Source: Hymenoscyphus infarciens (taxonomy: Eukaryota; Ascomycota; Leotiomycetes; Helotiales; Helotiaceae). From it: a stretch of DNA of 64,000 bases. The first letter of the stretch is position 1. The number at the start of each line of letters is the position of its first letter. This document shows positions 1 to 64,000 of this stretch, in pieces. Under the pieces are notes generated by a model. That model had not been told where the DNA came from. It worked only from the letters and a program-made list of their open reading frames with translations, and ran no database searches. The position numbers and the translations under genes are program-made. Location: NCBI GenBank assembly GCA_001414345.1, contig LLCB01000034.1, positions 62,001-126,000 of the forward strand, read 5' to 3'.

Positions 1-306
1 GCACTTCCACTTTAAGTAAATGAAAGGAGTCTTTGCAGATCTGTGCCTTTGTGATCGGCACGCGTACAACCTATAATATGCAGTTTAGCCTAGTATCACT
101 CGGTCATTTCTGTATCTTCTTACTACTGTACAACATCTTTCCCTCTCTGATCGTCTTCCGTTGTTTTGGGGGGGAAAAGTCTTGCTTGAAACATTTGTCA
201 TACATTAGATCGTCATATGTGAAATATAAGAACACTACGCATTTTCCCTTTGCAGCAAACCTCACTTTGTCTGAATCCAGCAATCTTCTTTACTTTATCT
301 TGGAAA
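1..306. other. Upstream region of the carboxylesterase gene
   Basis: No coding region is supported here. The stretch just before the start codon is pyrimidine-rich, as expected of a fungal 5' untranslated region. It presumably holds the promoter of the esterase gene, but I see no specific motif I would defend. Confidence 0.4.
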
Positions 307-2154
307 ATGAAATCCATATTTATTTTAAGCCTCCTTGGTGCCTCAAGTGCCTATGGGTATAGTGTCTGTCCAACAATTCAGACATCTAGCGGACCAGTCC
401 AAGGTCATGCAGCCCTTGTGAAGAGGGACGTCTCAGCCTATCTCAACATTCCCTATGCAGAGCCACCTATTGGCAATTTAAGATTCATGCCGCCAATAAA
501 GTATGAGGGAAATACAACCATTGATGGCAGCCGTATAGTATGTTAGCCTCACTAAGATCATATTTATAGAATTATACTAACGTTCTCGTCGTAGGGAGAC
601 GCTTGTCCAGCCGTTACGTTCTTTTCTGCTCGCGGTAACGATCTCAACAATTACAATCTGTCTTTGGCCAGTCTATCAGCTCAAGGAATTGCGACCGTCT
701 CAGATTTTATGCAAACTAAAGCTACGTTCAATGAGTCTTGTCTCACTCTGAACGTTTGGGTTCCCACACGAGGTCGTCACTCAAAAGCTGGCAAGGCGGT
801 GATGGTTTTTATATATGGCGGCTCCTACACAAGTGGTAGTACACAAATCAGTATGTACGATGGCCAGCATCTTGCAAGTGAACAAGATGTTATTGTCGTA
901 ACTCTCAAGTAAAACAACCCTCAATTCGCGCCGAAACTATCAAGCTTACATTCAACAGTTACCGAGTTGGTATTTTGGGATTCCACGGTGATCCTACAGC
1001 TACACACCACAACCCTGGATATCTAGACCAGCGGATGGGGATGGAATGGGTGAGGGACAACATCGCAGCTTTTGGTGGCGATATTTCAAGAATGATTCTC
1101 TTCGGTCAATCCGCCGGTGCTGCCTCGGTTGACGCATACACCTATTCCTGGGCATCCGACCCCATTGTTTCCGGCTTTGTGAGTACCCAATCTTTCCTAG
1201 TAAACTTTCGCCTTTAGGGTAACTCCTAGACCTAAGACAGTTTTCATTTTTGAAACTTCCATGCTAGCCTTACAGCCTCTTACTCCTTCTAATCCGCAAA
1301 TATCCACAAAGAAGTATACTGACTACGATATCCTGTAGATCATGGAGTCTGGCACAGCAGATTTTGGTGAGGCACTGCCACCAAACCGTGCGGATGGATG
1401 GTCTGGCGTCTCTGTGGCGCTTGGTTGCGGCACCAACGACACCAGTACTGGGTCTGAGATACTTTCATGCCTGCAAGGCAAGGGAATTGATGACCTGATG
1501 AATGCCGTTGGAAACAACAAATTTGGGCCCAGTGCTGACAATATTACTGGGTTCTCAGATTATCCCGCCTTGTCAAAAGCAGGGAAGTTTGCTCAGCTAC
1601 CTGTTCTCACCGGCAACAACGATTTCGAAGCTGGAATTTTCATCGCCACGTATGCTTTGATCAATCAGACCAACGATAATGCCTATTGGGAAGGTGTTAA
1701 CAACAAAACATATGCCTGTCCAGCAGGTGCCCGCGCAAACGTCAGCGCCTCCCATGACCTTCCTATTTGGCGATACCGTTGGTTTGGTGATTTCCCCAAT
1801 ACGCGTCTTTTCACCAATCGTGGTAGCGGTGCTTATCACGGCTCCGAAATTCCCTTGATTTGGGACACGCTACCTAGGGGTGCTGGAATTCCTAGAGATA
1901 CCAGGGAGGAGACTTCCATCAGAAAATATATCCAGGGGGCATGGGCGACTTTTGCAAAGAATTCTTCAGCTGGTTTGAACACATATAAGGATGGATGGCC
2001 CCAATACTCGCCCTTTGGACCGACACTGATTAGACTTGCATATGATAACATAACTGGGACAAATGTTGCATTGCCGAGTATTTATGACTCGGACTGTCAA
2101 ACGACCTATCCGATAGCTGATAAAACTGTTTCTTATACGCATACTTTCCTTTAG
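307..2154 (+). CDS. Secreted type-B carboxylesterase/lipase
   Basis: Predicted extracellular alpha/beta-hydrolase that cleaves carboxylic esters. Four exons join in frame: 307-537, 595-908, 959-1178 and 1339-2154, giving about 526 residues. The introns are GT-AG, and the first has a TACTAAC branch site. The start at 307 is chosen because it begins a signal peptide (MKSIFILSLLGASSAYG). Family marks are visible: the early NIPYAEPPIGNLRF block, SCLTLNVW, NYRVGILGF rebuilt exactly across intron 2, the nucleophile elbow GQSAGA in exon 3, the acidic catalytic residue in NNDFEAG, and the catalytic histidine in GAYHGSEIP. Several N-glycosylation sequons fit secretion. The length is normal for the family and the gene looks intact. 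The true substrate cannot be told from sequence. Confidence 0.9.
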
Positions 2155-2821
2155 ATTTGGAATCATTGCTGTAATTTGGGGCTTTCTTCCTTCTTTCCCG
2201 ATTTCGGGACTTCTACTCTTAATTTTCTAGGGGCCTTGGGTACGGGAGATGTAACTCATGTGTGGATTTCGCTTATTTCAACCTCCAAGTTTAGGCGCAA
2301 TAGTAGGTTGTTATCTACTTCTCGCGAACGAAGAAAATTGATTATTAGTTTACTATTCGTCTTCAGCTAATACAAACAATATATTGTTTGACTGGGCTTT
2401 TCCGGGGTTCTACCTTTATCAGTGACAAGATTCTTATAATTTAATATTTATAAGTGGTATTAAGCATCACGTGATGGGGATATAAAAGTGGCAGGACAGT
2501 ATTTAGTAGATTCCATGAAAGGTAGAGAATAGAGTGTAATGACCATAATGTAGAATTGATATTCGCACTCTCAACTTTTCAATTGTGTTTATGTTTAGGA
2601 GCCATTTTTTCCCATCTGGTAAACCTTCACACATGAGCTATTTTCAGCCGAGATCAGCCTATTGGTAATATGGAACGAGTTTCTAAAAGCTAATAAAAAT
2701 ACAAAAAATACAAAAACACCCTGGTATACATTTACGAACCTCCTTGTGTGTAAATAGCCAGCTTTAAACCAAAACAGAGAAACACAAAAGCCAAGTCGAC
2801 TCCCTGATATGAAGCAACCCC
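2155..2821. other. Spacer between convergent genes
   Basis: AT-rich spacer holding the 3' ends of the esterase (+) and of the lysozyme-like gene (-). I see no further gene. Confidence 0.5.
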
Positions 2822-3725
2822 TTAAAACACAACCCCAATGACTCGGTTTGCAATATCGCTCGAATAAGATGGAGTAGCAGCAGGCTCGTCCTCAGTATTC
2901 ACGGCCAAATCGCTTCCAGCTTTGTAACTGTTTAACCCGGAATTATACAGCCGAGCACTGACGAAAGCGCTCTGGCTATCGCTCTTACTCCCCAAGTCCT
3001 TCTTTGCCTTATCAATGCCCTGCTTCAATCCATCACCTTCCTTTGTACAGGAAGTTCCATCATGGATCATTCCCACGATCTTAGCTTGAGAACATGGATT
3101 GGAGCCGACGTCCACACAGTGATTTTCCCCATTATGCGATTGCATGATACCCGGGTTGTTGATTTTATCTCCTGGTGAGGCAGTGGCGCCAACTCTAACG
3201 CATCCGTGGGATTCTTGTATAATTACTGCGAGAATGTAGCGCGCATCTACCCCACTAATTTTGGATTCTGAAAGGATACCGTCGTGGATGAATTGTGTTT
3301 CCTCTGCAGAATTTTGGGGAATTGGTGCGGTGCAAGATTTTCCGATGCTGTCCTTGTTGGCGGCCCAGCTGTATAAATTGTCAGTTTGAGTGATAATGGT
3401 GTAGGCATTTGATGAGGACTTGCAGTTTTTCAAACTCGACCCATTTGTCAACTGATGGCCATCCAGATGCTTCATCTCCAGGTCCCTTGAATTCTGTAGC
3501 AGTGGTGGCAGCAGCAGCGATTGTTACTGGTGCTATTGAGTCTGATGGGAGGCTGGCTTTACCCGTGCTGGATGGAATTGCAATTGTTGACGCATTCGAC
3601 GTAACTGTAGCATTGATCTTTGCTGCTTGGCGTTGGACGAGACCAACGTTTCCGTTCAATGGAGCTGCGAATGTGCTGCCCGCCAAGGCGAGAACTGCAA
3701 GAAATGCGACTTTGGAAGAAGACAT
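2822..3725 (-). CDS. Secreted lysozyme-like (SLT-type) protein
   Basis: Fungal secreted protein with a lysozyme-like fold, about 282 residues. Exon 1 is 3424-3725 and exon 2 is 2822-3368. The ATG at 3725 starts a signal peptide (MSSSKVAFLAVLALAGSTFA); a slightly longer frame upstream opens only with TTG. A Ser/Thr/Ala-rich linker follows, then the conserved core with GWPSVDKWVEFEKL, the likely catalytic glutamate in VIIQESHGCVRV, and NPGIMQSHNG. Conserved cysteines suggest disulfides. The two exons join in the conserved frame (EKL then WAANKD) only if the 55 nt intron uses a GC donor (GCAAGT) with TACAG as acceptor and CTGAC as branch. No ordinary GT donor gives this product. Activity on peptidoglycan or chitin is inferred from the fold, not shown. 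Confidence 0.75.
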
Positions 3726-6114
3726 GCTGATAGACAAAAAAAGGACGTATTGCTAGGAAAAGTCTGAAAAAGAAAAGCTTCAAATGAATGTATAGATAGA
3801 TGAAAGAGATACGAAAAGGAAAGAAAAGGAAAGTGTTGATGGGGCTGTTGATGAAGTTGTTGATGAGTCTATTTTCTCTTCGATATGTCTGTTTATATAG
3901 CCTTTTCTGAAGTAGCTGCCATAGTCTCAGTCCGCTGCAGTTTCCCATCATTGGACGTCTCATGTGGGATAACCATGATGTTCCATTACTACATTAGGAA
4001 CAGGTTAAGCGAAGGAATGCAAAAGGACCATGAAGCGCGCAGCAAAAACAGGCAAGAATTGATCAACTCAAGGATTTTACACCCAGCGCTTCGGTTAATT
4101 AGAGATGCAGGGCGTTCCATTAGCATGTCGTTTCTCGTAGCGAACAAATGGGGGAAGTAAATTTCGTAGCCTACCGTAAGCGTAACTGCAACACCAAAAA
4201 AAAGGACCCGCGCTAGAAAGCTGCAGAATGATTAAAACAATTTGCAGACAACACAGTCAAAAAAATGAGAAAATTGCAATCTACGATGCAAGAGATGACG
4301 GGGTAATCCCCCATCCATCTACTGAAAATACAAACAAGCAAAAAATATCCGATTCGGCCACCAGCGAAGGAACCAGCTCTCTGCATGGAATCAAGAGCCC
4401 CGTGGCCATTAATTGCTTGATGAAACCTTTCTTAGAATAACAATGCTGATACATTGATACAGTGCTTAGTGCAAAGACCCGATGAAGGATTTTGAGGCTC
4501 AGCCAGGAGAAAGAAACACGGGAAACGATGCATGAAACTCAACAACACCACCGCACCCGAAATACACGTATAATATGTAGACGTGGAAAAATATTTGGAA
4601 TCCAGGGGAGCCGCTCGCCCCCTTTGACCACAATTGGAAAGCTTGTTTTAAATGAGCTGACACATTCGCGAACCGACAAAGGATCAAACGTGGCGCGCCA
4701 CAGGTCTGTTTTCTTACAGTGCTGACCACCATCGAACCTCGAGACGCAGAACATGATCTAAAAAGGCTTACAACTTGTGCCTCCATCCTGTCGAATTTTC
4801 CTCGCAACTTTTTCCGATCCCTCTTTTATAAAGGTAGTCATATTAAATTAGATAATACTGCACTACAGCCGAGCAAGAACTGGGATACTTACTGATTCTC
4901 TGTTAATATTTTGAACACTCCAACTACTCTAAAAATTGACGTGCAATTCATTACTTGATTTTTAGGATTCAAGATCCATATTTTCACTTAGTGACCACCA
5001 TGCTTCTTGTTCCACGTCCAAAGAAAATTAAGTCGCCTTGGAGAGTTAAGTCTGTGTAATATCGGCGCTGTGGACTCCCCTTCAAATCTACAAGTCCTCA
5101 AATCTCTTGTGGAAGCCCCAAATACACTCCAAATAGTAACATGTGAGTATATTAGTGAAAAAGATGAATTACTCATCATGACATTAAGTTAATGTCATCA
5201 ACACAGAATCGCTTTTGACATAATTAGCAGCTTCTTTATTCTTCTCCAGTTTCTAATCTTCCCATTCTCCCTTGAAAATTTCCTCCTCCATTCATCAAAA
5301 AGGTCCATTGGAGTCTCTACACCCACCGAGCGGAAATTCTTTGTGTAACTCGAAGTAAGCCAAGCAAGTTTAGGGGCCAAAAGGTAATCACGAGTAAACT
5401 GCATAATTGCTAGTAAGCCAGTAAGATTAAAGTAAGCCAACAAGCTCGCAATTATCAGGTAAGCTAACGAACATCGAATAAGCCAACCACAATTGGGGGC
5501 CAAAAAGTGGCGGGTAAGCCATGTTCACCACCACCTCCACAATACCCACTTACCCTCACTCGTGACTCGTGACTCGTAAGTTCAACAATCAAGCTTAAGC
5601 AATTTACAGGTACCCTACCAATAGCCTCAAAGACCACTTTTCCATTGGCAGGTAACCTACAAATAGCACAACAACCACCCGACTATTCGCAGGTCACCCA
5701 CTGTTTGTCCAGAGAGAAAAATTTGATTCGGCTGTTTGTACATTACCTACAAATAGCCGGAGGGAAGAAAGAAAAAGTAAAGTAAACTAGAATTTCCTGC
5801 TTCACTAGATTTATCCGTAGGTACTTGGGTTTTGCTAGATGGCCGCAATTTCAGGTCTATGTTCGTTTGAGGTAGTTTTTAATTAAGTCTCCTCAGTTAG
5901 AGAATATCAAATTGCAAACAAAGTATCGACGAAACACCAATACCACCAACAACCAAAAGTTCAAAACTGCCATACTAGTATCCTTCATATCATCGTATCT
6001 CATCAAAAAACTAGAAATTAAATAGAGAATAGATCATCAGAACCAGGTATCAAGTATCATAAAAAAACCCCCCTCCCTTACAGATCAATCCCTCACAAAA
6101 CCTAACCAGAACCA
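3726..6114. other. Non-coding spacer with AGTAAGCCA-type short repeats
   Basis: About 2.4 kb with no supportable gene; open frames are short and unlike proteins. From about 5340 to 5525 there is a cluster of irregular copies of a short word close to AGTAAGCCA, alternating with two copies of GGGGCCAAAA. Similar words recur near 38460-38620 and 61760-61950. Confidence 0.5.
5340..5525. repeat. Degenerate GTAAGCC repeat cluster 1
   Basis: At least six irregularly spaced words of the form AGTAAGCCA or GGTAAGCYA, with two GGGGCCAAAA words between them. The spacing is not constant, so this is not a clean tandem array. Related clusters lie at 38460-38620 and 61760-61950. Confidence 0.5.
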
Positions 6115-9100
6115 CTAAATCACTCTCCCATAAACACTAGGAAACAACCCCCGTTTCCCCATATAAGTCCCATGCCACCACTCCCCATTAACATCCTCAC
6201 ACTCTCTAATCTCCGCCCCCTTCGGAAATGCCAACTCATCATCCGCCCCCTCCTCGGGGTACCAACTCCACCTAGCCAAACACCTCATCCCCGTGCCTCC
6301 CTCAGGCGGGAACCCCGTTTCCTGTTCAAACCCCGGAACCGAAGGCGGGATTGTATTCATAACATTGTTCGTAACAAGTTTCCTCTGCTGCTCAGCTTCG
6401 CCCCAAGACCATTTTTGCAACTCGGGGAAATCTGTAGAAGCAAAAGGCTCAGTCCTCAGAAGCCATCCTCCTATGAGGTCTGAGGCGATGAGACGTCGTT
6501 GACCACCGTGATTAGATTCAAAACCAATGATTATCATACGGTGACCCTCGAGACAGCGACGCCACCCTTTGAGGCCGTTTTCGACGCTGACACGACGGTT
6601 GGTGACGAGTCTCGTGTAGCAATTAGTGCAGATATCATAGTCGCCTGGTTGCCGGTTAGGTACCTTACTACTAGTGCATGAGAGACAGTGGAACCTCGTC
6701 GTGGTCGGGGCGATGGGAGAACGACATATATCGCAAGCCGTAGAGAAGGTCAAAGGTTTGAAACGTCCAATATCCATGACATCCGGTCCTGTAAGTATCG
6801 TAGCAGATGCTGGCATAAGTTGGCCCTGGATTGGTGACATCGGAGGTACATCAGAGGTTTCGGGTGGTTTGAATGTTAATGGGAGAAGAGAATGTGTACA
6901 ACATTTTCCCTGATTTACGCAATTATTGCAGAATCCCCAATCTCCTTCGTTGCAGAAATCGCAGCGCCAATAACACTGATTTGTCCAGGCAAGACAGTTT
7001 GCGCAAAAAACACCACTTTGAAGCCGTTTCAGGGGATCTTCATTGGTGAGTGTTTTTCGTCCCTCGGCTCCTCCTGGAGTTGATCTTGGTGGGATATATC
7101 GACTCGCTATAAGCATATGCGGCTTTTCTGCATTTGATGGTAGATCGCCAGATCGTATCGAAGCCTCCCAATTGGTCCAAGCAGAGTAACCAAATCCAAA
7201 CCAATGCAAACATCCTTTAAAATTGGCAGTTCGAAAGCATCGGAGGCAGACGTTGTAGTTACCACCGTGGCATATGCCACAATTGTAATGTAAATCATAT
7301 TCTATATGAGGTCTAGAGCAACGAGCACAGGTCACAGATGGCTCTGGATATAAGGGTGCTCTGCTTCTATGACCTTGCGAAGCTGATGAAGAAGATGTTG
7401 GTCTCGTACCACTCGACAGTGCGAATGCTCTATCAGAGAGCGAAGTACGTGGCGAATGTTTAGGAGAGTGGCTAGGAGAATGGCTCGGAGAAAGTGGTGC
7501 TGGCATTAAATTCTGTTCAACTGGTGAAGCTACTACAGCAAGTGAAGAAGAGGGAACTGATATTTCCGCTGGAGGTGCTCTTCGAGTTGGCGAAGCTGGG
7601 CCAGTTGCTTTTGATGAGGAGTCCTCCATACGGGAATTTGTTCCCAACCGAGGGCTGGAATTCGAAGTTTGCTTTGGTGGCTCTTGGGAAGTGGTAGAAA
7701 CTTCAGTAGACCTTTGACTGGCTGGGTCTGTGGTACTCCTCGAGCCTGTAGTGACATGAGGCCGTGGAGTACTCATATCCATTGACCGAGGTCTGCTACT
7801 CAAATCCGTAGATGATCGTGCGGCTGGCCTGGCTAGGGGGTCCGTTACAGGAGTAGGCGCGGTAGAACTTCGACTACTGCTAGCCCGCCTTCTATGATGT
7901 CCCTCATCTTGACTCTGAACTCCTAGTTGGGCAGCATGAGCTTGGCTCATGGATGGAGGTGGTCTGCTTGGTTCGTCGCCTTGGCTTACTGCACTGGTGT
8001 TTCTGGAATGCGCCCGCCTCCTGGAACTTCTATCATCTCCAGATGCTTCCCTTGATCCAGGTTCTGAAGTTCGAGCTTGTCTTCTTTGATCAGCGGATCT
8101 CCTCCTCTCCCTCTCGTGTCTTGCTTTCTCGGCCTGCCTTCTTCGAAACGCTTCAGCTATCCTCTCACTGATCTGATCTTCCTGGCTGACGTCGATATTC
8201 TCCAAATCAATTCCATCCAAAAGTCCCTCCTCCCGAATTTGACGTAGAATTTCCTCCTCCATATCCTGAGAATCGATATCCGAAGAACTGATCAACGATC
8301 GCAAGGAAGATTGATGTTCAATCTGGCGGGCGGCCGTTCGATTTGTTTCCTCATGCCGTCTACTCGATTCAGCATCACTCCTCCTTCGTCTCCTCTCTGA
8401 CCCATTATCCGAATCCGTTCGCAGAGTAGCACCCTCTCTCGCCCTTCTCCTCACAGAATCAGCCTCTCTCCGCCTCCTCCTTTCCCTGTCATCCCCACTC
8501 CGGCTATCCCTACTTTGTTCTCTGCTTGAACTCTGCCGTGAAGGTCGTAACCTAGAATCCTCTCTCCTCCTTCTCTCCCTCCTCTCTCCAGTGCCCTCCC
8601 CCGCAACCCCCACCTCCCTCAGACTGAGATTCCTAACCTCATCCACCAATCTTCGATCCTCGTCTTCTGCCCTCCTCTCTCTTAAACTCTTCTCCCTCGT
8701 CTCAACCTTGCCCATAACCTCATCTCCCACCTTGTATTTCTTTGCCAATTCCTCTTTCTCCTCCTGTGTTCTGCCTTTGCTCGGGTTCGCTGCCAAGAAC
8801 ATCTCTAGGAGGGTGGTAACTCTCGAATCGTGCCGCGTATTTCGCACGGGATCGCGACATGATGGGCATGTATAAGGCGTCGTGCCAGGCGCGAGAGGAG
8901 TCTGGGCATTGCGACTATTAGAAAGCTGCCACCGGAACCATTCTTTAAGGCAGGCGCCGCAGAAGGTGTGCAGGCAGTCGAGGAGAGTGAGGGGTTGGTA
9001 GAGGACTTCTGTACATATCTATAGCAACAAAAGCACAATCAGTATTTGGTATCTCCATCATGACAATTTGGGTTGGGAGAAGTTCCGGCGCAACAATCGT

Positions 9101-9224
9101 GCTCCCCCTGCCCCGCAACCTTGTTTCGCCCGAGAACATAAAACCATTTAGAAAGAGAACTTACAGAACAAGTCAACTCCTTTTCCAAATCCACCAGACC
9201 ACGATTCTCCATCTCGGACTCCAT
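6115..9224 (-). CDS. RING-finger / Cys-rich / SH3 protein, putative E3 ubiquitin ligase
   Basis: Putative RING E3 ligase of about 987 residues in two exons (9165-9224 and 6115-9018) split by a 146 nt GT-AG intron, phase 0. Splicing completes the RING: C19-x2-C22, C35-x-H37, C40-x2-C43, then C71-x2-C74. A long Arg/Ser/Glu-rich disordered stretch follows (roughly 130-570), including SPSHSPSHSPKHSP. Next come several Cys-pair zinc-binding blocks resembling ZZ-type fingers (CARC...CGIC...CLRC; CANC...CDFC...CNNC; CDIC...CLSC...CTNC). The last 55 residues form an SH3 domain (ARWSWYPEEGADDELAFPKG ... NGEWWHGTYMGKRGLFPSVY). The RING indicates E2-dependent ubiquitylation and the SH3 a proline-rich partner; neither substrate nor partner can be inferred. 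The start is the first in-frame ATG ahead of the RING. Confidence 0.85.
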
Positions 9225-9963
9225 GCTTCGTATCTCCTCAGGTCTTGTCGAGTTTGAAGATTGTGTGGTACAAATACCAATACTCGTACATGGAGCAGTC
9301 GATATCCACAGCTGGTGGCGTTTTGTCCGCTTTTGTGCAGTGCCCGTGATGGCTGTGGTCGTAGCATGCAGGGCTGACAGAAGGATAATGGTGGCAACAC
9401 ATACGGAGCGAATTGTTCTGGAAATACGAGGTTTGAATTACCAACGCGGGTTAATAATGTGAATGGTGGATATGCTGTGAAGTGGTGGTCATTTTGGGCT
9501 GTGGCTTGATGAAGCTCCCCTTCAAGTTTTGCTCTGTCCCAAGTTAAAGCGGTCAACACAATTGAGTTCAGATCTATTTATGAGGCTGGTTTTTGAAAAC
9601 ATTCTGTGATTAGCTGATTCTTTTGAGTATGTATCAACTCTACACCGCTTCCGAAAAAAACACCCCCACCAGAAAACATGGCAAGTATAAACTGTAAATC
9701 GCAGTAATTTGATAGACCAATGTGCGGAATAAATAATCCAAATTTCAACCATAGTTAACTCTGCGAGATCAAGGTGGCTTTCCACAAGCACTGAATGGCT
9801 TTTAGAGGCTTGAATTGTTCATGGCTCCCTTCGCTTACTCCAACAATTCCCGCAACTCTAGACTGGTGAGACTGACTGATGGAACTTCCAAACGAGTTGT
9901 TGGGCCAGGAAGAATTTCTAGTTTTTTCTAAAACAAACATTGATAAAAAATAAACATGCTTTT
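9225..9963. other. Spacer upstream of the RING gene
   Basis: No gene recognised. It contains the promoter side of the RING gene and, at its right end, the termination region of the tRNA-Thr gene. Confidence 0.4.
9945..9950 (-). terminator. Pol III terminator of tRNA-Thr
   Basis: A run of six T residues on the minus strand begins 14 nt past the tRNA 3' end. This is the normal RNA polymerase III stop signal. The introns of the tRNA contain no T run of four or more, so a full transcript is possible. Confidence 0.6.
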
Positions 9964-10123
9964 TGCCTCTTGCTAAACGGGTTATCAGTTTGAAATTTTT
10001 GAACGGTGGTGAGGAGGGAACTTACCCTGAATCGAACAAGCGATCTTGTCATGAGCGTAATATTAAGATTGAGTAATCGTTAACGAATACAAGTGACACG
10101 CGGTACCACTGCGCCAAAGAGGC
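9964..10123 (-). tRNA. tRNA-Thr(TGT) with two introns, one of spliceosomal type
   Basis: The mature tRNA is assembled from three segments: 10089-10123 plus the next base of the anticodon loop, the segment ending at 10026, and 9964-9972. The acceptor stem GCCTCTT pairs 7/7 with AAGAGGC. The D arm has A box GGCGCAGTGG and 3 of 4 pairs. The anticodon stem is TGTCA/TGACA (5/5) with loop CTTGTAA, anticodon TGT. The T arm is GCTTG, TTCGATT, CAGGC (5/5, one G-U). Intron 1 is 35 nt after A37, the canonical tRNA intron site. Intron 2, 9973-10025 (53 nt), lies between bases 64 and 65 and begins GTAAGT, has ACTGAT as branch and ends TTTAG. Without removing intron 2 the acceptor stem has no partner. A box, B box and terminator are intact, so Pol III transcription is plausible. 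Confidence 0.8.
9973..10025 (-). other. GT-AG (spliceosomal-type) intron inside tRNA-Thr
   Basis: This 53 nt intron has a perfect fungal 5' splice site (GTAAGT), an ACTGAT branch site ten bases before the acceptor, and a TAG end. It sits in the 3' strand of the T stem. It has no sequence similarity to the intron in tRNA-Phe. Confidence 0.75.
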
Positions 10124-13100
10124 TATTGTGATTGGGCATGATGGTCAATTATTCTGAGGAAGAAAGCCGGTTTGTGGGAGATGTGTGGGGAATTTTCGGA
10201 ATTCAGGTGGGTCTACGAGTAGTGGGCTCTTGTACCTACCTTAGGCTTATGGTTGGTTGCCGATTTTTAGCCTGTGTTATGATTACTCTCTCCCCCCACT
10301 AACTGTAATCGCACTGTTAGGAGCTATACAAAATCTTACATTTAATTTAGGGGGGGGAATGGGGGTAAGAACACAATTCTCCTTTTAAACCTAGAACAAA
10401 AGCCTTTGACGAATAAACAGGAAAACAGTTAGTTGTCACTTATTACAGTGAAACTCCACTCGAAGGTAAGCTAGTAGGAGCTTTCTAAAGGTACTTCACT
10501 TTGTTAGTAAGAGTCAAGAGCTCCCATTTATTTCCGCATTCTGTTGGAATTTGCTGTTTTCTACGCAACGAAGAACCCTCCAATGTGTTTTACCTGGCGA
10601 TACTGGAATTGTAAGTGAATCTTCTATAGAATGACCATGTCTGTGAACAACTGCACAGGCATTAAAAAGGAAGTATTCCAATGGATGGAAGCGTGCCATG
10701 TCTCCTAACTCCCTAAGGAAAAAGCAGTGAAAGAAATGACTTTCTCTGAGGTCCAAAACAAATATCACTTTCTCCCGTATAGTTCCAGACATTGAAAAGA
10801 GGGATAACGGTGCAGGTAGTGGAGAACAGCATGCTGGGAGTCCTATTCTTTATGACGAAAGAGCACGATAACACAACTGAATTTTTTGGCAGATTCACTT
10901 CTATTACTAGGAGAAAACCTACTTGGCTTTTCTACTATCGAAATTTCAATCACTGTCAATACCAAATTCGCGTATAGAAACGGGATTGCAAAGGAAAGTG
11001 GACACTTGAATTCAAGAAGTCAAAGACTTTACCCATTCAACGACATGCACGTAGGATGGTATATAGCGCTAGAAGCACCCTAGAGAACAGCGTAGCTCGG
11101 CAGACGAGGACGACATTGGCTGGTTTGAACAGTCACTACCTTCTTCTGTGTACTACGTAAAGTTTATATCGTTAGCACAAAGTGACAGGTAGAGAATCGG
11201 AAAAGAGAAGTAGAAAACATACCACGTCAAGGCAAAAACTGCAATCTATCGGAAATTTTTTCAGAAGATAGGGCTAGGGTCCAATCCACCAACTCAGTTC
11301 AAAGCAAAGTACGCTATTTGGAAGAAGTTCGCATTCGCATCAAGATCAATTACAAAACGACCCATCGAGTAGAATTACATACAAATGTCGAGGCAACAAC
11401 TATCTCATCAACACTCACATCTGAAGGCCTCCAAGCCCCAAAAACTTCGACAATTGACAAAGGCAAAAAAATAGGATTTGTATGCAGATATGCCGAGCCG
11501 AAAATCTCTGAATTGGGTACTGAGCTTTGTGCCGCGATTATAGATGAAGTGTTTGCGAATGTTGAACTCACAGAGTCAGCACAGTATTGGATACATGGAA
11601 ATATGTTTTCTGAGACTGCAAAAATGGCTAGGATAAGAGGGAAGTGACAACTGTAGAAACAAGCCCCAATTCTAACAATCTTTACTCCTAACACTAAACA
11701 GCTTACTTTGAACACTGAAGAATTGGTTTCGGTAGCAGTAGTTTTATCGACAGTAATTCCATAGCATATGTCGAAAAGATTCTGTACCTCTAAAAGCAAC
11801 TCTGCTTAAAAAGCCACGCTAGAAATAACGGATCTCACGACATTCGCCGAGACTTGCTTGAGTTTATTTCTCCAAAGAATGAATTCACTGGATCCTACTT
11901 TCCATTCTTTCAACCATAGTCACTTCTTGGACATGAATGAGAGACTACTTTTAAGCCGGGTATTCAGTGGTGGTGTCTTTAAAAAGCCAAGTTCTCTTGT
12001 GAGACACTGAGGTTCTTGAAAATTATATATCTTCTTTGAGTTGTATTATAGACGTTTTAGCTATTCTAATACAAGATTTGTGAGGATAGAGAGATAGGCT
12101 TTTGACCTTCGAAAACAAATAAAAATCTTAAAACAAAAATGGCCTTCCTCGGGTTTCTGGTTCTTTTTTCCCAGTTCATTTCACAAGATTGAGATCACTT
12201 ACTCAAACGAAACTCGAAAATCTTCGAGTAAGAAGTCAACCCATGTATATGCAGCAAGACGAAACCTCAATTAAAAGTATCACTTCAGATAACTTCCTTC
12301 GTTCTCTAATCGACACTTCTAGGAATCCTTAGAGGGATGAAGAAACCACTCAATACCATTCACTTTCGGGTTTTCACTAAGACTCAACTTGATCCTGGTC
12401 GATCAAAGCTCAGGACCAATTCCACAAGGTAAGAGAGAGCCGAAAAAAGCCTATAGTGTGGCTTAAGTTCACACAAAAAAAAAATTCTGAGCCAAATGTC
12501 GCAAGGCAAACAATTCAGGAGAACATTGTCAAGCAAACTGCCCACATTAGGTACTTTGCCGGTTCTTACAACCAAAGCACATACTGTCTCCAAAATGGTG
12601 TAATTACAAAGTTCATCTACCAATATATGTCGTGAAAAAGTACAGAATCACAAATTCTTATTCGAACCCTTTTGAGAGCAGCAGGAATGTCGACAGTAAA
12701 TGCACTTTCTCGAGATTATTCAACCTCACTGTTTGGCAGAGTTTTGGGTAGGATGGACTTAAATATTTGGATGACCAGAGAAATTGCATCCAGAGCTCCG
12801 ATCTACAAGAGGTTTATGGAAATGTGGAACGTGGGGTATTCGCGTTCTATCATTGACAAAATCTCCTGGTGTAGATGTCAATAAACGCAAAGCCACAAGT
12901 ATTTATCTAGTCAGCAAATATCGTTGCTCACATGACCCCCGGAAACATGTTGTTGTTGTTCCAGCTGAAATCCACTGCGTCTTTTATTCATGGTCTGGAG
13001 AATGTGAACGCTTCTTCTCAGTGGCTACTCCTATCAGGATATTGCTTTTTGAACAGTTCGCCCAATGAATTTGAAAAAAACGTTCAGTCCATGCTAAACG

Positions 13101-14268
13101 TGAGGGCGCCATGAAAAAAAAATGTTATTTAAGAAGCACTTATTTATAGATAGGTGTTTTCTATACTGCTTTCAGGTTTCTAGTAGAAGATAAATAAATA
13201 GACTTACTTTATTTCCTATATCTAGAATAGATAGTTAATATTACTAGAGCTAGAAAGTAGACAGGTCTCTTTAAGTAGTTCTTAATATGACTTTACTATT
13301 TCTTAAAATTACTACGTATTTTTATAAAATTTAACTTCTAAATTAAGCTTCTAAGAAAAAAAGTACGCGAGTTCCTAAAAAAATAAATTTGATAGAAATA
13401 AGACTATTGACTGTAAAGAACCTCTCTAAAAACATACCTAGAAAAAAACCTTCTTAGTATATAGCTTTGGCTTGATTCTTCTGTGCACATCGCTTAGTTT
13501 AGACGAAAGCTTAGGAGCTGGGAACCTCCAAGCTTCTGGAACTCTTGAACTTGAAAACACTGTGAAAGGCGGGAGTATGTGTTTCAATTCCTGTATGCAA
13601 AGGTCTCTTTTATGCCACCCATAGTACGAGGAATAAAACATTCGGTAATTTTCACGTTTATTTTCGGAGTTTTTCCTTTCTACCTACTCTTGCGGTTCCA
13701 AAGAAATAGGAGTTTGTACTACTCATGGTGTTGAATAAAGGACAATCGCATAAGCGTATTTGATACTATATTTGTTTAGTGAGTGGGTGTGTTAGTATGA
13801 GAGAGGAAGCAGAACTCACTAGGGCGAGGCTTGGCTGCTAGTATTGCTCAACTGCAGAGAGTTCGACACCTTTCGCGCTAAAGCATACTTACCAGGAAAA
13901 GATACATACTCTTCTCAGAAGTCAAAAACTATTTCCACGGCCCACTGGTGGCACGATGTGATTCTAGTGATTTTCAGACCCTCAAAATTGACAAAGTGAA
14001 ACGCTTAAACTAACTGCTGGGGCAGGTTACGTTTGGCGGAAGCAAGAGGCCTTTAATTTGGAGGAGCTGGAGTAATTTTTGAAAATACGATGAAAACACC
14101 AAATGTGACCAGTCTAGATTTTTGCAACAATAAATAAATATCACGGGACAGACATGGCTCGAAAGTTTACTTGGCCAATTCGTTTTCATTTGTGCTTCAG
14201 CTAACAAGTCTACACACTCCTAGTAAACAACAAAATGAATCATGGCATCTTGCAATCCTCGAATATTT
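10124..14268. other. Gene desert of about 4.1 kb
   Basis: Only short open frames occur, overlapping on opposite strands and without recognisable domains. The segment 13110-13440 is strongly AT-rich and may be a repeat decayed by RIP. I support no gene here. Confidence 0.5.
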
Positions 14269-16498
14269 TTAACGAACCGGAACATCAGCCTCCTGACCTT
14301 CAAAAGCAGGTAATTCCTTTTCAATATCTGCCCAAGTTTTCTCCCCATCAACCATCGACTTAATAGCTTTCAAAATAGTCTCCTCATCTGCACGAACTTG
14401 CTTTGTCGAATCTCGATCTCTGAGAGTGTAGGTTTTATCTTGGACACTCTGGAAATCGATGGTGATACCAAGTGGTGTTCCCAATTCGTCGTTTCGACTG
14501 TATCGTTTCCCAATTGAGGCCGAAGAGTCGTCGATGCGACTGGAGACACCCAATGTGCGGAGTTTGAGTGACATGTATTTTAGAAGGGGTTTGAAGCTTT
14601 CGTGGGCGGAAAGGGGGACGAGGAGAACCTTTGTTGGTGCAACCATTGGTGGGAACGATAGGACCTTCACTTTGTCAGTTACTGAATTCATGAGTAGGGG
14701 TAGTTAAACTTACACCACGAGCTTCATCGCCACCATCGCTACCACGGGTCCAGTAGTTATGTTCGTACAAACAGTACAGGATTCTTCCAATACCGAATGA
14801 AGGCTCGATGACATTTGGAGTATATTCCCGTGTGTTTTCAACTCGGGTTCTTTGCTCAATGACAACCAAGTCTTTGCTAATCTCGACCTTGCCATTGCCA
14901 ACACCCTCAACATCAATGGTGATCTTTCCATCGGCCTTGAGGGCTTGAGACAAAGCCTCGCGCTTATCTTGTGGGATTGCCTCAATAGCGGCCTCAACTG
15001 TCTTACCATCCTTCTTGAAGAATGGACCAAACTTCTTTTTGTCGAGATCAATTACCCACTCCTCGACTTTGATGGGTGTGTCCAATCTTTCACGGACAAC
15101 CAGTGGTGCACCAGTCTTCTTTGCGTGGACAGTCAAGTCATAAGCACTTCTGTCAGCACAGCCAACACACTCAATCCAGCCGTAACTGGTGAGTAACTCG
15201 GCATCCCAACAATCGGCTGCATAATGTGCCATCTCGTTTGCCATGTGTTGTCTAAATCTGATCTTGGATTGATCCACACCAATCTTCTCCAAGAAAAGAT
15301 GGATACGAGCAAGGAAATAACCCAGAGTCTCGTTGTCGACGGTACCGTCAGCAACAGCTTTGCCAATTGCAACCTTCTCGACATTTGTCTTGCCAGAGAG
15401 TTGGGTGTGTCTGTTCAAAAGGACGAGTTCAACGTTCTCGATTTCGTGGAAACGTGAGTGCTTCTTGCCACCTTGGGGATCAACATAATGCTCAATCTCA
15501 GCCATAAGGAATTCTCGGACACGCAAAAGACCAGAACGAGGGGAGATTTCATTTCGGAATGACTTTCCAATAGATGCAGAAGCGAATGGCATTTGCTGTT
15601 GGTTGAATTCAAGGAGCTTGGCGAAGTTCAAGAATTGACCTTGAGCAGTCTCTGGTCGTAGATAACCAGGTGCGTTACTGCTAGGGCCAATAGCTGTTTG
15701 GAACATAAGGTTGAACGCAACTGGAGGCTCTGGCTGGACACCAGTTGCAGGATTCTTCATCTCATACTTCTTGATCAGTTCGCCCAACTCTTCCCCATTG
15801 TAGTTGTCGATCTACTATAATCAGCCACGTATTCCCAAATTTCATATGCGCGACCTTACCTTTGCCAATATTTCCTCGTACTCAGTCACTACAGCATCGT
15901 CGAGTTTGACAGCTTCAACCGCGCCCTTGGTCTTCTTCTTTTTCTTCTTGGGATCATCCTCTTTCTCCACAACCTTCACACCTCTTGCTTCCTTATCACC
16001 CTTCAACCGTGACTCGAGAATCTCCTCGACGAAGTGATCGGCTCGAATAATATCCCCGTTCTTTGGGTCCTTGCACATCCAGTCGGCGAATTTGTCGACA
16101 TGACCACTTGTTTTCAGAATCTCCGCAGGCGTCAGAGCTGTGCAGTCGACCTCCAACATATCCTCCTCCAACACAAAGTGTTTGCGCCATAAGTCAACGA
16201 CGTTCGCATTCAGGGCGCAACCTGGAGGACCGTAATCGTAGAGACCAGCCGTGCCACCGTAGATTTCGAAAGAGGGGGTATAGAACATGCGGCGACGTAG
16301 CATGGAATCGAGGACCTGCCGGTCGAAGGGCTGACCCTTGAGCGTTGTGGTAGCCATGACGGGCTGTATGATTTTCTCGAATTTTGGTGGTTGATATCTG
16401 TTGTTTTGTGTGGTTGCCGCGAAGCCTCGAGCTGTATGGCGCGGAACACACTTGCGGAGAGGATTTGGCGTCCGACAAAGAATGGAAAAAGAGCGCAT
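14269..16498 (-). CDS. GRS1: Glycyl-tRNA synthetase, dual cytosolic/mitochondrial
   Basis: Class II synthetase that charges tRNA-Gly. Three exons (15860-16498, 14714-15811, 14269-14664) with two GT-AG introns of 48 and 49 nt give 710 residues. Motif 1 region is GLYDYGPPGCALNANVVDLW, motif 2 is FRNEISPRSGLLRVREF, motif 3 is EPSFGIGRILYCLYEH, followed by the anticodon-binding domain (VAPTKVLLVPLS ...). A lysine-rich insert (DDPKKKKKKTKG) is typical of eukaryotic forms. The first ATG yields an Arg-rich, acid-poor presequence (MRSFSILCRTPNPLRK...), as for mitochondrial import. A second ATG at residue 48 (MATTTLKGQPFDRQ) gives a normal cytosolic start. One gene therefore probably supplies both compartments by alternative initiation. 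RPF1 is divergent, 250 bp away. Confidence 0.95.
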
Positions 16499-16748
16499 TC
16501 ACTTGAGGATGAAGCAATTGAAGTCTAGGTGACTCAATTGTAACGCTTTCCAGGGATAGATGCGTTTGTTATGACTCCTCGAAAGTCCATACTTTTGGAA
16601 ATTGGGCGGAGCGGAATGCGGGGAGACTTTCCGCCCTTGGCGCCAATGCCGATTTTCTTTCGGCGGGGGGAGGTCGATATTTTTTTGGACGATAAGAGAC
16701 TAACTACATCTCGCAACCAGACACCAATACCCCCACCAACAACACACA
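16499..16748. promoter_or_regulatory. Shared divergent promoter GRS1 / RPF1
   Basis: 250 bp between two translation-related genes read in opposite directions. Inferred bidirectional promoter; I see no motif that proves it. Confidence 0.5.
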
Positions 16749-17990
16749 ATGGGATCCAAACGAGTCAAGCCCCCATCTGCAAAGGCTTCATTGCCTTTCA
16801 AGACAGGTAATAAATTTCGAAGACAAGATTTGCACGTCAAGCAAAAGAAGGCGCGCGACAGTCTGCGACGGGACGAACGATTCAAGCGCAAACGAGAAGA
16901 AGATAGAGATCCCGAATTAAGGGCCGAACGATTAGCAAGGAATGTGCCAATTACAATCGACAAGAAGCGTGTTTGGGATGATGTGGATGGGGAGGGGCTC
17001 AATGTCAGTGTGGACGTGGAACAATTGAAGAGGCGGCGGATGGAGGAGGCAGAAGCTGCAGAACAAGAAGCTTTAGAAGGCGTAGAAGAGGAAGCAATAG
17101 AGGATGATGTGGACAGTATGCTGGATTCTGGATCCGAAAAGGAGCAGGACGAGGATGCGCCAAAACCCAAACCACGACCGCGAGCAGCTTCAAATGCTGC
17201 CTCGACGACGAGTACGAATCTCGATTTAACGCCCGACTCTCTTGCGCTCAAGTTCCCAACCCTCTTCTCCGACGAGCCCCCGCCAGTTCCCAAAGTTCTC
17301 CTCACCACATCTATTAATTCTACCCTCCATCACGAAGCCGAACTACTCTGCACCCTCTTCCCACACAGCACCTACATACCTCGCTCGGCACACCGCTTTG
17401 GTCATAAATTCTCATTACGAGAGATCTCCAAATTCGCAGCGAACCGAAACTACACCTCCGTCATTCTCCTCAAAGAAGACTACAAGAAACCAACTGGTCT
17501 CACAATTGTCCATCTCCCATCTGGACCTACCTGCCATTTCTCAATCGCCAACTGGGTCGAAGGCAAAAAGCTACCTGGACACGGAAACCCAACAAATCAC
17601 TACCCAGAGTTGATATTGAACAACTTCCGCACGCCATTAGGTTTATTGACCGCAAGACTATTCCTCACACTCTTCCCACCACAACCAGAATTACAAGGCA
17701 GACAGGTCGTCACATTACACAATCAACGTGATTACATATTCCTACGAAGACATCGCTATGTTTTCCGCGACAAACGAGAGACGGAGAAGAGTGTTGTTGG
17801 AGTTGATGGAGCGAAGGTTAAGGGGGTCGAAGAGATTAGAGCTGGTTTACAGGAGTTGGGTCCGAGATGTACGTTAAAATTACGGAGAGTGGATAAGGGG
17901 ATTGGACGGGCTGGAAGTGAGGGTGATGATGCTGTGCAATGGCAGTGGAAGGCGCATATGGAGAAACAGAGAACGAGGTTCAACCTGTAA
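16749..17990 (+). CDS. RPF1: Ribosome biogenesis factor RPF1, Brix domain
   Basis: Nucleolar factor needed for 60S subunit assembly and processing towards 25S/5.8S rRNA. A single exon encodes 413 residues. The N-terminal 150 residues are charged (SKRVKPPSAKASLPFKTGNK, then Glu-rich stretches). The Brix domain runs from about residue 175: PKVLLTTSINSTLHHEAELL, FGHKFSLREISKFAANRNYT, LTIVHLPSGPTCHFSI, NNFRTPLGLLTARLF, LHNQRDYIFLRRHRYVF, then the conserved ELGPRCTLKLRRV block near the C-terminus. Length and order fit Rpf1 rather than Rpf2, Imp4 or Brx1. The ATG at 16749 is the first in frame. Confidence 0.93.
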   Translation: MGSKRVKPPSAKASLPFKTGNKFRRQDLHVKQKKARDSLRRDERFKRKREEDRDPELRAERLARNVPITIDKKRVWDDVDGEGLNVSVDVEQLKRRRMEEAEAAEQEALEGVEEEAIEDDVDSMLDSGSEKEQDEDAPKPKPRPRAASNAASTTSTNLDLTPDSLALKFPTLFSDEPPPVPKVLLTTSINSTLHHEAELLCTLFPHSTYIPRSAHRFGHKFSLREISKFAANRNYTSVILLKEDYKKPTGLTIVHLPSGPTCHFSIANWVEGKKLPGHGNPTNHYPELILNNFRTPLGLLTARLFLTLFPPQPELQGRQVVTLHNQRDYIFLRRHRYVFRDKRETEKSVVGVDGAKVKGVEEIRAGLQELGPRCTLKLRRVDKGIGRAGSEGDDAVQWQWKAHMEKQRTRFNL

Positions 17991-19784
17991 ATTTTTAATT
18001 TTTTTCTGTGGTGGAAAATACCCAAATGGAAAAGAGTTGCACAGTTTCGGAATGTTTCGGTTTTCAGCTTGTTGATCTTTATGGTTGTGTTGCGTACCCG
18101 GAGACTTTTGTGTTTAGTTACACTTGTATTGCTTCAGCTTATGCTGCAAGGATTTTCTTATGATAATTCTTCTCAGTCGGAACTTGCGCTCTCTCAGGAT
18201 ACCATCTCTTTTTCCACCCTTGGATACGCACCGTCCAGACTCCAAAGAAATCCCTCCTCTCAAATCAAGATATAATTCCCAACCCACCACCCTACTGAGA
18301 TCTCAACCACCATCCCTTGGAATCGGGTCCAGACTAATCAGAGCAAAATCGAGTCTTCTGTACAACCTCTCACCTACTCCCCTATCCTACAGCCATCCGA
18401 GTCCTTTCATGCAGCTAACATGCTCCGACCCACGACATCCTACCCACGTTTTCTTCTTCTTTATTACTGGTATTCCTTTATTCTTCTTTTTTTGGTGTTC
18501 CTTCTTCTTCTTTCCCGAGCTCATACATATCAAGTGACCTCTGCTTCCTTTGGGATTTGTTTTGTTGCACTTCGAAATTTTTCAATCACCGGCTGGCTGC
18601 ATGCAGTGTAGGTCTTGTGATTGGTGCTCCGATGGGTCACTGGAATCTTGGGATGGGTAAGTGGTGGGTGATATGGGTGTACGGGTGTACGGGTGTGGAA
18701 GATGTGGTACCTGCGGGGTTGTACGGGCTTTTTGTTTTTGTTTGCATTTCGCGGGGAACAAACATCGGTGGGCTGCGAGAGAGAGAGGATGAGGGTGTGT
18801 GGATGAGGTTGAGCTTGGGGGGAAAGGGAGTGAGTCGGAAAAGAGGTGAGGGTTGGTAGTGTGGCTTGGAGGGGTGAGCATCGGGCTCGAAGTTGTGTTA
18901 CGAGTATTGATTGGGTTTTGAGAGGAGACTTGAGAATGGAGGATAGGTAAGTAGGGCGGTAGTTGTGATACCGATGATAGCACAGGGGATCTCTTTACTT
19001 GAGGCACCTGGTTTCTGGCTCTGCTCTTGTTTTTTCGCCTGTTGAAATTTGTAATTTTGTGTAATGTGGTGGGGAGGGAGGGGTAAAAGTTGCTCTTTGA
19101 ATCTTTATGTTCTTCAAGGTTAACCAGGTGCCAAGGTTTGAAGAGGCTCGTTAAGTTTATCTTTCCTTTTCTTGGAAGATTTCGTTGGCATTGCAATTAG
19201 GAAGCTTCGAAAAAGCAAAAGACAAAGTGAAGGCCTGTGAGTCACCGCTTGCGTAGGTACCTTTTCGTATTTAGCTATAGCCTGTCGTGCCTGTAGTCTT
19301 CAAACCAAAGAGATGATTTAAGTGGGCGCTTAAAAGCGTAAACTTGAGGTTGAACTTTTCAACTTTATATACCCTACCTTATCTACTTCAGAGAATTAAG
19401 AGGCCGGCTTAACAATGTGCCATCTTTGCAAGCTGCTCTTACCCTTATCATTTAGGTTGAAGTTCAATTCTTCAATGCGTATGAAGGAAGACTGATAGCA
19501 AACTGTGAATGGAAAGTCAACTGTCACCTAGTACTCGTACAAGACATAGTACAGAAATTCAGCCTAAACCCAGATTCCCATTTTCTGCCCACGTCTTCAA
19601 ACACGGCCAGTATCCTCTCCTCCAAGCCTTTCTTTAGTATTACCCACACCGCTTATCAGAATTCCCGAAAAGACCCCGCCAATGAGAATATCAACCAGTC
19701 CCCACAACACAAAGAATCTGCAACTTTGAACACAAACCTAAGCCTAAATACGTAGAACTGCTTCAACAACTACAATATTCCCTA
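17991..19784. other. Spacer with polypyrimidine tract
   Basis: No gene recognised. The segment 18430-18510 is a dense T/C tract. A 204-codon open frame on the minus strand (18582-19196) is of biased composition and has no domain, so I do not call it. The right end is the 5' flank of the tRNA-Phe gene. Confidence 0.45.
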
Positions 19785-19936
19785 GCGGCTTTAGCTCACT
19801 TGGGAGAGCGCCAGACTGAAGTCCACTTCAGACCCTTGAAATCTGGAGGCACTGTGTTCGATGTAAGCAGCACCTACCTATCTACCACAAGCCTCACAAT
19901 CAGAAACTAACACTCTCTCCAGCCACAGAAGCCGCA
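19785..19936 (+). tRNA. tRNA-Phe(GAA) with two introns, one of spliceosomal type
   Basis: Every stem pairs perfectly once two introns are removed. The acceptor is GCGGCTT/AAGCCGC (7/7), D stem GCTC/GAGC, anticodon stem CCAGA/TCTGG with loop CTGAAGA (anticodon GAA), T stem CTGTG/CACAG with loop TTCGATC, and discriminator A at 19936. Intron 1 is 19 nt after G37, the canonical site, and contains CTTCAG, which can pair with the anticodon region as in other tRNA-Phe introns. Intron 2, 19863-19922 (60 nt), sits in the T loop between bases 59 and 60. It starts GTAAGC, has ACTAAC as branch and ends CTCTCCAG. The insertion splits the right half of the B box. T runs suitable for Pol III termination occur at 19980-19984 and 19987-19991. 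Confidence 0.88.
19863..19922 (+). other. GT-AG (spliceosomal-type) intron inside the T loop of tRNA-Phe
   Basis: This 60 nt intron has the donor GTAAGC, a consensus ACTAAC branch site, a pyrimidine tract and a CAG end. Size and signals match introns of protein genes in this window. The T loop TTCGATC and 3' acceptor strand are restored only when it is removed exactly. Confidence 0.85.
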
Positions 19937-20952
19937 ATTCTGCGAATGACAGCTAACTGTCATCGATCTTCGAACCAACTTTTTGCTTTTTGCCCTTTCC
20001 CCCCTCGATATAAAGGGAGGACTTGTGTAGGGTACCGTATTACCTGGCATCCATTTCTCGGAAAAGCAACGCACGAGCCTGGCTTCTGTCTACCAATTGG
20101 AATTCTCTGAATATTCGTTATCTAATTGGCCGCATGACACGTGACACTCCCACTTTCTATTTGCCCCATCCATGTCCATCCCCAGTTTTTGTTTCCCTCG
20201 AGCACCAGAGCGGTGAAACAAGAAAGTGGACATGCTTTTTCTGTTGCAGCGGCATGTCACGGGCGTGTTTAGGGTACATACGATGCGTACGCACGAGAGG
20301 AGTGACGATCGATGATGGTGCAACTCTTCATTATTGCGACATGAGACTTTTCCTTTTCCTAAATTCTCAATTTGAAAATGAAAAAATGAAAAAATGAAGA
20401 AGAAAAAGAAAAGAAGAGATAGTGATGAGTTGCTCCTCTTTCGCGGAGACAAAATCGGGTGTTTTTTGGTCATTGGAATTTATGTAGAGTATTGGATCTC
20501 CAGTTGATTGGCCTTTGTTTCGTATAGAGTAAGCTGACAAAGCTTCTTACGGCATGCCTGTGGTGGCAGGCTGACACGAGTGAAAAGCCACCAGGGTGAC
20601 ATTCGAAACGCCTGCAGGTGCACGTGCACGTGCACTCCCACTCCTCCGCCCTGGTCTGCATTTAGCTTGCACCCACTAGGATCCTCCATCCTCCTCGGGA
20701 GGGGGAAATGGGGAAATGACAGCCAACGGATTCAACCCAGACGAACAAGCAATTCGGTCGCATTTTCCTGACATCCCTCCATCGAGAAAAACCATCGATG
20801 ATTGAAACCAGCATTTTGACGGCATTTACGGTATCATCGGATGAACGAGGCAGAATCAATCTCGCCGCCAGAACCAGAGAGGACAATGCTTTGGCGATGT
20901 TTCGTACCAGAAAATCCCGGTTCCGCATTGGAATCTCCATCAAGCAAGCATG

Positions 20953-20985
20953 ATGAATATCCTATGAATATCCTATGAATATCCT
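20953..20985. repeat. 11 bp tandem repeat, three copies
   Basis: Three perfect head-to-tail copies of ATGAATATCCT. Confidence 0.85.
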
Positions 20986-21480
20986 CTTCGGATCTTCCAT
21001 CAACTGGTGTAACCGATCTTCGGCATCACGACTTTGAAGAGCCTTTGGGATTGGTTGGGCATCTGCATCTGCATCTCGCTACTGTACTTTGAAGTCCTTC
21101 GTACAGTACCAATACCTTCGAGGTATCAACCTTTTTCTTTCTATTGTTAAGCGTGTCGTCTATGCCAGAGGAGTTGGGTCTATAACAAAGGGGGTTCCAA
21201 GTCGGTTTATATGGCTGAGTTTTCGCTTGATGCATGCCTCAAATCCAATAGGTCTCCCTCCTGCACCACCGTGGCACCATCTCAACTTTTGCGGCGTACT
21301 GCTTGCTAAGTATACGGTCACTACTTACGGTGCCACCACTTTGCTGAAGGCCTCCCCCCTCGTCTCGGTTGTCTCAAGCTGACTCTATTTTGTTTAAGAT
21401 CTTACCACATCTTCACTCCCTGTTCCCTCCTAAAAGTTTAAAGGGTTCCCAAAAGTCAGAGTCTTATTTTGAACCTTCAT

Positions 21481-21516
21481 CATTTAATTTCTCATTTAAT
21501 TTCTCATTTAATTCCT
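21481..21516. repeat. 12 bp tandem repeat, three copies
   Basis: Three copies of CATTTAATTTCT, the last with one change, about 350 bp upstream of the next start codon. Confidence 0.85.
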
Positions 21517-21869
21517 TCATTTTGCGAGCATGGGGTTTTCTGGCCTGGCGATCATTTCCAAGGATACCTACTTTTGATTCCCATCTTTTAAAAATACTCC
21601 CACTCAGCCACTGCAGGATTGGTCTGACCCCTGCCTGCTCTTACAGTAAGTACTGTACCACGCCGTCTGTTGCTTTCCCTGCGCGGCACAATGGAACGCT
21701 GGGGGGTAGTGGGGCACGACACGAATCGGTCCACCTTTCCCAAGCTGATCCAAGGTATATTATCTGTTCGAGGTCGCCAAATGCCCCAGCCTTACACTGC
21801 TTGTCACTCTTCCACCCTTTTTTCCTTCTCTTCATGGTTTATATATACTCTTACAAGTTTTGGTAAGAA

Positions 21870-23140
21870 ATGTCGGTTACTTCTTTTTCTCGGACGCCGT
21901 GGCTGGGGGCTATCATTGCCCTCCTTTTGATTTGGTCATTATATACTTTGGATTTGGGGTCGATGAAGTCGACGATGGTCGTAAGTTGAAATCTTTTGCG
22001 CAAGTGTATTAAAAAATACTCATGTATCCTTTAAGCAATCTTCTACATATCAAGAAATAATTACACCATCACCTAAACCTTCCGCGAACGAAGTAAATCC
22101 AGTACCGGAAGAGGAGGGAAGCATAATCATGTCCAAACCTTCGTCCGCGGAGTCGCCGGAAAAAACCACCACGGGCGCCCAAGGAACTCAGACAGCGCAA
22201 GTAGAAGGAGGAGATATTTCAAAGCAAACGGTCGAGCAGAACCCCGAAAGACCACTTATTCTCTACGCCTACGCCGAGTCGGCCAATGCGCGCGCAAACT
22301 TCGAATTCTTCCTCGCTCACGGCCTTCACGGCGCCGCAGATTTCGTCTTCATCATCAACGGCGAGAGCAACGCCATAGATCTCATTCCCAAAGAACCCAA
22401 CTTCCGCATCGTCCAACGAGAAAACGATTGCTACGACATGGGCGCTTACTCCGAGGTTCTCCAAAAGGACGACCTGTATAAGAAGTACAAGCGCTTCATC
22501 CTTTTGAACGCCAGTATCCGGGGTCCCTTTTCGCCGCATTGGGCGAATGCTTGTTGGTCGGACATGTATCTGGGACGTCTCTCGGATGAAATCAAGGTAA
22601 TTTTGCGCTCGCCGTTTGACGGGACGTTTTCGTACTGATAGATACTTGGAATAGCTCGTTGGAATGACAGCCAACTGCTGGCCAACCTTCCACGTCCAAT
22701 CCATGATCCTCGCAACCGACATCCTAGGCATCGAAACGCTCCTCCACCCCACGCCCCAAGCCCTCGCGGCCTACGAAGCCAACCCGCCCAAATCCGCCGA
22801 CGACAAAGTAGGCCCGCAAACCCCGGGCATAAACTCCTGCTTCCACACCTGGGGCTCGGCAGTCAAGGCGGAAATCTCCATCACCTCGTTGATCAAGGCG
22901 GCGGGGTACAAGGTGGATGTGATGATGAGTGCCTTCCACGGGATGCACGAGTACGAGAAGACCTGTGATCCTGACGAAGGCGATCTGCTGTGGGATAAGG
23001 GCTATTATGGGATCAATGTGCACCCTTTTGAGACGGTCTTCATGAAGAGCAATCGCAATATTGATCCGTTGGCGTTGGAGCGGCATACGGAGTGGGCGAA
23101 TGAGAGGCGCTATTCGAGTTATGATTATTGTTTGTTGTGA
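21870..23140 (+). CDS. Type II membrane glycosyltransferase-like protein
   Basis: Three exons (21870-21980, 22036-22596, 22655-23140) with GT-AG introns of 55 and 58 nt, both phase 0, give about 385 residues. The N-terminus has a short cytosolic stretch and one hydrophobic segment (LGAIIALLLIWSLYTLDL), as in Golgi type II proteins. A Pro/Glu/Ser-rich stem follows. The lumenal domain begins at RPLILYAYAES and includes NFEFFLAHGLHGAADFVFII, DCYDMGAYSEVL, RFILLNASIRGPF, LVGMTANCWPTFHVQSM, CFHTWGSAVKAEI, YYGINVHPFETVFMK and ends RYSSYDYCLL. I recognise this as a conserved fungal family of glycosyltransferase-like proteins. The donor and acceptor are unknown and the transferase role is an inference. 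Confidence 0.72.
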
Positions 23141-24784
23141 GGCTTGGTTGAATACCTACTACCCTCTTCGACCGTGGGTTGCGGGATTGTGGGATTTTGG
23201 TAAATTTGGAAGGCGTGCGTGGGATGGGATGGGATGGGATTTGATGGGATTTTTTGATGAGCATTTTCCTGCTGGGTTAGCGTTGGCGTTTTTATTTTTA
23301 CTTTTATGGGTGTGCGATCTTGATCGTCTTAGGGTGTCTTCGTCGGTTTCTCTTTCTTTCTGGGTGGAACCGGTCTGGGGGTTTTTTTGGGGGGGGGGGA
23401 CTGTATCACTAGACTTTTTTTGGATGGGGTGGGAGTTGGATGGGAGTGGGATTGGTTAAGAGGATTAAGGGGATGGATACCAAGTACTCACTTAACTCTC
23501 TCTTCTGGGAATCAGAGAGGAAGAGGGGAATTTTTCTTGCATATAGATTAGATTTGTTGTTGTGTGTTGTATATATACCAAAACATCCAAAGTTGAAAAG
23601 TTTTATATACCTCTCGTCATCTCTCGTTTTAAATTTAGGCGAGTTAAGCTGTCGATTTTATGGTTGTTATTTAGATTGGGGAATTAGTCATGTGCGCTGG
23701 GGGAGTTCCTCCATTATAAGATATATATAATAAAGTAGTGGGAGACAGCCCAGCTAACTTGAACCTGGATTGTTAGTTAGTACCCCCTTCTTTTCCGCTT
23801 ACCATGGCAACGTGCAAGAAACTAAGACAGATTCAAGATATTTAGTTAAAATGGAAAATTCGAACCCCCTTGATTTGATACATTGCATATCTCCAGATCC
23901 CCGGCCTCTCGAAGGACGTACTGAGGCCTTGGGTTGATGGGGATCTGGTGCGTGAGTGGCTGCATTTATCATCTTTGGTTTGATTTTCTTTGCGGGATAG
24001 GAAGAGGTACCATGACAAGATCCTCGTGGAGGCTGGAATCTGCGGCTTGGTACGGATTCATGGACTCCTTTGGGAACGTGGAGTCTGCTGCTGGCGAAAA
24101 ACGACGAGCTGGAAGCTTTGACACTGTGCTGTTTGAGATTTATTAGTGGTAGACCCAGACTCGCGCACAAATTGGACGAGCGGGTTGGAAGTAAGTTCTC
24201 TTGAGGTCTCTGGGAGTAGCTGGGTGTTCTGTGGGTTGTTTGGTAGGCCTGGCCTGGCCTGGCCTTGCTGATATTGACGTCGTAGATTAAGTCGACCTTT
24301 TTTCTGGGTGTAGTTGCCTAGGGCAGTGATTCTGCTCTTTGACTCTGCTGATGTTCTAATATTGTATTAGTACTATAATCTCTTAACCTTTTTACTGGAT
24401 GTAAGTAGATGTAACCGAGAAAGGGCGTGGAAGAAGTGACAGCTGGGGTTCCAGTTCCGATGGGAGTAGCAACTCCGTGGGGACTAATCTTACCTCTCCA
24501 GCCCATTCGAACCTTCCTCCTTGGAGTTCTAAAACCCATCGCGGACAATCCACCATGGAAATTCCTTATATGACTGATTGGTAGATTCCGACGACGAAAA
24601 TACAAACATCACAATCCATCAATCGGAGAGCTAGCAGAGATGAGGGCTCTAAATCTCAACGCGCAAAACCCAACACCCGCTGTGAATACTTCGCTGCTGT
24701 AAATGAGGAAGAAAATCTTCCCGGGAGTTTATAGAAATAAGGCCTTTAAAACTTAGGGTTCTTAAAAGAGTACCCCTCCTACGA
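23141..24784. other. Spacer with GGGAT and GGCCT microsatellites
   Basis: No gene recognised. It contains a run of GGGAT units at about 23219-23240 and GGCCT units at 24247-24266. Confidence 0.45.
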
Positions 24785-25890
24785 TTGATTGACCTCGCTA
24801 TGAACACTACCAGCACCCCTTCTCTCGCCGAGGGAGCGAATCCCCAGCTCCAATTTCAACTCCAACCCCAACCCATTGTCGACCTGCAAACCTCCCTTTC
24901 CGACTGGACAGGTCGCGGAACCTCGCACGTCGCCTTCGCGAAAGAGGAAACTCTACCCCTCCTCCTAGGTCATTTCCTCAGCCACGGTGTGCAAGGCGGA
25001 GTCTACGAAACTACCATCAACACCATTCCAGTCACTTGGTTGCGAAAGTTTTGTCGGTATAAAATTGGAGATAGGGAGTTACAACAAAATTGAGATTATA
25101 AGGAAGTTGCACCATTAGCATATTATAAAGTTGGTTGGAACTTATACACAAGGTCCCTTTCCGGGGTTATTACTTTAGCCCGTAGCGAGAGGCGATCTAG
25201 CTACTTACTTTCTTGGAAGGAAGACGTGGATATCCTCGTTCGCGCAAGATAGGGGGGTGTTGAGGATCTTTCAGAGGGGATTAGAGTTCGGCTCTGAAGG
25301 GTTGCGAGCTTAGGGTGCGATATTTTGTGAAGTTCTGCTGGATTGAGGGATGCTTAACGACGAGGTTGGGAGAAACTCTTTGTTGTCTAGCAAGCGCAAT
25401 CGTCTATCTCCACGCCCAGAAGATTAGACATAAGGATCTTAAACCTTCAAACATTCTCCTCTCACCCTACGGCGGCCTCTAGGTATCAGACTTCGGTACT
25501 TTAACAGTTTTCTCTGCCCGAACAGAAAGTACTTCTCAAGAGGTGGACCGTGGAACTCCCAAGTCTTTCGCTCCTGAGGTTGCGGCTTGTGAGTCCAATG
25601 GGAGGCAGCGGATATCTTCTCATTGGGGTGTGCATTTTTGGAGGTTATTGGGTTGTGTGTCGGGTATTCGCTTGCGGAATTACGCCAGCTTTTGAGACCA
25701 GAAAAAATTTGGGAGTTTCCGAGCTAATCTAGCAAGAATATTCAGTCGGGTCAACCACGGGAGGATTAAATCCCGTAGTTCGCCGGATGATTATATTTTG
25801 AGGGTGGTAAGGTGTATGATGAGGTTGGATCCGGGTGAGATAGGCTATAGAGCTATTAGAAAGTGAGTTGGAAAGGATCGGGGCTTCAGG
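24785..25890 (+). pseudogene. Decayed protein kinase
   Basis: Kinase landmarks can be read in order across several frames. The N-lobe start is GHFLSHGVQGGVYET (glycine-rich loop area), then a KFCRYKIGDREL block, then the C-helix and hinge region (EIIRKLHH-stop-HIIKLVGTYTQGPF). Around 25390-25500 the catalytic loop reads HAQKIRHKDLKPSNILL and the metal-binding motif VSDFGT, with a stop codon between them. The activation segment keeps GTPKSFAPE. A C-lobe fragment ends near 25880 (SRVNHGRIKSRSSPDDYILR). At least four stop codons and several frame changes break it, and introns cannot explain stops inside conserved motifs. Confidence 0.8.
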
Positions 25891-27174
25891 TGTTTTCCGT
25901 GGCCGGAATCACCTTTCAGAGGAACTTGCTGTATAACTTTTCGTGATAATGCTCGCGTGACCTGCTTTAAGCGGGGAGGAGGGGATGGTAGAGAGTTTTG
26001 TAGGGAACAGGTAGCAGTTCCAGCCTCCTTTACAAAAGTGGGTTTTCTTCGCGAGAACTTCTTTCACGGGGATTGTTGTGAGGTTCATGTGTATAAGGTA
26101 TTTATACTTTTATACTTCTATGATTACTCTCCAACACATCACGCTGACGAATCCAAGCATTGCAGTTTCAACCGCCCGACCACTGTCCTCACTTCACCCC
26201 CTTTTGAGATCAATGGCGGGGGATGGGGTTCCTTCGATATCATCGTGTATGTAGTTCTCAGATCTGGGTATGAGTGGTTAGATGGGATGCTAGGCCTGTT
26301 CCTGGATAACGAGAGAAACGAATACTCCCCTTATCTTGAGGGTTGAACTTTATGTCACCCGAAAGTCAGGATCGGAGGGTTGCGAGAGTTAGAAAGATAG
26401 TTGCGGAATTGGGGAATGGTGCGAGGGAGAGCTCAGAGGAGATGTTGTAGATGTCAGACGGAAGGGTGCGACTAGGTTAGTATGTGGGTGTTAGGTGTTC
26501 CTGGTGTGGTTTTTCTAACTTACTGTATTCGGAGTTATGGGAAGGGTGCATGTTGGTTACGCAAGAGAAGAGTGATAGCTCGAAGTTGATTCTTGCTAAG
26601 CACTTTTAGTGTATCCTTGCTCTTGAAAACTTTGTACACAGCATTCGAGGGGTTCATGTACAATTCGCAATATGAATTTACCACATATATGCGCAAGTAC
26701 GAAAGTTTGGTGGGTATTTTATTATGCTAATTGGTCAGCTGCTCCTTTTTTTCTATTCTACACTTTTCATTGCACCAGGGGCTGCAGAAACTCGTAAGTG
26801 ATCAGTAGTAGATTACTGCAACTCTGCTTCCTTGATTACTTACGACTCGGAATCCAATTCTGCTAAATGACTAGAATAAAGGAACTTTCATCAACTTCAT
26901 TCTCCTAGAAGTGTTAGGAAAGTTGTAGAAGAAGAAATGCCCAGGTAAGCCTAGTCTCGATTTCCTACGTCGATAGTGTAAAGGGTGCTCTCCTCAATAA
27001 TGTAGCTCGAATACCAAGTGTTGTTCACCCTTTGTCAAAAGTAATATTCTAAATAAGCGATTCTGTGGAAAGCTTTTACCAAGAACCAGTAAGATAACTT
27101 GATAGTTCAACTCTACAACTTACTCGCTTAACTATAGACTTTGATTTCCTCTTGGTTTTGAAAGTCTTTCAAGT
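25891..27174. other. Spacer between two pseudogenes
   Basis: No gene recognised. It may include further decayed material, but I see no homology. Confidence 0.4.
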
Positions 27175-28160
27175 TCATTGAAAACACTTCAAAAACTTCC
27201 CCTCGGCCTCAATTCTAGCCTCTTCATCTCTCTTCATCTTCTCCATATACTCCTCGTGGGTATTAATCCCCTTCGGCATCCCATTCCACATCAACCCTTG
27301 CTCATCCATACAAATTGCCCTTCATTCCATTGTGATCTTCCAAGAAGGTCTTAATAGCATAACATTAGGAAAGCCATCAAACTTATTCTAGGCGGGGACT
27401 GTAAATAATGTATCTACTCGATTATTCCAAGTATCAAATGACAAGTCGGCAAAGGTGCACTTAACTCCCACCAACCATTTTCTTCCTTCCAAACAGCCCT
27501 CCAAGACTCCTAGGATGCGTTTGACTTCTTTTTTGTATCTTTCAATTGCAGTGGGTAACTTTTCAGCGTGCAGAACGTTAAACCTATTGATATAAATGAT
27601 TGTTAGAGGAAGGAGATCTCGTCTATTGTAACAGGTGTGTCTTACCAGCCCAGTTGCCCAAAATAAGGTCCTTGACCACTCATCTGAAACATGAGCCATT
27701 GGTTGAGTTTATTTCTTTCGACCAAAGTATTGTAGGTTACTTTCTTCTCAGTGTCATAATGACCTATCAAGTATTGTATGATGGCGCCAGGTTCCCATAA
27801 AATAAGGCCAGTACTGGGATCCTCAATAGCTGCTGGGAGTCAAGAGTAAATCTCAAGGAGTGGATAAAATGAAACTAAGAATTTAACAGTTCACACCTTG
27901 GACACGACTATTAGGGTTCAGATTGGTGAATAGCTTCTTTTGACATCGTCGAACTTGAAGGAGGCGATCTCGTATGGTACTGAGAGTTCTTCGAGAATAA
28001 TGACGACCTGGAAACAAGAGTTAGAAGAAGTCCACTTCGTCAAGTTTGTACCTTCCAGGTGTTCGGACCTGCAGCTATGTGGAATTCTATCACAGGATGG
28101 TCGTATCGAATGGAGTTCGTTATCTTGCCCTAGTCGAGGCTCAAAAGAATAGGTCTGCAC
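27175..28160 (-). pseudogene. Glutathione S-transferase (URE2-like), recently broken
   Basis: The GST domain can be followed through four coding segments. These are HIAAGPNTWK, then VVIILEELSVPYEI after a 45 nt intron, AIEDPSTGLILWEPGAIIQYLIGHYDTEKK, and WFNVLHAEKLPTAIERYKKEVKRI to WLVGVKCTFADLSFDTWN. A C-terminal MDEQGLMWNGMPKGI block follows. Intron signals are intact. Two lesions stand out: a one-base shift in an A-rich stretch just after FDDVK, which moves the frame away from KLFTNLNPNSRV, and a TGA shortly after PSWKITME. There is also an in-frame stop just before the first recognisable exon, so the true start is lost or lies in an unseen exon. So little damage suggests a young pseudogene or, less likely, sequencing errors. 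Confidence 0.75.
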
Positions 28161-30827
28161 AACGAATAAAAGCTAGGAAGATATTCAGAATATTCACGAT
28201 TTTCCACGGATAAAATACCCTTTGAATTATTTAAGAATAAGGAGCGTTTAGGGTGTAAATAGTAGTCGTTAATTCATGAATATTCTGTATTCTCTACTCT
28301 TTTGGTATGGTTTCCCACTTATCTAAAAAATCCCTTGAAATTATCTGCTTTAGTCGCTTTCGTCATCTCGATTAGGCTACGCTAGGGCGTTTCTAGGCTA
28401 AAAAAGTGGATAAATTATTAAATGAGGTGAAAATACTAGAGCCTTTCGACGTCGAAACCTAGGTTAGTTTAAAGGTTACGTGTATAATGTTTTAGAAAGT
28501 AGGGTGTTATGTGATACCCTTTAATATGACACCCTATTTTATATAATATAAGTGATAAAGAAAAAGGGAATAAAATTTAACTTATATAAACCCTCTATAC
28601 TAAGACCTAGGGGGCGGATATTAAGCTTAATAAATAGAAACTATTCGTAATATATTTATTTAATATTTATGATGAATAATTAATATTTTATTCATCTATT
28701 TGTTATATAGACCTATAAAAGAAGGTAGATTCAATATAATCAATGTGTGGTATGTAAAACGTCTAAAGAAGGAAGAGAGCAAGAGGCTATCTACATGTTC
28801 CTCCACTAGCGCCACGGGTCACGTGGTGCACCCCACAACAAATTCTTAGCTTGGGTTAGGTTACAAGGTTTTCATATAAGGATTGTTGAATACTTACATG
28901 TCAACTAGACTTTAATTGGTTCAGCCATATGCTATTGATTGTATTTTTTCGCGGCGGCAAAAAAGGAAAGCGAAAACGAAAGTAGAAAAAAGAAAGAACA
29001 AATTGGCGGTATAAAAAGAAATTTTAAGCTTCAAGCCCTCTACTTACGTAAGTTTTGGTAGTGCTTATGTTGGTTGTTGGTTGTTGGTTGTTGGTCGTAA
29101 GGGGGAGTACGTCGCTACTCCCAATAATTATTGCGGGCCAACATGCTACAGAAATAGTTACCGTTTAAAGTGCCTAAAAAGTTCCAAAATTTGGGCAAGT
29201 ATGGAGGGGGAGCTTATACTATACCAGTTCTTCGACGTCCATGGTCGTTTAGGCTTCGCAAACACCCAAGCATTCCCCTCCACAACCAAGAATGACACTT
29301 CTTGCGCTACGAGGGGATTTTTTAAAGGCAAAGTGAAGGTAAAGCAAAATAAAATATAGGAGAAAACGTGGAAAAGAAGAGTTTCTCGTCACCTTCCGTA
29401 TCCACTTGCGTTATCCCGCCGTGCATGGTCCTTGCTTTTTTCAACCGGTTAAAGGGTGTTGTAATAACCACCCTTGAAATTGTGTGGGGGGCTCATACGG
29501 ACTATCATATTAGAACCCAAAAGGCAGTCCAAAACTTCCAAAACTATTAATATCACGACTACTAATAACAAGGTTACTCGGAAAGATATTTTTCCACAAT
29601 TTATTCGAACCACATTGAAAGTTGCGAGGATTTTCCTCCCAAGGGAAACCGAACTCATGGTGCGTTGATCTTTGGTTTACTTTGAATTTCAAATGGGGAT
29701 AGTTGCCGATTTGGCGGAATGATAGAAGTTAATGCGAAAATGAGGGGTGCCAGTTGAATATGTTTCCTTTTCTTATGTACCCGTTCTCTGTAATGATGTG
29801 GCAGAGATGTTCATTGCCGAGAAGATTTGAATTGGTTTTTTCCACTTTCATGGCCAGGGATTATTGGTGGGCTTTTGAGAGAAGTCGATTCAAAAAGAAA
29901 ATACATTGTGACACAAGATAGCAGACAAAAGAAAGGAGGAGAAATTTATAGAGTGCAAAGACGGGTTTCGGGATTTCCCGTCTAATTTTTACTCAAGATT
30001 TTCCTTTGATGAGTTGTTATGCTTATACATACAGTTACTATTACATAACACGAGCCAATGATTCTAGAGCGAAGGGGTTACTTTAGGAGGTAGCAATTCT
30101 TATGATTTCTTTTGAAAGAAACAGTCGCTAGAAAGCACAAAATATTGCCTGGCCACGCGGAACACGGGGAAGTGGAGAAGTAAATAAAAACTACTTTAGA
30201 AGAGCCCTAGAAATGGCTCTATTTAGCTTTGTGAATTATTTTGCAATTCCCCATTTCGTGGCAATGCTAAAACAAGCAGTCATTCAAGCGTGACAAATAG
30301 AAGAGAATGGTGGGGGTTATCGCTCCCCTTGAAGGGTGGATCTAGGTATTTGTTTGCTCGAGTTTAGTTCCCCCTGCATTGCTGCTTGTGTAACGTTTTG
30401 GAAGAAGCTCTAATCGAGGGATTGATCAATTCTTGACGGATTTGAGTCCTCTCGCTTCTTAAATAATTGTTAGCATGACACAATCCCTCTTCAAACGCAT
30501 GGCTTTGCATTGGTATGTTTTCTAGTTCATGAGAGGATGATGGTTCGCCATAGGGTTGTGATGGCACTTTGACAAACGAGGCAAGGCTGGGTCAAAGGAG
30601 CAAACAAATAAATGCACCCCACCCGGAAGTGCGCCGAGTTATGCATGCCCCGCACCTTGCAGAGACATGGTTTCTCTGCAAGCTTATCTTGGGAATGCCC
30701 AGTTTTGAACTACAAAAGAGAACCAAAGCCCCCTGCTGGATGCTTCAAGGATGTACTCGACATTTCCAAATATCGAGAGCAAACTTTCCACGCCGACAGC
30801 AACCATTTTTCTTGTATGAGAGAAAAT
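28161..30827. other. Spacer with AT-rich island
   Basis: No gene recognised. The segment 28400-28740 is very AT-rich and contains a hairpin-forming inverted pair (AGGGTGTTAT ... ATGACACCCT, about 28500-28535), consistent with a decayed transposon. A 7 bp GTTGGTT tandem run lies at about 29069-29095. Confidence 0.45.
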
Positions 30828-32197
30828 ATGACTTCAACTACTCTAACCCCGAGAAAGACAAGCCTCACTCCGCGAAAAGAAACATTGCCACCAAAGAAAA
30901 TTGAGTCGTTGACACAACTTGAGGCAGTTCTCGGGTTTGAAGGCGGGCCAAAGAAGCACTTTGATCACTTTTCTGAAACAACGCATTCGTTCAGAAAAAA
31001 ATACACGACAAAAGATGGATCACCCGGAGGTTCTTTGCTTGTCTGGAGCGAGGAGTCTGTACAAAAGGAGTTACACAGCATGGCAGTGAAATATATTAGC
31101 GAGTATGGAGCTCGGTTTTGGCCCAAAGACAACGAGCACTCCAATCTCTTTCTCCCACGAGACAAAGAGAAGTAAATCTCTCTCTTCCTTGCCACAGGAC
31201 GTGTGATTAAGGTGTAATAGACTTGTCGAGTATTTGAAGCGCTGGTTTTGGCGGCAAAACAGCGAATTTCCTTCCCGAAAGGAGACCATCTCGAAAAAAA
31301 GGCCACATACAAATGTTGATCAGACAACAGATGGACAGGAAGTTGATGACACGGTAGAACTATCGGAGGTACGCATTGATACAGACCTACGAAGTATGGC
31401 ACAAACTAAGTGTTCAACAGAACGACACAACCGTTTCCCCGAGAAGAAAAAGTCTACGGCGATTGCCCACAAGCCGTCCCTCGTATAGTCCGGACCATAT
31501 TGTGGCCGATGTTGAGGAGAATGTTCCCATTCCCCTGGGTTCAACAACAACCAACACATCCCCCCAACGTGCCCAGATCAACGGGTCGCATACGCGGTAC
31601 GATGCTGCGGGAAGCAGTGGCGAGGGTAATGAAGCGCGATCCAATACCATGACCGTAACAGATACCATACAACCTTCTGATGTCAGTCAAGCTTTCGCTC
31701 GCTTCCAAGAGCTCCTCAAACAAACCCAAAACCAAAGTCTGAGCCAAAGCACGGCAACACTGCAGTCGAACAATCTTCTCAATCAGGTTCAAAACGGCTC
31801 CTCATCTCGTCCAAATTCCAAAGCAATACCAACCGTACCCATTTGGATCATCACACATTCCCCTGTCGAAACGAAAGAGCTCTGGGACGGAGCGAAACTT
31901 CAATCCACGAGTCTCAACAGTTTAATCTCACAAATTACAACCATGACCGACAGATCCGACCTCGAGAAACTCAAACTCACCATGACGGGTCCAATTCGTA
32001 CCAAGATGACAGTATCTCTGGATGACGAAAGCAAATGGGAGTCTAAAAAGAAGGATCTGGCAAAGGAAATCAAGCAGACCGGAAAAAAGAAGGTTGGTGA
32101 TATCAAGATTTTGATTGAACCTGTTTTCCAGGGAGCTGTATTGGGAGATGCTGTTGATGAAGATCAAGATGATAGCGATTTTGAATTTGAGTTTTAG
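30828..32197 (+). CDS. Unrecognised spliced gene, hypothetical protein
   Basis: I do not recognise the family. Three exons fit: 30828-31171, 31221-31368 and 31421-32197, giving about 422 residues; an alternative acceptor at 31211 would add three residues. The second intron is 52 nt, GT-AG, phase 0. The protein starts with a Thr/Pro/Lys-rich segment (MTSTTLTPRKTSLTPRKETL). A folded-looking part follows (WSEESVQKELHSMAVKYISE), then a Ser/Pro/Asn-rich linker. A second ordered region near the end (VPIWIITHSPVETKELWDGA ... LKLTMTGPIRTKMTVSLDDE) is followed by a Lys-rich stretch and an acidic tail (DEDQDDSDFEFEF). Consistent frame across two plausible introns and non-repetitive composition support a real gene. 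Confidence 0.6.
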
Positions 32198-33079
32198 TTT
32201 TGTTTTCTTTGGGTTTGTGTTGGACGGAGTGAGTTTTTCCATGGATCGAAAAATTGGGAGGTGAGCTTTATGTTGAAAAATATACTCAAATATCGGCATG
32301 TATGTGGCCAATACAATTGAACTGCAATGCACGAGGTTTAGAAATATCAAAAACAAAGATTAGCGAACAGAACGAAGTACTTTCCTGGGGCGTGGCATGG
32401 TTGCCTATCACCTGTCTATATTGTGTTTGTTGATATGCAACGATCGGCATAGGTGCTTGATACAAAATCTGCATGTTCATTCATACCCGTAGGGGAAAGA
32501 ACTCCTTCAACGTTCCAAGACCTGAAACTCCATGAGATGAATACACGTGGAATTTATGGGAGGCCAGTCACGTGTTGTCATTTGCGTAAGAGAAGTTTTA
32601 TTCAGTATTGCAAATTCGTAGGTCCTCTCAGGAGTAGACGGTACACTACATGTGACAATGTATATATTTGTAGGTAGTGTAAAGCAAAGATCAGAATCAG
32701 GAAAGGGTTCGTGAAGAGTGGTTCGCTTAGTACTCCACTAGCCCACGCAGTGTTACCATTGTCGGTAAACCGCATATTCCCTTTGACCCTTCATACAAAT
32801 TCAGTGACTTCCCATCTGTTTCCCACCTCAAAATCCCCAGGATCAAGTGTTTGAAACGTGACCTTCTCCAAAGATGACCAACTTCGAAAACCCAGAACAC
32901 GAAAGACTCATTGTCCCTCAAGGGCCTTGGTCGTCTCTGTTTGCCACAAATGATGACACTAAAAGCCATCAAGCTCCACGAGAGTTTGAAATGCATGACC
33001 TCTCGAGGTAAGATTCTCCGATCTCCATCCTTCCTCAACCTTTGATAACGCCCTTGCAGTTCTTTTGAACCGGAGAATA
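32198..33079. other. Spacer
   Basis: No gene recognised between the hypothetical gene and the following pseudogene. Confidence 0.4.
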
Positions 33080-35154
33080 TAGAATCAGAGCAACAGAAAT
33101 GGCACCCTATGACTCTTTAATAGCTACTAAGAGAGAATACTTTTATCTTCTCGCAGCCCCCTTTTCCCGGAAAGACACGAATGTTGTTCGTCTACTTACC
33201 GGGTGGCATGCCGGGGTCGCTTATGACTCAGTCACTGCTTATCGAGAAATGGCCTCACTCATGGTTATAGTAAGTAGCCTAAGCTTCCTCAACTCCTTTC
33301 GTCTTTTGTATTGCCCAAGAATGTTCAAGGCAAGCTCCATCGATTTTTGCTGCGTGCTTTCCTCTTAGACAGCCTGTATAAAGGAGATTGTGCGAAAGCA
33401 AGGCATATCTCCATCGCCCTACACATAATCATCAACATTTTGAGTACTGTCTTGCTTGGTGTAAGTAATTATACCATGCAATGTCTAAATTCCCCCACAA
33501 GACAAGAGATTGATCGAGCTCACGTGATGAGGAAGTAGATGGACATTGGCACTCCAAGTTGGAGGAATCGTCGCTAAGTGAACCGAAAAGACACCATTTT
33601 GTGGTTGATTCTAGCATTTAGCTCTAGGCCCTTGCTTTCGTTACAAGTATTTATCTTTACAATAGAGTTTGGTATAGGGTGTCGGTTACTGAATTCAGAT
33701 ATAACTCGGCGGTTTTTCTTGAGGTTACAGCTGAAGAATGCCACCTCTCTTTCATCAATGAGACGACTATCCTCCCAGATTATATAAGCCATGTGTTCAC
33801 GCAAATGCTATGGGAAGAATACGAATCGAAATACAATCGCCCCTTTATTTTCGGCAATGGTGATGTACTAATAGTTATTCCAGGAATTCTGGAGGCCAAT
33901 TTCATATTTCCCCATTATTACTATCAAAATATAGGAGATGAACTTTGGTGGAACAAGTCTCTACCATTTGGGAATATTTCCCTTGGATGGAAATATATAC
34001 CACAACGTTTCGTCTTACTACAGCAAACCTACTTTGGAGAGCTGTAGAGTGGAGTTTAGTGTCCCTATCCTAGTCGTGGTTATTCTTTGAAACTTGGGAA
34101 AGTTACTTTGCGTGTTTTTCGCACTCTACAACTCTACGGGCTCAAAATTAGTTACTCTTGGAGATACGATCGCTTCGTTTATTCACGACCTAGCTCTATC
34201 AACGAAGAACCTTTGTCTTATATCAAAATCCGATGTTTTGAATTGGGAATGGACATAGCCGAAGAATCCGAAGATATGCAAGGCCGTAGAAGAAAATGTA
34301 CTATTTTCATCAAACGCAAAAATATTTACTATTGTAAGTATAAGCTTCGTTATTTTTAAATCAACTCAAAGGGACACCTGCTAACCGGAGAACGGCATGC
34401 TCTTGGTCTATTACTCTTATTTTTTTGGCCATATCAATGGCAACGTTACTATTATTATCAAAAGCTTTTCAGTCAGGCGTGGGTTTTAGAGCATCACTAA
34501 ATCAAGCACTCTTCTTATTCCCAACAATAAATATCACGGACAACGCCTGGAGTCTTCTTCTCAACTTCGTCATTGTTAACATTGTCTAAGCCTTCGCAAA
34601 TTTGTTCTACAATAGTATATTTACGTACTTTTTACTCAACGAGGAATAGGTTAGCATTGCAGTCTTTTACCTTACCTAAAGGATTACAAAAAAATAACAA
34701 AGTACTATCTCACAGTTCCTTACAAATATGATATCCCAATTATGATCGCATACGGAGTATTACACTGGCTCACCGCCGAATCGCATTGCTATATATGAAG
34801 GGAACGAGAATGAGAGGCATATAGCCTCCGCGCTCGGATATCCACCCCTAGGGATGCTTTTTACTAGTATAGTATCTTTTCTAAATTCTGATATTAGTCT
34901 CAATTCTCTTGAAAGGTCAACAGCGATTATCTCAAGAAGCCTCTCTCGCGAGCCATGTCAGCGCGGCTATTAGTGCTACTTGCCACCCACCACAGGATGA
35001 GGTGGACCTGGAACTTCAAAATCTTCAGTGGGGTGTTGTCAGAGGTGTAGAGCAAACCGAGAGAGGTTGGAAAAACGAAAACAAAGATTTTGGACATTGC
35101 TCGTTTGGCGGTCGGTCTGTTACACCGTCTATTCCAGGGTATTATTATGCTTGA
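33080..35154 (+). pseudogene. Decayed DUF6536-type multi-pass membrane protein
   Basis: Fragments of this fungal membrane family occur in order on one strand. The N-terminal GWHAGVAYDSVTAY is near 33205. Next come GDCAKARHISIALHIIINIL, LLGVSNYTMQCLNSPTRQEI and, after a stop, MDIGTPSWRNRR, another stop, then NRKDTILWLILAFSS. A frame change precedes RYNSAVFLEV. After heavily decayed DNA the C-terminal HVSAAISATCHPPQDEV ... WGVV ... GHCSFGG appears at about 34940-35150. The TAG at 33536 and TAA at 33573 fall inside conserved blocks, so introns do not explain them. The family is known mainly from fungal genomes and its function is not established. Confidence 0.72.
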
Positions 35155-36049
35155 TACTGGTAAGAGGTGGCGGACAAGAATAGATAAGAGTTGTTTAGCG
35201 TCATTAAGACGTATAGAGGTGGGTGATATTTTTGGACACGCTACGAGAAGGATTGACCGTCTTTTGTAGCGACCGGATCAACCTGAGGGCATCAATTTCA
35301 TTACTATATTATCGTGTCTATCTCTAATATTGCCGAGTTCTATCTAAGAGAAGTACTTGATTCATCTGATTCATCTAGAGAAGCTTCGCCTCTTCCGATG
35401 TTGAACGTCGCTAGTCCTCAGCCGCATAGCCTTCCTCACCTCCCCCCCTCCTATCAACATCAATCTCTTATACCTGTATATCTATTAACCCTCTCTCGCC
35501 GGTAGCTTCTCTATAATCATGGGAATTCTCGTAAACGTCCTCTTCGGTGCTCTCCCGGGTCTCTTCTCCGACTGTCAACTTATCCCCTAAGCCTCTAGTA
35601 AAAATAATAAATCATTAGATCTCTTTTCCAATTCGGAACCAGGCTTATTACCAAACACTATGTTTAGCAAAAGAACAATTGAGGTGTATAGTATTCCGCA
35701 AACGATAGCACTTGAAACAAAGGTCGAAGGCGGGCCACATTGCGCACTGATTACAAGTTCCTACTACCTACTAAAACCCACAAACCTTAGCCAAAATTTT
35801 ACTCTAAGATTTAGCTTAAAAGCAGCTTAATCATCCACCGTGTTTGTACTTAGTTCAATATAAAAGGTAGTGTTTATCACTGTTCGTGAAATCGACATAG
35901 GTGAAAATGTAGAGATCCACTTGGGAACTCGCACCTACTTAGCTCTAGATATATTACCTCGTTTCTTCTTCTCAACTCAAACAAATTCAAATCCCAAAGC
36001 GCCGCTTAAAATAGCGCTTAACTTCAACGCGCAAAAAAGAAGTCAAAAA
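35155..36049. other. Spacer
   Basis: No gene recognised. Its right end is the termination region of the 5S rRNA gene. Confidence 0.4.
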
Positions 36050-36050
36050 A
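36045..36050 (-). terminator. Pol III terminator of 5S rRNA
   Basis: Run of six T residues on the minus strand directly at the 3' end of the 5S sequence. Confidence 0.7.
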
Positions 36051-36168
36051 CATACAACAGCAGGTATTCGCTGGTGGTCACCCACCCAACTACTAATCTG
36101 CCGATCTGGGGCTTGTGTATGGCAGAGCGGACGGGATGCCCATTTCTCCCCAGTCTATGGTCGTATGT
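36050..36168 (-). rRNA. Solitary 5S rRNA gene
   Basis: A complete 119 nt 5S rRNA on the minus strand. It begins ACATACGACCATAG and ends CTGTTGTATGT, so the terminal helix pairs. It has the conserved GGGCATCCCGTCCGCTC loop, the internal promoter region around GATTAGTAGTTGGGTGGGTG, and a compensated helix CTGGGG/CCCCAG. Six T residues follow directly, as a Pol III terminator. Scattered 5S genes are usual in Pezizomycotina. Intact pairing suggests a functional copy, and it has no intron. Confidence 0.93.
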
Positions 36169-38459
36169 GACAAGCTAGGTCTTGTTTGGGTATACCGTGC
36201 GTTGCATAGCTTCGATAGGTGGTGGTTGACAATCTGGGAGAGCTGAAGAACCGTTGGGTAGAAAAAGTAGGTCTGCATTGAGCAGAATTGTGCCTGTTAT
36301 AGTTCCTATACCGCATCCTCTCAGATCAAGGAATTTCGGGGATCTTCGTTCTTTTCAAGGGGAGTTGAGAGGCGGTCGAACGCCAGGGTTTAATCTCCTG
36401 CTAGTTTCGCTTAATTTGGAGGCGGGCGAGATAGTGTCATTTGGCGAAATTGGTTTATTGCTTTTTTCCTTCCTATTCTTGCTCTGCTCGAGTGACAGTA
36501 TCAAAAAATCAAAGTATGCCAATGGTGGTATTGAGAACCCGGTCAACTATTTCTCATTAGATAAAAGTGGCCCCGTACGTGGTCGTTCTGTTGCGACGAT
36601 GAGTCTCCGAGACTTCGAGTCAAAGTGGCTTAGTAGAGAGTTCGTAACTTTTCGTATTACTACGCCTCGCAGCCATTTACAGAGTTGAGTCACCTTAAAA
36701 TATAACTAATTAGTGTTCAAATATTCGACTTAGGGGTTTCCAGCGTGCCTGTCTCCTTTCTGACTTAGATCTCATTCTTTGTATTTCACTTGTTGATGTT
36801 AAAGAGAGGCAGAAATCGCCGCAACGGTGTCTGAAAACTGAGAGTCTTTTGAAGCAAAAAGATCAATCGGTGGCTTACTTGCAATCTTCAGAAATAATGA
36901 TCTTGGCTCGCGTTAATCTCTCTGAAGCCGCGGTACTGTGGGCGAAGAGAATATAGCTGCATAGCTTGGTCGTGTAGCTCTTATTAAGCGTTAAGATCCA
37001 CAAGTCGTAGTCGAATTCGTACATGCCCAATTTCAAATTCACTCCGTACTCCAACGACTCAAATTCTCTCTCTTTCCGAAAATCGATGGTTGAAAGAATG
37101 AAGGCGTATAAGTGCAGCTTATTCCGTAATTGAATTGATTTGATTTCTGGGAGTAAAAGAACGTGTCTGTATGTTGGTTGTTGACGGTCGTCTGGTCTGT
37201 AGTCGATGTTCGATCGATCGTCGGAATGTGGTTGTAGTATTTTAGAGCGAAATAAACCTGTTTTGGGCGACATGGTTAATGAGAGGACGCATTTCTTCTA
37301 AATCGAGCATTCGTGTGGAGTTCAGTAGAAATAAAGTCTTGTCGCATAAACTCGTAAACCTAAATAATCACTCGTGATATCAAAAAGCTCCTCTACGATC
37401 TAAGCTGTGCAAGCAAAACGTATTAAAGTCGAATCAGCAGCTGGATGTTACTTGACCTCGGCCAGTTGGAGGAAAGCGCGAAGATAACAAGACGCCTGAC
37501 ACTCCTATCGTGAAAATCGTAGTATCGGAATTGTATTTATTTCCCGATGGAGACATTGGTAAGTCGATGTGAGGGTGTCTTTGAGAAGTCACTTCATTCG
37601 AGTCGTTGTTGGAGACTTGGTGCAGAGTGGATCGCTCCGTTCTGAGCCAGTGTAAATTAAAGTCGCATACGAGGGTTGTGTCTTTTGACAGATATTCTGA
37701 GCGAATAACAAATTACGGTCTTGGGGGAAACTTTCCTAAAATCGTCCTTTCCAGATGGTCTCGAGTGTTGAAGGCAAGCCCTGAACTTGATAGGTAACCC
37801 GTGAATTGGCGTTTAGCTTAGGAACAGATCCTTACGTGCAACCAGTGACGCGAAGTGGCGAATGTCAATGTGTCGTAGGGAAAAGTGAAGTGGCAAGCGG
37901 ACGAGATTCCCGGGTAGAAATTTCGAGTTTCGCACAAGTATTAGCGAACATTCTGTGAACCTGGAGTCAAAAGATAATCGATCGTAATTCCAGGAACCTG
38001 TATTGCGCACGAACCCATGTTCTCAAGCGTTCTGGTAATTCGGAGTAACAGGTATTGGAAATAATTTAGTGTGGTTCGATAGGTCGTCTCAATCGAAGGG
38101 AGTAACTCGTGATTCGCTGCGTGAGCGAAGGTAATGAAATGCCGGATCCTTCATCATTGTGGTCGTGAACTTTGTATCCTGCTCGATGTGTTCGCATTCG
38201 AGATTGTTGTTATTTCTTGAAATAGAAGTGGCTGGGAAGAGATGCTTCTTCCAATGGTCCTCTCAAGTTGAGCTCGCAGGCCAATCGCAACATTCCATAA
38301 GAGACGAAGCAAACCCCAAAGTAATGCTGGCGCCGAAGTATATCGTAAATTGAATCTTGCCATTCTACAGAAAGTAAGCAATTGCCATTTGTGGTTACCT
38401 ATTTCCCCAGTTCCTTATGCGAACGCAATGCCGATTTGGTGATTGTTATCAAACCCACG

Positions 38460-38620
38460 CTGTCGAGTAAGCCATGCTTAGGCGAGTAAGGGAGGAACCG
38501 AACCTGGCGGGTAAACCAACAATCGACGAGTAAGCCATCAACTCAAGTAAGTCGTGAATTGACGAATAAGCCACCAACGAAAACTTGTCAAGTAAGCGAT
38601 CAAGTGACGAGTAACGCGCG
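38460..38620. repeat. Degenerate GTAAGCC repeat cluster 2
   Basis: Words GAGTAAGCCA, GGGTAAACCA, CGAGTAAGCC, CAAGTAAGTC, CGAATAAGCC and CAAGTAAGCG follow each other irregularly. The pattern matches the cluster at 5340-5525. Confidence 0.5.
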
Positions 38621-39756
38621 AACCGACCTTGGCGATTGCACCACGGCGGCTTTGGACCGAAGCAAGAAACATAAACGAATCGTTCGAAACACGAGTTGTT
38701 AAGATGTCAGTATGCTTTCCGCCAAAGATTCGAAATATGAAAGAGCCAGACTTCAGTTGGGAACTTGGAGTTGGCGTCGTGTGATGTGCTTGCCGAGTTG
38801 ATTGATGGCGGTTCGTAAAGTATTCAAGTAGATCGCTTCGGTATATTATCGCAACTCGTGACCTCGAACAGAACACGGTGGAGATTCGACAAGTGTTAGG
38901 TGGATGTTTTCAAGAGAAAGGTTCGAAGTTGTCGCAACCATGTTGAGGCTCGGAAGGGGTACCGGGTACGGGTATCGCGTATTAGGTCAAGGCTGGCTCG
39001 AGATCAAGACTGCTGATGTGTCGATAGAAAGAGTTGGGATTGAAGAAGGGCAACAATGACTTCGGTGGCATAGATCGATAGCGTCGGGGGAAGATATCGA
39101 AGGTACTTGGTGAATGGAGAGATTTTCGGTTGGAGGGTGAATCCATGATGACATCGGGTGGAGGGAATGCGTCTAATCTAAATTCAAATCAGTAACTTCG
39201 ACAGAGTTAAATTAGATCTAGTGATTGAGGATGTAAGCGGAGAATACTAAAGATCTTGTGGCTGGCATGGCGTGGTAGAAGATCGATGACAGGTTGGAGC
39301 TCTCGTGTGCATGACGGCAATGGCACCAAAAACAATTTCAGTGGATCGTAAATTGGTCTGGCAGCCTGAATAAGCTGGTGTAGGTTGCCGAGAAAACACA
39401 GTACGTCGAAAGTGGTGGTTTCTTGGAAGTGTTTGAGAGACGGCTCGCGTGTCCAGGCGGAGGCGAAGACCTTCACCTTTGGAGCGCGGTTCAAAAATAG
39501 TGTTGTAAGTTCGAAAAATCTTGTCCGGTATCTTCGGAAATTTGACGGCGATGGGTGTAAGGTGAATACAAAGGACGGTTATCAATTCGTCGGTGGGATT
39601 GCGCGCCCGTCAGAACGACGGCCTTGAGGGAATCAAAAAGAGAGTGCTGCTCGACGTGATCGCTCGGTCGCAACGACACGACCGCGGTCGTGAGTAATAT
39701 GAGAATATATCGTTTGGTCGCGATACTACTGACCTCTTCGTGCTCGATATGAGTTT

Positions 39757-40008
39757 GATGAAGGCTCGATTGAGTTGATCTGCCGTCTCGCCGATGTTGA
39801 TAGACGTAAGGTATCGACACGATGGATCGCGCGCCGTCAAACAACGCGACGACGATGCCGAGAATTCTAAAAGAGAGGTTTTCGTCGTTCGGGTGATATT
39901 GGACTCGTCTTACTAAATACGATTGCGATGACGGCTCGATTGAGATGACAAGGCGTGTCGTCTCGGTGTAGTTGATGGACGTCTCGATCTGATCGATCGC
40001 GCGCTGTC
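39757..40008. repeat. Diverged 82 bp direct duplicate
   Basis: Segments 39757-39838 and 39927-40008 align along their length. They share GGCTCGATTGAG, CGTCTCG, GTTGAT and GATCGCGCGC in order, with many substitutions and small gaps. They are about 90 bp apart. Confidence 0.6.
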
Positions 40009-40032
40009 GCAAGAGTCGCAAGAGTCGCAAGA
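40006..40032. repeat. 9 bp tandem repeat, three copies
   Basis: Three perfect copies of GTCGCAAGA. Confidence 0.85.
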
Positions 40033-40270
40033 GATTCGCATTCAATGGCGCAGAAGAGTCGGTCCATGCAGATTCCTAGCTCCTTCTTCCTATTGTATCG
40101 ACCTAGTCGCGCACTCGAATCGAATATCGGCGGTTGAAGATGACCTCGGGGTGTTGTTGTAGAGAGGATGGTTGAAAGAAGGAAGAGCTTGAAAAGCTGC
40201 CACGACTTGAAGAAAATTTGCTCTGCGAACGGAGCAACGAGAACCAATCAAAATGCCAAGCAACGCTAAA

Positions 40271-40724
40271 GACGCTAAAAAAATACAAGCGTATCTGCGA
40301 AGTGCAACAAATCCCCAGACAACCTCATCGACGAATAACATTAAGCGAATAAAAAATTCACCACCACCTCTCCATCTCCAACCCGCCGCACTAGCAGGGG
40401 TCCCTAGCCCCATCCCTAGCCCTATCTAAACTCTAATTTCTCCCATTACCTCAAGTATCTCCACCTGTGACCCTCCCAAAGCCGCTTTTCAAATTCCCAT
40501 CCATCGACATGCGCACTTCCCAAGATTTGCTAGCAACCACACCAAAACCCCCCTTCCCCAAAACTTTCAAGCTTTGGATAGGAGTTAAAACTCACCTTTT
40601 AGATTCTAGGTTCGAAGTTATTTTTCGATTAGCTGTTGTGGGCGCAAAGATATTTGGAATGCGCCTGGGGCTTAAAAGGGCAAGACGCTAAAAAAATACT
40701 AGCGTATCGCGATGTGCAACAAAA
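40271..40724. repeat. Direct repeat pair, 41-45 bp
   Basis: Positions 40271-40315 and 40684-40724 share GACGCTAAAAAAATAC, then AGCGTAT and GTGCAACAAA with few changes. The copies are about 410 bp apart. Just after the second copy is a palindrome, CTAGCGTACGGGTACGCTAG. Confidence 0.7.
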
Positions 40725-41290
40725 CTCGGGATATCTGGGGGGGAACGCACTAGCGTACGGGTACGCTAGACAGGGGCCCTTGCTAGCTTCATCGTCAGAA
40801 CATTGTCAGACAATTCACTGAGGATGGTAATTCCATTTGTTTTTGGTCCCTCGCTTGGCATCTCTTTAATGTCGCAGTAGATACGTCATGTTTGTACCTG
40901 TTATCGTCGTTCCAACTTCTGGGTTAATCTAAGTAATCCTACGCACTTGGAATACTTTGGAACTGTAAGGCCTGTTTTACAACAATCAAGTTCCAAAATA
41001 GTACTGGAAATTTCGGGCAATTTGTTTACTGCTGCCTTTGATATCTACCGCTAAACACTGCAAGTGTAGGCACCTAGTAAGAAGCAAAGAGGAAAACGTG
41101 AGGCTTACGGAGAGGGTAAACAATTGGGTATGATGAGATACGAAGAAGTGGTATTCCTCGCAAAACAAGCTGCCGGGCTCAAGGATTGCGAGCGTCCTGG
41201 CTATGGTCTCATTCGCGAGAACTATGTAACAAAGGCAAACAGGTAATTGCACAAGGACTCGCTCTCATGACCCAGGCATTCCCTAAATTC

Positions 41291-42789
41291 CTACTTTAAA
41301 TACTCTCCCTTCCCAACCCTCTCACACAAGTCCTTCAACGCATTCCCAGCCCACTCAAAATCACTCATCTCCAAATAAACCTGTGCACTCAACCTCCCCC
41401 ACCACTGTCCCTGCATAAAATACAGCGCAATAAAAGTGCGATGGTCCTTGATAAGAGTAGTATGAATGAACTCAATGACCTCGACATAATACTCCCCCTT
41501 AACCACAGCATAACTCTCAAAAGGGGAGGTAGAAATCGGAAGGAGAACATTGACCATACAACATTCTGAAATTGTGTGTTCCTCATTATCTAGAACCTTC
41601 GTCCCGAGAATGTCTGCTACTCGTTGACCACCTGTACGAGCGAGGTTGATGCAGTATTTTCGGATGGCGTCTTCGCCCCCACAAGCTTCGAGACGCCAGC
41701 GGATACATTCTTTGATGCAGAGGTAGCTGGTTCCGTCGAAGGTGCCTACCATATCGTAACTAGCGATAAATTCGCTCTTGTTGCTTACAGGTAACGGACT
41801 TCTGGCCCCAATGGCTCCACTCCTTGGTTTGAATCCATGAGAGGTAGGGAGTGTAGATCTCATCAAAGCCTGATTCTTGACCGGCACATACATAACCGCG
41901 CAACCTCGAGGGGCAAAAAGCCATTTATGCGCATTGCTGATGAAGAAATCGGGCTGTAGAGTCGAGAGCGAAAGGGGGATGTGTCCCATTCCATGAGCTC
42001 CATCAATTAATGAGAGGATCCCTTCTTCCTTGCAGACTGCGGTGAGGGCCTCGAATGGGACGCGGACTCCTGGGAGAGAGGATATTGTGTCGAAAACTGC
42101 GAGGCGGGGGACTTTACGTTCGGCTCGGGAGGCGCGGATGGTTGCTCTGAAGGAAGAGACGAAATCGGCATCGGAAATTGGATATGAGATTGTTGTACCC
42201 CGAGAATTGACTTCGTATCTTTTGCTCTCGCAGATGTAGGATATTGTGTTTCCACAAGCACCTGCGATGCATTAGCAATTGGTTTAAAGGAGAAGTGGAT
42301 ATGGCTACCATAGATAGTATTGAAATAGAGAATTTCGTCCCGGCCGTCTTCATGCCATTCTATGTTTCTGAGAACAGTGTTTACTCCCATAGTGGCATTT
42401 TGAACAATAACGATTGTATCGACCGGACAATCGAGGAACTTGGCAGCGGCTTCCCGATTTTGGTCAAGTATCTTGGGGAAGTCGTAACGAATGAAGGGAT
42501 CTTGAGCGAGTTCACATTGGTCCATGTATCTACGACGGAGGTCGCTGATAACTTTTGGAAAGGCGCCGAAAGATCCTGCACAATATCTCATTAGAAAATG
42601 TACATGTAGAGAAAGGTAGTGATAGAAATGAGGTTGAGTCATACCATGATTCACATTTTTATATTCGGGATCAAAAGAGAATTGCTTGAGCATTTCTTTG
42701 CCAAATGGGATGCGCTCATATTTTCGATCACCTTGAGAAGAGGATTCTTGTGCTTTGAGTTGTATCGGGAGGTTCAATGGAGTTGGCAT
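41291..42789 (-). CDS. PLP-dependent class-V aminotransferase / isopenicillin N epimerase-like
   Basis: Three exons (42645-42789, 42309-42575, 41291-42261) with GT-AG introns of 69 and 47 nt give 460 residues. Joins rebuild [11 protein letters not shown] and [14 protein letters not shown]. The PLP-binding lysine is in [12 protein letters not shown], and the aspartate that contacts the cofactor is in [28 protein letters not shown] is the conserved substrate/cofactor loop. This fold-type I family includes isopenicillin N epimerases, LolT-like proteins and, in fungi, the Egt2-type C-S lyase of ergothioneine synthesis. I cannot decide between them from sequence alone. It faces away from the RQT4 homologue across 605 bp. 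Confidence 0.85.
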
Positions 42790-43394
42790 GATGGGCAGTG
42801 GGGGTTGAGAGGAACCTTGAGAGGAATGAAGCTATCCAACTTGTATGGTAAAACAAAACGAAAGAAATTGAAGTAATTTATAAGAGTAAAAAGAAAATGG
42901 ATCGGATCTAAATAGCTCCGAGATCGGTGACTATGAGCCTGAGATGACTCGATTGTTATCTATGGGACTTTTAATTGACGTCGTAAGTTATATGGCTAAG
43001 AGAATTGAGGTCTGTAATCAGAGAGGGACGGTCCCGTAACTCACCGTCTTTATTGGTAGGTTAATTCTACCCGATGAAGGCTTGTGATAGTAATCAAATC
43101 ATGTATATGTATAGATGCAGTAATTGGTCATTCAAAGGGCGCCGGTAGAGTGAGGTAAAAATATGTAGAGCGGGAAGATACCTAGGTAGAGGGTTCCAAG
43201 TGATGAGCGCATATTAGCGGCTAACACAGGAGCTTGCGGGTGGCTTGCGGGGTCGGTTGATCTGTTTCCCCGGCCGAGTCAACATAGGGAACATTTCATT
43301 GACCTCAGCTACTGGTACCTACTTGTACACCAGTACAAATCCCCAATCCTCCACCTGTGACCAAAGACCTACATATTCTTGACAAATCGCCAAA
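42790..43394. promoter_or_regulatory. Divergent intergenic region
   Basis: 605 bp between the starts of the aminotransferase (-) and the RQT4-like gene (+). It presumably carries both promoters; no motif stands out. Confidence 0.45.
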
Positions 43395-44951
43395 ATGTCT
43401 CTCGCACAGTTATCGCGACTCCTCCCATTCCCGGAACCCGACCTCCAACAGATAATCGACTACGCCCAGACGTTATCGAAAGAGCAAGCTGCCAAACATT
43501 TCAACGAGCTTCTTGGAGAGTCGCCTCAAGCGATAGAATTTATATCGACCTTCAACTCGCGGCGCACAGATCCGGCCTCCTCTTCCTCATCAACACCCCA
43601 ACCGCCTGCACAGCAAGCAGAATCTTCAGGCGTCCCCAAAAGCAATCGCAAACAACCAAAGAAGAAAGCTCCTCTCCACACTCCACCACCCCGCCAAATC
43701 CAAGACAACTATGCTGCCCAAGGCCAAGCATACAAGAAGAAGAGCGAAGACGACTACATAACCAGACGACCCGGCCAAGCAGCTCCTGCCAAAAACGCAT
43801 TCTCGCTCAACAGCAAGCCAGAAGTCGTCGCAGCACCGAAGGCGAAACCACCACCATCCGCCGCAGGAACGCTAATATCAGACTTCAAATCCAAATCTAA
43901 TCACTCCTCTCGAAATGCTTCGCGGACGTCCTCTCCAGCTCCTACACAGAAACCTACGAAAGTAAACATTACTGGTGGAACGTCCATGCATGGGGCATCA
44001 ACAGTACTCAGTGAACTGGATGCCGTCATTCGAAGTCTCGAAATCTCCACGAATAGCACACTCCTCCCCTCCAACGAAAAACGAAAATGCAATTGCATTG
44101 GCGCGCGTCATCCTCTCCTCGCTGCCGCGCCGAACTGTCTGAATTGCGGGAAGGTCATATGTGTCAAGGAAGGGCTGGGACCTTGTACATTCTGCGGAAA
44201 TCCTCTGTTGAGCGCTATGGAAATACAAGGAATGATACGGGAATTGAAAGAAGAAAGAGGGAGAGAGAAGATGGCATTAGATGCAGCAGGAAACAAACGT
44301 GCTGAGGTTTCGAAGAAACCGGCACCTTTTGCACAGGCTAGGAATGAGATAGCACTGAGTCCCGCGGAACAAAAGGCGAAAGAGCATAGGGATCGACTAC
44401 TTGGGTTTCAAGCTCAGAATGCGAAGAGAACGACGGTTCGAGATGAGGCTGCGGACTTCGAGACTCCAGCGACGGCTGGGGCGAATATCTGGGCTAGTCC
44501 TGCTGAGAGAGCGAAGCAGTTGAAGAAACAGCAGAAGGTTTTGGCGGAGCAGGAGTGGAATGCTCGTCCGGAGTATGAGAAGAGGAGACAAGTTGTTAGT
44601 CTTGATCTTGTGAGGGGCAAGGTTGTTAAGAAAATGGGGATGGCTCGGGTGGAACGGCCGCTGGAACCACAAAGTGAAAGCGAGGAAGAGGTGGAAGATA
44701 CTCGGTTGCGCGAAGTAAGTGGGAATGGGGGCGGGGGCACTTTCAGTAGGAATCCGCTGCTGGGAGGCCTCATCAAGCCTGTTTGGAGTGCCGGGAAGGG
44801 GAAGGAAGTTGATACCCAAGTGTCTGGTGAAAGAAAGAAAACATGGCGGAGAGTTCAAGATGATCTTGATGATAATGAAGCTATCATTTTAGATGGGGGT
44901 GCGTATGGTGCAGGCATCTCGGATTCAAGAGAGGAGCCTGCTTGTGGATAG
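43395..44951 (+). CDS. RQT4: TRIP4/ASC-1-type zinc-finger protein, RQT4 homologue
   Basis: Likely subunit of the RQC-trigger complex, which helps split ribosomes stalled and collided on mRNA. A single exon encodes 518 residues. The N-terminal helix region (LSRLLPFPEPDLQQIIDYAQ, then LSKEQAAKHFNELLG) resembles a ubiquitin-binding CUE-like module. A long basic, Pro/Ser-rich linker follows. The diagnostic C2HC5 zinc finger lies near residues 230-275: CNCIGARHPLLAAAPNCLNC then CVKEGLGPCTFCGNPLL. A charged coiled-coil-like stretch (ELKEERGREKMALDAAGNKR) comes next. There is no ASCH domain at the C-terminus, as in yeast Rqt4 and unlike human TRIP4. The symbol rests on domain order. Confidence 0.85.
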   Translation: MSLAQLSRLLPFPEPDLQQIIDYAQTLSKEQAAKHFNELLGESPQAIEFISTFNSRRTDPASSSSSTPQPPAQQAESSGVPKSNRKQPKKKAPLHTPPPRQIQDNYAAQGQAYKKKSEDDYITRRPGQAAPAKNAFSLNSKPEVVAAPKAKPPPSAAGTLISDFKSKSNHSSRNASRTSSPAPTQKPTKVNITGGTSMHGASTVLSELDAVIRSLEISTNSTLLPSNEKRKCNCIGARHPLLAAAPNCLNCGKVICVKEGLGPCTFCGNPLLSAMEIQGMIRELKEERGREKMALDAAGNKRAEVSKKPAPFAQARNEIALSPAEQKAKEHRDRLLGFQAQNAKRTTVRDEAADFETPATAGANIWASPAERAKQLKKQQKVLAEQEWNARPEYEKRRQVVSLDLVRGKVVKKMGMARVERPLEPQSESEEEVEDTRLREVSGNGGGGTFSRNPLLGGLIKPVWSAGKGKEVDTQVSGERKKTWRRVQDDLDDNEAIILDGGAYGAGISDSREEPACG

Positions 44952-46290
44952 AGTAGAGCACTAGGGTCTTTCAATGAAACCAAATAGTCTTCCGAGTAGG
45001 CGGTAGGGAACCTGACTTGACGATGAGAACAGCACCTCGTCCCATTACTGAGGAATTGTGGTGGTTCGATTAACAGTCCTTTATTTTGTTTTTCAACTTT
45101 TATTCAACCCACCAGCGTTGGTTCATCCTTCTATCCAGCTTCAAATGACTGGATCAGGAGCCGGGGCAGTTTTTGCACTTTCATCTTGCCCCGGGACGAA
45201 TGGGTTTGCAGCAACGTACTATCTGTCTCCCTCTCTTGTTTGTCACCTTCATTTCAATACCTAGGTACTGTGTAGCTGGCAGAAAGTATTGTCAAGAATG
45301 ACCCTGGACCCTGTGACCCCAGTCTCAACGCTCATCGAGAAAGAGCGTCATTGAGAAAGAGACAAAGGAACAAACGCAGAGTCTCCGAGGTGTCTGGTCA
45401 GGTTGAGATTCAAGGTCGAGCGAGGGAAGAGTGCGTGAGGGAAGGAGAAACCTCCCGTCATCCTTCGTCTCTTGACCCGACCTGCTGCGTTGCTCACGAC
45501 AAGTTCAATCGTTCCTTCCCCAACTAACCCACGACCGACACCCACCATTCGTCGTCGTCGGCGATCTAGACCCAGGGCAGCTCTTGCCAGTGCCGAGGAG
45601 GCTTTTGGCGAACCCATTCCACGTTGGGAGTGGGAGTTCGTGATGTCGCCCTTGTCAAGTCGCTCCTTCCCTTCGTACCAGACAGACACAACACCAACGA
45701 ACCTGGAAGCAATTCTCGCCGCAAGCGCGCGCACATACAGCAAGAAAGGAAGGAACGACCACGACCACGCAGCGCCACTTTCTGTGGACTCAAGTCTTGA
45801 AAACCCCTCGCGCTCCCCCGTCCCTCTTCCCCTCTTTCCCTCTCCCTCTCTCTTCTTTTCTTCTTTTCTTCTTTTCTTCTTCATCACACCAACCTTTTTC
45901 CCCCCCTCTGTTGACACATAACCCGACACATAACCCGACACACAACCCGACTCGCCCCCAAAACCCCTCCATTACACGCACTCCCAAGCCTTCTACACGA
46001 GAGACTGGAAAGACCGACAGCTCGAGGCTAATCCCTCTTGTTGATCCCGAGGTACCTAGCTCGAAATACGCACATGTGTGACGTGTCCCCGTGGCTTTGG
46101 TGAGTTCTCTTTGGCGGGCGTGGCTACCTGGGTTGGGAGACTTTGTTTTTCAGGATATTCTCACATTTGCTATTGTAAATCTTACACTCCTTCCACCATC
46201 GGAGAAGCCCCCATCAAAACTAAACGCGCTCTAGTCTCGACATCTACACCTTTCCTCACACCAAGTAAACCACTTTTGATTCAGGCTGAA
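44952..46290. other. Spacer with T/C-rich tract and 12 bp tandem repeat
   Basis: A 197-codon frame on the minus strand (45348-45941) and a 149-codon frame on the plus strand both derive from biased, low-complexity sequence, so I call neither. TCTTCTTTTC-type units run at 45851-45890 and a 12 bp repeat at 45913-45948. Confidence 0.45.
45913..45948. repeat. 12 bp tandem repeat, three copies
   Basis: Three copies of GACACATAACCC, the last with one change. Confidence 0.85.
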
Positions 46291-46518
46291 TTAGTAGTCT
46301 TCCTCGCCGGTAGAGGGGATGTCGACTGGTGTTGCTGCATCAGGGGAGCTTGATTCGATAACCGAGAGATCATCTCGATTGTGCTTTTCTCCGCCACAGT
46401 TGTGGTCGGTACCGCTCTTATAGTTATAGCACTCTCCTCTCTCGGCCAGGCGGCTGGGTGCACCATTCGCGAGTGCGAGGAAGGAGATGAGGAGAGTTGC
46501 GAGGGTGCTGAGTCTCAT
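46291..46518 (-). CDS. Small secreted protein
   Basis: A 75-residue protein with a clear signal peptide (MRLSTLATLLISFLALANG, cleavage near APSR). The mature part is about 55 residues, hydrophilic, with two cysteines (GECYNYKSG ... HNCGGEK) that could form one disulfide, and an acidic tail. An RLAER stretch just after the signal could be a processing site. I recognise no family. Small size, secretion and isolation in a gene-poor stretch fit an effector-like or signalling peptide, which is inference only. The ATG at 46518 is the only one that gives the signal peptide. Confidence 0.6.
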   Translation of the reverse strand: MRLSTLATLLISFLALANGAPSRLAERGECYNYKSGTDHNCGGEKHNRDDLSVIESSSPDAATPVDIPSTGEEDY

Positions 46519-47723
46519 TTTTAATCTTAAGTTGCTGTATGCTCGTACGAATCTGGCTTCAAGTCTGGGTTTGCAGTTTGTTGATGGACGGAAAACTTTG
46601 GTTGCACGTTCTCGTGCTTTTTATACTTTTTCTCTTGACGGGAGCTGTGTGTGAATGGGATTTTTATGTGATGTGGGTGTGATGTGGGTGCTGGAACACA
46701 ATCACTAACCTCTAATCAACTCGCTACTTATGCTCCCGGTTTTGGTGTCCTGTTAAGATAAGAGATGCTAAGTTGCCTTTCTTCTCAATCTTCAGACCTG
46801 AATCTGGAATACCCATTTTTTCCAAGCAACTTCAGTCTCTGGTATTTCGTTAATATAGCAAAAGCGAGATTTAGTACTCTCTACCTAGGTACGAAATAGC
46901 AACTCTTGATTCTCTTGCACTACTTCTAATCTCTAGTATAATTGCTTCCATATCTTCGAGAGCCGACTTACTTTCCAACCACTAGTAAAGAAAAAAAATT
47001 ATAGTCGTCATCGAGAAACCCGCACCCACAGGCGTAGCCTATTATCCCACATTCTGAATTCCCTCAGCAGTAGGAATTCTCTCCCCCCCATATATTCCTA
47101 AGCTATATAATTCGCCTATCACAATAAGCGGGATAGGTAAAGCGAGGTTCAAAACCCCTAATCAAGGTAGTGAACTAAATACTTATGCACTCGCTAAGCT
47201 TATATACTTATGTGTTTCCTCTTTATAGAGAGTAGATCCGATTCGTGATGCCAAAAATACTTATAGGTTCTCTAACGCCTTGTTGTGTTGTTTGAGTACT
47301 TTTTAAAAATGTGTGTATGTTGTGCCAGTGTTTGTAATAAAGTTAATACTGGGGCGATGAAGCCTACACACAAAAGTGTCGTAAATTCCCCTCCATGAAG
47401 AGTCGTAAAAGGAATTCTTTGCACTTCGCCGACTCCACGAATGGGAGAGGGTGGGGCGTTGAAACACGAATATGTGCAGTTAAAATGTAGACTTGGATTT
47501 TGCAACTGTACTGGCGATTCTAAAGCCGTGGCTGTATTCGTGGTAAGATAAGTACTTACGAACTTTTATATTTAAAGTATAGATTTTTTTAGTAAGTCGG
47601 ACCATGTTAGAGAGCGAAAGGCAGTTCTTACTAGTTTTTAGCGGTGGCTATAAATAAGTTTCTTAGAATTAAGTTTCTAAGACTATATATAAATGTTATT
47701 ATTCCTAGCTTTATCTAGAGTCT
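46519..47723. other. Spacer, upstream of the small secreted protein
   Basis: No gene recognised. The right part (47560-47730) is AT-rich. Confidence 0.4.
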
Positions 47724-48100
47724 TTAAATAAGAATGAGAGGCCGAGCAGCGGAGTCTCTTATTGTGGATGAGAAATCGATTACGGGACTTGGAAACATTG
47801 CTCCGATGAGAAGAAGAAGAGTGGGAGGTAGCATATTTGAGTCAACGATTGGTGGATCGGTCTCTTGGGCGAAGAGCATGACGAAGATGTGGATTACGGC
47901 TGTAGAACTGTATATCATTGCGGAACAGAGTGCGCCTGCTGCCAACCATGGTTGTCGTCTTGCTGCCACGGCGAAGGAGAGGGACGTGTGGTATAGGAGT
48001 CAGGGGAGGAGACCGTATTGGCCACTGATTGGGTAGACGACATGAAACCCTTCCGTTGTAGTGTGTTGAGTTGATGGGAGCGAGTGCCTCCACCGTGGTG
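47724..48100 (-). pseudogene. Membrane-protein remnant
   Basis: The minus strand encodes a hydrophobic, protein-like stretch. It reads VYPISGQYGLL in one frame, then, after a shift, YHTSLSFAVAARRQPWLAAG, SAMIYSSTAVIHIFVMLFAQ and LPPTLLLLIGAMF. This looks like the C-terminal transmembrane helices of a fungal integral membrane protein. No start, no upstream exons and a frame change with an in-frame TGA point to a decayed fragment. The family is not identified, and AT-rich sequence downstream suggests an eroding locus. Confidence 0.4.
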
Positions 48101-48636
48101 GAGGTAAGTGGGTTAAATAGGGTTTTGGATACCTGTTCAACCTTGTGGGGTTAGATTATTGATGAGATACTCATTGTGGAGAGTGAATAGTGCTAGAACG
48201 TGTGTGGAAGGAGAAGCTTGACCGAACGAACTAAGTATTTACCTACCAATGGCTCCATTGACATAATACCAATCCACGAATTCACATTTTAGCTATACTG
48301 AAACCCCTTTAGCTACTTTAAAGTTCGAGAGAACGAACTTTCGGTATTGAAAAACTGCATATCCGGGAACGTGGGGTCCGATTCCTCGGTACTATTGTGC
48401 ACTTGACATGGTCTTAAGCCACCCCCTCTTGTTAAATTCAAAATACAATGCTGGCCAACTATTTGTGGAATATCTGAAACACTTGTTCTGGACATCTCAC
48501 TACTTACCCAAAAACGAGAAACACTCTTAGGACAAGATTTCAAGATCTCTTCAACGCGGGCAATTCTGAAAGACAAAAAAACAAAGGGTGTTCAATCAAA
48601 GTTAAACAAAACTCATAACATCATAACCTACATCGT
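48101..48636. other. Spacer
   Basis: No gene recognised. A short hairpin (AAAGTTCG ... CGAACTTT) lies at 48320-48343, about 300 bp beyond the ABC transporter stop codon. Confidence 0.4.
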
Positions 48637-51603
48637 CTACCTCTGTCTAGCAGGATACATGAATCTCAACCCCACAAACGCCACGATCCGATAAATCGTC
48701 CCCAGTAAAAGCAGCATCAAACAATCCCTGGTATACATATCCAGCCAATATCCCATATTCGTCCTCGCCATTTCGATATTGTAAAGATATCTCAACGGTG
48801 TCAGATTATCCGTGAAATAAGCCTCGGAAAGCCAGGTTCCAGGACTGGATCGCCATAACCAAGCCATATGCCAAGTGCGGACTTTTTCGAGGGTAGGAGA
48901 CATTCCGTTCAACACCCCTACTATGAGGGAGAGCATCACTGCCAACAAGGGTCCATCTTCACGACGAGTGACCATGGAGACGCAGGAGGCGAGACCGTAG
49001 ATGCAGTAGAAGTAAAGTAGGTTGGAGGCGAATGCGTGCATGTAAGAGATCTGCGGGGTGGAGAGGAGCATGAACATAGTCGTGAAGTGGAAGTTTGCTA
49101 GCACCATTCTAGGTGTCGTGCTGAGCACTTTTCCCATGTAATACGAGAACCTATTATGGCCAGCCGCTGCTTCCCTCCAGAAAACTAGTTTCTCTTCGCC
49201 AAAGATTTTTACACCGGGCGCGGAAGCTGTGAGTCCAATGGCGAGGCCGACGAGGAGGGACATCTGGGGGATCTTGGAGTAGGTTATTGCCGAGGAGATT
49301 AAGGAATATGGCTCGATGTATATTCCAGTGAAATTGTCTCCTTTCGCGTTCAGTTGAGCGAGACCTATTAAAAATCCCGACATGGCCCCGACACCAAGTT
49401 CGAAGAAGAAGGAGGATTGCATGCGGTATTGTTGTAAGAGAGATCGGTTGAAGCAGAACCAGAGTTGTCGATACCATTGAGCACCCCGTTGTTTGATTGT
49501 ACAACGCGGCGGTCTCGGCGACGGAAATAGTTGGTCGCTTATCCGAGTTTACGGACGAGGAAGAGGGATGTTCTTTGGCCCAATAATCGATGAGACCTTG
49601 AACGCTAGCATCTCCACTTGGTTTGTAAAGTCTTCCTTCTCCAGCAATGATATCACCCATCACATCTGCTGGATTGCTATGACCTGGGAAGTTGAACCCT
49701 AGGTTTTCCAAGTATGGTTGAATGCCCTCCTCAGGGCCCTGGTATATCATTCTTCCAGCACCTAAAAGGACAAGGCTATCGAGAGATTCGAAAATTTCTG
49801 GTCGAGGTTGATGGATGACGGTAATTATAGTCATTCCCAGTCGTGAGAGGGCCTTCAAAGTAGCCATAATGGAGGCCGCAGCGGTTGCATCAAGTCCAGA
49901 AGTTGGTTCATCGAGGAAAAGTGCCATGGGTGCTGCTGCAAGTTCCATTCCAATGGAAACCCGCTTTCTTTGCCCTCCCGAAATTACTGGTGCACCGGGA
50001 CTTCCGACGAGAGAGTTTTTGACATGATCGAGTTGCAGACAGTTTAATAGAACATCCACGTGGTGCTGAATCTCGCCATCTGTCCAGCTTGCTGGAAGTC
50101 TGACCCTTGCAGATTGGAGAATATTTTCGCGGACAGTCAACTCCGGAAGCACGATATCATCTTGGGGGACGTAGCCAATGATCTTCTTATATCTGCGACA
50201 CGGTTATTTGAACATCCAATCAACGACAGCTGTGGTCACTCACTTTTTGATATCACCAGCAATACCATTGACTTTGGTAATCCCGGTGATCCCAGACTGC
50301 TTGCCCATGAGCACATTGACGAATGTAGCTGGCACGGTTAGCTGACAGAACATCGAAAACACAGCGTCAGAACTTACATTTTCCTGCTCCAGAAGCACCC
50401 ATAACACCCCAAAGAGAACCGGCATGGATCAACCCGGAAACATCCTGAAGAATAGGTCGTGGACTTTTCTTCGGATGAAATCTCAAATTCTGAAACTCAA
50501 AACTCAATCCAAAAGTGGAAGCACCCATAATCTTTGACAGAGACTGAACAAATCTTTGTAAATCCGTTCTATCCGCTCCATTATTATCCTCATTCATATG
50601 CTCGGCTAGTGAAAAACTCATTTCAGCTACCCCCATCGCCTGGAAACCAGTGGGTTGGCGTCTGAGTTGTCGATCGAATCTATTTGGCGAGGTAGACATG
50701 GGAATCATATTTGACTCTGCGTTTGTTGAACCATGAAAATACTCGCTCTCGTCGTCTAATTCTTCGTATTGCTTTCCCTGATTCTTGCCACGAAACCTCC
50801 CAGCCATGGGGTTGTAGAAAGTGGGGTTTCTTTTGATGGGATGTGCTACTCGATCCTCTTTCTTATTTGCTTTTCTGGCGACGAAAAATCCTCGAACTTT
50901 GAGCATGATGACCATGAAAATAAGAAGGGCGTCGATAATTATAACAATTCCTAATGGAATAAAGGACATATCGCGCATTGACTCCTTGGGACAACTTGAA
51001 ATGGCTAGTACCCATTAGTGAATCTTTCCACTGAGAAGAAAAAACAAGCGAGAATACGCACAACTACATTTCGTCGGCTCAAAAGATCCTTTTGGACAGT
51101 AATTTCCTTGAGGACACGATATTTTTTTCGTCCCCTTTTCTGGGCAGTAAAATCCAGCTGGGCACAGAATCGGCTCAAAGTTACCTTGGGCTTCACAAGA
51201 TCCGCCGTGCAATCTGGTACTCAGACATCCAGGTTCGGGGCTGCAATATTGTGGCAGGCGCGTCTCATTATTATTGGGGCCTGGAAACTGTCAGATATAG
51301 TCAATCTAGGAGGACGTATTCCCTACAGTAAAATCCTTTCAAACAACCCACTGCTTTCCAGGATGAGATATTTTGCATGTCCCATGGTTGCGCGCCAGAG
51401 ATACATAGCTTCGAAGGAGGAACAGACATCGCGTAAATATGTACTGAAAAAGAGCCTGCTGAAAACTGGTGAACGTTCGACGTTGAACAAGCTTGGGGAC
51501 GACCTGGTTTTATGTATGGACGAATGTGCCGCAAAGTCGTCTGGGCCCACTGACAGGGAACAAACTGAGAGACGATTTGATTTACGACGTTGGAACTAGC
51601 CAC
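48637..51603 (-). pseudogene. ABCG (White-type) transporter with an apparent frameshift
   Basis: Half-size ABC transporter with an N-terminal Cys-rich lumenal region (GFYCPNNNETRLPQYC, CPAGFYCPEKG, CPQGNYCPKG), one membrane segment, an ATPase domain and a C-terminal membrane domain. GT-AG introns at 51281-51326, 51005-51061, 50329-50377 and 50193-50243 all keep frame. ATPase motifs are intact: Walker A GASGAGKST (split by an intron), YVPQDD, signature ISGGQRKRVS, Walker B ALFLDEPTSGLD and IHQPRPE. The membrane domain includes LTASAPGVKIFGEEKLVFWR and ends near RYPARQR-like FMYPARQR. Near 49485-49500 the frame changes between ALYNQT and KQRGAQWYRQLW with no possible intron. That is either a true lesion or a sequence error. 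The start is uncertain; 51603 is only the end of the open frame. Confidence 0.7.
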
Positions 51604-52633
51604 AACATCAAGTTACCGCCTCCCATCCACTCACCGTGTACGGTGTGTGCTTCACTTACACCACATACAAAATTTCTCTGTGCACCTCATGATAGTACGG
51701 ACGTACCTCCCGCTAAAGTGGGTATACCGCCATATGAGGCGGTACATAGATGCCAGCCTGCCTGGCTGAGGCTGTGCCTCCTTTGAAGATCAATGAAGCT
51801 TATTATACGTAACGACTTTAAATTAGAGACCTGGGACATCAATCAGTACTCATTTCGAGGCTAGAGTAAAAGAAGGTGACATCCCAATAGGGAGGAACGC
51901 AAGTAGACTTCATTGCAACTTATAGGACCTTGAATCCAACTATTTCTTGATATCTTCTTGGTCCATTGTTGTTCGTATCCCTCGTGTTGCAAGGATCGGT
52001 TTTTATGTACTTACTAACTGGTGGAAACATACGAACTGTTCCGTCGTTGGGGCCTGGCGACTGAGCCGCATCGTCTAAATCCATAGGGCTAACCCAACGA
52101 GGCAGTGGCTCCTTCATGTACGTGAAAGGCGCATTCGAGATTGCCTGGAAAGTGGTAAAGTGGGATTTGCAATCGGAAAAGTGGAACGTGCAGAGACTCC
52201 GCCTATTTCAAGGGCTGCAGCTTCCTTCAACCAATTTCATGTCGTTGGTGTTGAACACAGCCGCTTGTGGCTAGTCATTCTGTAGACTAGCGTCGTGATA
52301 GTCTAATTCGGGTATTTCTCACGCGTTTCATCATCTCATCTCACAAGCGGCGTAAGTTCTCTCATTCCGTTGGATCAAATCACCCCTGCGGTACGACGGC
52401 TGAGTATTTCAATTGGGCAGTTGAAAGAATGCAAGTGGGTCAGGATCTTCCAAGAGCTGAGCTGAGATTTGAAGAGATCGAAACCAACAAAGATAGTTGT
52501 TGTCGCAGCTCGCACATCAGCTCAGCTCAGCTCGGAAAGAGATTCTGCTCGTCTCGCACACAACCTGCAAACGAGAATCTCCAGATATCTTGCTCGGATC
52601 TCAAAATCCGAATGATCTCTCGTACAATCTTTC
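51604..52633. other. Spacer, possibly with the missing 5' end of the ABC transporter
   Basis: No independent gene recognised. A strong inverted repeat TACCGCC-ATATG-AGGCGGTA lies at about 51724-51745. One or more short 5' exons of the transporter could lie here. Confidence 0.4.
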
Positions 52634-53979
52634 TCATCTGGTTTCGCAAATTGTAATAAACGGCGACATAGAACCCCCAAGAAAGAACCGCCCCGTCTCA
52701 GAATCATGAACAGCGACTGTCGCGCCAGGAAGAACACCGGTGTTATCTTCAAATACCTTCTCCACGACGTAGTCACCGTCATTCCATTTTTCCACATGCG
52801 CTTTCCTGCTCGTTCCCTGGTATCCCTTTCCTTCTCTGCTGATTTTGAGCACTGTGCTTTCCGGGTTGAGGTTGAATGGATCCTTGGTAGCTTTAGCCCA
52901 GTTGTGAAGCGTGGGAAATGCCGCCGCATAGATGTCTCCCTTACCATCTACTGCCAGATTATCGAGGGGCAGTATTGAATTGATGGTATGAACCAAGTGT
53001 AGCTTGTGGTCTTCTGAAAGAGAGAATACATCAATTTTCACGCCAATGGTATCGGGGACATAAATCAGCCCATCGCGACCTCGAACGAGTCCATTGGGAA
53101 AGGAAAATCCCGAAGAGTAGGCGACATTGCAAGAATTGGGACTACAGAATCCAACACTTCCACCACCCAGAGCAACAGCAAGTCCTCGTCGCTAGAACAA
53201 ATTAGCTTCTTGTGGTGCCATATGGACATAGTGTACATACTGGTCCAACCTTTGTAGGATTGTCATTTGTGAAAACAAAAGAATGGTCATTAACCCAAAC
53301 AGCTCGATTTGGTGTCTGAATTGCTTCATCGAAGTAAGTTCTCACATGACGCATTGAAGAACTTCCAGCCTTAGTTTGGAATTGCTCAATGGTCGAATTC
53401 GCCCCAACTAGAGTAGCGTCGAGAGCCTCCCCAGTTCTAGGGTCAATTGGCGGCCGATGATTGACAAGGAGTATTCTCAAAATATCGGTATGCTTATCTT
53501 CCCGAATATCCATGCCATGCAGATTCAAAGTACCATCGCCGTTGTTTCCCGAGAAGTTCTCCGGCGCGAGCCATTGAATTCGGGAAGCCAGTCGACCCGG
53601 GCCACGAGTATCAAGTACCGCGATACGGTCTTTCAATCCTCGACCTGTGTTGTTGAGATTGTTGATCCTGAAAGAGTCAATTATTGATGGAACTTGGGAA
53701 GGCACGGTGGACAAACGCTGGAAGCCATTGCTGACGAGATTCGGTATCAGAACAAGCCATGTAGAGGTATCCGGTCTTTTGATGTAACCACATATCCTCA
53801 CAACCTTCAAGACCCAGTTCATCTATTTTCTGGCAGCGGACATTGCTATAGTCCTTGATTGACCCGACTTTGCGGCCATAACCAAGGACATCGAATATAA
53901 CATTTTTGAAAAAGAATTGATACAAAACCCCGAAGAAAACCACGCCAGTAATAGCGACTTTTGACGCGAGATTGACCAT
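52634..53979 (-). CDS. Paraoxonase/arylesterase-like lactonase, membrane-anchored
   Basis: Six-bladed propeller hydrolase of the serum paraoxonase family, expected to act on lactones or aryl esters with calcium. Three exons (53717-53979, 53241-53667, 52634-53191) with two 49 nt GT-AG introns give about 415 residues. The N-terminal uncleaved hydrophobic segment (KVAITGVVFFGVLYQFFF) is a paraoxonase-type anchor. Family blocks: GLEGCEDMW with the acidic metal ligand, TLNLHGMDI, NHRPPID, RTYFDEAIQTPNRAVWVNDH, GFSFPNGLVRGRDGLIYVPD, LPLDNLAVDGKGDIYAA. The Asn/Asp residues in these blocks match the usual calcium ligands. The gene looks complete; the physiological substrate is unknown. The start is the ATG just before the anchor. 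Confidence 0.87.
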
Positions 53980-54425
53980 TGCGATGAAATCCAATCTTGA
54001 TGGCAGAAATGAACTTGCGGAGAACACTGAAGGGCTGATGATGTTTGCTTTTTCCGAGGGAGGTCCCTACTTGAGCGGTAACAGAAGGCAGAAAACCCAA
54101 TTGAGAATGGAAATCGCCAATGGGAAAAAAAAAACAAATACGAAATAGAGTGTGCTTTCACGAGAAGGCACAATTTGTATCTTGTGTAGTTTGGTCGTAC
54201 TTCTAGTCCGTCGAAGTGAGGGGTTCCGTAGATAGCTCACATGGGGATGCCGATATACCGCAGGCCTCGGGAAGTGGAGTGTTCCGTGATCATGGAATCT
54301 GAAGACTCCCTATATAAACTCCACACGCTAGCAGGAAGAACCCCGACAGTTTATAATGGTTCCAAGGCGGTTCTCTTCCGATTGTGCCAAAGAGTTTTCA
54401 AGGTGAGAGTCGAATTATAAAATTG
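53980..54425. other. Spacer between the lactonase gene and the permease pseudogene
   Basis: Promoter side of the paraoxonase-like gene; no other gene recognised. Confidence 0.4.
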
Positions 54426-55340
54426 TCACGTGTTCATGGAAGGGTTCCTCCTCCCCACTCCCATCCTCCCTCGCAACCCTATCCATTTCGCTCCCATCCT
54501 CAAGATACCCCCCACCACAGAAGCAACAATAAAAGGCGTCTCAACAATAAGTTCCAGCCCTTGCTCAAATCCCCGGAATAATTCAAGATACTGTTGAGCC
54601 AAGTAGGTAGGTTGCACAATATCTATAAATCCAATTCCCAAACTAGCAGTGAGGGCAAAACGATTCCGTCTCGTCCATGTGATGAGCCCGAGAACCCGGA
54701 GACCTGCAACGGTAATGGTGCTCTAGAGAAAGACCTGTATACCGCCTAATACAGAGGGAGGCATGGATCCGAAGACTGCACCGAATTTTCCAAAGATTCC
54801 CATCAGTATGAGGAATTGCGGAGGCACACCAGCCGGCCCTTCGACTTGCGCAACCTGTTAAAACGATGACGCCGTTGTTTCCCGCTTGTGAAACCATAGG
54901 GAGACCTGTGCCGAAAGCAGAGAGGGGAAAGCCGAGTCCATCACATAGAATACCGCCTTGGATTCGAGAATTGAATTGTGTCCCTTCAATGTCGACATTC
55001 AAGATTTCGGCCGTGGCCAGAATATCTGGCATGCAACTGATAGCCTCGCAGATGAACATGATGAGTAAGGGTAAGATGAGTGCTCCGTCGACTGAAAGTT
55101 TGAAGGTATGGACCCAGAGGAATGTTATTGCCGGTGCTGCGTCGATGTTTTCTCTTGACCAATATCCTGTCGTTCCTGAGATTGCACAACCAACAGCTAA
55201 TCCGAGGACGATTGAGGCAAATTTCATTAAAGGGAATCCGAATTGTTCGACGATACTTACCGAAACAAAAGACACTGAAACCAAGTCCGATAAGTTTTGG
55301 ATCTCCCCTTGGGACTTGTTAGTACTCTTTTCTTTACGGA
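54426..55340 (-). pseudogene. Purine (xanthine/uric acid) permease, 5'-truncated and frameshifted
   Basis: The second half of a UapA/UapC-type nucleobase-ascorbate transporter. Readable blocks are DPKLIGLGFSVF (separate frame), then IVEQFGFPLMKFASIVLGLA, GYWSRENIDAAPAITFLWVH, CEAISCMPDILATAEILN, SRIQGGILCDGLGFPLSAFG and NNGVIVLTGCASRRAGW. After a frame change come FLILMGIFGKF-like sequence and the C-terminal GIGFIDIVQPTYLAQQYLEL ... VETPFIVASVVGGIL. The first half of the protein, with the first transmembrane helices, is absent. At least two frame changes and a stop break the rest. The family imports xanthine and uric acid; this copy cannot. Confidence 0.8.
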
Positions 55341-56400
55341 ATCAAGGAGGAACTTGATCAAGCAAGTGTTCGTGGAGCTTTTGTATGAGGACAAAAAGCA
55401 TAAAATCCTTCTCCGCCATTACAATTCGAACTCCCTCCCCAATTCTGCATGCCACTGTTGATTAGGTCAACACCAAGAACTACGTTCCCATCATTAGTGT
55501 CCTTCAACCCCTCGAAGTGATAATCAACCTTTATCGCCCAGCTCGTATCGGGTTTGTGTTATAACTGGCGGCATGGGGGAATTGAGGTCGTGGTGTTGCC
55601 TTGCGGTGATGATTGTGGGGATATTTAAGCTTGAGGCAGCAGTTTGAAATGGCCCTTAAGAGTCAACGACAGAAATTGAAGGAAAAGTTATGAAAATGCT
55701 TGTTTTGCAGGCGATGCATTGTTCTTGCCTCCAATCAACATCATTCCCCTGGCTTTTTCGTGCTGAATATCTAAGCTTCTATTGTTATCTCTTTCTCCAG
55801 ATCAATTTGAGCGGATTTCAGACGTTTGTTTTCTGCTTCACACTATTACTTTCTGCTGAAAGGGGTACCAGCGCATGTAATTTGATACAAACGACATGGA
55901 AAAGTCCAAATATCAGTACAGGAGTAAACTAGCATCCTACGTACGCAGCCATATTTTTGTTGTATTTTGGCGATTAGTTGTTAAATTATCGTGTTGCGAT
56001 TTTAATGGGGTCGCATGTAATGGTGCCACTTTCATTTTCTATCTCAAGGCAGTCAGCGAGCCAAGGTTGATCAGACTTGTTGCCTGTAGTGTCTCTTCTC
56101 TCCAAAATTATCACTTTTCTGGACTTAACTACCTTCATAAAATTTATATTGAAAATCATCATCAGAGCCTTCTCCCATCTTTGCTGGAGACTAGTCCAGG
56201 ACCAGTTTTTGGTAGGGGGAACGTTACAATAGCCACTGCTGAAGTGTTCTTTGTCTTCTTCTTCTTCAAGTTTCCCGTCATTTCAAATTAAGAAGTGATA
56301 AAGTTCTATTCATTACTACAAGTAACAAGCACTGCTTAGATTCTTCCGCTATTTACATCCCCAAAGGTTTCCCCCCACTCGGTACTAGCCCCATTCATAT
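55341..56400. other. Spacer
   Basis: No gene recognised; the missing 5' half of the permease is not found here. Confidence 0.45.
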
Positions 56401-57387
56401 TCAACCAGTCCAGACTTTTGGGCCGGGAATGGTGTAACTAGTTGGCTGCGTGGACACAATTAGCATCGGAATTATCACATCAAAAGGGTTCAACTAACCA
56501 CTGGGTAATATATTTGGATCAAGATTCCAGGGTCAGTTGCCGAGTAAGCCCCAGGGAATGAAACCAAGGGGCTAGGAGTCCCACTTCCACCGCCAGTAAC
56601 CGTAATTTGTCCACAAGAAAGATAAAACTGTGCACCGTTCTTGTTGCTTGCAGCGTGAAGGCCGATGTGTTCAATTCGTGCAAGATAATCTCCCGATGGG
56701 GTCGCCTTGGGAATTGGGAAGCTGAGAGTTTTCAAGCCTATTCACGATTAGCAACGACATTTTCTAGGTAAGAAAAACGTACCACTTGCTGGCCAGGTTC
56801 CTCCATTGGAGTCGAGAGCAGTAGGACCTTGTTCAAAAACTTTGAACCAAACAGCACCTGCACCATCCCAGTTTGCGGCGGTCTTTCCCGCTGGAACTTT
56901 GGCCAAGTATGCTATTGTTGGACCTAAATGATGGAGGAGTCAGTATTTGCCGCTCAAAAAATGCCTCGGGATACGACACAGGGAAATGCTAGGGTCCAGG
57001 AAAGATTCAAGAGTGACTTAGGAGTGATTCAAGAGAAAGAAAGTGGGAGAACGGTGTCCCCATTACCTACCTGGATGTTGAATATCTGGGTCCACAGCAA
57101 AACCAAGCGTCTGCCCAGCAGCCACAGAGAGGATTCCTGGAGCAAATGCTGTTGATGCATCCTTTCCGCATCGAATGTCCAATAATGACGTGTCTGTCAC
57201 TGGACCATGGCTGTTCATGTCGGATCGTTCTCGGACTACACAATGTTTAGAAACGAAACGAGCACTGGATTCAAGCCATACCTTGTTGCCAAGTCGGTTG
57301 CGTGGTGCCACCATAAACCAAGGCATTGAAATTATAATGGGCGTGAGCCACAGAAGCAGAAGCCAGAAGTGCAGTGAGGAGTTGCAT
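56401..57387 (-). CDS. AA9 lytic polysaccharide monooxygenase
   Basis: Secreted copper enzyme that oxidatively cleaves cellulose or related beta-glucans. Five exons (57282-57387, 57071-57235, 56783-56923, 56499-56737, 56401-56445) with introns of 46, 147, 45 and 53 nt give 231 residues. The signal peptide [16 protein letters not shown] is followed directly by the copper-binding His1 ([11 protein letters not shown]). The second copper histidine is in DPDIQHPGP, and the axial tyrosine and helper glutamine are in [12 protein letters not shown]. The last exon of 45 nt supplies [15 protein letters not shown] reading that stops at the TAG/TGA after intron 4 would miss it. There is no cellulose-binding module. 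Only exact splicing yields all the family blocks, so the model is well supported. Confidence 0.92.
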
Positions 57388-58635
57388 ATTGAGCAAAGAT
57401 GGAAAATGATAAATTGTGGATGATCCAGTTGACAGATTTTTGGAAAATTGTTGCCTTATATACCAATTTGTGAGCTTGATTCCATTCTCATTGGTGGTTT
57501 CTTTGGACAACTTAAAAGGTCACTTGCGAAGAATAAATTATCTGTCCACATGGAACTTCCTCACTTGGTAGAGGTTCCGTGTCTTTCATCTTAGGCTGAG
57601 GTAACTTTGATCAGTTTCTTGTTGTTTCTTCGCGGCTGAATAGGGTGTATTACCGTGGTTCCGGATTAGCGAATTATAAATTAATACCAGTGACGATCTT
57701 GTCTGCTTGGCGCACCCCACGGAAACGACTGCCGTATATATATTAATAACGGGATGAGAGTATGGGGTATATGTGAGTAACTCCCATGCGGAGCAGTGAT
57801 TCAAATTGACCCTTTTTAAGCGATGCAGGTTAAGCTTTGTCGCTGACATCTAGAATCATCACATCATTCTACAGGTTTTCTAAGCTACATTCTGTGAACC
57901 CTCACACGATACTCTCGATCTGCATAAATATAGTTGTTACGAGTCATGAAGGGCAATTTCCTTGATAACGGTCGGTGTTTTAAATCCGAACGTCAGTTTT
58001 TTGCTGAGAATGTAGTGCTGCAATCGTGACCCCTACTCATTGAAAACCACAAATACAAAGAAATCAGTTAATTTTTTGCAGATTTCAAACCTATTAAGAC
58101 AAAAATGATCAGGAAGTCCCTAAAAGGACATTCATCTGCACTTTAAACTACTCTTCATCAAGATGTTGAGGAGTGGTCCTCACCTCGGCTTTATTTGACT
58201 TGTCCAACCTTCATTTTTTCTATTTTCTTACGATAGGGACATTATTATCCATTTCCCTGTATTGAAGTAACGGTGAAATAGCCCAGCCCTCTGTTGCCTT
58301 CTCGATTCCCCTCGCTCATCAGCATCTCCACACCACCTCACCAATCCGTCCGAAATGCTTCGGGGAAAAAATAGAATAACCCCCATAAGAACTTTAGTTT
58401 TTGACAAGAAATTAATCTCTGATCTTAGCGTCGTAGGAAAAGTATTTGTTGCCATACTGAGAGGAATCCACGTCTTGTGGTTGCCGCATGAGGATAATGC
58501 CCCCGAGTCACGGAACACGATCCCGAGATCCGAAGACGTGTTTTGGGAAAGAGTTTGAGAATAGCAATCATTGTCTGTCAGCTGTTTGGCCTTGATTCCA
58601 CCACATTGATTGGAAGTAACCGGGGAAAATCGGTA
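57388..58635. other. Spacer upstream of the LPMO gene
   Basis: Contains the LPMO promoter side. No further gene recognised. Confidence 0.4.
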
Positions 58636-59365
58636 TCAGACACCTCCTAGTTCTCTGACCATGGTCTGCAAGACAATAGAACTCTTCGCACGACCCAATA
58701 GATATGTGCTGCGTTTTTGAAAGCCAATTTTCTCATAGAACGCCACGTTGTACTCGAAGCATTCCACGTATGTAGGTTGGTTTTGTGCATCGGCCTATTC
58801 GGATCTTAAAACCGTGTGGAATAATTATTTATAAGGATTACTCACCAGTCCAAGCCCGTACTCCATCACTCTTTTTGCATCTCCTTTTCCACGAGATACC
58901 TTTTTTGCGCTACGATCCGTCAAAACCCAAGTGTTTAGAGCTCTCACTCCTATGATGCTTATGACGCCTTCTTCAAGAGTATCCCATGAGCCAAAAAAAA
59001 CCGCCACCTGCCTTCCTTTCCCATGTGAAGCTAAAGAAGCCTTAATTAATTTTCCGGTATATTTTCCAGCTCGTCAGATGAACCAGGTGGCTGCCAGAGA
59101 CCCACACAGTCGTGGCATGGTCCAGCAAATATGACAAGGTCACTGCATCAATGAGCGGCAGTAAGACATTCGTAAATGCGGAGATTTAGTTTTGTCTCTC
59201 CGAGGCCGTGAGGGGGCTTTTACAATCAGATAGTTGAAGGTAGTATCTCGCGACTTCATCATCCGTAAAGCACTCAGCAAGCGATGCGGCAGCCTGCTTC
59301 GCCTCTGTCAAGGGGACTTCTCTAACCTGACCGCTTTCACTTTTGTTTTGGATTTGCGGATGCAT
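58636..59365 (-). pseudogene. GNAT-family N-acetyltransferase, broken
   Basis: The 5' part (MHPQIQNKSESGQVREVPLT, then EAKQAAASLAECFTDDEVAR) and the 3' part (SRGKGDAKRVMEYGLGL joined over a 51 nt intron to ADAQNQPTYVECFEYNVAFY and EKIGFQKRSTYLLG) are typical of fungal acetyltransferases. The acetyl-CoA loop is the R/S-RGKGDAKR stretch, with D where a small residue is usual. In the middle there is a TAA after ASERQN, a frame change before GPCHDCVGLWQPPGSSDELE, and another before IKASLASHGKGRQ. Introns do not account for these. The substrate is unknown. Confidence 0.65.
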
Positions 59366-59751
59366 GCGTTTATCAATCCTTTTGTGGGGCTCTTTTGTGG
59401 GAAGTGGTGTGGGTTTGAAGAAAAAAAGTGGTAGTTTGGGTGCAGATTGAGAGTTTTGTATCGTGACTGCGCCGTGAATGGTTAGTTCGAGCGTTGACCA
59501 ACAATCCCCAACACCGATAGGTCTCCAACTCCATATCTCCACCTCCTGTTTGAAAACAATTGCTAGGCAGAGTTTGTTTATCTGTCACCCATCAAGAGCT
59601 ACTTTGAAATGACATGAGAAGCAATTTTACTTGCCGTAGCTGGACGATCACAAGCTGAATGTTGTGAAACCATTCCCACCAGTGTGGCAAGAAGTACGAC
59701 ATTCGATGCCTAGTGTATTATTACAAACACATAAATTGTTGAATTTTAATA
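59366..59751. other. Spacer before the transposon-like element
   Basis: No gene recognised. The last bases (59744-59751) form the left target-site duplication of the element. Confidence 0.4.
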
Positions 59752-60525
59752 CAGTGTGGTCGATAGTATTATCGTGATAAAATACTACAGTATTTTAGAT
59801 TAATATATTATCATAATATCCCAGTAGTACGTATCTAAATACGCTATAATACGATCGTAATATTGTAATATTATATAGTATATCTTTTAATAACTCGTAA
59901 GCGCTAAAACCCACTTTTTCTCAAAATAAGGCTATTCACATTTTTCTATATACTCTTTTATCACTTACTTATTAGACTAAAATAATTTTTATTCATCGAT
60001 TTAGTTAATAATATTTGCCCATAATTAAAGGGTAAGACTTAGTAGAATTTAATACACTAGTTTATTATATTCTAGCTAGTAATTTAACGTTATTGTTGTC
60101 GAATTAGTACTTAGTATTAAGAGATTTCTAGATATGTTTTCATCTCACATAGGCCACCTTTTTAACCTTATAATATTTAGGTTAATTTAAGAGCTATTTA
60201 TATAATTCTTTTTTTAAAATACTCTATTTAAATAGATCTATAATTCTAGCTATTCAGCTGTATATTTTTTATATTATATGTTATACTATATAAAGCTAAA
60301 ATAAAAGGCTGAAAAGAAGTAGAGTAAAATCCGGGGTAAAAAGCTTAAATATTGTGGCTTAGCAATACCACGATATTATCATAATATCGATTAAAATACT
60401 AACAATATAAAGGATAATATTATTAGATATCGTAGCATTTAAATAGTATAAATAGTACGTATTAAAGTAGGTTTCTAACAATATATCGTAGTGGTACAAT
60501 ATTCTAAATACTATCGACCACACTG
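59752..60525. mobile_element. Non-autonomous hAT-like element (MITE), 774 bp
   Basis: The ends are a perfect 19 bp terminal inverted repeat, CAGTGTGGTCGATAGTATT. It is flanked by TTTTAATA (59744-59751) and TTTTGATA (60526-60533), an 8 bp target duplication with one A/G difference. An 8 bp duplication and ends starting CAGTG are typical of hAT transposons. The inside is extremely AT-rich, non-coding, and carries subterminal palindromic ATATTATCATAATAT-type words. The AT bias could come from RIP or be native to a MITE. No transposase is present. Confidence 0.85.
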
Positions 60526-60533
60526 TTTTGATA

Positions 60534-62555
60534 TGTGGTGAACTCGCGATTCATAATCAATTTAACGAGACGTGATTCGACAAATCTTGCTTGTTGTATG
60601 TGAGAAGATAAATACTAGGACTCGCGGTCATTGTGAAATGGAATTGGAGTCGACCTTGACTCGACAACTAATGGTAGCCTAGAGGTTGAATGATCGTGTG
60701 GTCTTCTGGTCTTGTAATATTGAATCGATTCCACATGGTGGACAATAGATTACAACCAATTCACGAGGCTCTTGGGAGAGTTCCGCTTAGAAGGAACCAA
60801 TCGACCAAGAGATTATGGTACACGATTATGTTAGGTAATTTACTGTTGACGCGAAAAGAAAGGATGAGAATGAGCATTCGGAAATGATATTTCTAATGAA
60901 TCAACAAGATTCCGCTACCCAACGAATTCCAATGGAAAGAGCAACGAGATAGCCACAGCTCATATGCTTTAATCCCAACTTGCTCTCCGCCTGAGAAGTT
61001 AGCAGGCCCTTTCGCTCTGATTTATGATGGAGAAAACTAGTAGCTATGATCTCCACAAAGAAAAAGCCCCATTTTTGTTACTGCTGTATGGGGCACGAGG
61101 TGAGTAAAGGCAATGAGTTGGTTTCATAACAGGGACTGATTCATGTAGTTGCGCTACTCACGATACTGAAGGAAGATTTTGGCAGAAAATTGTACTAAAG
61201 TTTTAACCCGAGAAGAGTATATCTATATCCAAGGGTAATATCTCTGAGCGAAATTTCCGAGATGCCCGAGAGAATATGTCCGAGAAATATAGATATAATT
61301 CCATGACTAGATATCTCCGAGTAGGTATATTTGCGAGGGTAGTTGCTATTGATATGTGACCTACCAATAGCGCTAGGTTAGAGAAGTGAAAATTTTACCG
61401 ATTTGTATACCATTTGTAGAGGAACAGCACTGGCTCGGAGTTAGAGCTATTCATTTCGAGCAACCTTTATTATCCCTGGGTGCTCTCAATAAGAAATAAC
61501 GTTATGACTTCCGAGCCTCCTTTTCGGGATTTTTGGCTTGCCCCAACAATGGTTTTCCGTAGCTGAAATATTGATCATTCTACTGCCCACGATACAAGTT
61601 TTACACTCGTTGTTCGTTTTTAATTGGCGTTATGCGACTAAGATGAGCTGTAAAAATTCCATTTCTCAAGAGAACCATATCATGCTCCTCTTTCGAAAAA
61701 AAACCCCCAAGAAGAGTCAAAGGTATCAAGTTCAGAAAGAATACGTAAATCCAGAAACTGGCGTGTAAGCCACAAGTAAGCCGCGACTTAATTAGCGATT
61801 AAGCGATAGCTAACTCAAGATATTTTGGCCTCTTAAATAAGTTCGGGTCACTCGCAAATCTATCGCTTACTCGCGCTCTTTTTTTGCCCCCACATTGCGA
61901 ACGAGTAAGCTTTGAGTTACTTATAAGTACGCAAAAGCTTACTCGCTATTTTTGAGTCTATCTTCCGACCAAATCACTCTAAACTATCTGATTGAGGTCT
62001 AAGAGAGCTCTACTGGTATGCTGCTACCCCTCGCCATCGGTTTATGGGAATAGATTCTAATGGTACCTAGTAACGAGTATATCAGTCTCTTTCTTTAAAG
62101 CGGTGGATAAGTCGCATTAAGAAATCTTATCAAATGTATTTCTCGCTTAATGGAAGTGGCAAAGATTGACTAAATCCTGAGTAGGCAACCAGACAGGCCA
62201 TATTTTGCTTATTGTAAGCTGGTGTCTCGAGTAATGGTAGTTTGCGATGATCTCCCTTCGTTACACGCTTAGTCTTAATAGCGTAGTTGTTTACTAACTT
62301 TTTCCCTTAAAAGGGAGGGAATAAGATCTAGAGCTTTCTCGTTTCCTTGGTTCACGTTGAGGTAGAGTAGCTAAACTATGAGAAAACAGAATATTACTCA
62401 ACCAAACCCTTCGCAATTTCTTGGACTTTCTATGAGAATTTAATATTTTACGCTCCATCTCCAATCCAGAATTCAAATTGAAACATAATTTTGAAAGTGC
62501 TCAGCATTTCAATTGTCAACTTCTAGCCATTCCAGCTCATCCTCCCACTCACGCC
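60534..62555. other. Spacer with GTAAGC repeat cluster 3
   Basis: No gene recognised. Segment 61210-61340 repeats the word CCGAG within AT-rich sequence. Segment 61760-61950 has further GTAAGC words on both strands. Confidence 0.4.
61760..61950. repeat. Degenerate GTAAGCC repeat cluster 3
   Basis: Contains GTGTAAGCCA, CAAGTAAGCC, CGAGTAAGCT and, inverted, CGCTTACTCG and GCTTACTCGC, plus a TTTTTTTGCCCCC word that mirrors the GGGGGCCAAAAA word of cluster 1. Less regular than the other two clusters. Confidence 0.45.
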
Positions 62556-63551
62556 TCAAAGCCCAGACACCCCAACCTCCTCCTTCTTAGCCTTCAGCGC
62601 AGCAAAATTCCTCTCCATAGCCCTCCTCGTAAACTCCCTGCCCGTAACCATCTCATACTTCTTCCCCGGTCCCTGAATCTGCACATCCGTACACGGCTGA
62701 TTGAAATACGCCATACTATATCGTTCCCCATAGTAATCAAGATTCGGATCACTCGGAGTCTTGACCCTATGAAAGGTACTCTTAAACCGATCATCGCTCC
62801 AGGACATCAACAGATCGCCAATGTTACAAACAATCTCCCCCTCCTCAGGCTCAACCTTGGTCCACGTATCGCCTATTCCAAAGGCCGTAGAGACATCACG
62901 CCCAGGACAGATTTCCAACCCCGATTGTCCCGGAGCTTGAAAGAGAAGCGTGAGGAAATCCCAATCCACATGCGCCCCCGCACGGTAATAATCCTTCGGC
63001 ACAGGACCATCCTTATCCACAGCAAAATAACGCAACAACCTCAACACAGTCTGCGTCTCCGCCCGCGAGACATCATGCGCCTTGACAAAATAGGCATCCG
63101 GGAATCCAAGTCCGCGTGCAAAACAAACCATAAGCATCTCACTAACCCCCTGACACTTCCTCATAAACCCCAAACTCCCCTCCTTGAACCCCTCTATCTC
63201 CTCTTCAGCGAGCCACTTCCCCTCCATCGCAGCCCCAAATTGCATCTGGTAGCTCTCCTTCTGATCTGGGTGGCCGGTCGAAGGACGGAACTGGGCGTGG
63301 GATTCCCACCCCGTGTTGGCGTGCGTAAAGGGGACTTTTGACTTGGTGGAAGAGGGGAGTGAGAAGAATTTCTGGGAGAGGGAGAATTGTTGCTGGATTT
63401 CGGCGGGGGTGATGGGGTGATTTGTGAGGACGAAGAAACCGTTTGTTTCGGCTGCTTTGAGGAGTTGGGTTGTGATTTCCGAGATGCGAGAGGGGAAGTT
63501 GTGGAGAGAGATTTTGGGGATGGTGCGGGAGGCGTATTTTGTTTCGGCCAT
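62556..63551 (-). CDS. 2-oxoglutarate/Fe(II)-dependent dioxygenase, isopenicillin N synthase-like
   Basis: Single-exon gene of 331 residues. The N-terminal DIOX_N region contains ETNGFFVLTNHPI. The jelly-roll core has the iron ligands His and Asp in GAHVDWDFLTLLFQ and the distal His in STFHRVKTP. The 2-oxoglutarate-binding Arg-Ser is in GERYSMAYFNQP, and the NIGDLLMSWSDDRFKST block is typical. Such enzymes hydroxylate, desaturate or cyclise small molecules; the substrate cannot be inferred. No secondary-metabolite backbone gene is in the window, so there is no cluster evidence. The ATG at 63551 is the first in frame and gives a normal length. Confidence 0.9.
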   Translation of the reverse strand: MAETKYASRTIPKISLHNFPSRISEITTQLLKAAETNGFFVLTNHPITPAEIQQQFSLSQKFFSLPSSTKSKVPFTHANTGWESHAQFRPSTGHPDQKESYQMQFGAAMEGKWLAEEEIEGFKEGSLGFMRKCQGVSEMLMVCFARGLGFPDAYFVKAHDVSRAETQTVLRLLRYFAVDKDGPVPKDYYRAGAHVDWDFLTLLFQAPGQSGLEICPGRDVSTAFGIGDTWTKVEPEEGEIVCNIGDLLMSWSDDRFKSTFHRVKTPSDPNLDYYGERYSMAYFNQPCTDVQIQGPGKKYEMVTGREFTRRAMERNFAALKAKKEEVGVSGL

Positions 63552-64000
63552 GGTTTGTGGATTTTGAGTGTGGGTGTGGGTGTTGATTGTGAAAGGGAGG
63601 TGTCTTGAAGAGGTGTGAGGAGCTGCTTACTTTTCCAAGGTTTTCGAGTTTGAAATGTTGTTTGAGTGAGAAGTCATTGAGGTCAAAGTGAAATATATAT
63701 ATATTAATTTCTAGGTAAGCAGTTAGTACAAACCTCCCCACTATTTCTCACAGATGCTTACAGCAAATTTCCCCCAAACCGCCTAACACAAGCACGGTAA
63801 CTTCCCCCTCATTGATTTTTCTAGATGCATTCCCATCTGTCAAACCTCCGTATCAATGCTATCACCACTATCAGCGGCTCCCTCCGTTCTATTATTTTCA
63901 TTGTGATTGGACAATGGAAAGTGGGGTTAGTTATCAGATGCGATATTCCCCGCCCTCTGGGAGTTGGAGAGTGGCGAGGGCATCCCTCCGTTATCCTAAG
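63552..64000. other. Upstream region of the dioxygenase gene
   Basis: Promoter side of the dioxygenase; no gene recognised before the window ends. Confidence 0.4.

Follow-up and report, generated by a model that had tools for sequence, protein, structure and literature searches.

Probable spliceosomal introns in the tRNA-Phe genes of a leotiomycete genome, with similar inserts in tRNA-Ser genes and probably one tRNA-Leu gene

U6 snRNA genes of fission yeast and other fungi contain mRNA-type introns, for which excerpts of PMC10484740 give reverse splicing as a proposed origin, and a paper cited there and in PMC5832005 states in its title that splicing of the U6 intron is impaired in pre-mRNA splicing mutants. 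U6 resembles the case described here in that a structured Pol III RNA is split by an intron of the mRNA type, but there the host RNA belongs to the spliceosome itself, and its maturation involves only one splicing system. In the genome analysed here, the four U6 matches above the cut-off span 95-105 nt and hence hold no intron. The U3 snoRNA genes of fungi are a second precedent (passages in PMC10484740 and PMC5832005, as for U6). Here, too, GT-AG introns of the mRNA type, recognised from similar anatomical features, interrupt a small structured RNA, but U3 is not a tRNA and its introns lie almost all in one 5' stem-loop. The nuclear rDNA of ascomycetes has spliceosomal introns at several sites, according to a passage in PMC11889510 that cites Cubero 2000 and Bhattacharya 2000. 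This, too, is a non-coding RNA gene with spliceosomal introns at more than one place, although it encodes a Pol I rRNA and not a Pol III tRNA.

Within tRNA genes, ectopic introns are described for archaea, nucleomorphs, and the red alga Cyanidioschyzon merolae, where they interrupt the D, anticodon, and T arms and in archaea also position 59/60 (excerpts of PMC4090602, PMC3978253, and PMC8450103). Several introns per tRNA gene are described for archaea in the same three sources and for one C. merolae gene in PMC9602550. Such introns differ from those presented below in being removed by the tRNA endonuclease, mostly from bulge-helix-bulge folds, and the excerpts describe neither GT-AG ends nor a branch site for them. 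Eukaryotic tRNA genes are limited to one intron in the relevant part of the tRNAscan-SE 2.0 paper (PMC8450103), C. merolae being the known exception (PMC9602550), and the corresponding passage of a 2026 review treats tRNA splicing as independent of the spliceosome (PMC13149111). In the open-licence literature, we came across no description of a spliceosomal intron within a nuclear tRNA gene, and the novelty would lie in a known intron class within a gene class for which no earlier report was found. Koehrer, Vogel, and Domdey (EMBO J, 1990) reportedly engineered a yeast tRNA precursor with a pre-mRNA intron that could in principle be spliced by the spliceosome. Theirs was an artificial construct, whereas the fungal tRNA introns described here are natural and lie in all tRNA-Phe genes found.

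The gene under study lies on the plus strand of the window, by which we mean the whole stretch of 64,000 nt that was analysed. An earlier note had described a tRNA-Phe gene here whose T loop is interrupted by a GT-AG insert and whose G37 is followed by a canonical intron of 19 nt; our reading of the sequence confirmed this description, the gene being tRNA-Phe(GAA). The 5' exon (19785..19821) comprises positions 1-37 and is followed by the canonical 37/38 intron (19822..19840), whose CTTCAG is complementary to CTGAAG of the anticodon loop in this and in every other Phe copy found. The middle exon (19841..19862) holds positions 38-59, that is, the 3' side of the anticodon stem, the variable loop, the 5' side of the T stem, and TTCGAT. 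Between T59 and C60 in the T loop lies a spliceosome-type insert of 60 nt (19863..19922), which starts with the donor GTAAGC and ends in CTCTCCAG, with CAG as the acceptor. The predicted branch site is CTAAC (19907..19911); its branch A, at 19910, precedes the end of the insert by 12 nt. The 3' exon (19923..19936) supplies positions 60-73 (CCACAGAAGCCGCA). Downstream of it, a 43-nt trailer (19937..19979) with a hairpin (19947-19952/19957-19962) leads to TTTTT (19980..19984), the first T run 3' of the gene, which resembles a Pol III terminator.

Taking 19863-19922 out of the gene leaves an acceptor stem of 7/7 pairs, a T stem of 5/5 pairs, and the loop TTCGATC, as the earlier note had stated. 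ARAGORN, which finds no tRNA in the window with the insert in place, then calls Phe(gaa). The Rfam tRNA match to the gene with its insert reaches 27.7 bits, under the cut-off of 29 bits. The insert boundary cannot slide. When 3160 different excisions were tested on this gene, 3 gave back the two stems together with a TTCRANY loop, the GT-AG excision being one of the three. As a chance background, we cut the window into all segments with a length of 51, 54, 57, or 60 nt and counted those that have the form GT...AG and contain CTRAY with its A 10-12 nt from the end; 13 of 511,556 did, which places the insert beyond chance even if the other copies are not counted.

Searches for further tRNA-Phe genes covered the whole 65.6-Mb genome (742 contigs). 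The window gene with its insert as a query found five places, all of them tRNA-Phe, and the other four matched only up to the first bases of the insert (query positions 1-83). The joined 73-nt tRNA-Phe found the same five places, each match being broken after position 59. All five genes thus carry a T-loop insert at 59/60, and each also has a 37/38 intron. No uninterrupted tRNA-Phe was among the genes found in the 65.6-Mb genome by three different searches, the third of which used the joined 3' part as a pattern, tolerated as many as three mismatches, and gave three matches, none of them a tRNA. The earlier note had considered the case that all other tRNA-Phe(GAA) genes are ordinary; instead, five of the five found are interrupted. 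An ordinary copy could be absent from the assembly, given its 742 contigs. A sixth exact match to GCGGCTTTAGCTCA, on contig C138, is not a tRNA, and the pattern GACTGAAG...ATCT was too unspecific to be of use (194 matches versus 143 in the control).

The joined exons of the five Phe genes are identical at 73/73 positions in four copies and agree at 72/73 in the fifth, which has one changed base in the D loop and hence in the 5' exon. Their inserts are 51-60 nt long with mutual identities of 34-68%, and all keep GTAAG, CTRAY, and YAG. Constraint on exons and splice signals with a free interior is the mark of a working intron. Once the inserts are excised, four of the five genes have a cloverleaf as their lowest-energy fold, the exception being C734. 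The outline of the trailer is also common to all five copies: 40-45 nt of the form TCTGCGAA-hairpin-CGAAC, or a near variant, precede the T run. A search for this pattern with up to three mismatches returned only the five Phe genes and one trailer-like place, on C292, that is not a tRNA. In the hairpin, 96.7% of the pairs are kept and two of the six pairs change on both sides; since 40 of 500 shuffles reach the same, we take this support as suggestive only. The hairpin may keep the precursor together until splicing.

Six tRNA-Ser genes are interrupted as well; they were recovered by cross-reading two pattern searches and fetching short stretches. The insert lies at 60/61 in two Ser(AGA) genes (C158 and C721) and two Ser(GCT) genes (C723 and C287), and at 57/58 in two further Ser(GCT) genes (C715 and C12). 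The placement in C287, a gene with a divergent D arm, rests on 6 nt of 3' exon. The joined exons of C158 and C721 have identical sequences. Another Ser(AGA) gene, C63 (L163, G000 C63:1610-1708), has no T-loop insert and contains a 17-nt anticodon-loop intron, which C158 and C721 are without. Removal of this intron yields the joined sequence of C158 and C721, and does so at one place only. At the sequence level, C63 and C158/C721 are a natural plus/minus pair. Ser(GCT) C255 is uninterrupted. One acceptor pair is G-C in C715 and A-T in C12, a compensatory change across the insert. The pattern GTTCGANNGTAAG, with one N too many for the Phe genes, gave 24 matches versus 51 in the control, and yet four of them are Ser genes. 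We read six of the 24, namely these four and two that are not tRNA (L170 and L171); the other 18, unread, include five GTTCGATTGTAAG sites. Fragments matching tRNA-Ser and the tRNA of L071 were seen at G000 C113:42710-43033 (partly in L164) and C721:584827-584856. One such Ser/L071-like fragment lies about 380 bases behind an interrupted Ser gene, and the fragments are perhaps tRNA-derived debris.

The weakest case of the set is C224, which is probably a tRNA-Leu(CAG) gene with two spliceosome-type inserts. As we read it, a 54-nt GT-AG insert separates C34 from A35 and a 57-nt GT-AG insert separates C72 from A73. Between the two lies a canonical intron whose CTTGAA can pair with TTCAGG of the loop. 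The unmodified gene is Thr(cgt) with an 82-nt intron to ARAGORN, which calls SeC(tca) once the inserts are removed. The DNA around the gene is AT-rich.

Taken as a class, the 13 inserts in 12 genes (five Phe, six Ser, and one probable Leu) are all GT...AG and 50-70 nt long, and all contain a CTRAY branch motif with its A at a distance of either 10 or 12 nt from the 3' end. Donors read GTAAG in 11/13 and acceptors YAG in 12/13, and the boundary cannot slide in 11/13. The inserts are found at 34/35, 57/58, 59/60, 60/61, and 72/73. An excision scan of the 3' part was run on ten genes, leaving out C287 and both Leu inserts. One to three of the 2346-3160 excisions tried per gene restored the stems and the loop, and in 10/10 genes the GT-AG excision was among them. 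After excision, the acceptor stem has 7/7 and the T stem 5/5 pairs in all 11 genes whose 3' end was read (C287 left out). With the inserts in place, ARAGORN recognised just one of the 12 interrupted genes, and that one under a wrong name, so that similar genes may go unseen elsewhere. After excision, it called the isotype that we had assigned in eight genes, another isotype in three, and none in one. AAATAG forms the end of five of the 13 inserts, some in Phe and some in Ser genes; common ancestry or a constraint close to the 3' end may be the reason.

The mRNA introns of the same genome provide a yardstick for this class. An open-frame survey of 289,681 bases, admitting lengths of 44-80 nt and a branch A at 8-16 nt, yielded 32 intron candidates with a branch site versus 1 in the reversed control. 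The 32 were drawn from 112 candidates by requiring the branch motif at 8-16 nt, a filter that kept 1 of 21 in the control, and they include overlapping alternatives and one candidate inside the tRNA-like locus L072. Within the limits of the scan, they measure 46-79 nt and their commonest branch distance is 10 nt, followed by 12 nt, as in the tRNA inserts. Two introns of the GlyRS gene, recognised by eye between or within tblastn pieces, are of the same class as the tRNA inserts. The closest named proteins to the GlyRS of the window, at 86-88% identity, come from Coleophoma, Oidiodendron, Amorphotheca, and Hyaloscypha, which are genera of the Leotiomycetes, so that the genome belongs to a filamentous ascomycete. 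By the marks of U2-type introns, all 13 inserts have a GT donor and an AG acceptor at the exact exon boundary and a branch motif at the usual distance of this genome, and their 50-70 nt fall within the 46-79 nt of the mRNA candidates, in a scan that admitted 44-80 nt.

Very probably, then, the window gene is a working nuclear tRNA-Phe gene whose T-loop insert is a spliceosomal intron of the U2 type, because all five Phe genes found carry an insert at 59/60 in which the splice signals agree and the rest of the sequence has diverged. This supports the view of the earlier note that the insert is a GT-AG intron of the spliceosomal type and that the precursor would need two splicing machineries, and extends the insert class to all Phe genes found, to Ser genes, and probably to Leu. 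We infer excision by the spliceosome from the anatomy of the inserts and the comparison of paralogues. Other intron identities fit poorly. None of the inserts is a canonical tRNA intron, as none sits at 37/38, where the window gene has its separate 19-nt intron. A group I or group II intron is rejected for the window insert, as no covariance model of either class matched at E up to 10 in 19600-20100; all inserts measure 50-70 nt. A recent introner copy is rejected for the same insert, as the query of gene plus insert matched the five Phe genes only.

The interrupted genes might instead be dead or decaying, with the working tRNAs made from ordinary genes. The uninterrupted Ser(AGA) C63 and Ser(GCT) C255, the Ser fragments elsewhere (L164 and L165), and the divergent D arm of the interrupted Ser C287 would agree with this. 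We consider it highly improbable, since three different searches found no ordinary Phe copy, the exons are conserved while the inserts diverge, every insert retains its splice signals, and the two bases of an acceptor pair on either side of an insert have changed together (Ser C715/C12). A tRNA pseudogene with decayed exons likewise does not describe the Phe genes, whose exons are identical bar one base in one copy, though Ser C287 does have its divergent D arm. Removal by the tRNA splicing endonuclease, as for ectopic introns of the archaeal or red-algal type, has just as slight a chance in our view. Archaea have such introns at 59/60 and elsewhere, and they also occur in nucleomorphs and C. 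merolae (passages in PMC4090602 and PMC3978253). Relaxed bulge-helix-bulge folds with both flanks can be drawn for 5/13 inserts, namely four Ser inserts and the first Leu insert, and the donor can pair with the 3' exon in four Ser genes. However, no Phe insert (0/5) forms even the relaxed fold, and the strict fold (3-nt bulges, a 4-bp central helix, and both flanking helices) is formed by 0/13; as the five 37/38 introns used as controls fail the strict test too, it excludes the archaeal motif only. Moreover, what is conserved is the donor, the branch site, and the acceptor, which the endonuclease would not need.

Alternatively, Pol II could read the genes within longer transcripts, which would be spliced there and release the tRNA afterwards. 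The inserts do resemble ordinary mRNA introns, and in 11/12 genes they fall within the consensus B box of the Pol III promoter or on its border. We rate this possibility marginally lower than the preceding two. Each of the five Phe genes is followed at 40-45 nt by a run of at least four T, and in the four interrupted Ser genes whose flank was read the distance to such a run is 9-21 nt. TTTT occurs in 1/13 inserts, compared with 3.9 expected from shuffling and with 12/32 mRNA candidates, though at a Fisher p of 0.07 this scarcity is a hint only.

If the inserts are spliceosomal introns of Pol III genes, processing could run as follows. Pol III would transcribe the tRNA-Phe gene through to the downstream T run. 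The spliceosome would remove the GT-AG insert in the nucleus, and would act first because the T arm and the acceptor stem cannot form properly before. The cloverleaf would then form, RNase P and RNase Z would trim the ends, and the tRNA endonuclease and ligase would remove the 37/38 intron last. The different insert positions in different genes point to several gains, and spliceosomal introns probably entered tRNA genes that are functional and read by Pol III on more than one occasion. One possible route would be the reverse splicing that has been suggested for U6.

The insert positions also bear on the promoter. GTTCRA, the core of the B-box consensus in the internal Pol III promoter, is unbroken at four of the five insert places. 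It is kept at 59/60 in the Phe and at 60/61 in the Ser genes, and its last base is changed by the inserts at 57/58. Sparing of the B box may be the reason that inserts were seen most often in the T loop directly behind A58. On balance, we think it likely that spliceosomal introns repeatedly invaded Pol III tRNA genes in this leotiomycete lineage, at about five positions, one of them within an anticodon, and became fixed in every cytosolic tRNA-Phe gene, so that all decoding of Phe codons would need the spliceosome and then the tRNA endonuclease. On this view, insertion just at the 3' border of the B-box core would have been favoured because it spares the promoter. Such genes would break the rule that tRNA splicing is independent of the spliceosome and would tie translation directly to pre-mRNA splicing. 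They would also make it possible to study, in a natural setting, the way in which transcripts of Pol III come to the spliceosome and the way in which non-coding genes acquire introns.

Of 3357 candidates in the tRNA family search, 63 were scored, and tRNA genes are therefore undercounted. In total, we read 47 nuclear tRNA or tRNA-like genes (33 + 5 Phe + 7 + 2), 12 of them interrupted, leaving out the Ser fragments L164 and L165; as Phe and Ser genes were sought on purpose, 12/47 is no rate. A concatenated query of yeast and Arabidopsis tRNAs matched only its included Leu. The tRNA-like locus L072 (G000 C145:40351-40526) is a nuclear gene called SeC(tca) with a 104-nt intron, whose TGAAG could pair with CTTCA of the loop; its UCA anticodon is odd for a fungal nuclear tRNA. 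Phe exons had no match in viral contigs, and scans of the viral and prokaryote collections gave no fungal match. The T-loop insert pattern matched viral contigs 15 times, never with GACTGAAG upstream, and we took these matches for phage coding DNA. The anticodon-arm pattern of the fungal tRNA-Phe occurs exactly in 45 stretches of prokaryote genomes (L115-L159), all archaeal by title and most of them from Thermoplasmata/Thermoplasmatota. The window also contains a 5S rRNA gene on the minus strand at 36049-36168 (Rfam RF00001, 76.2 bits).
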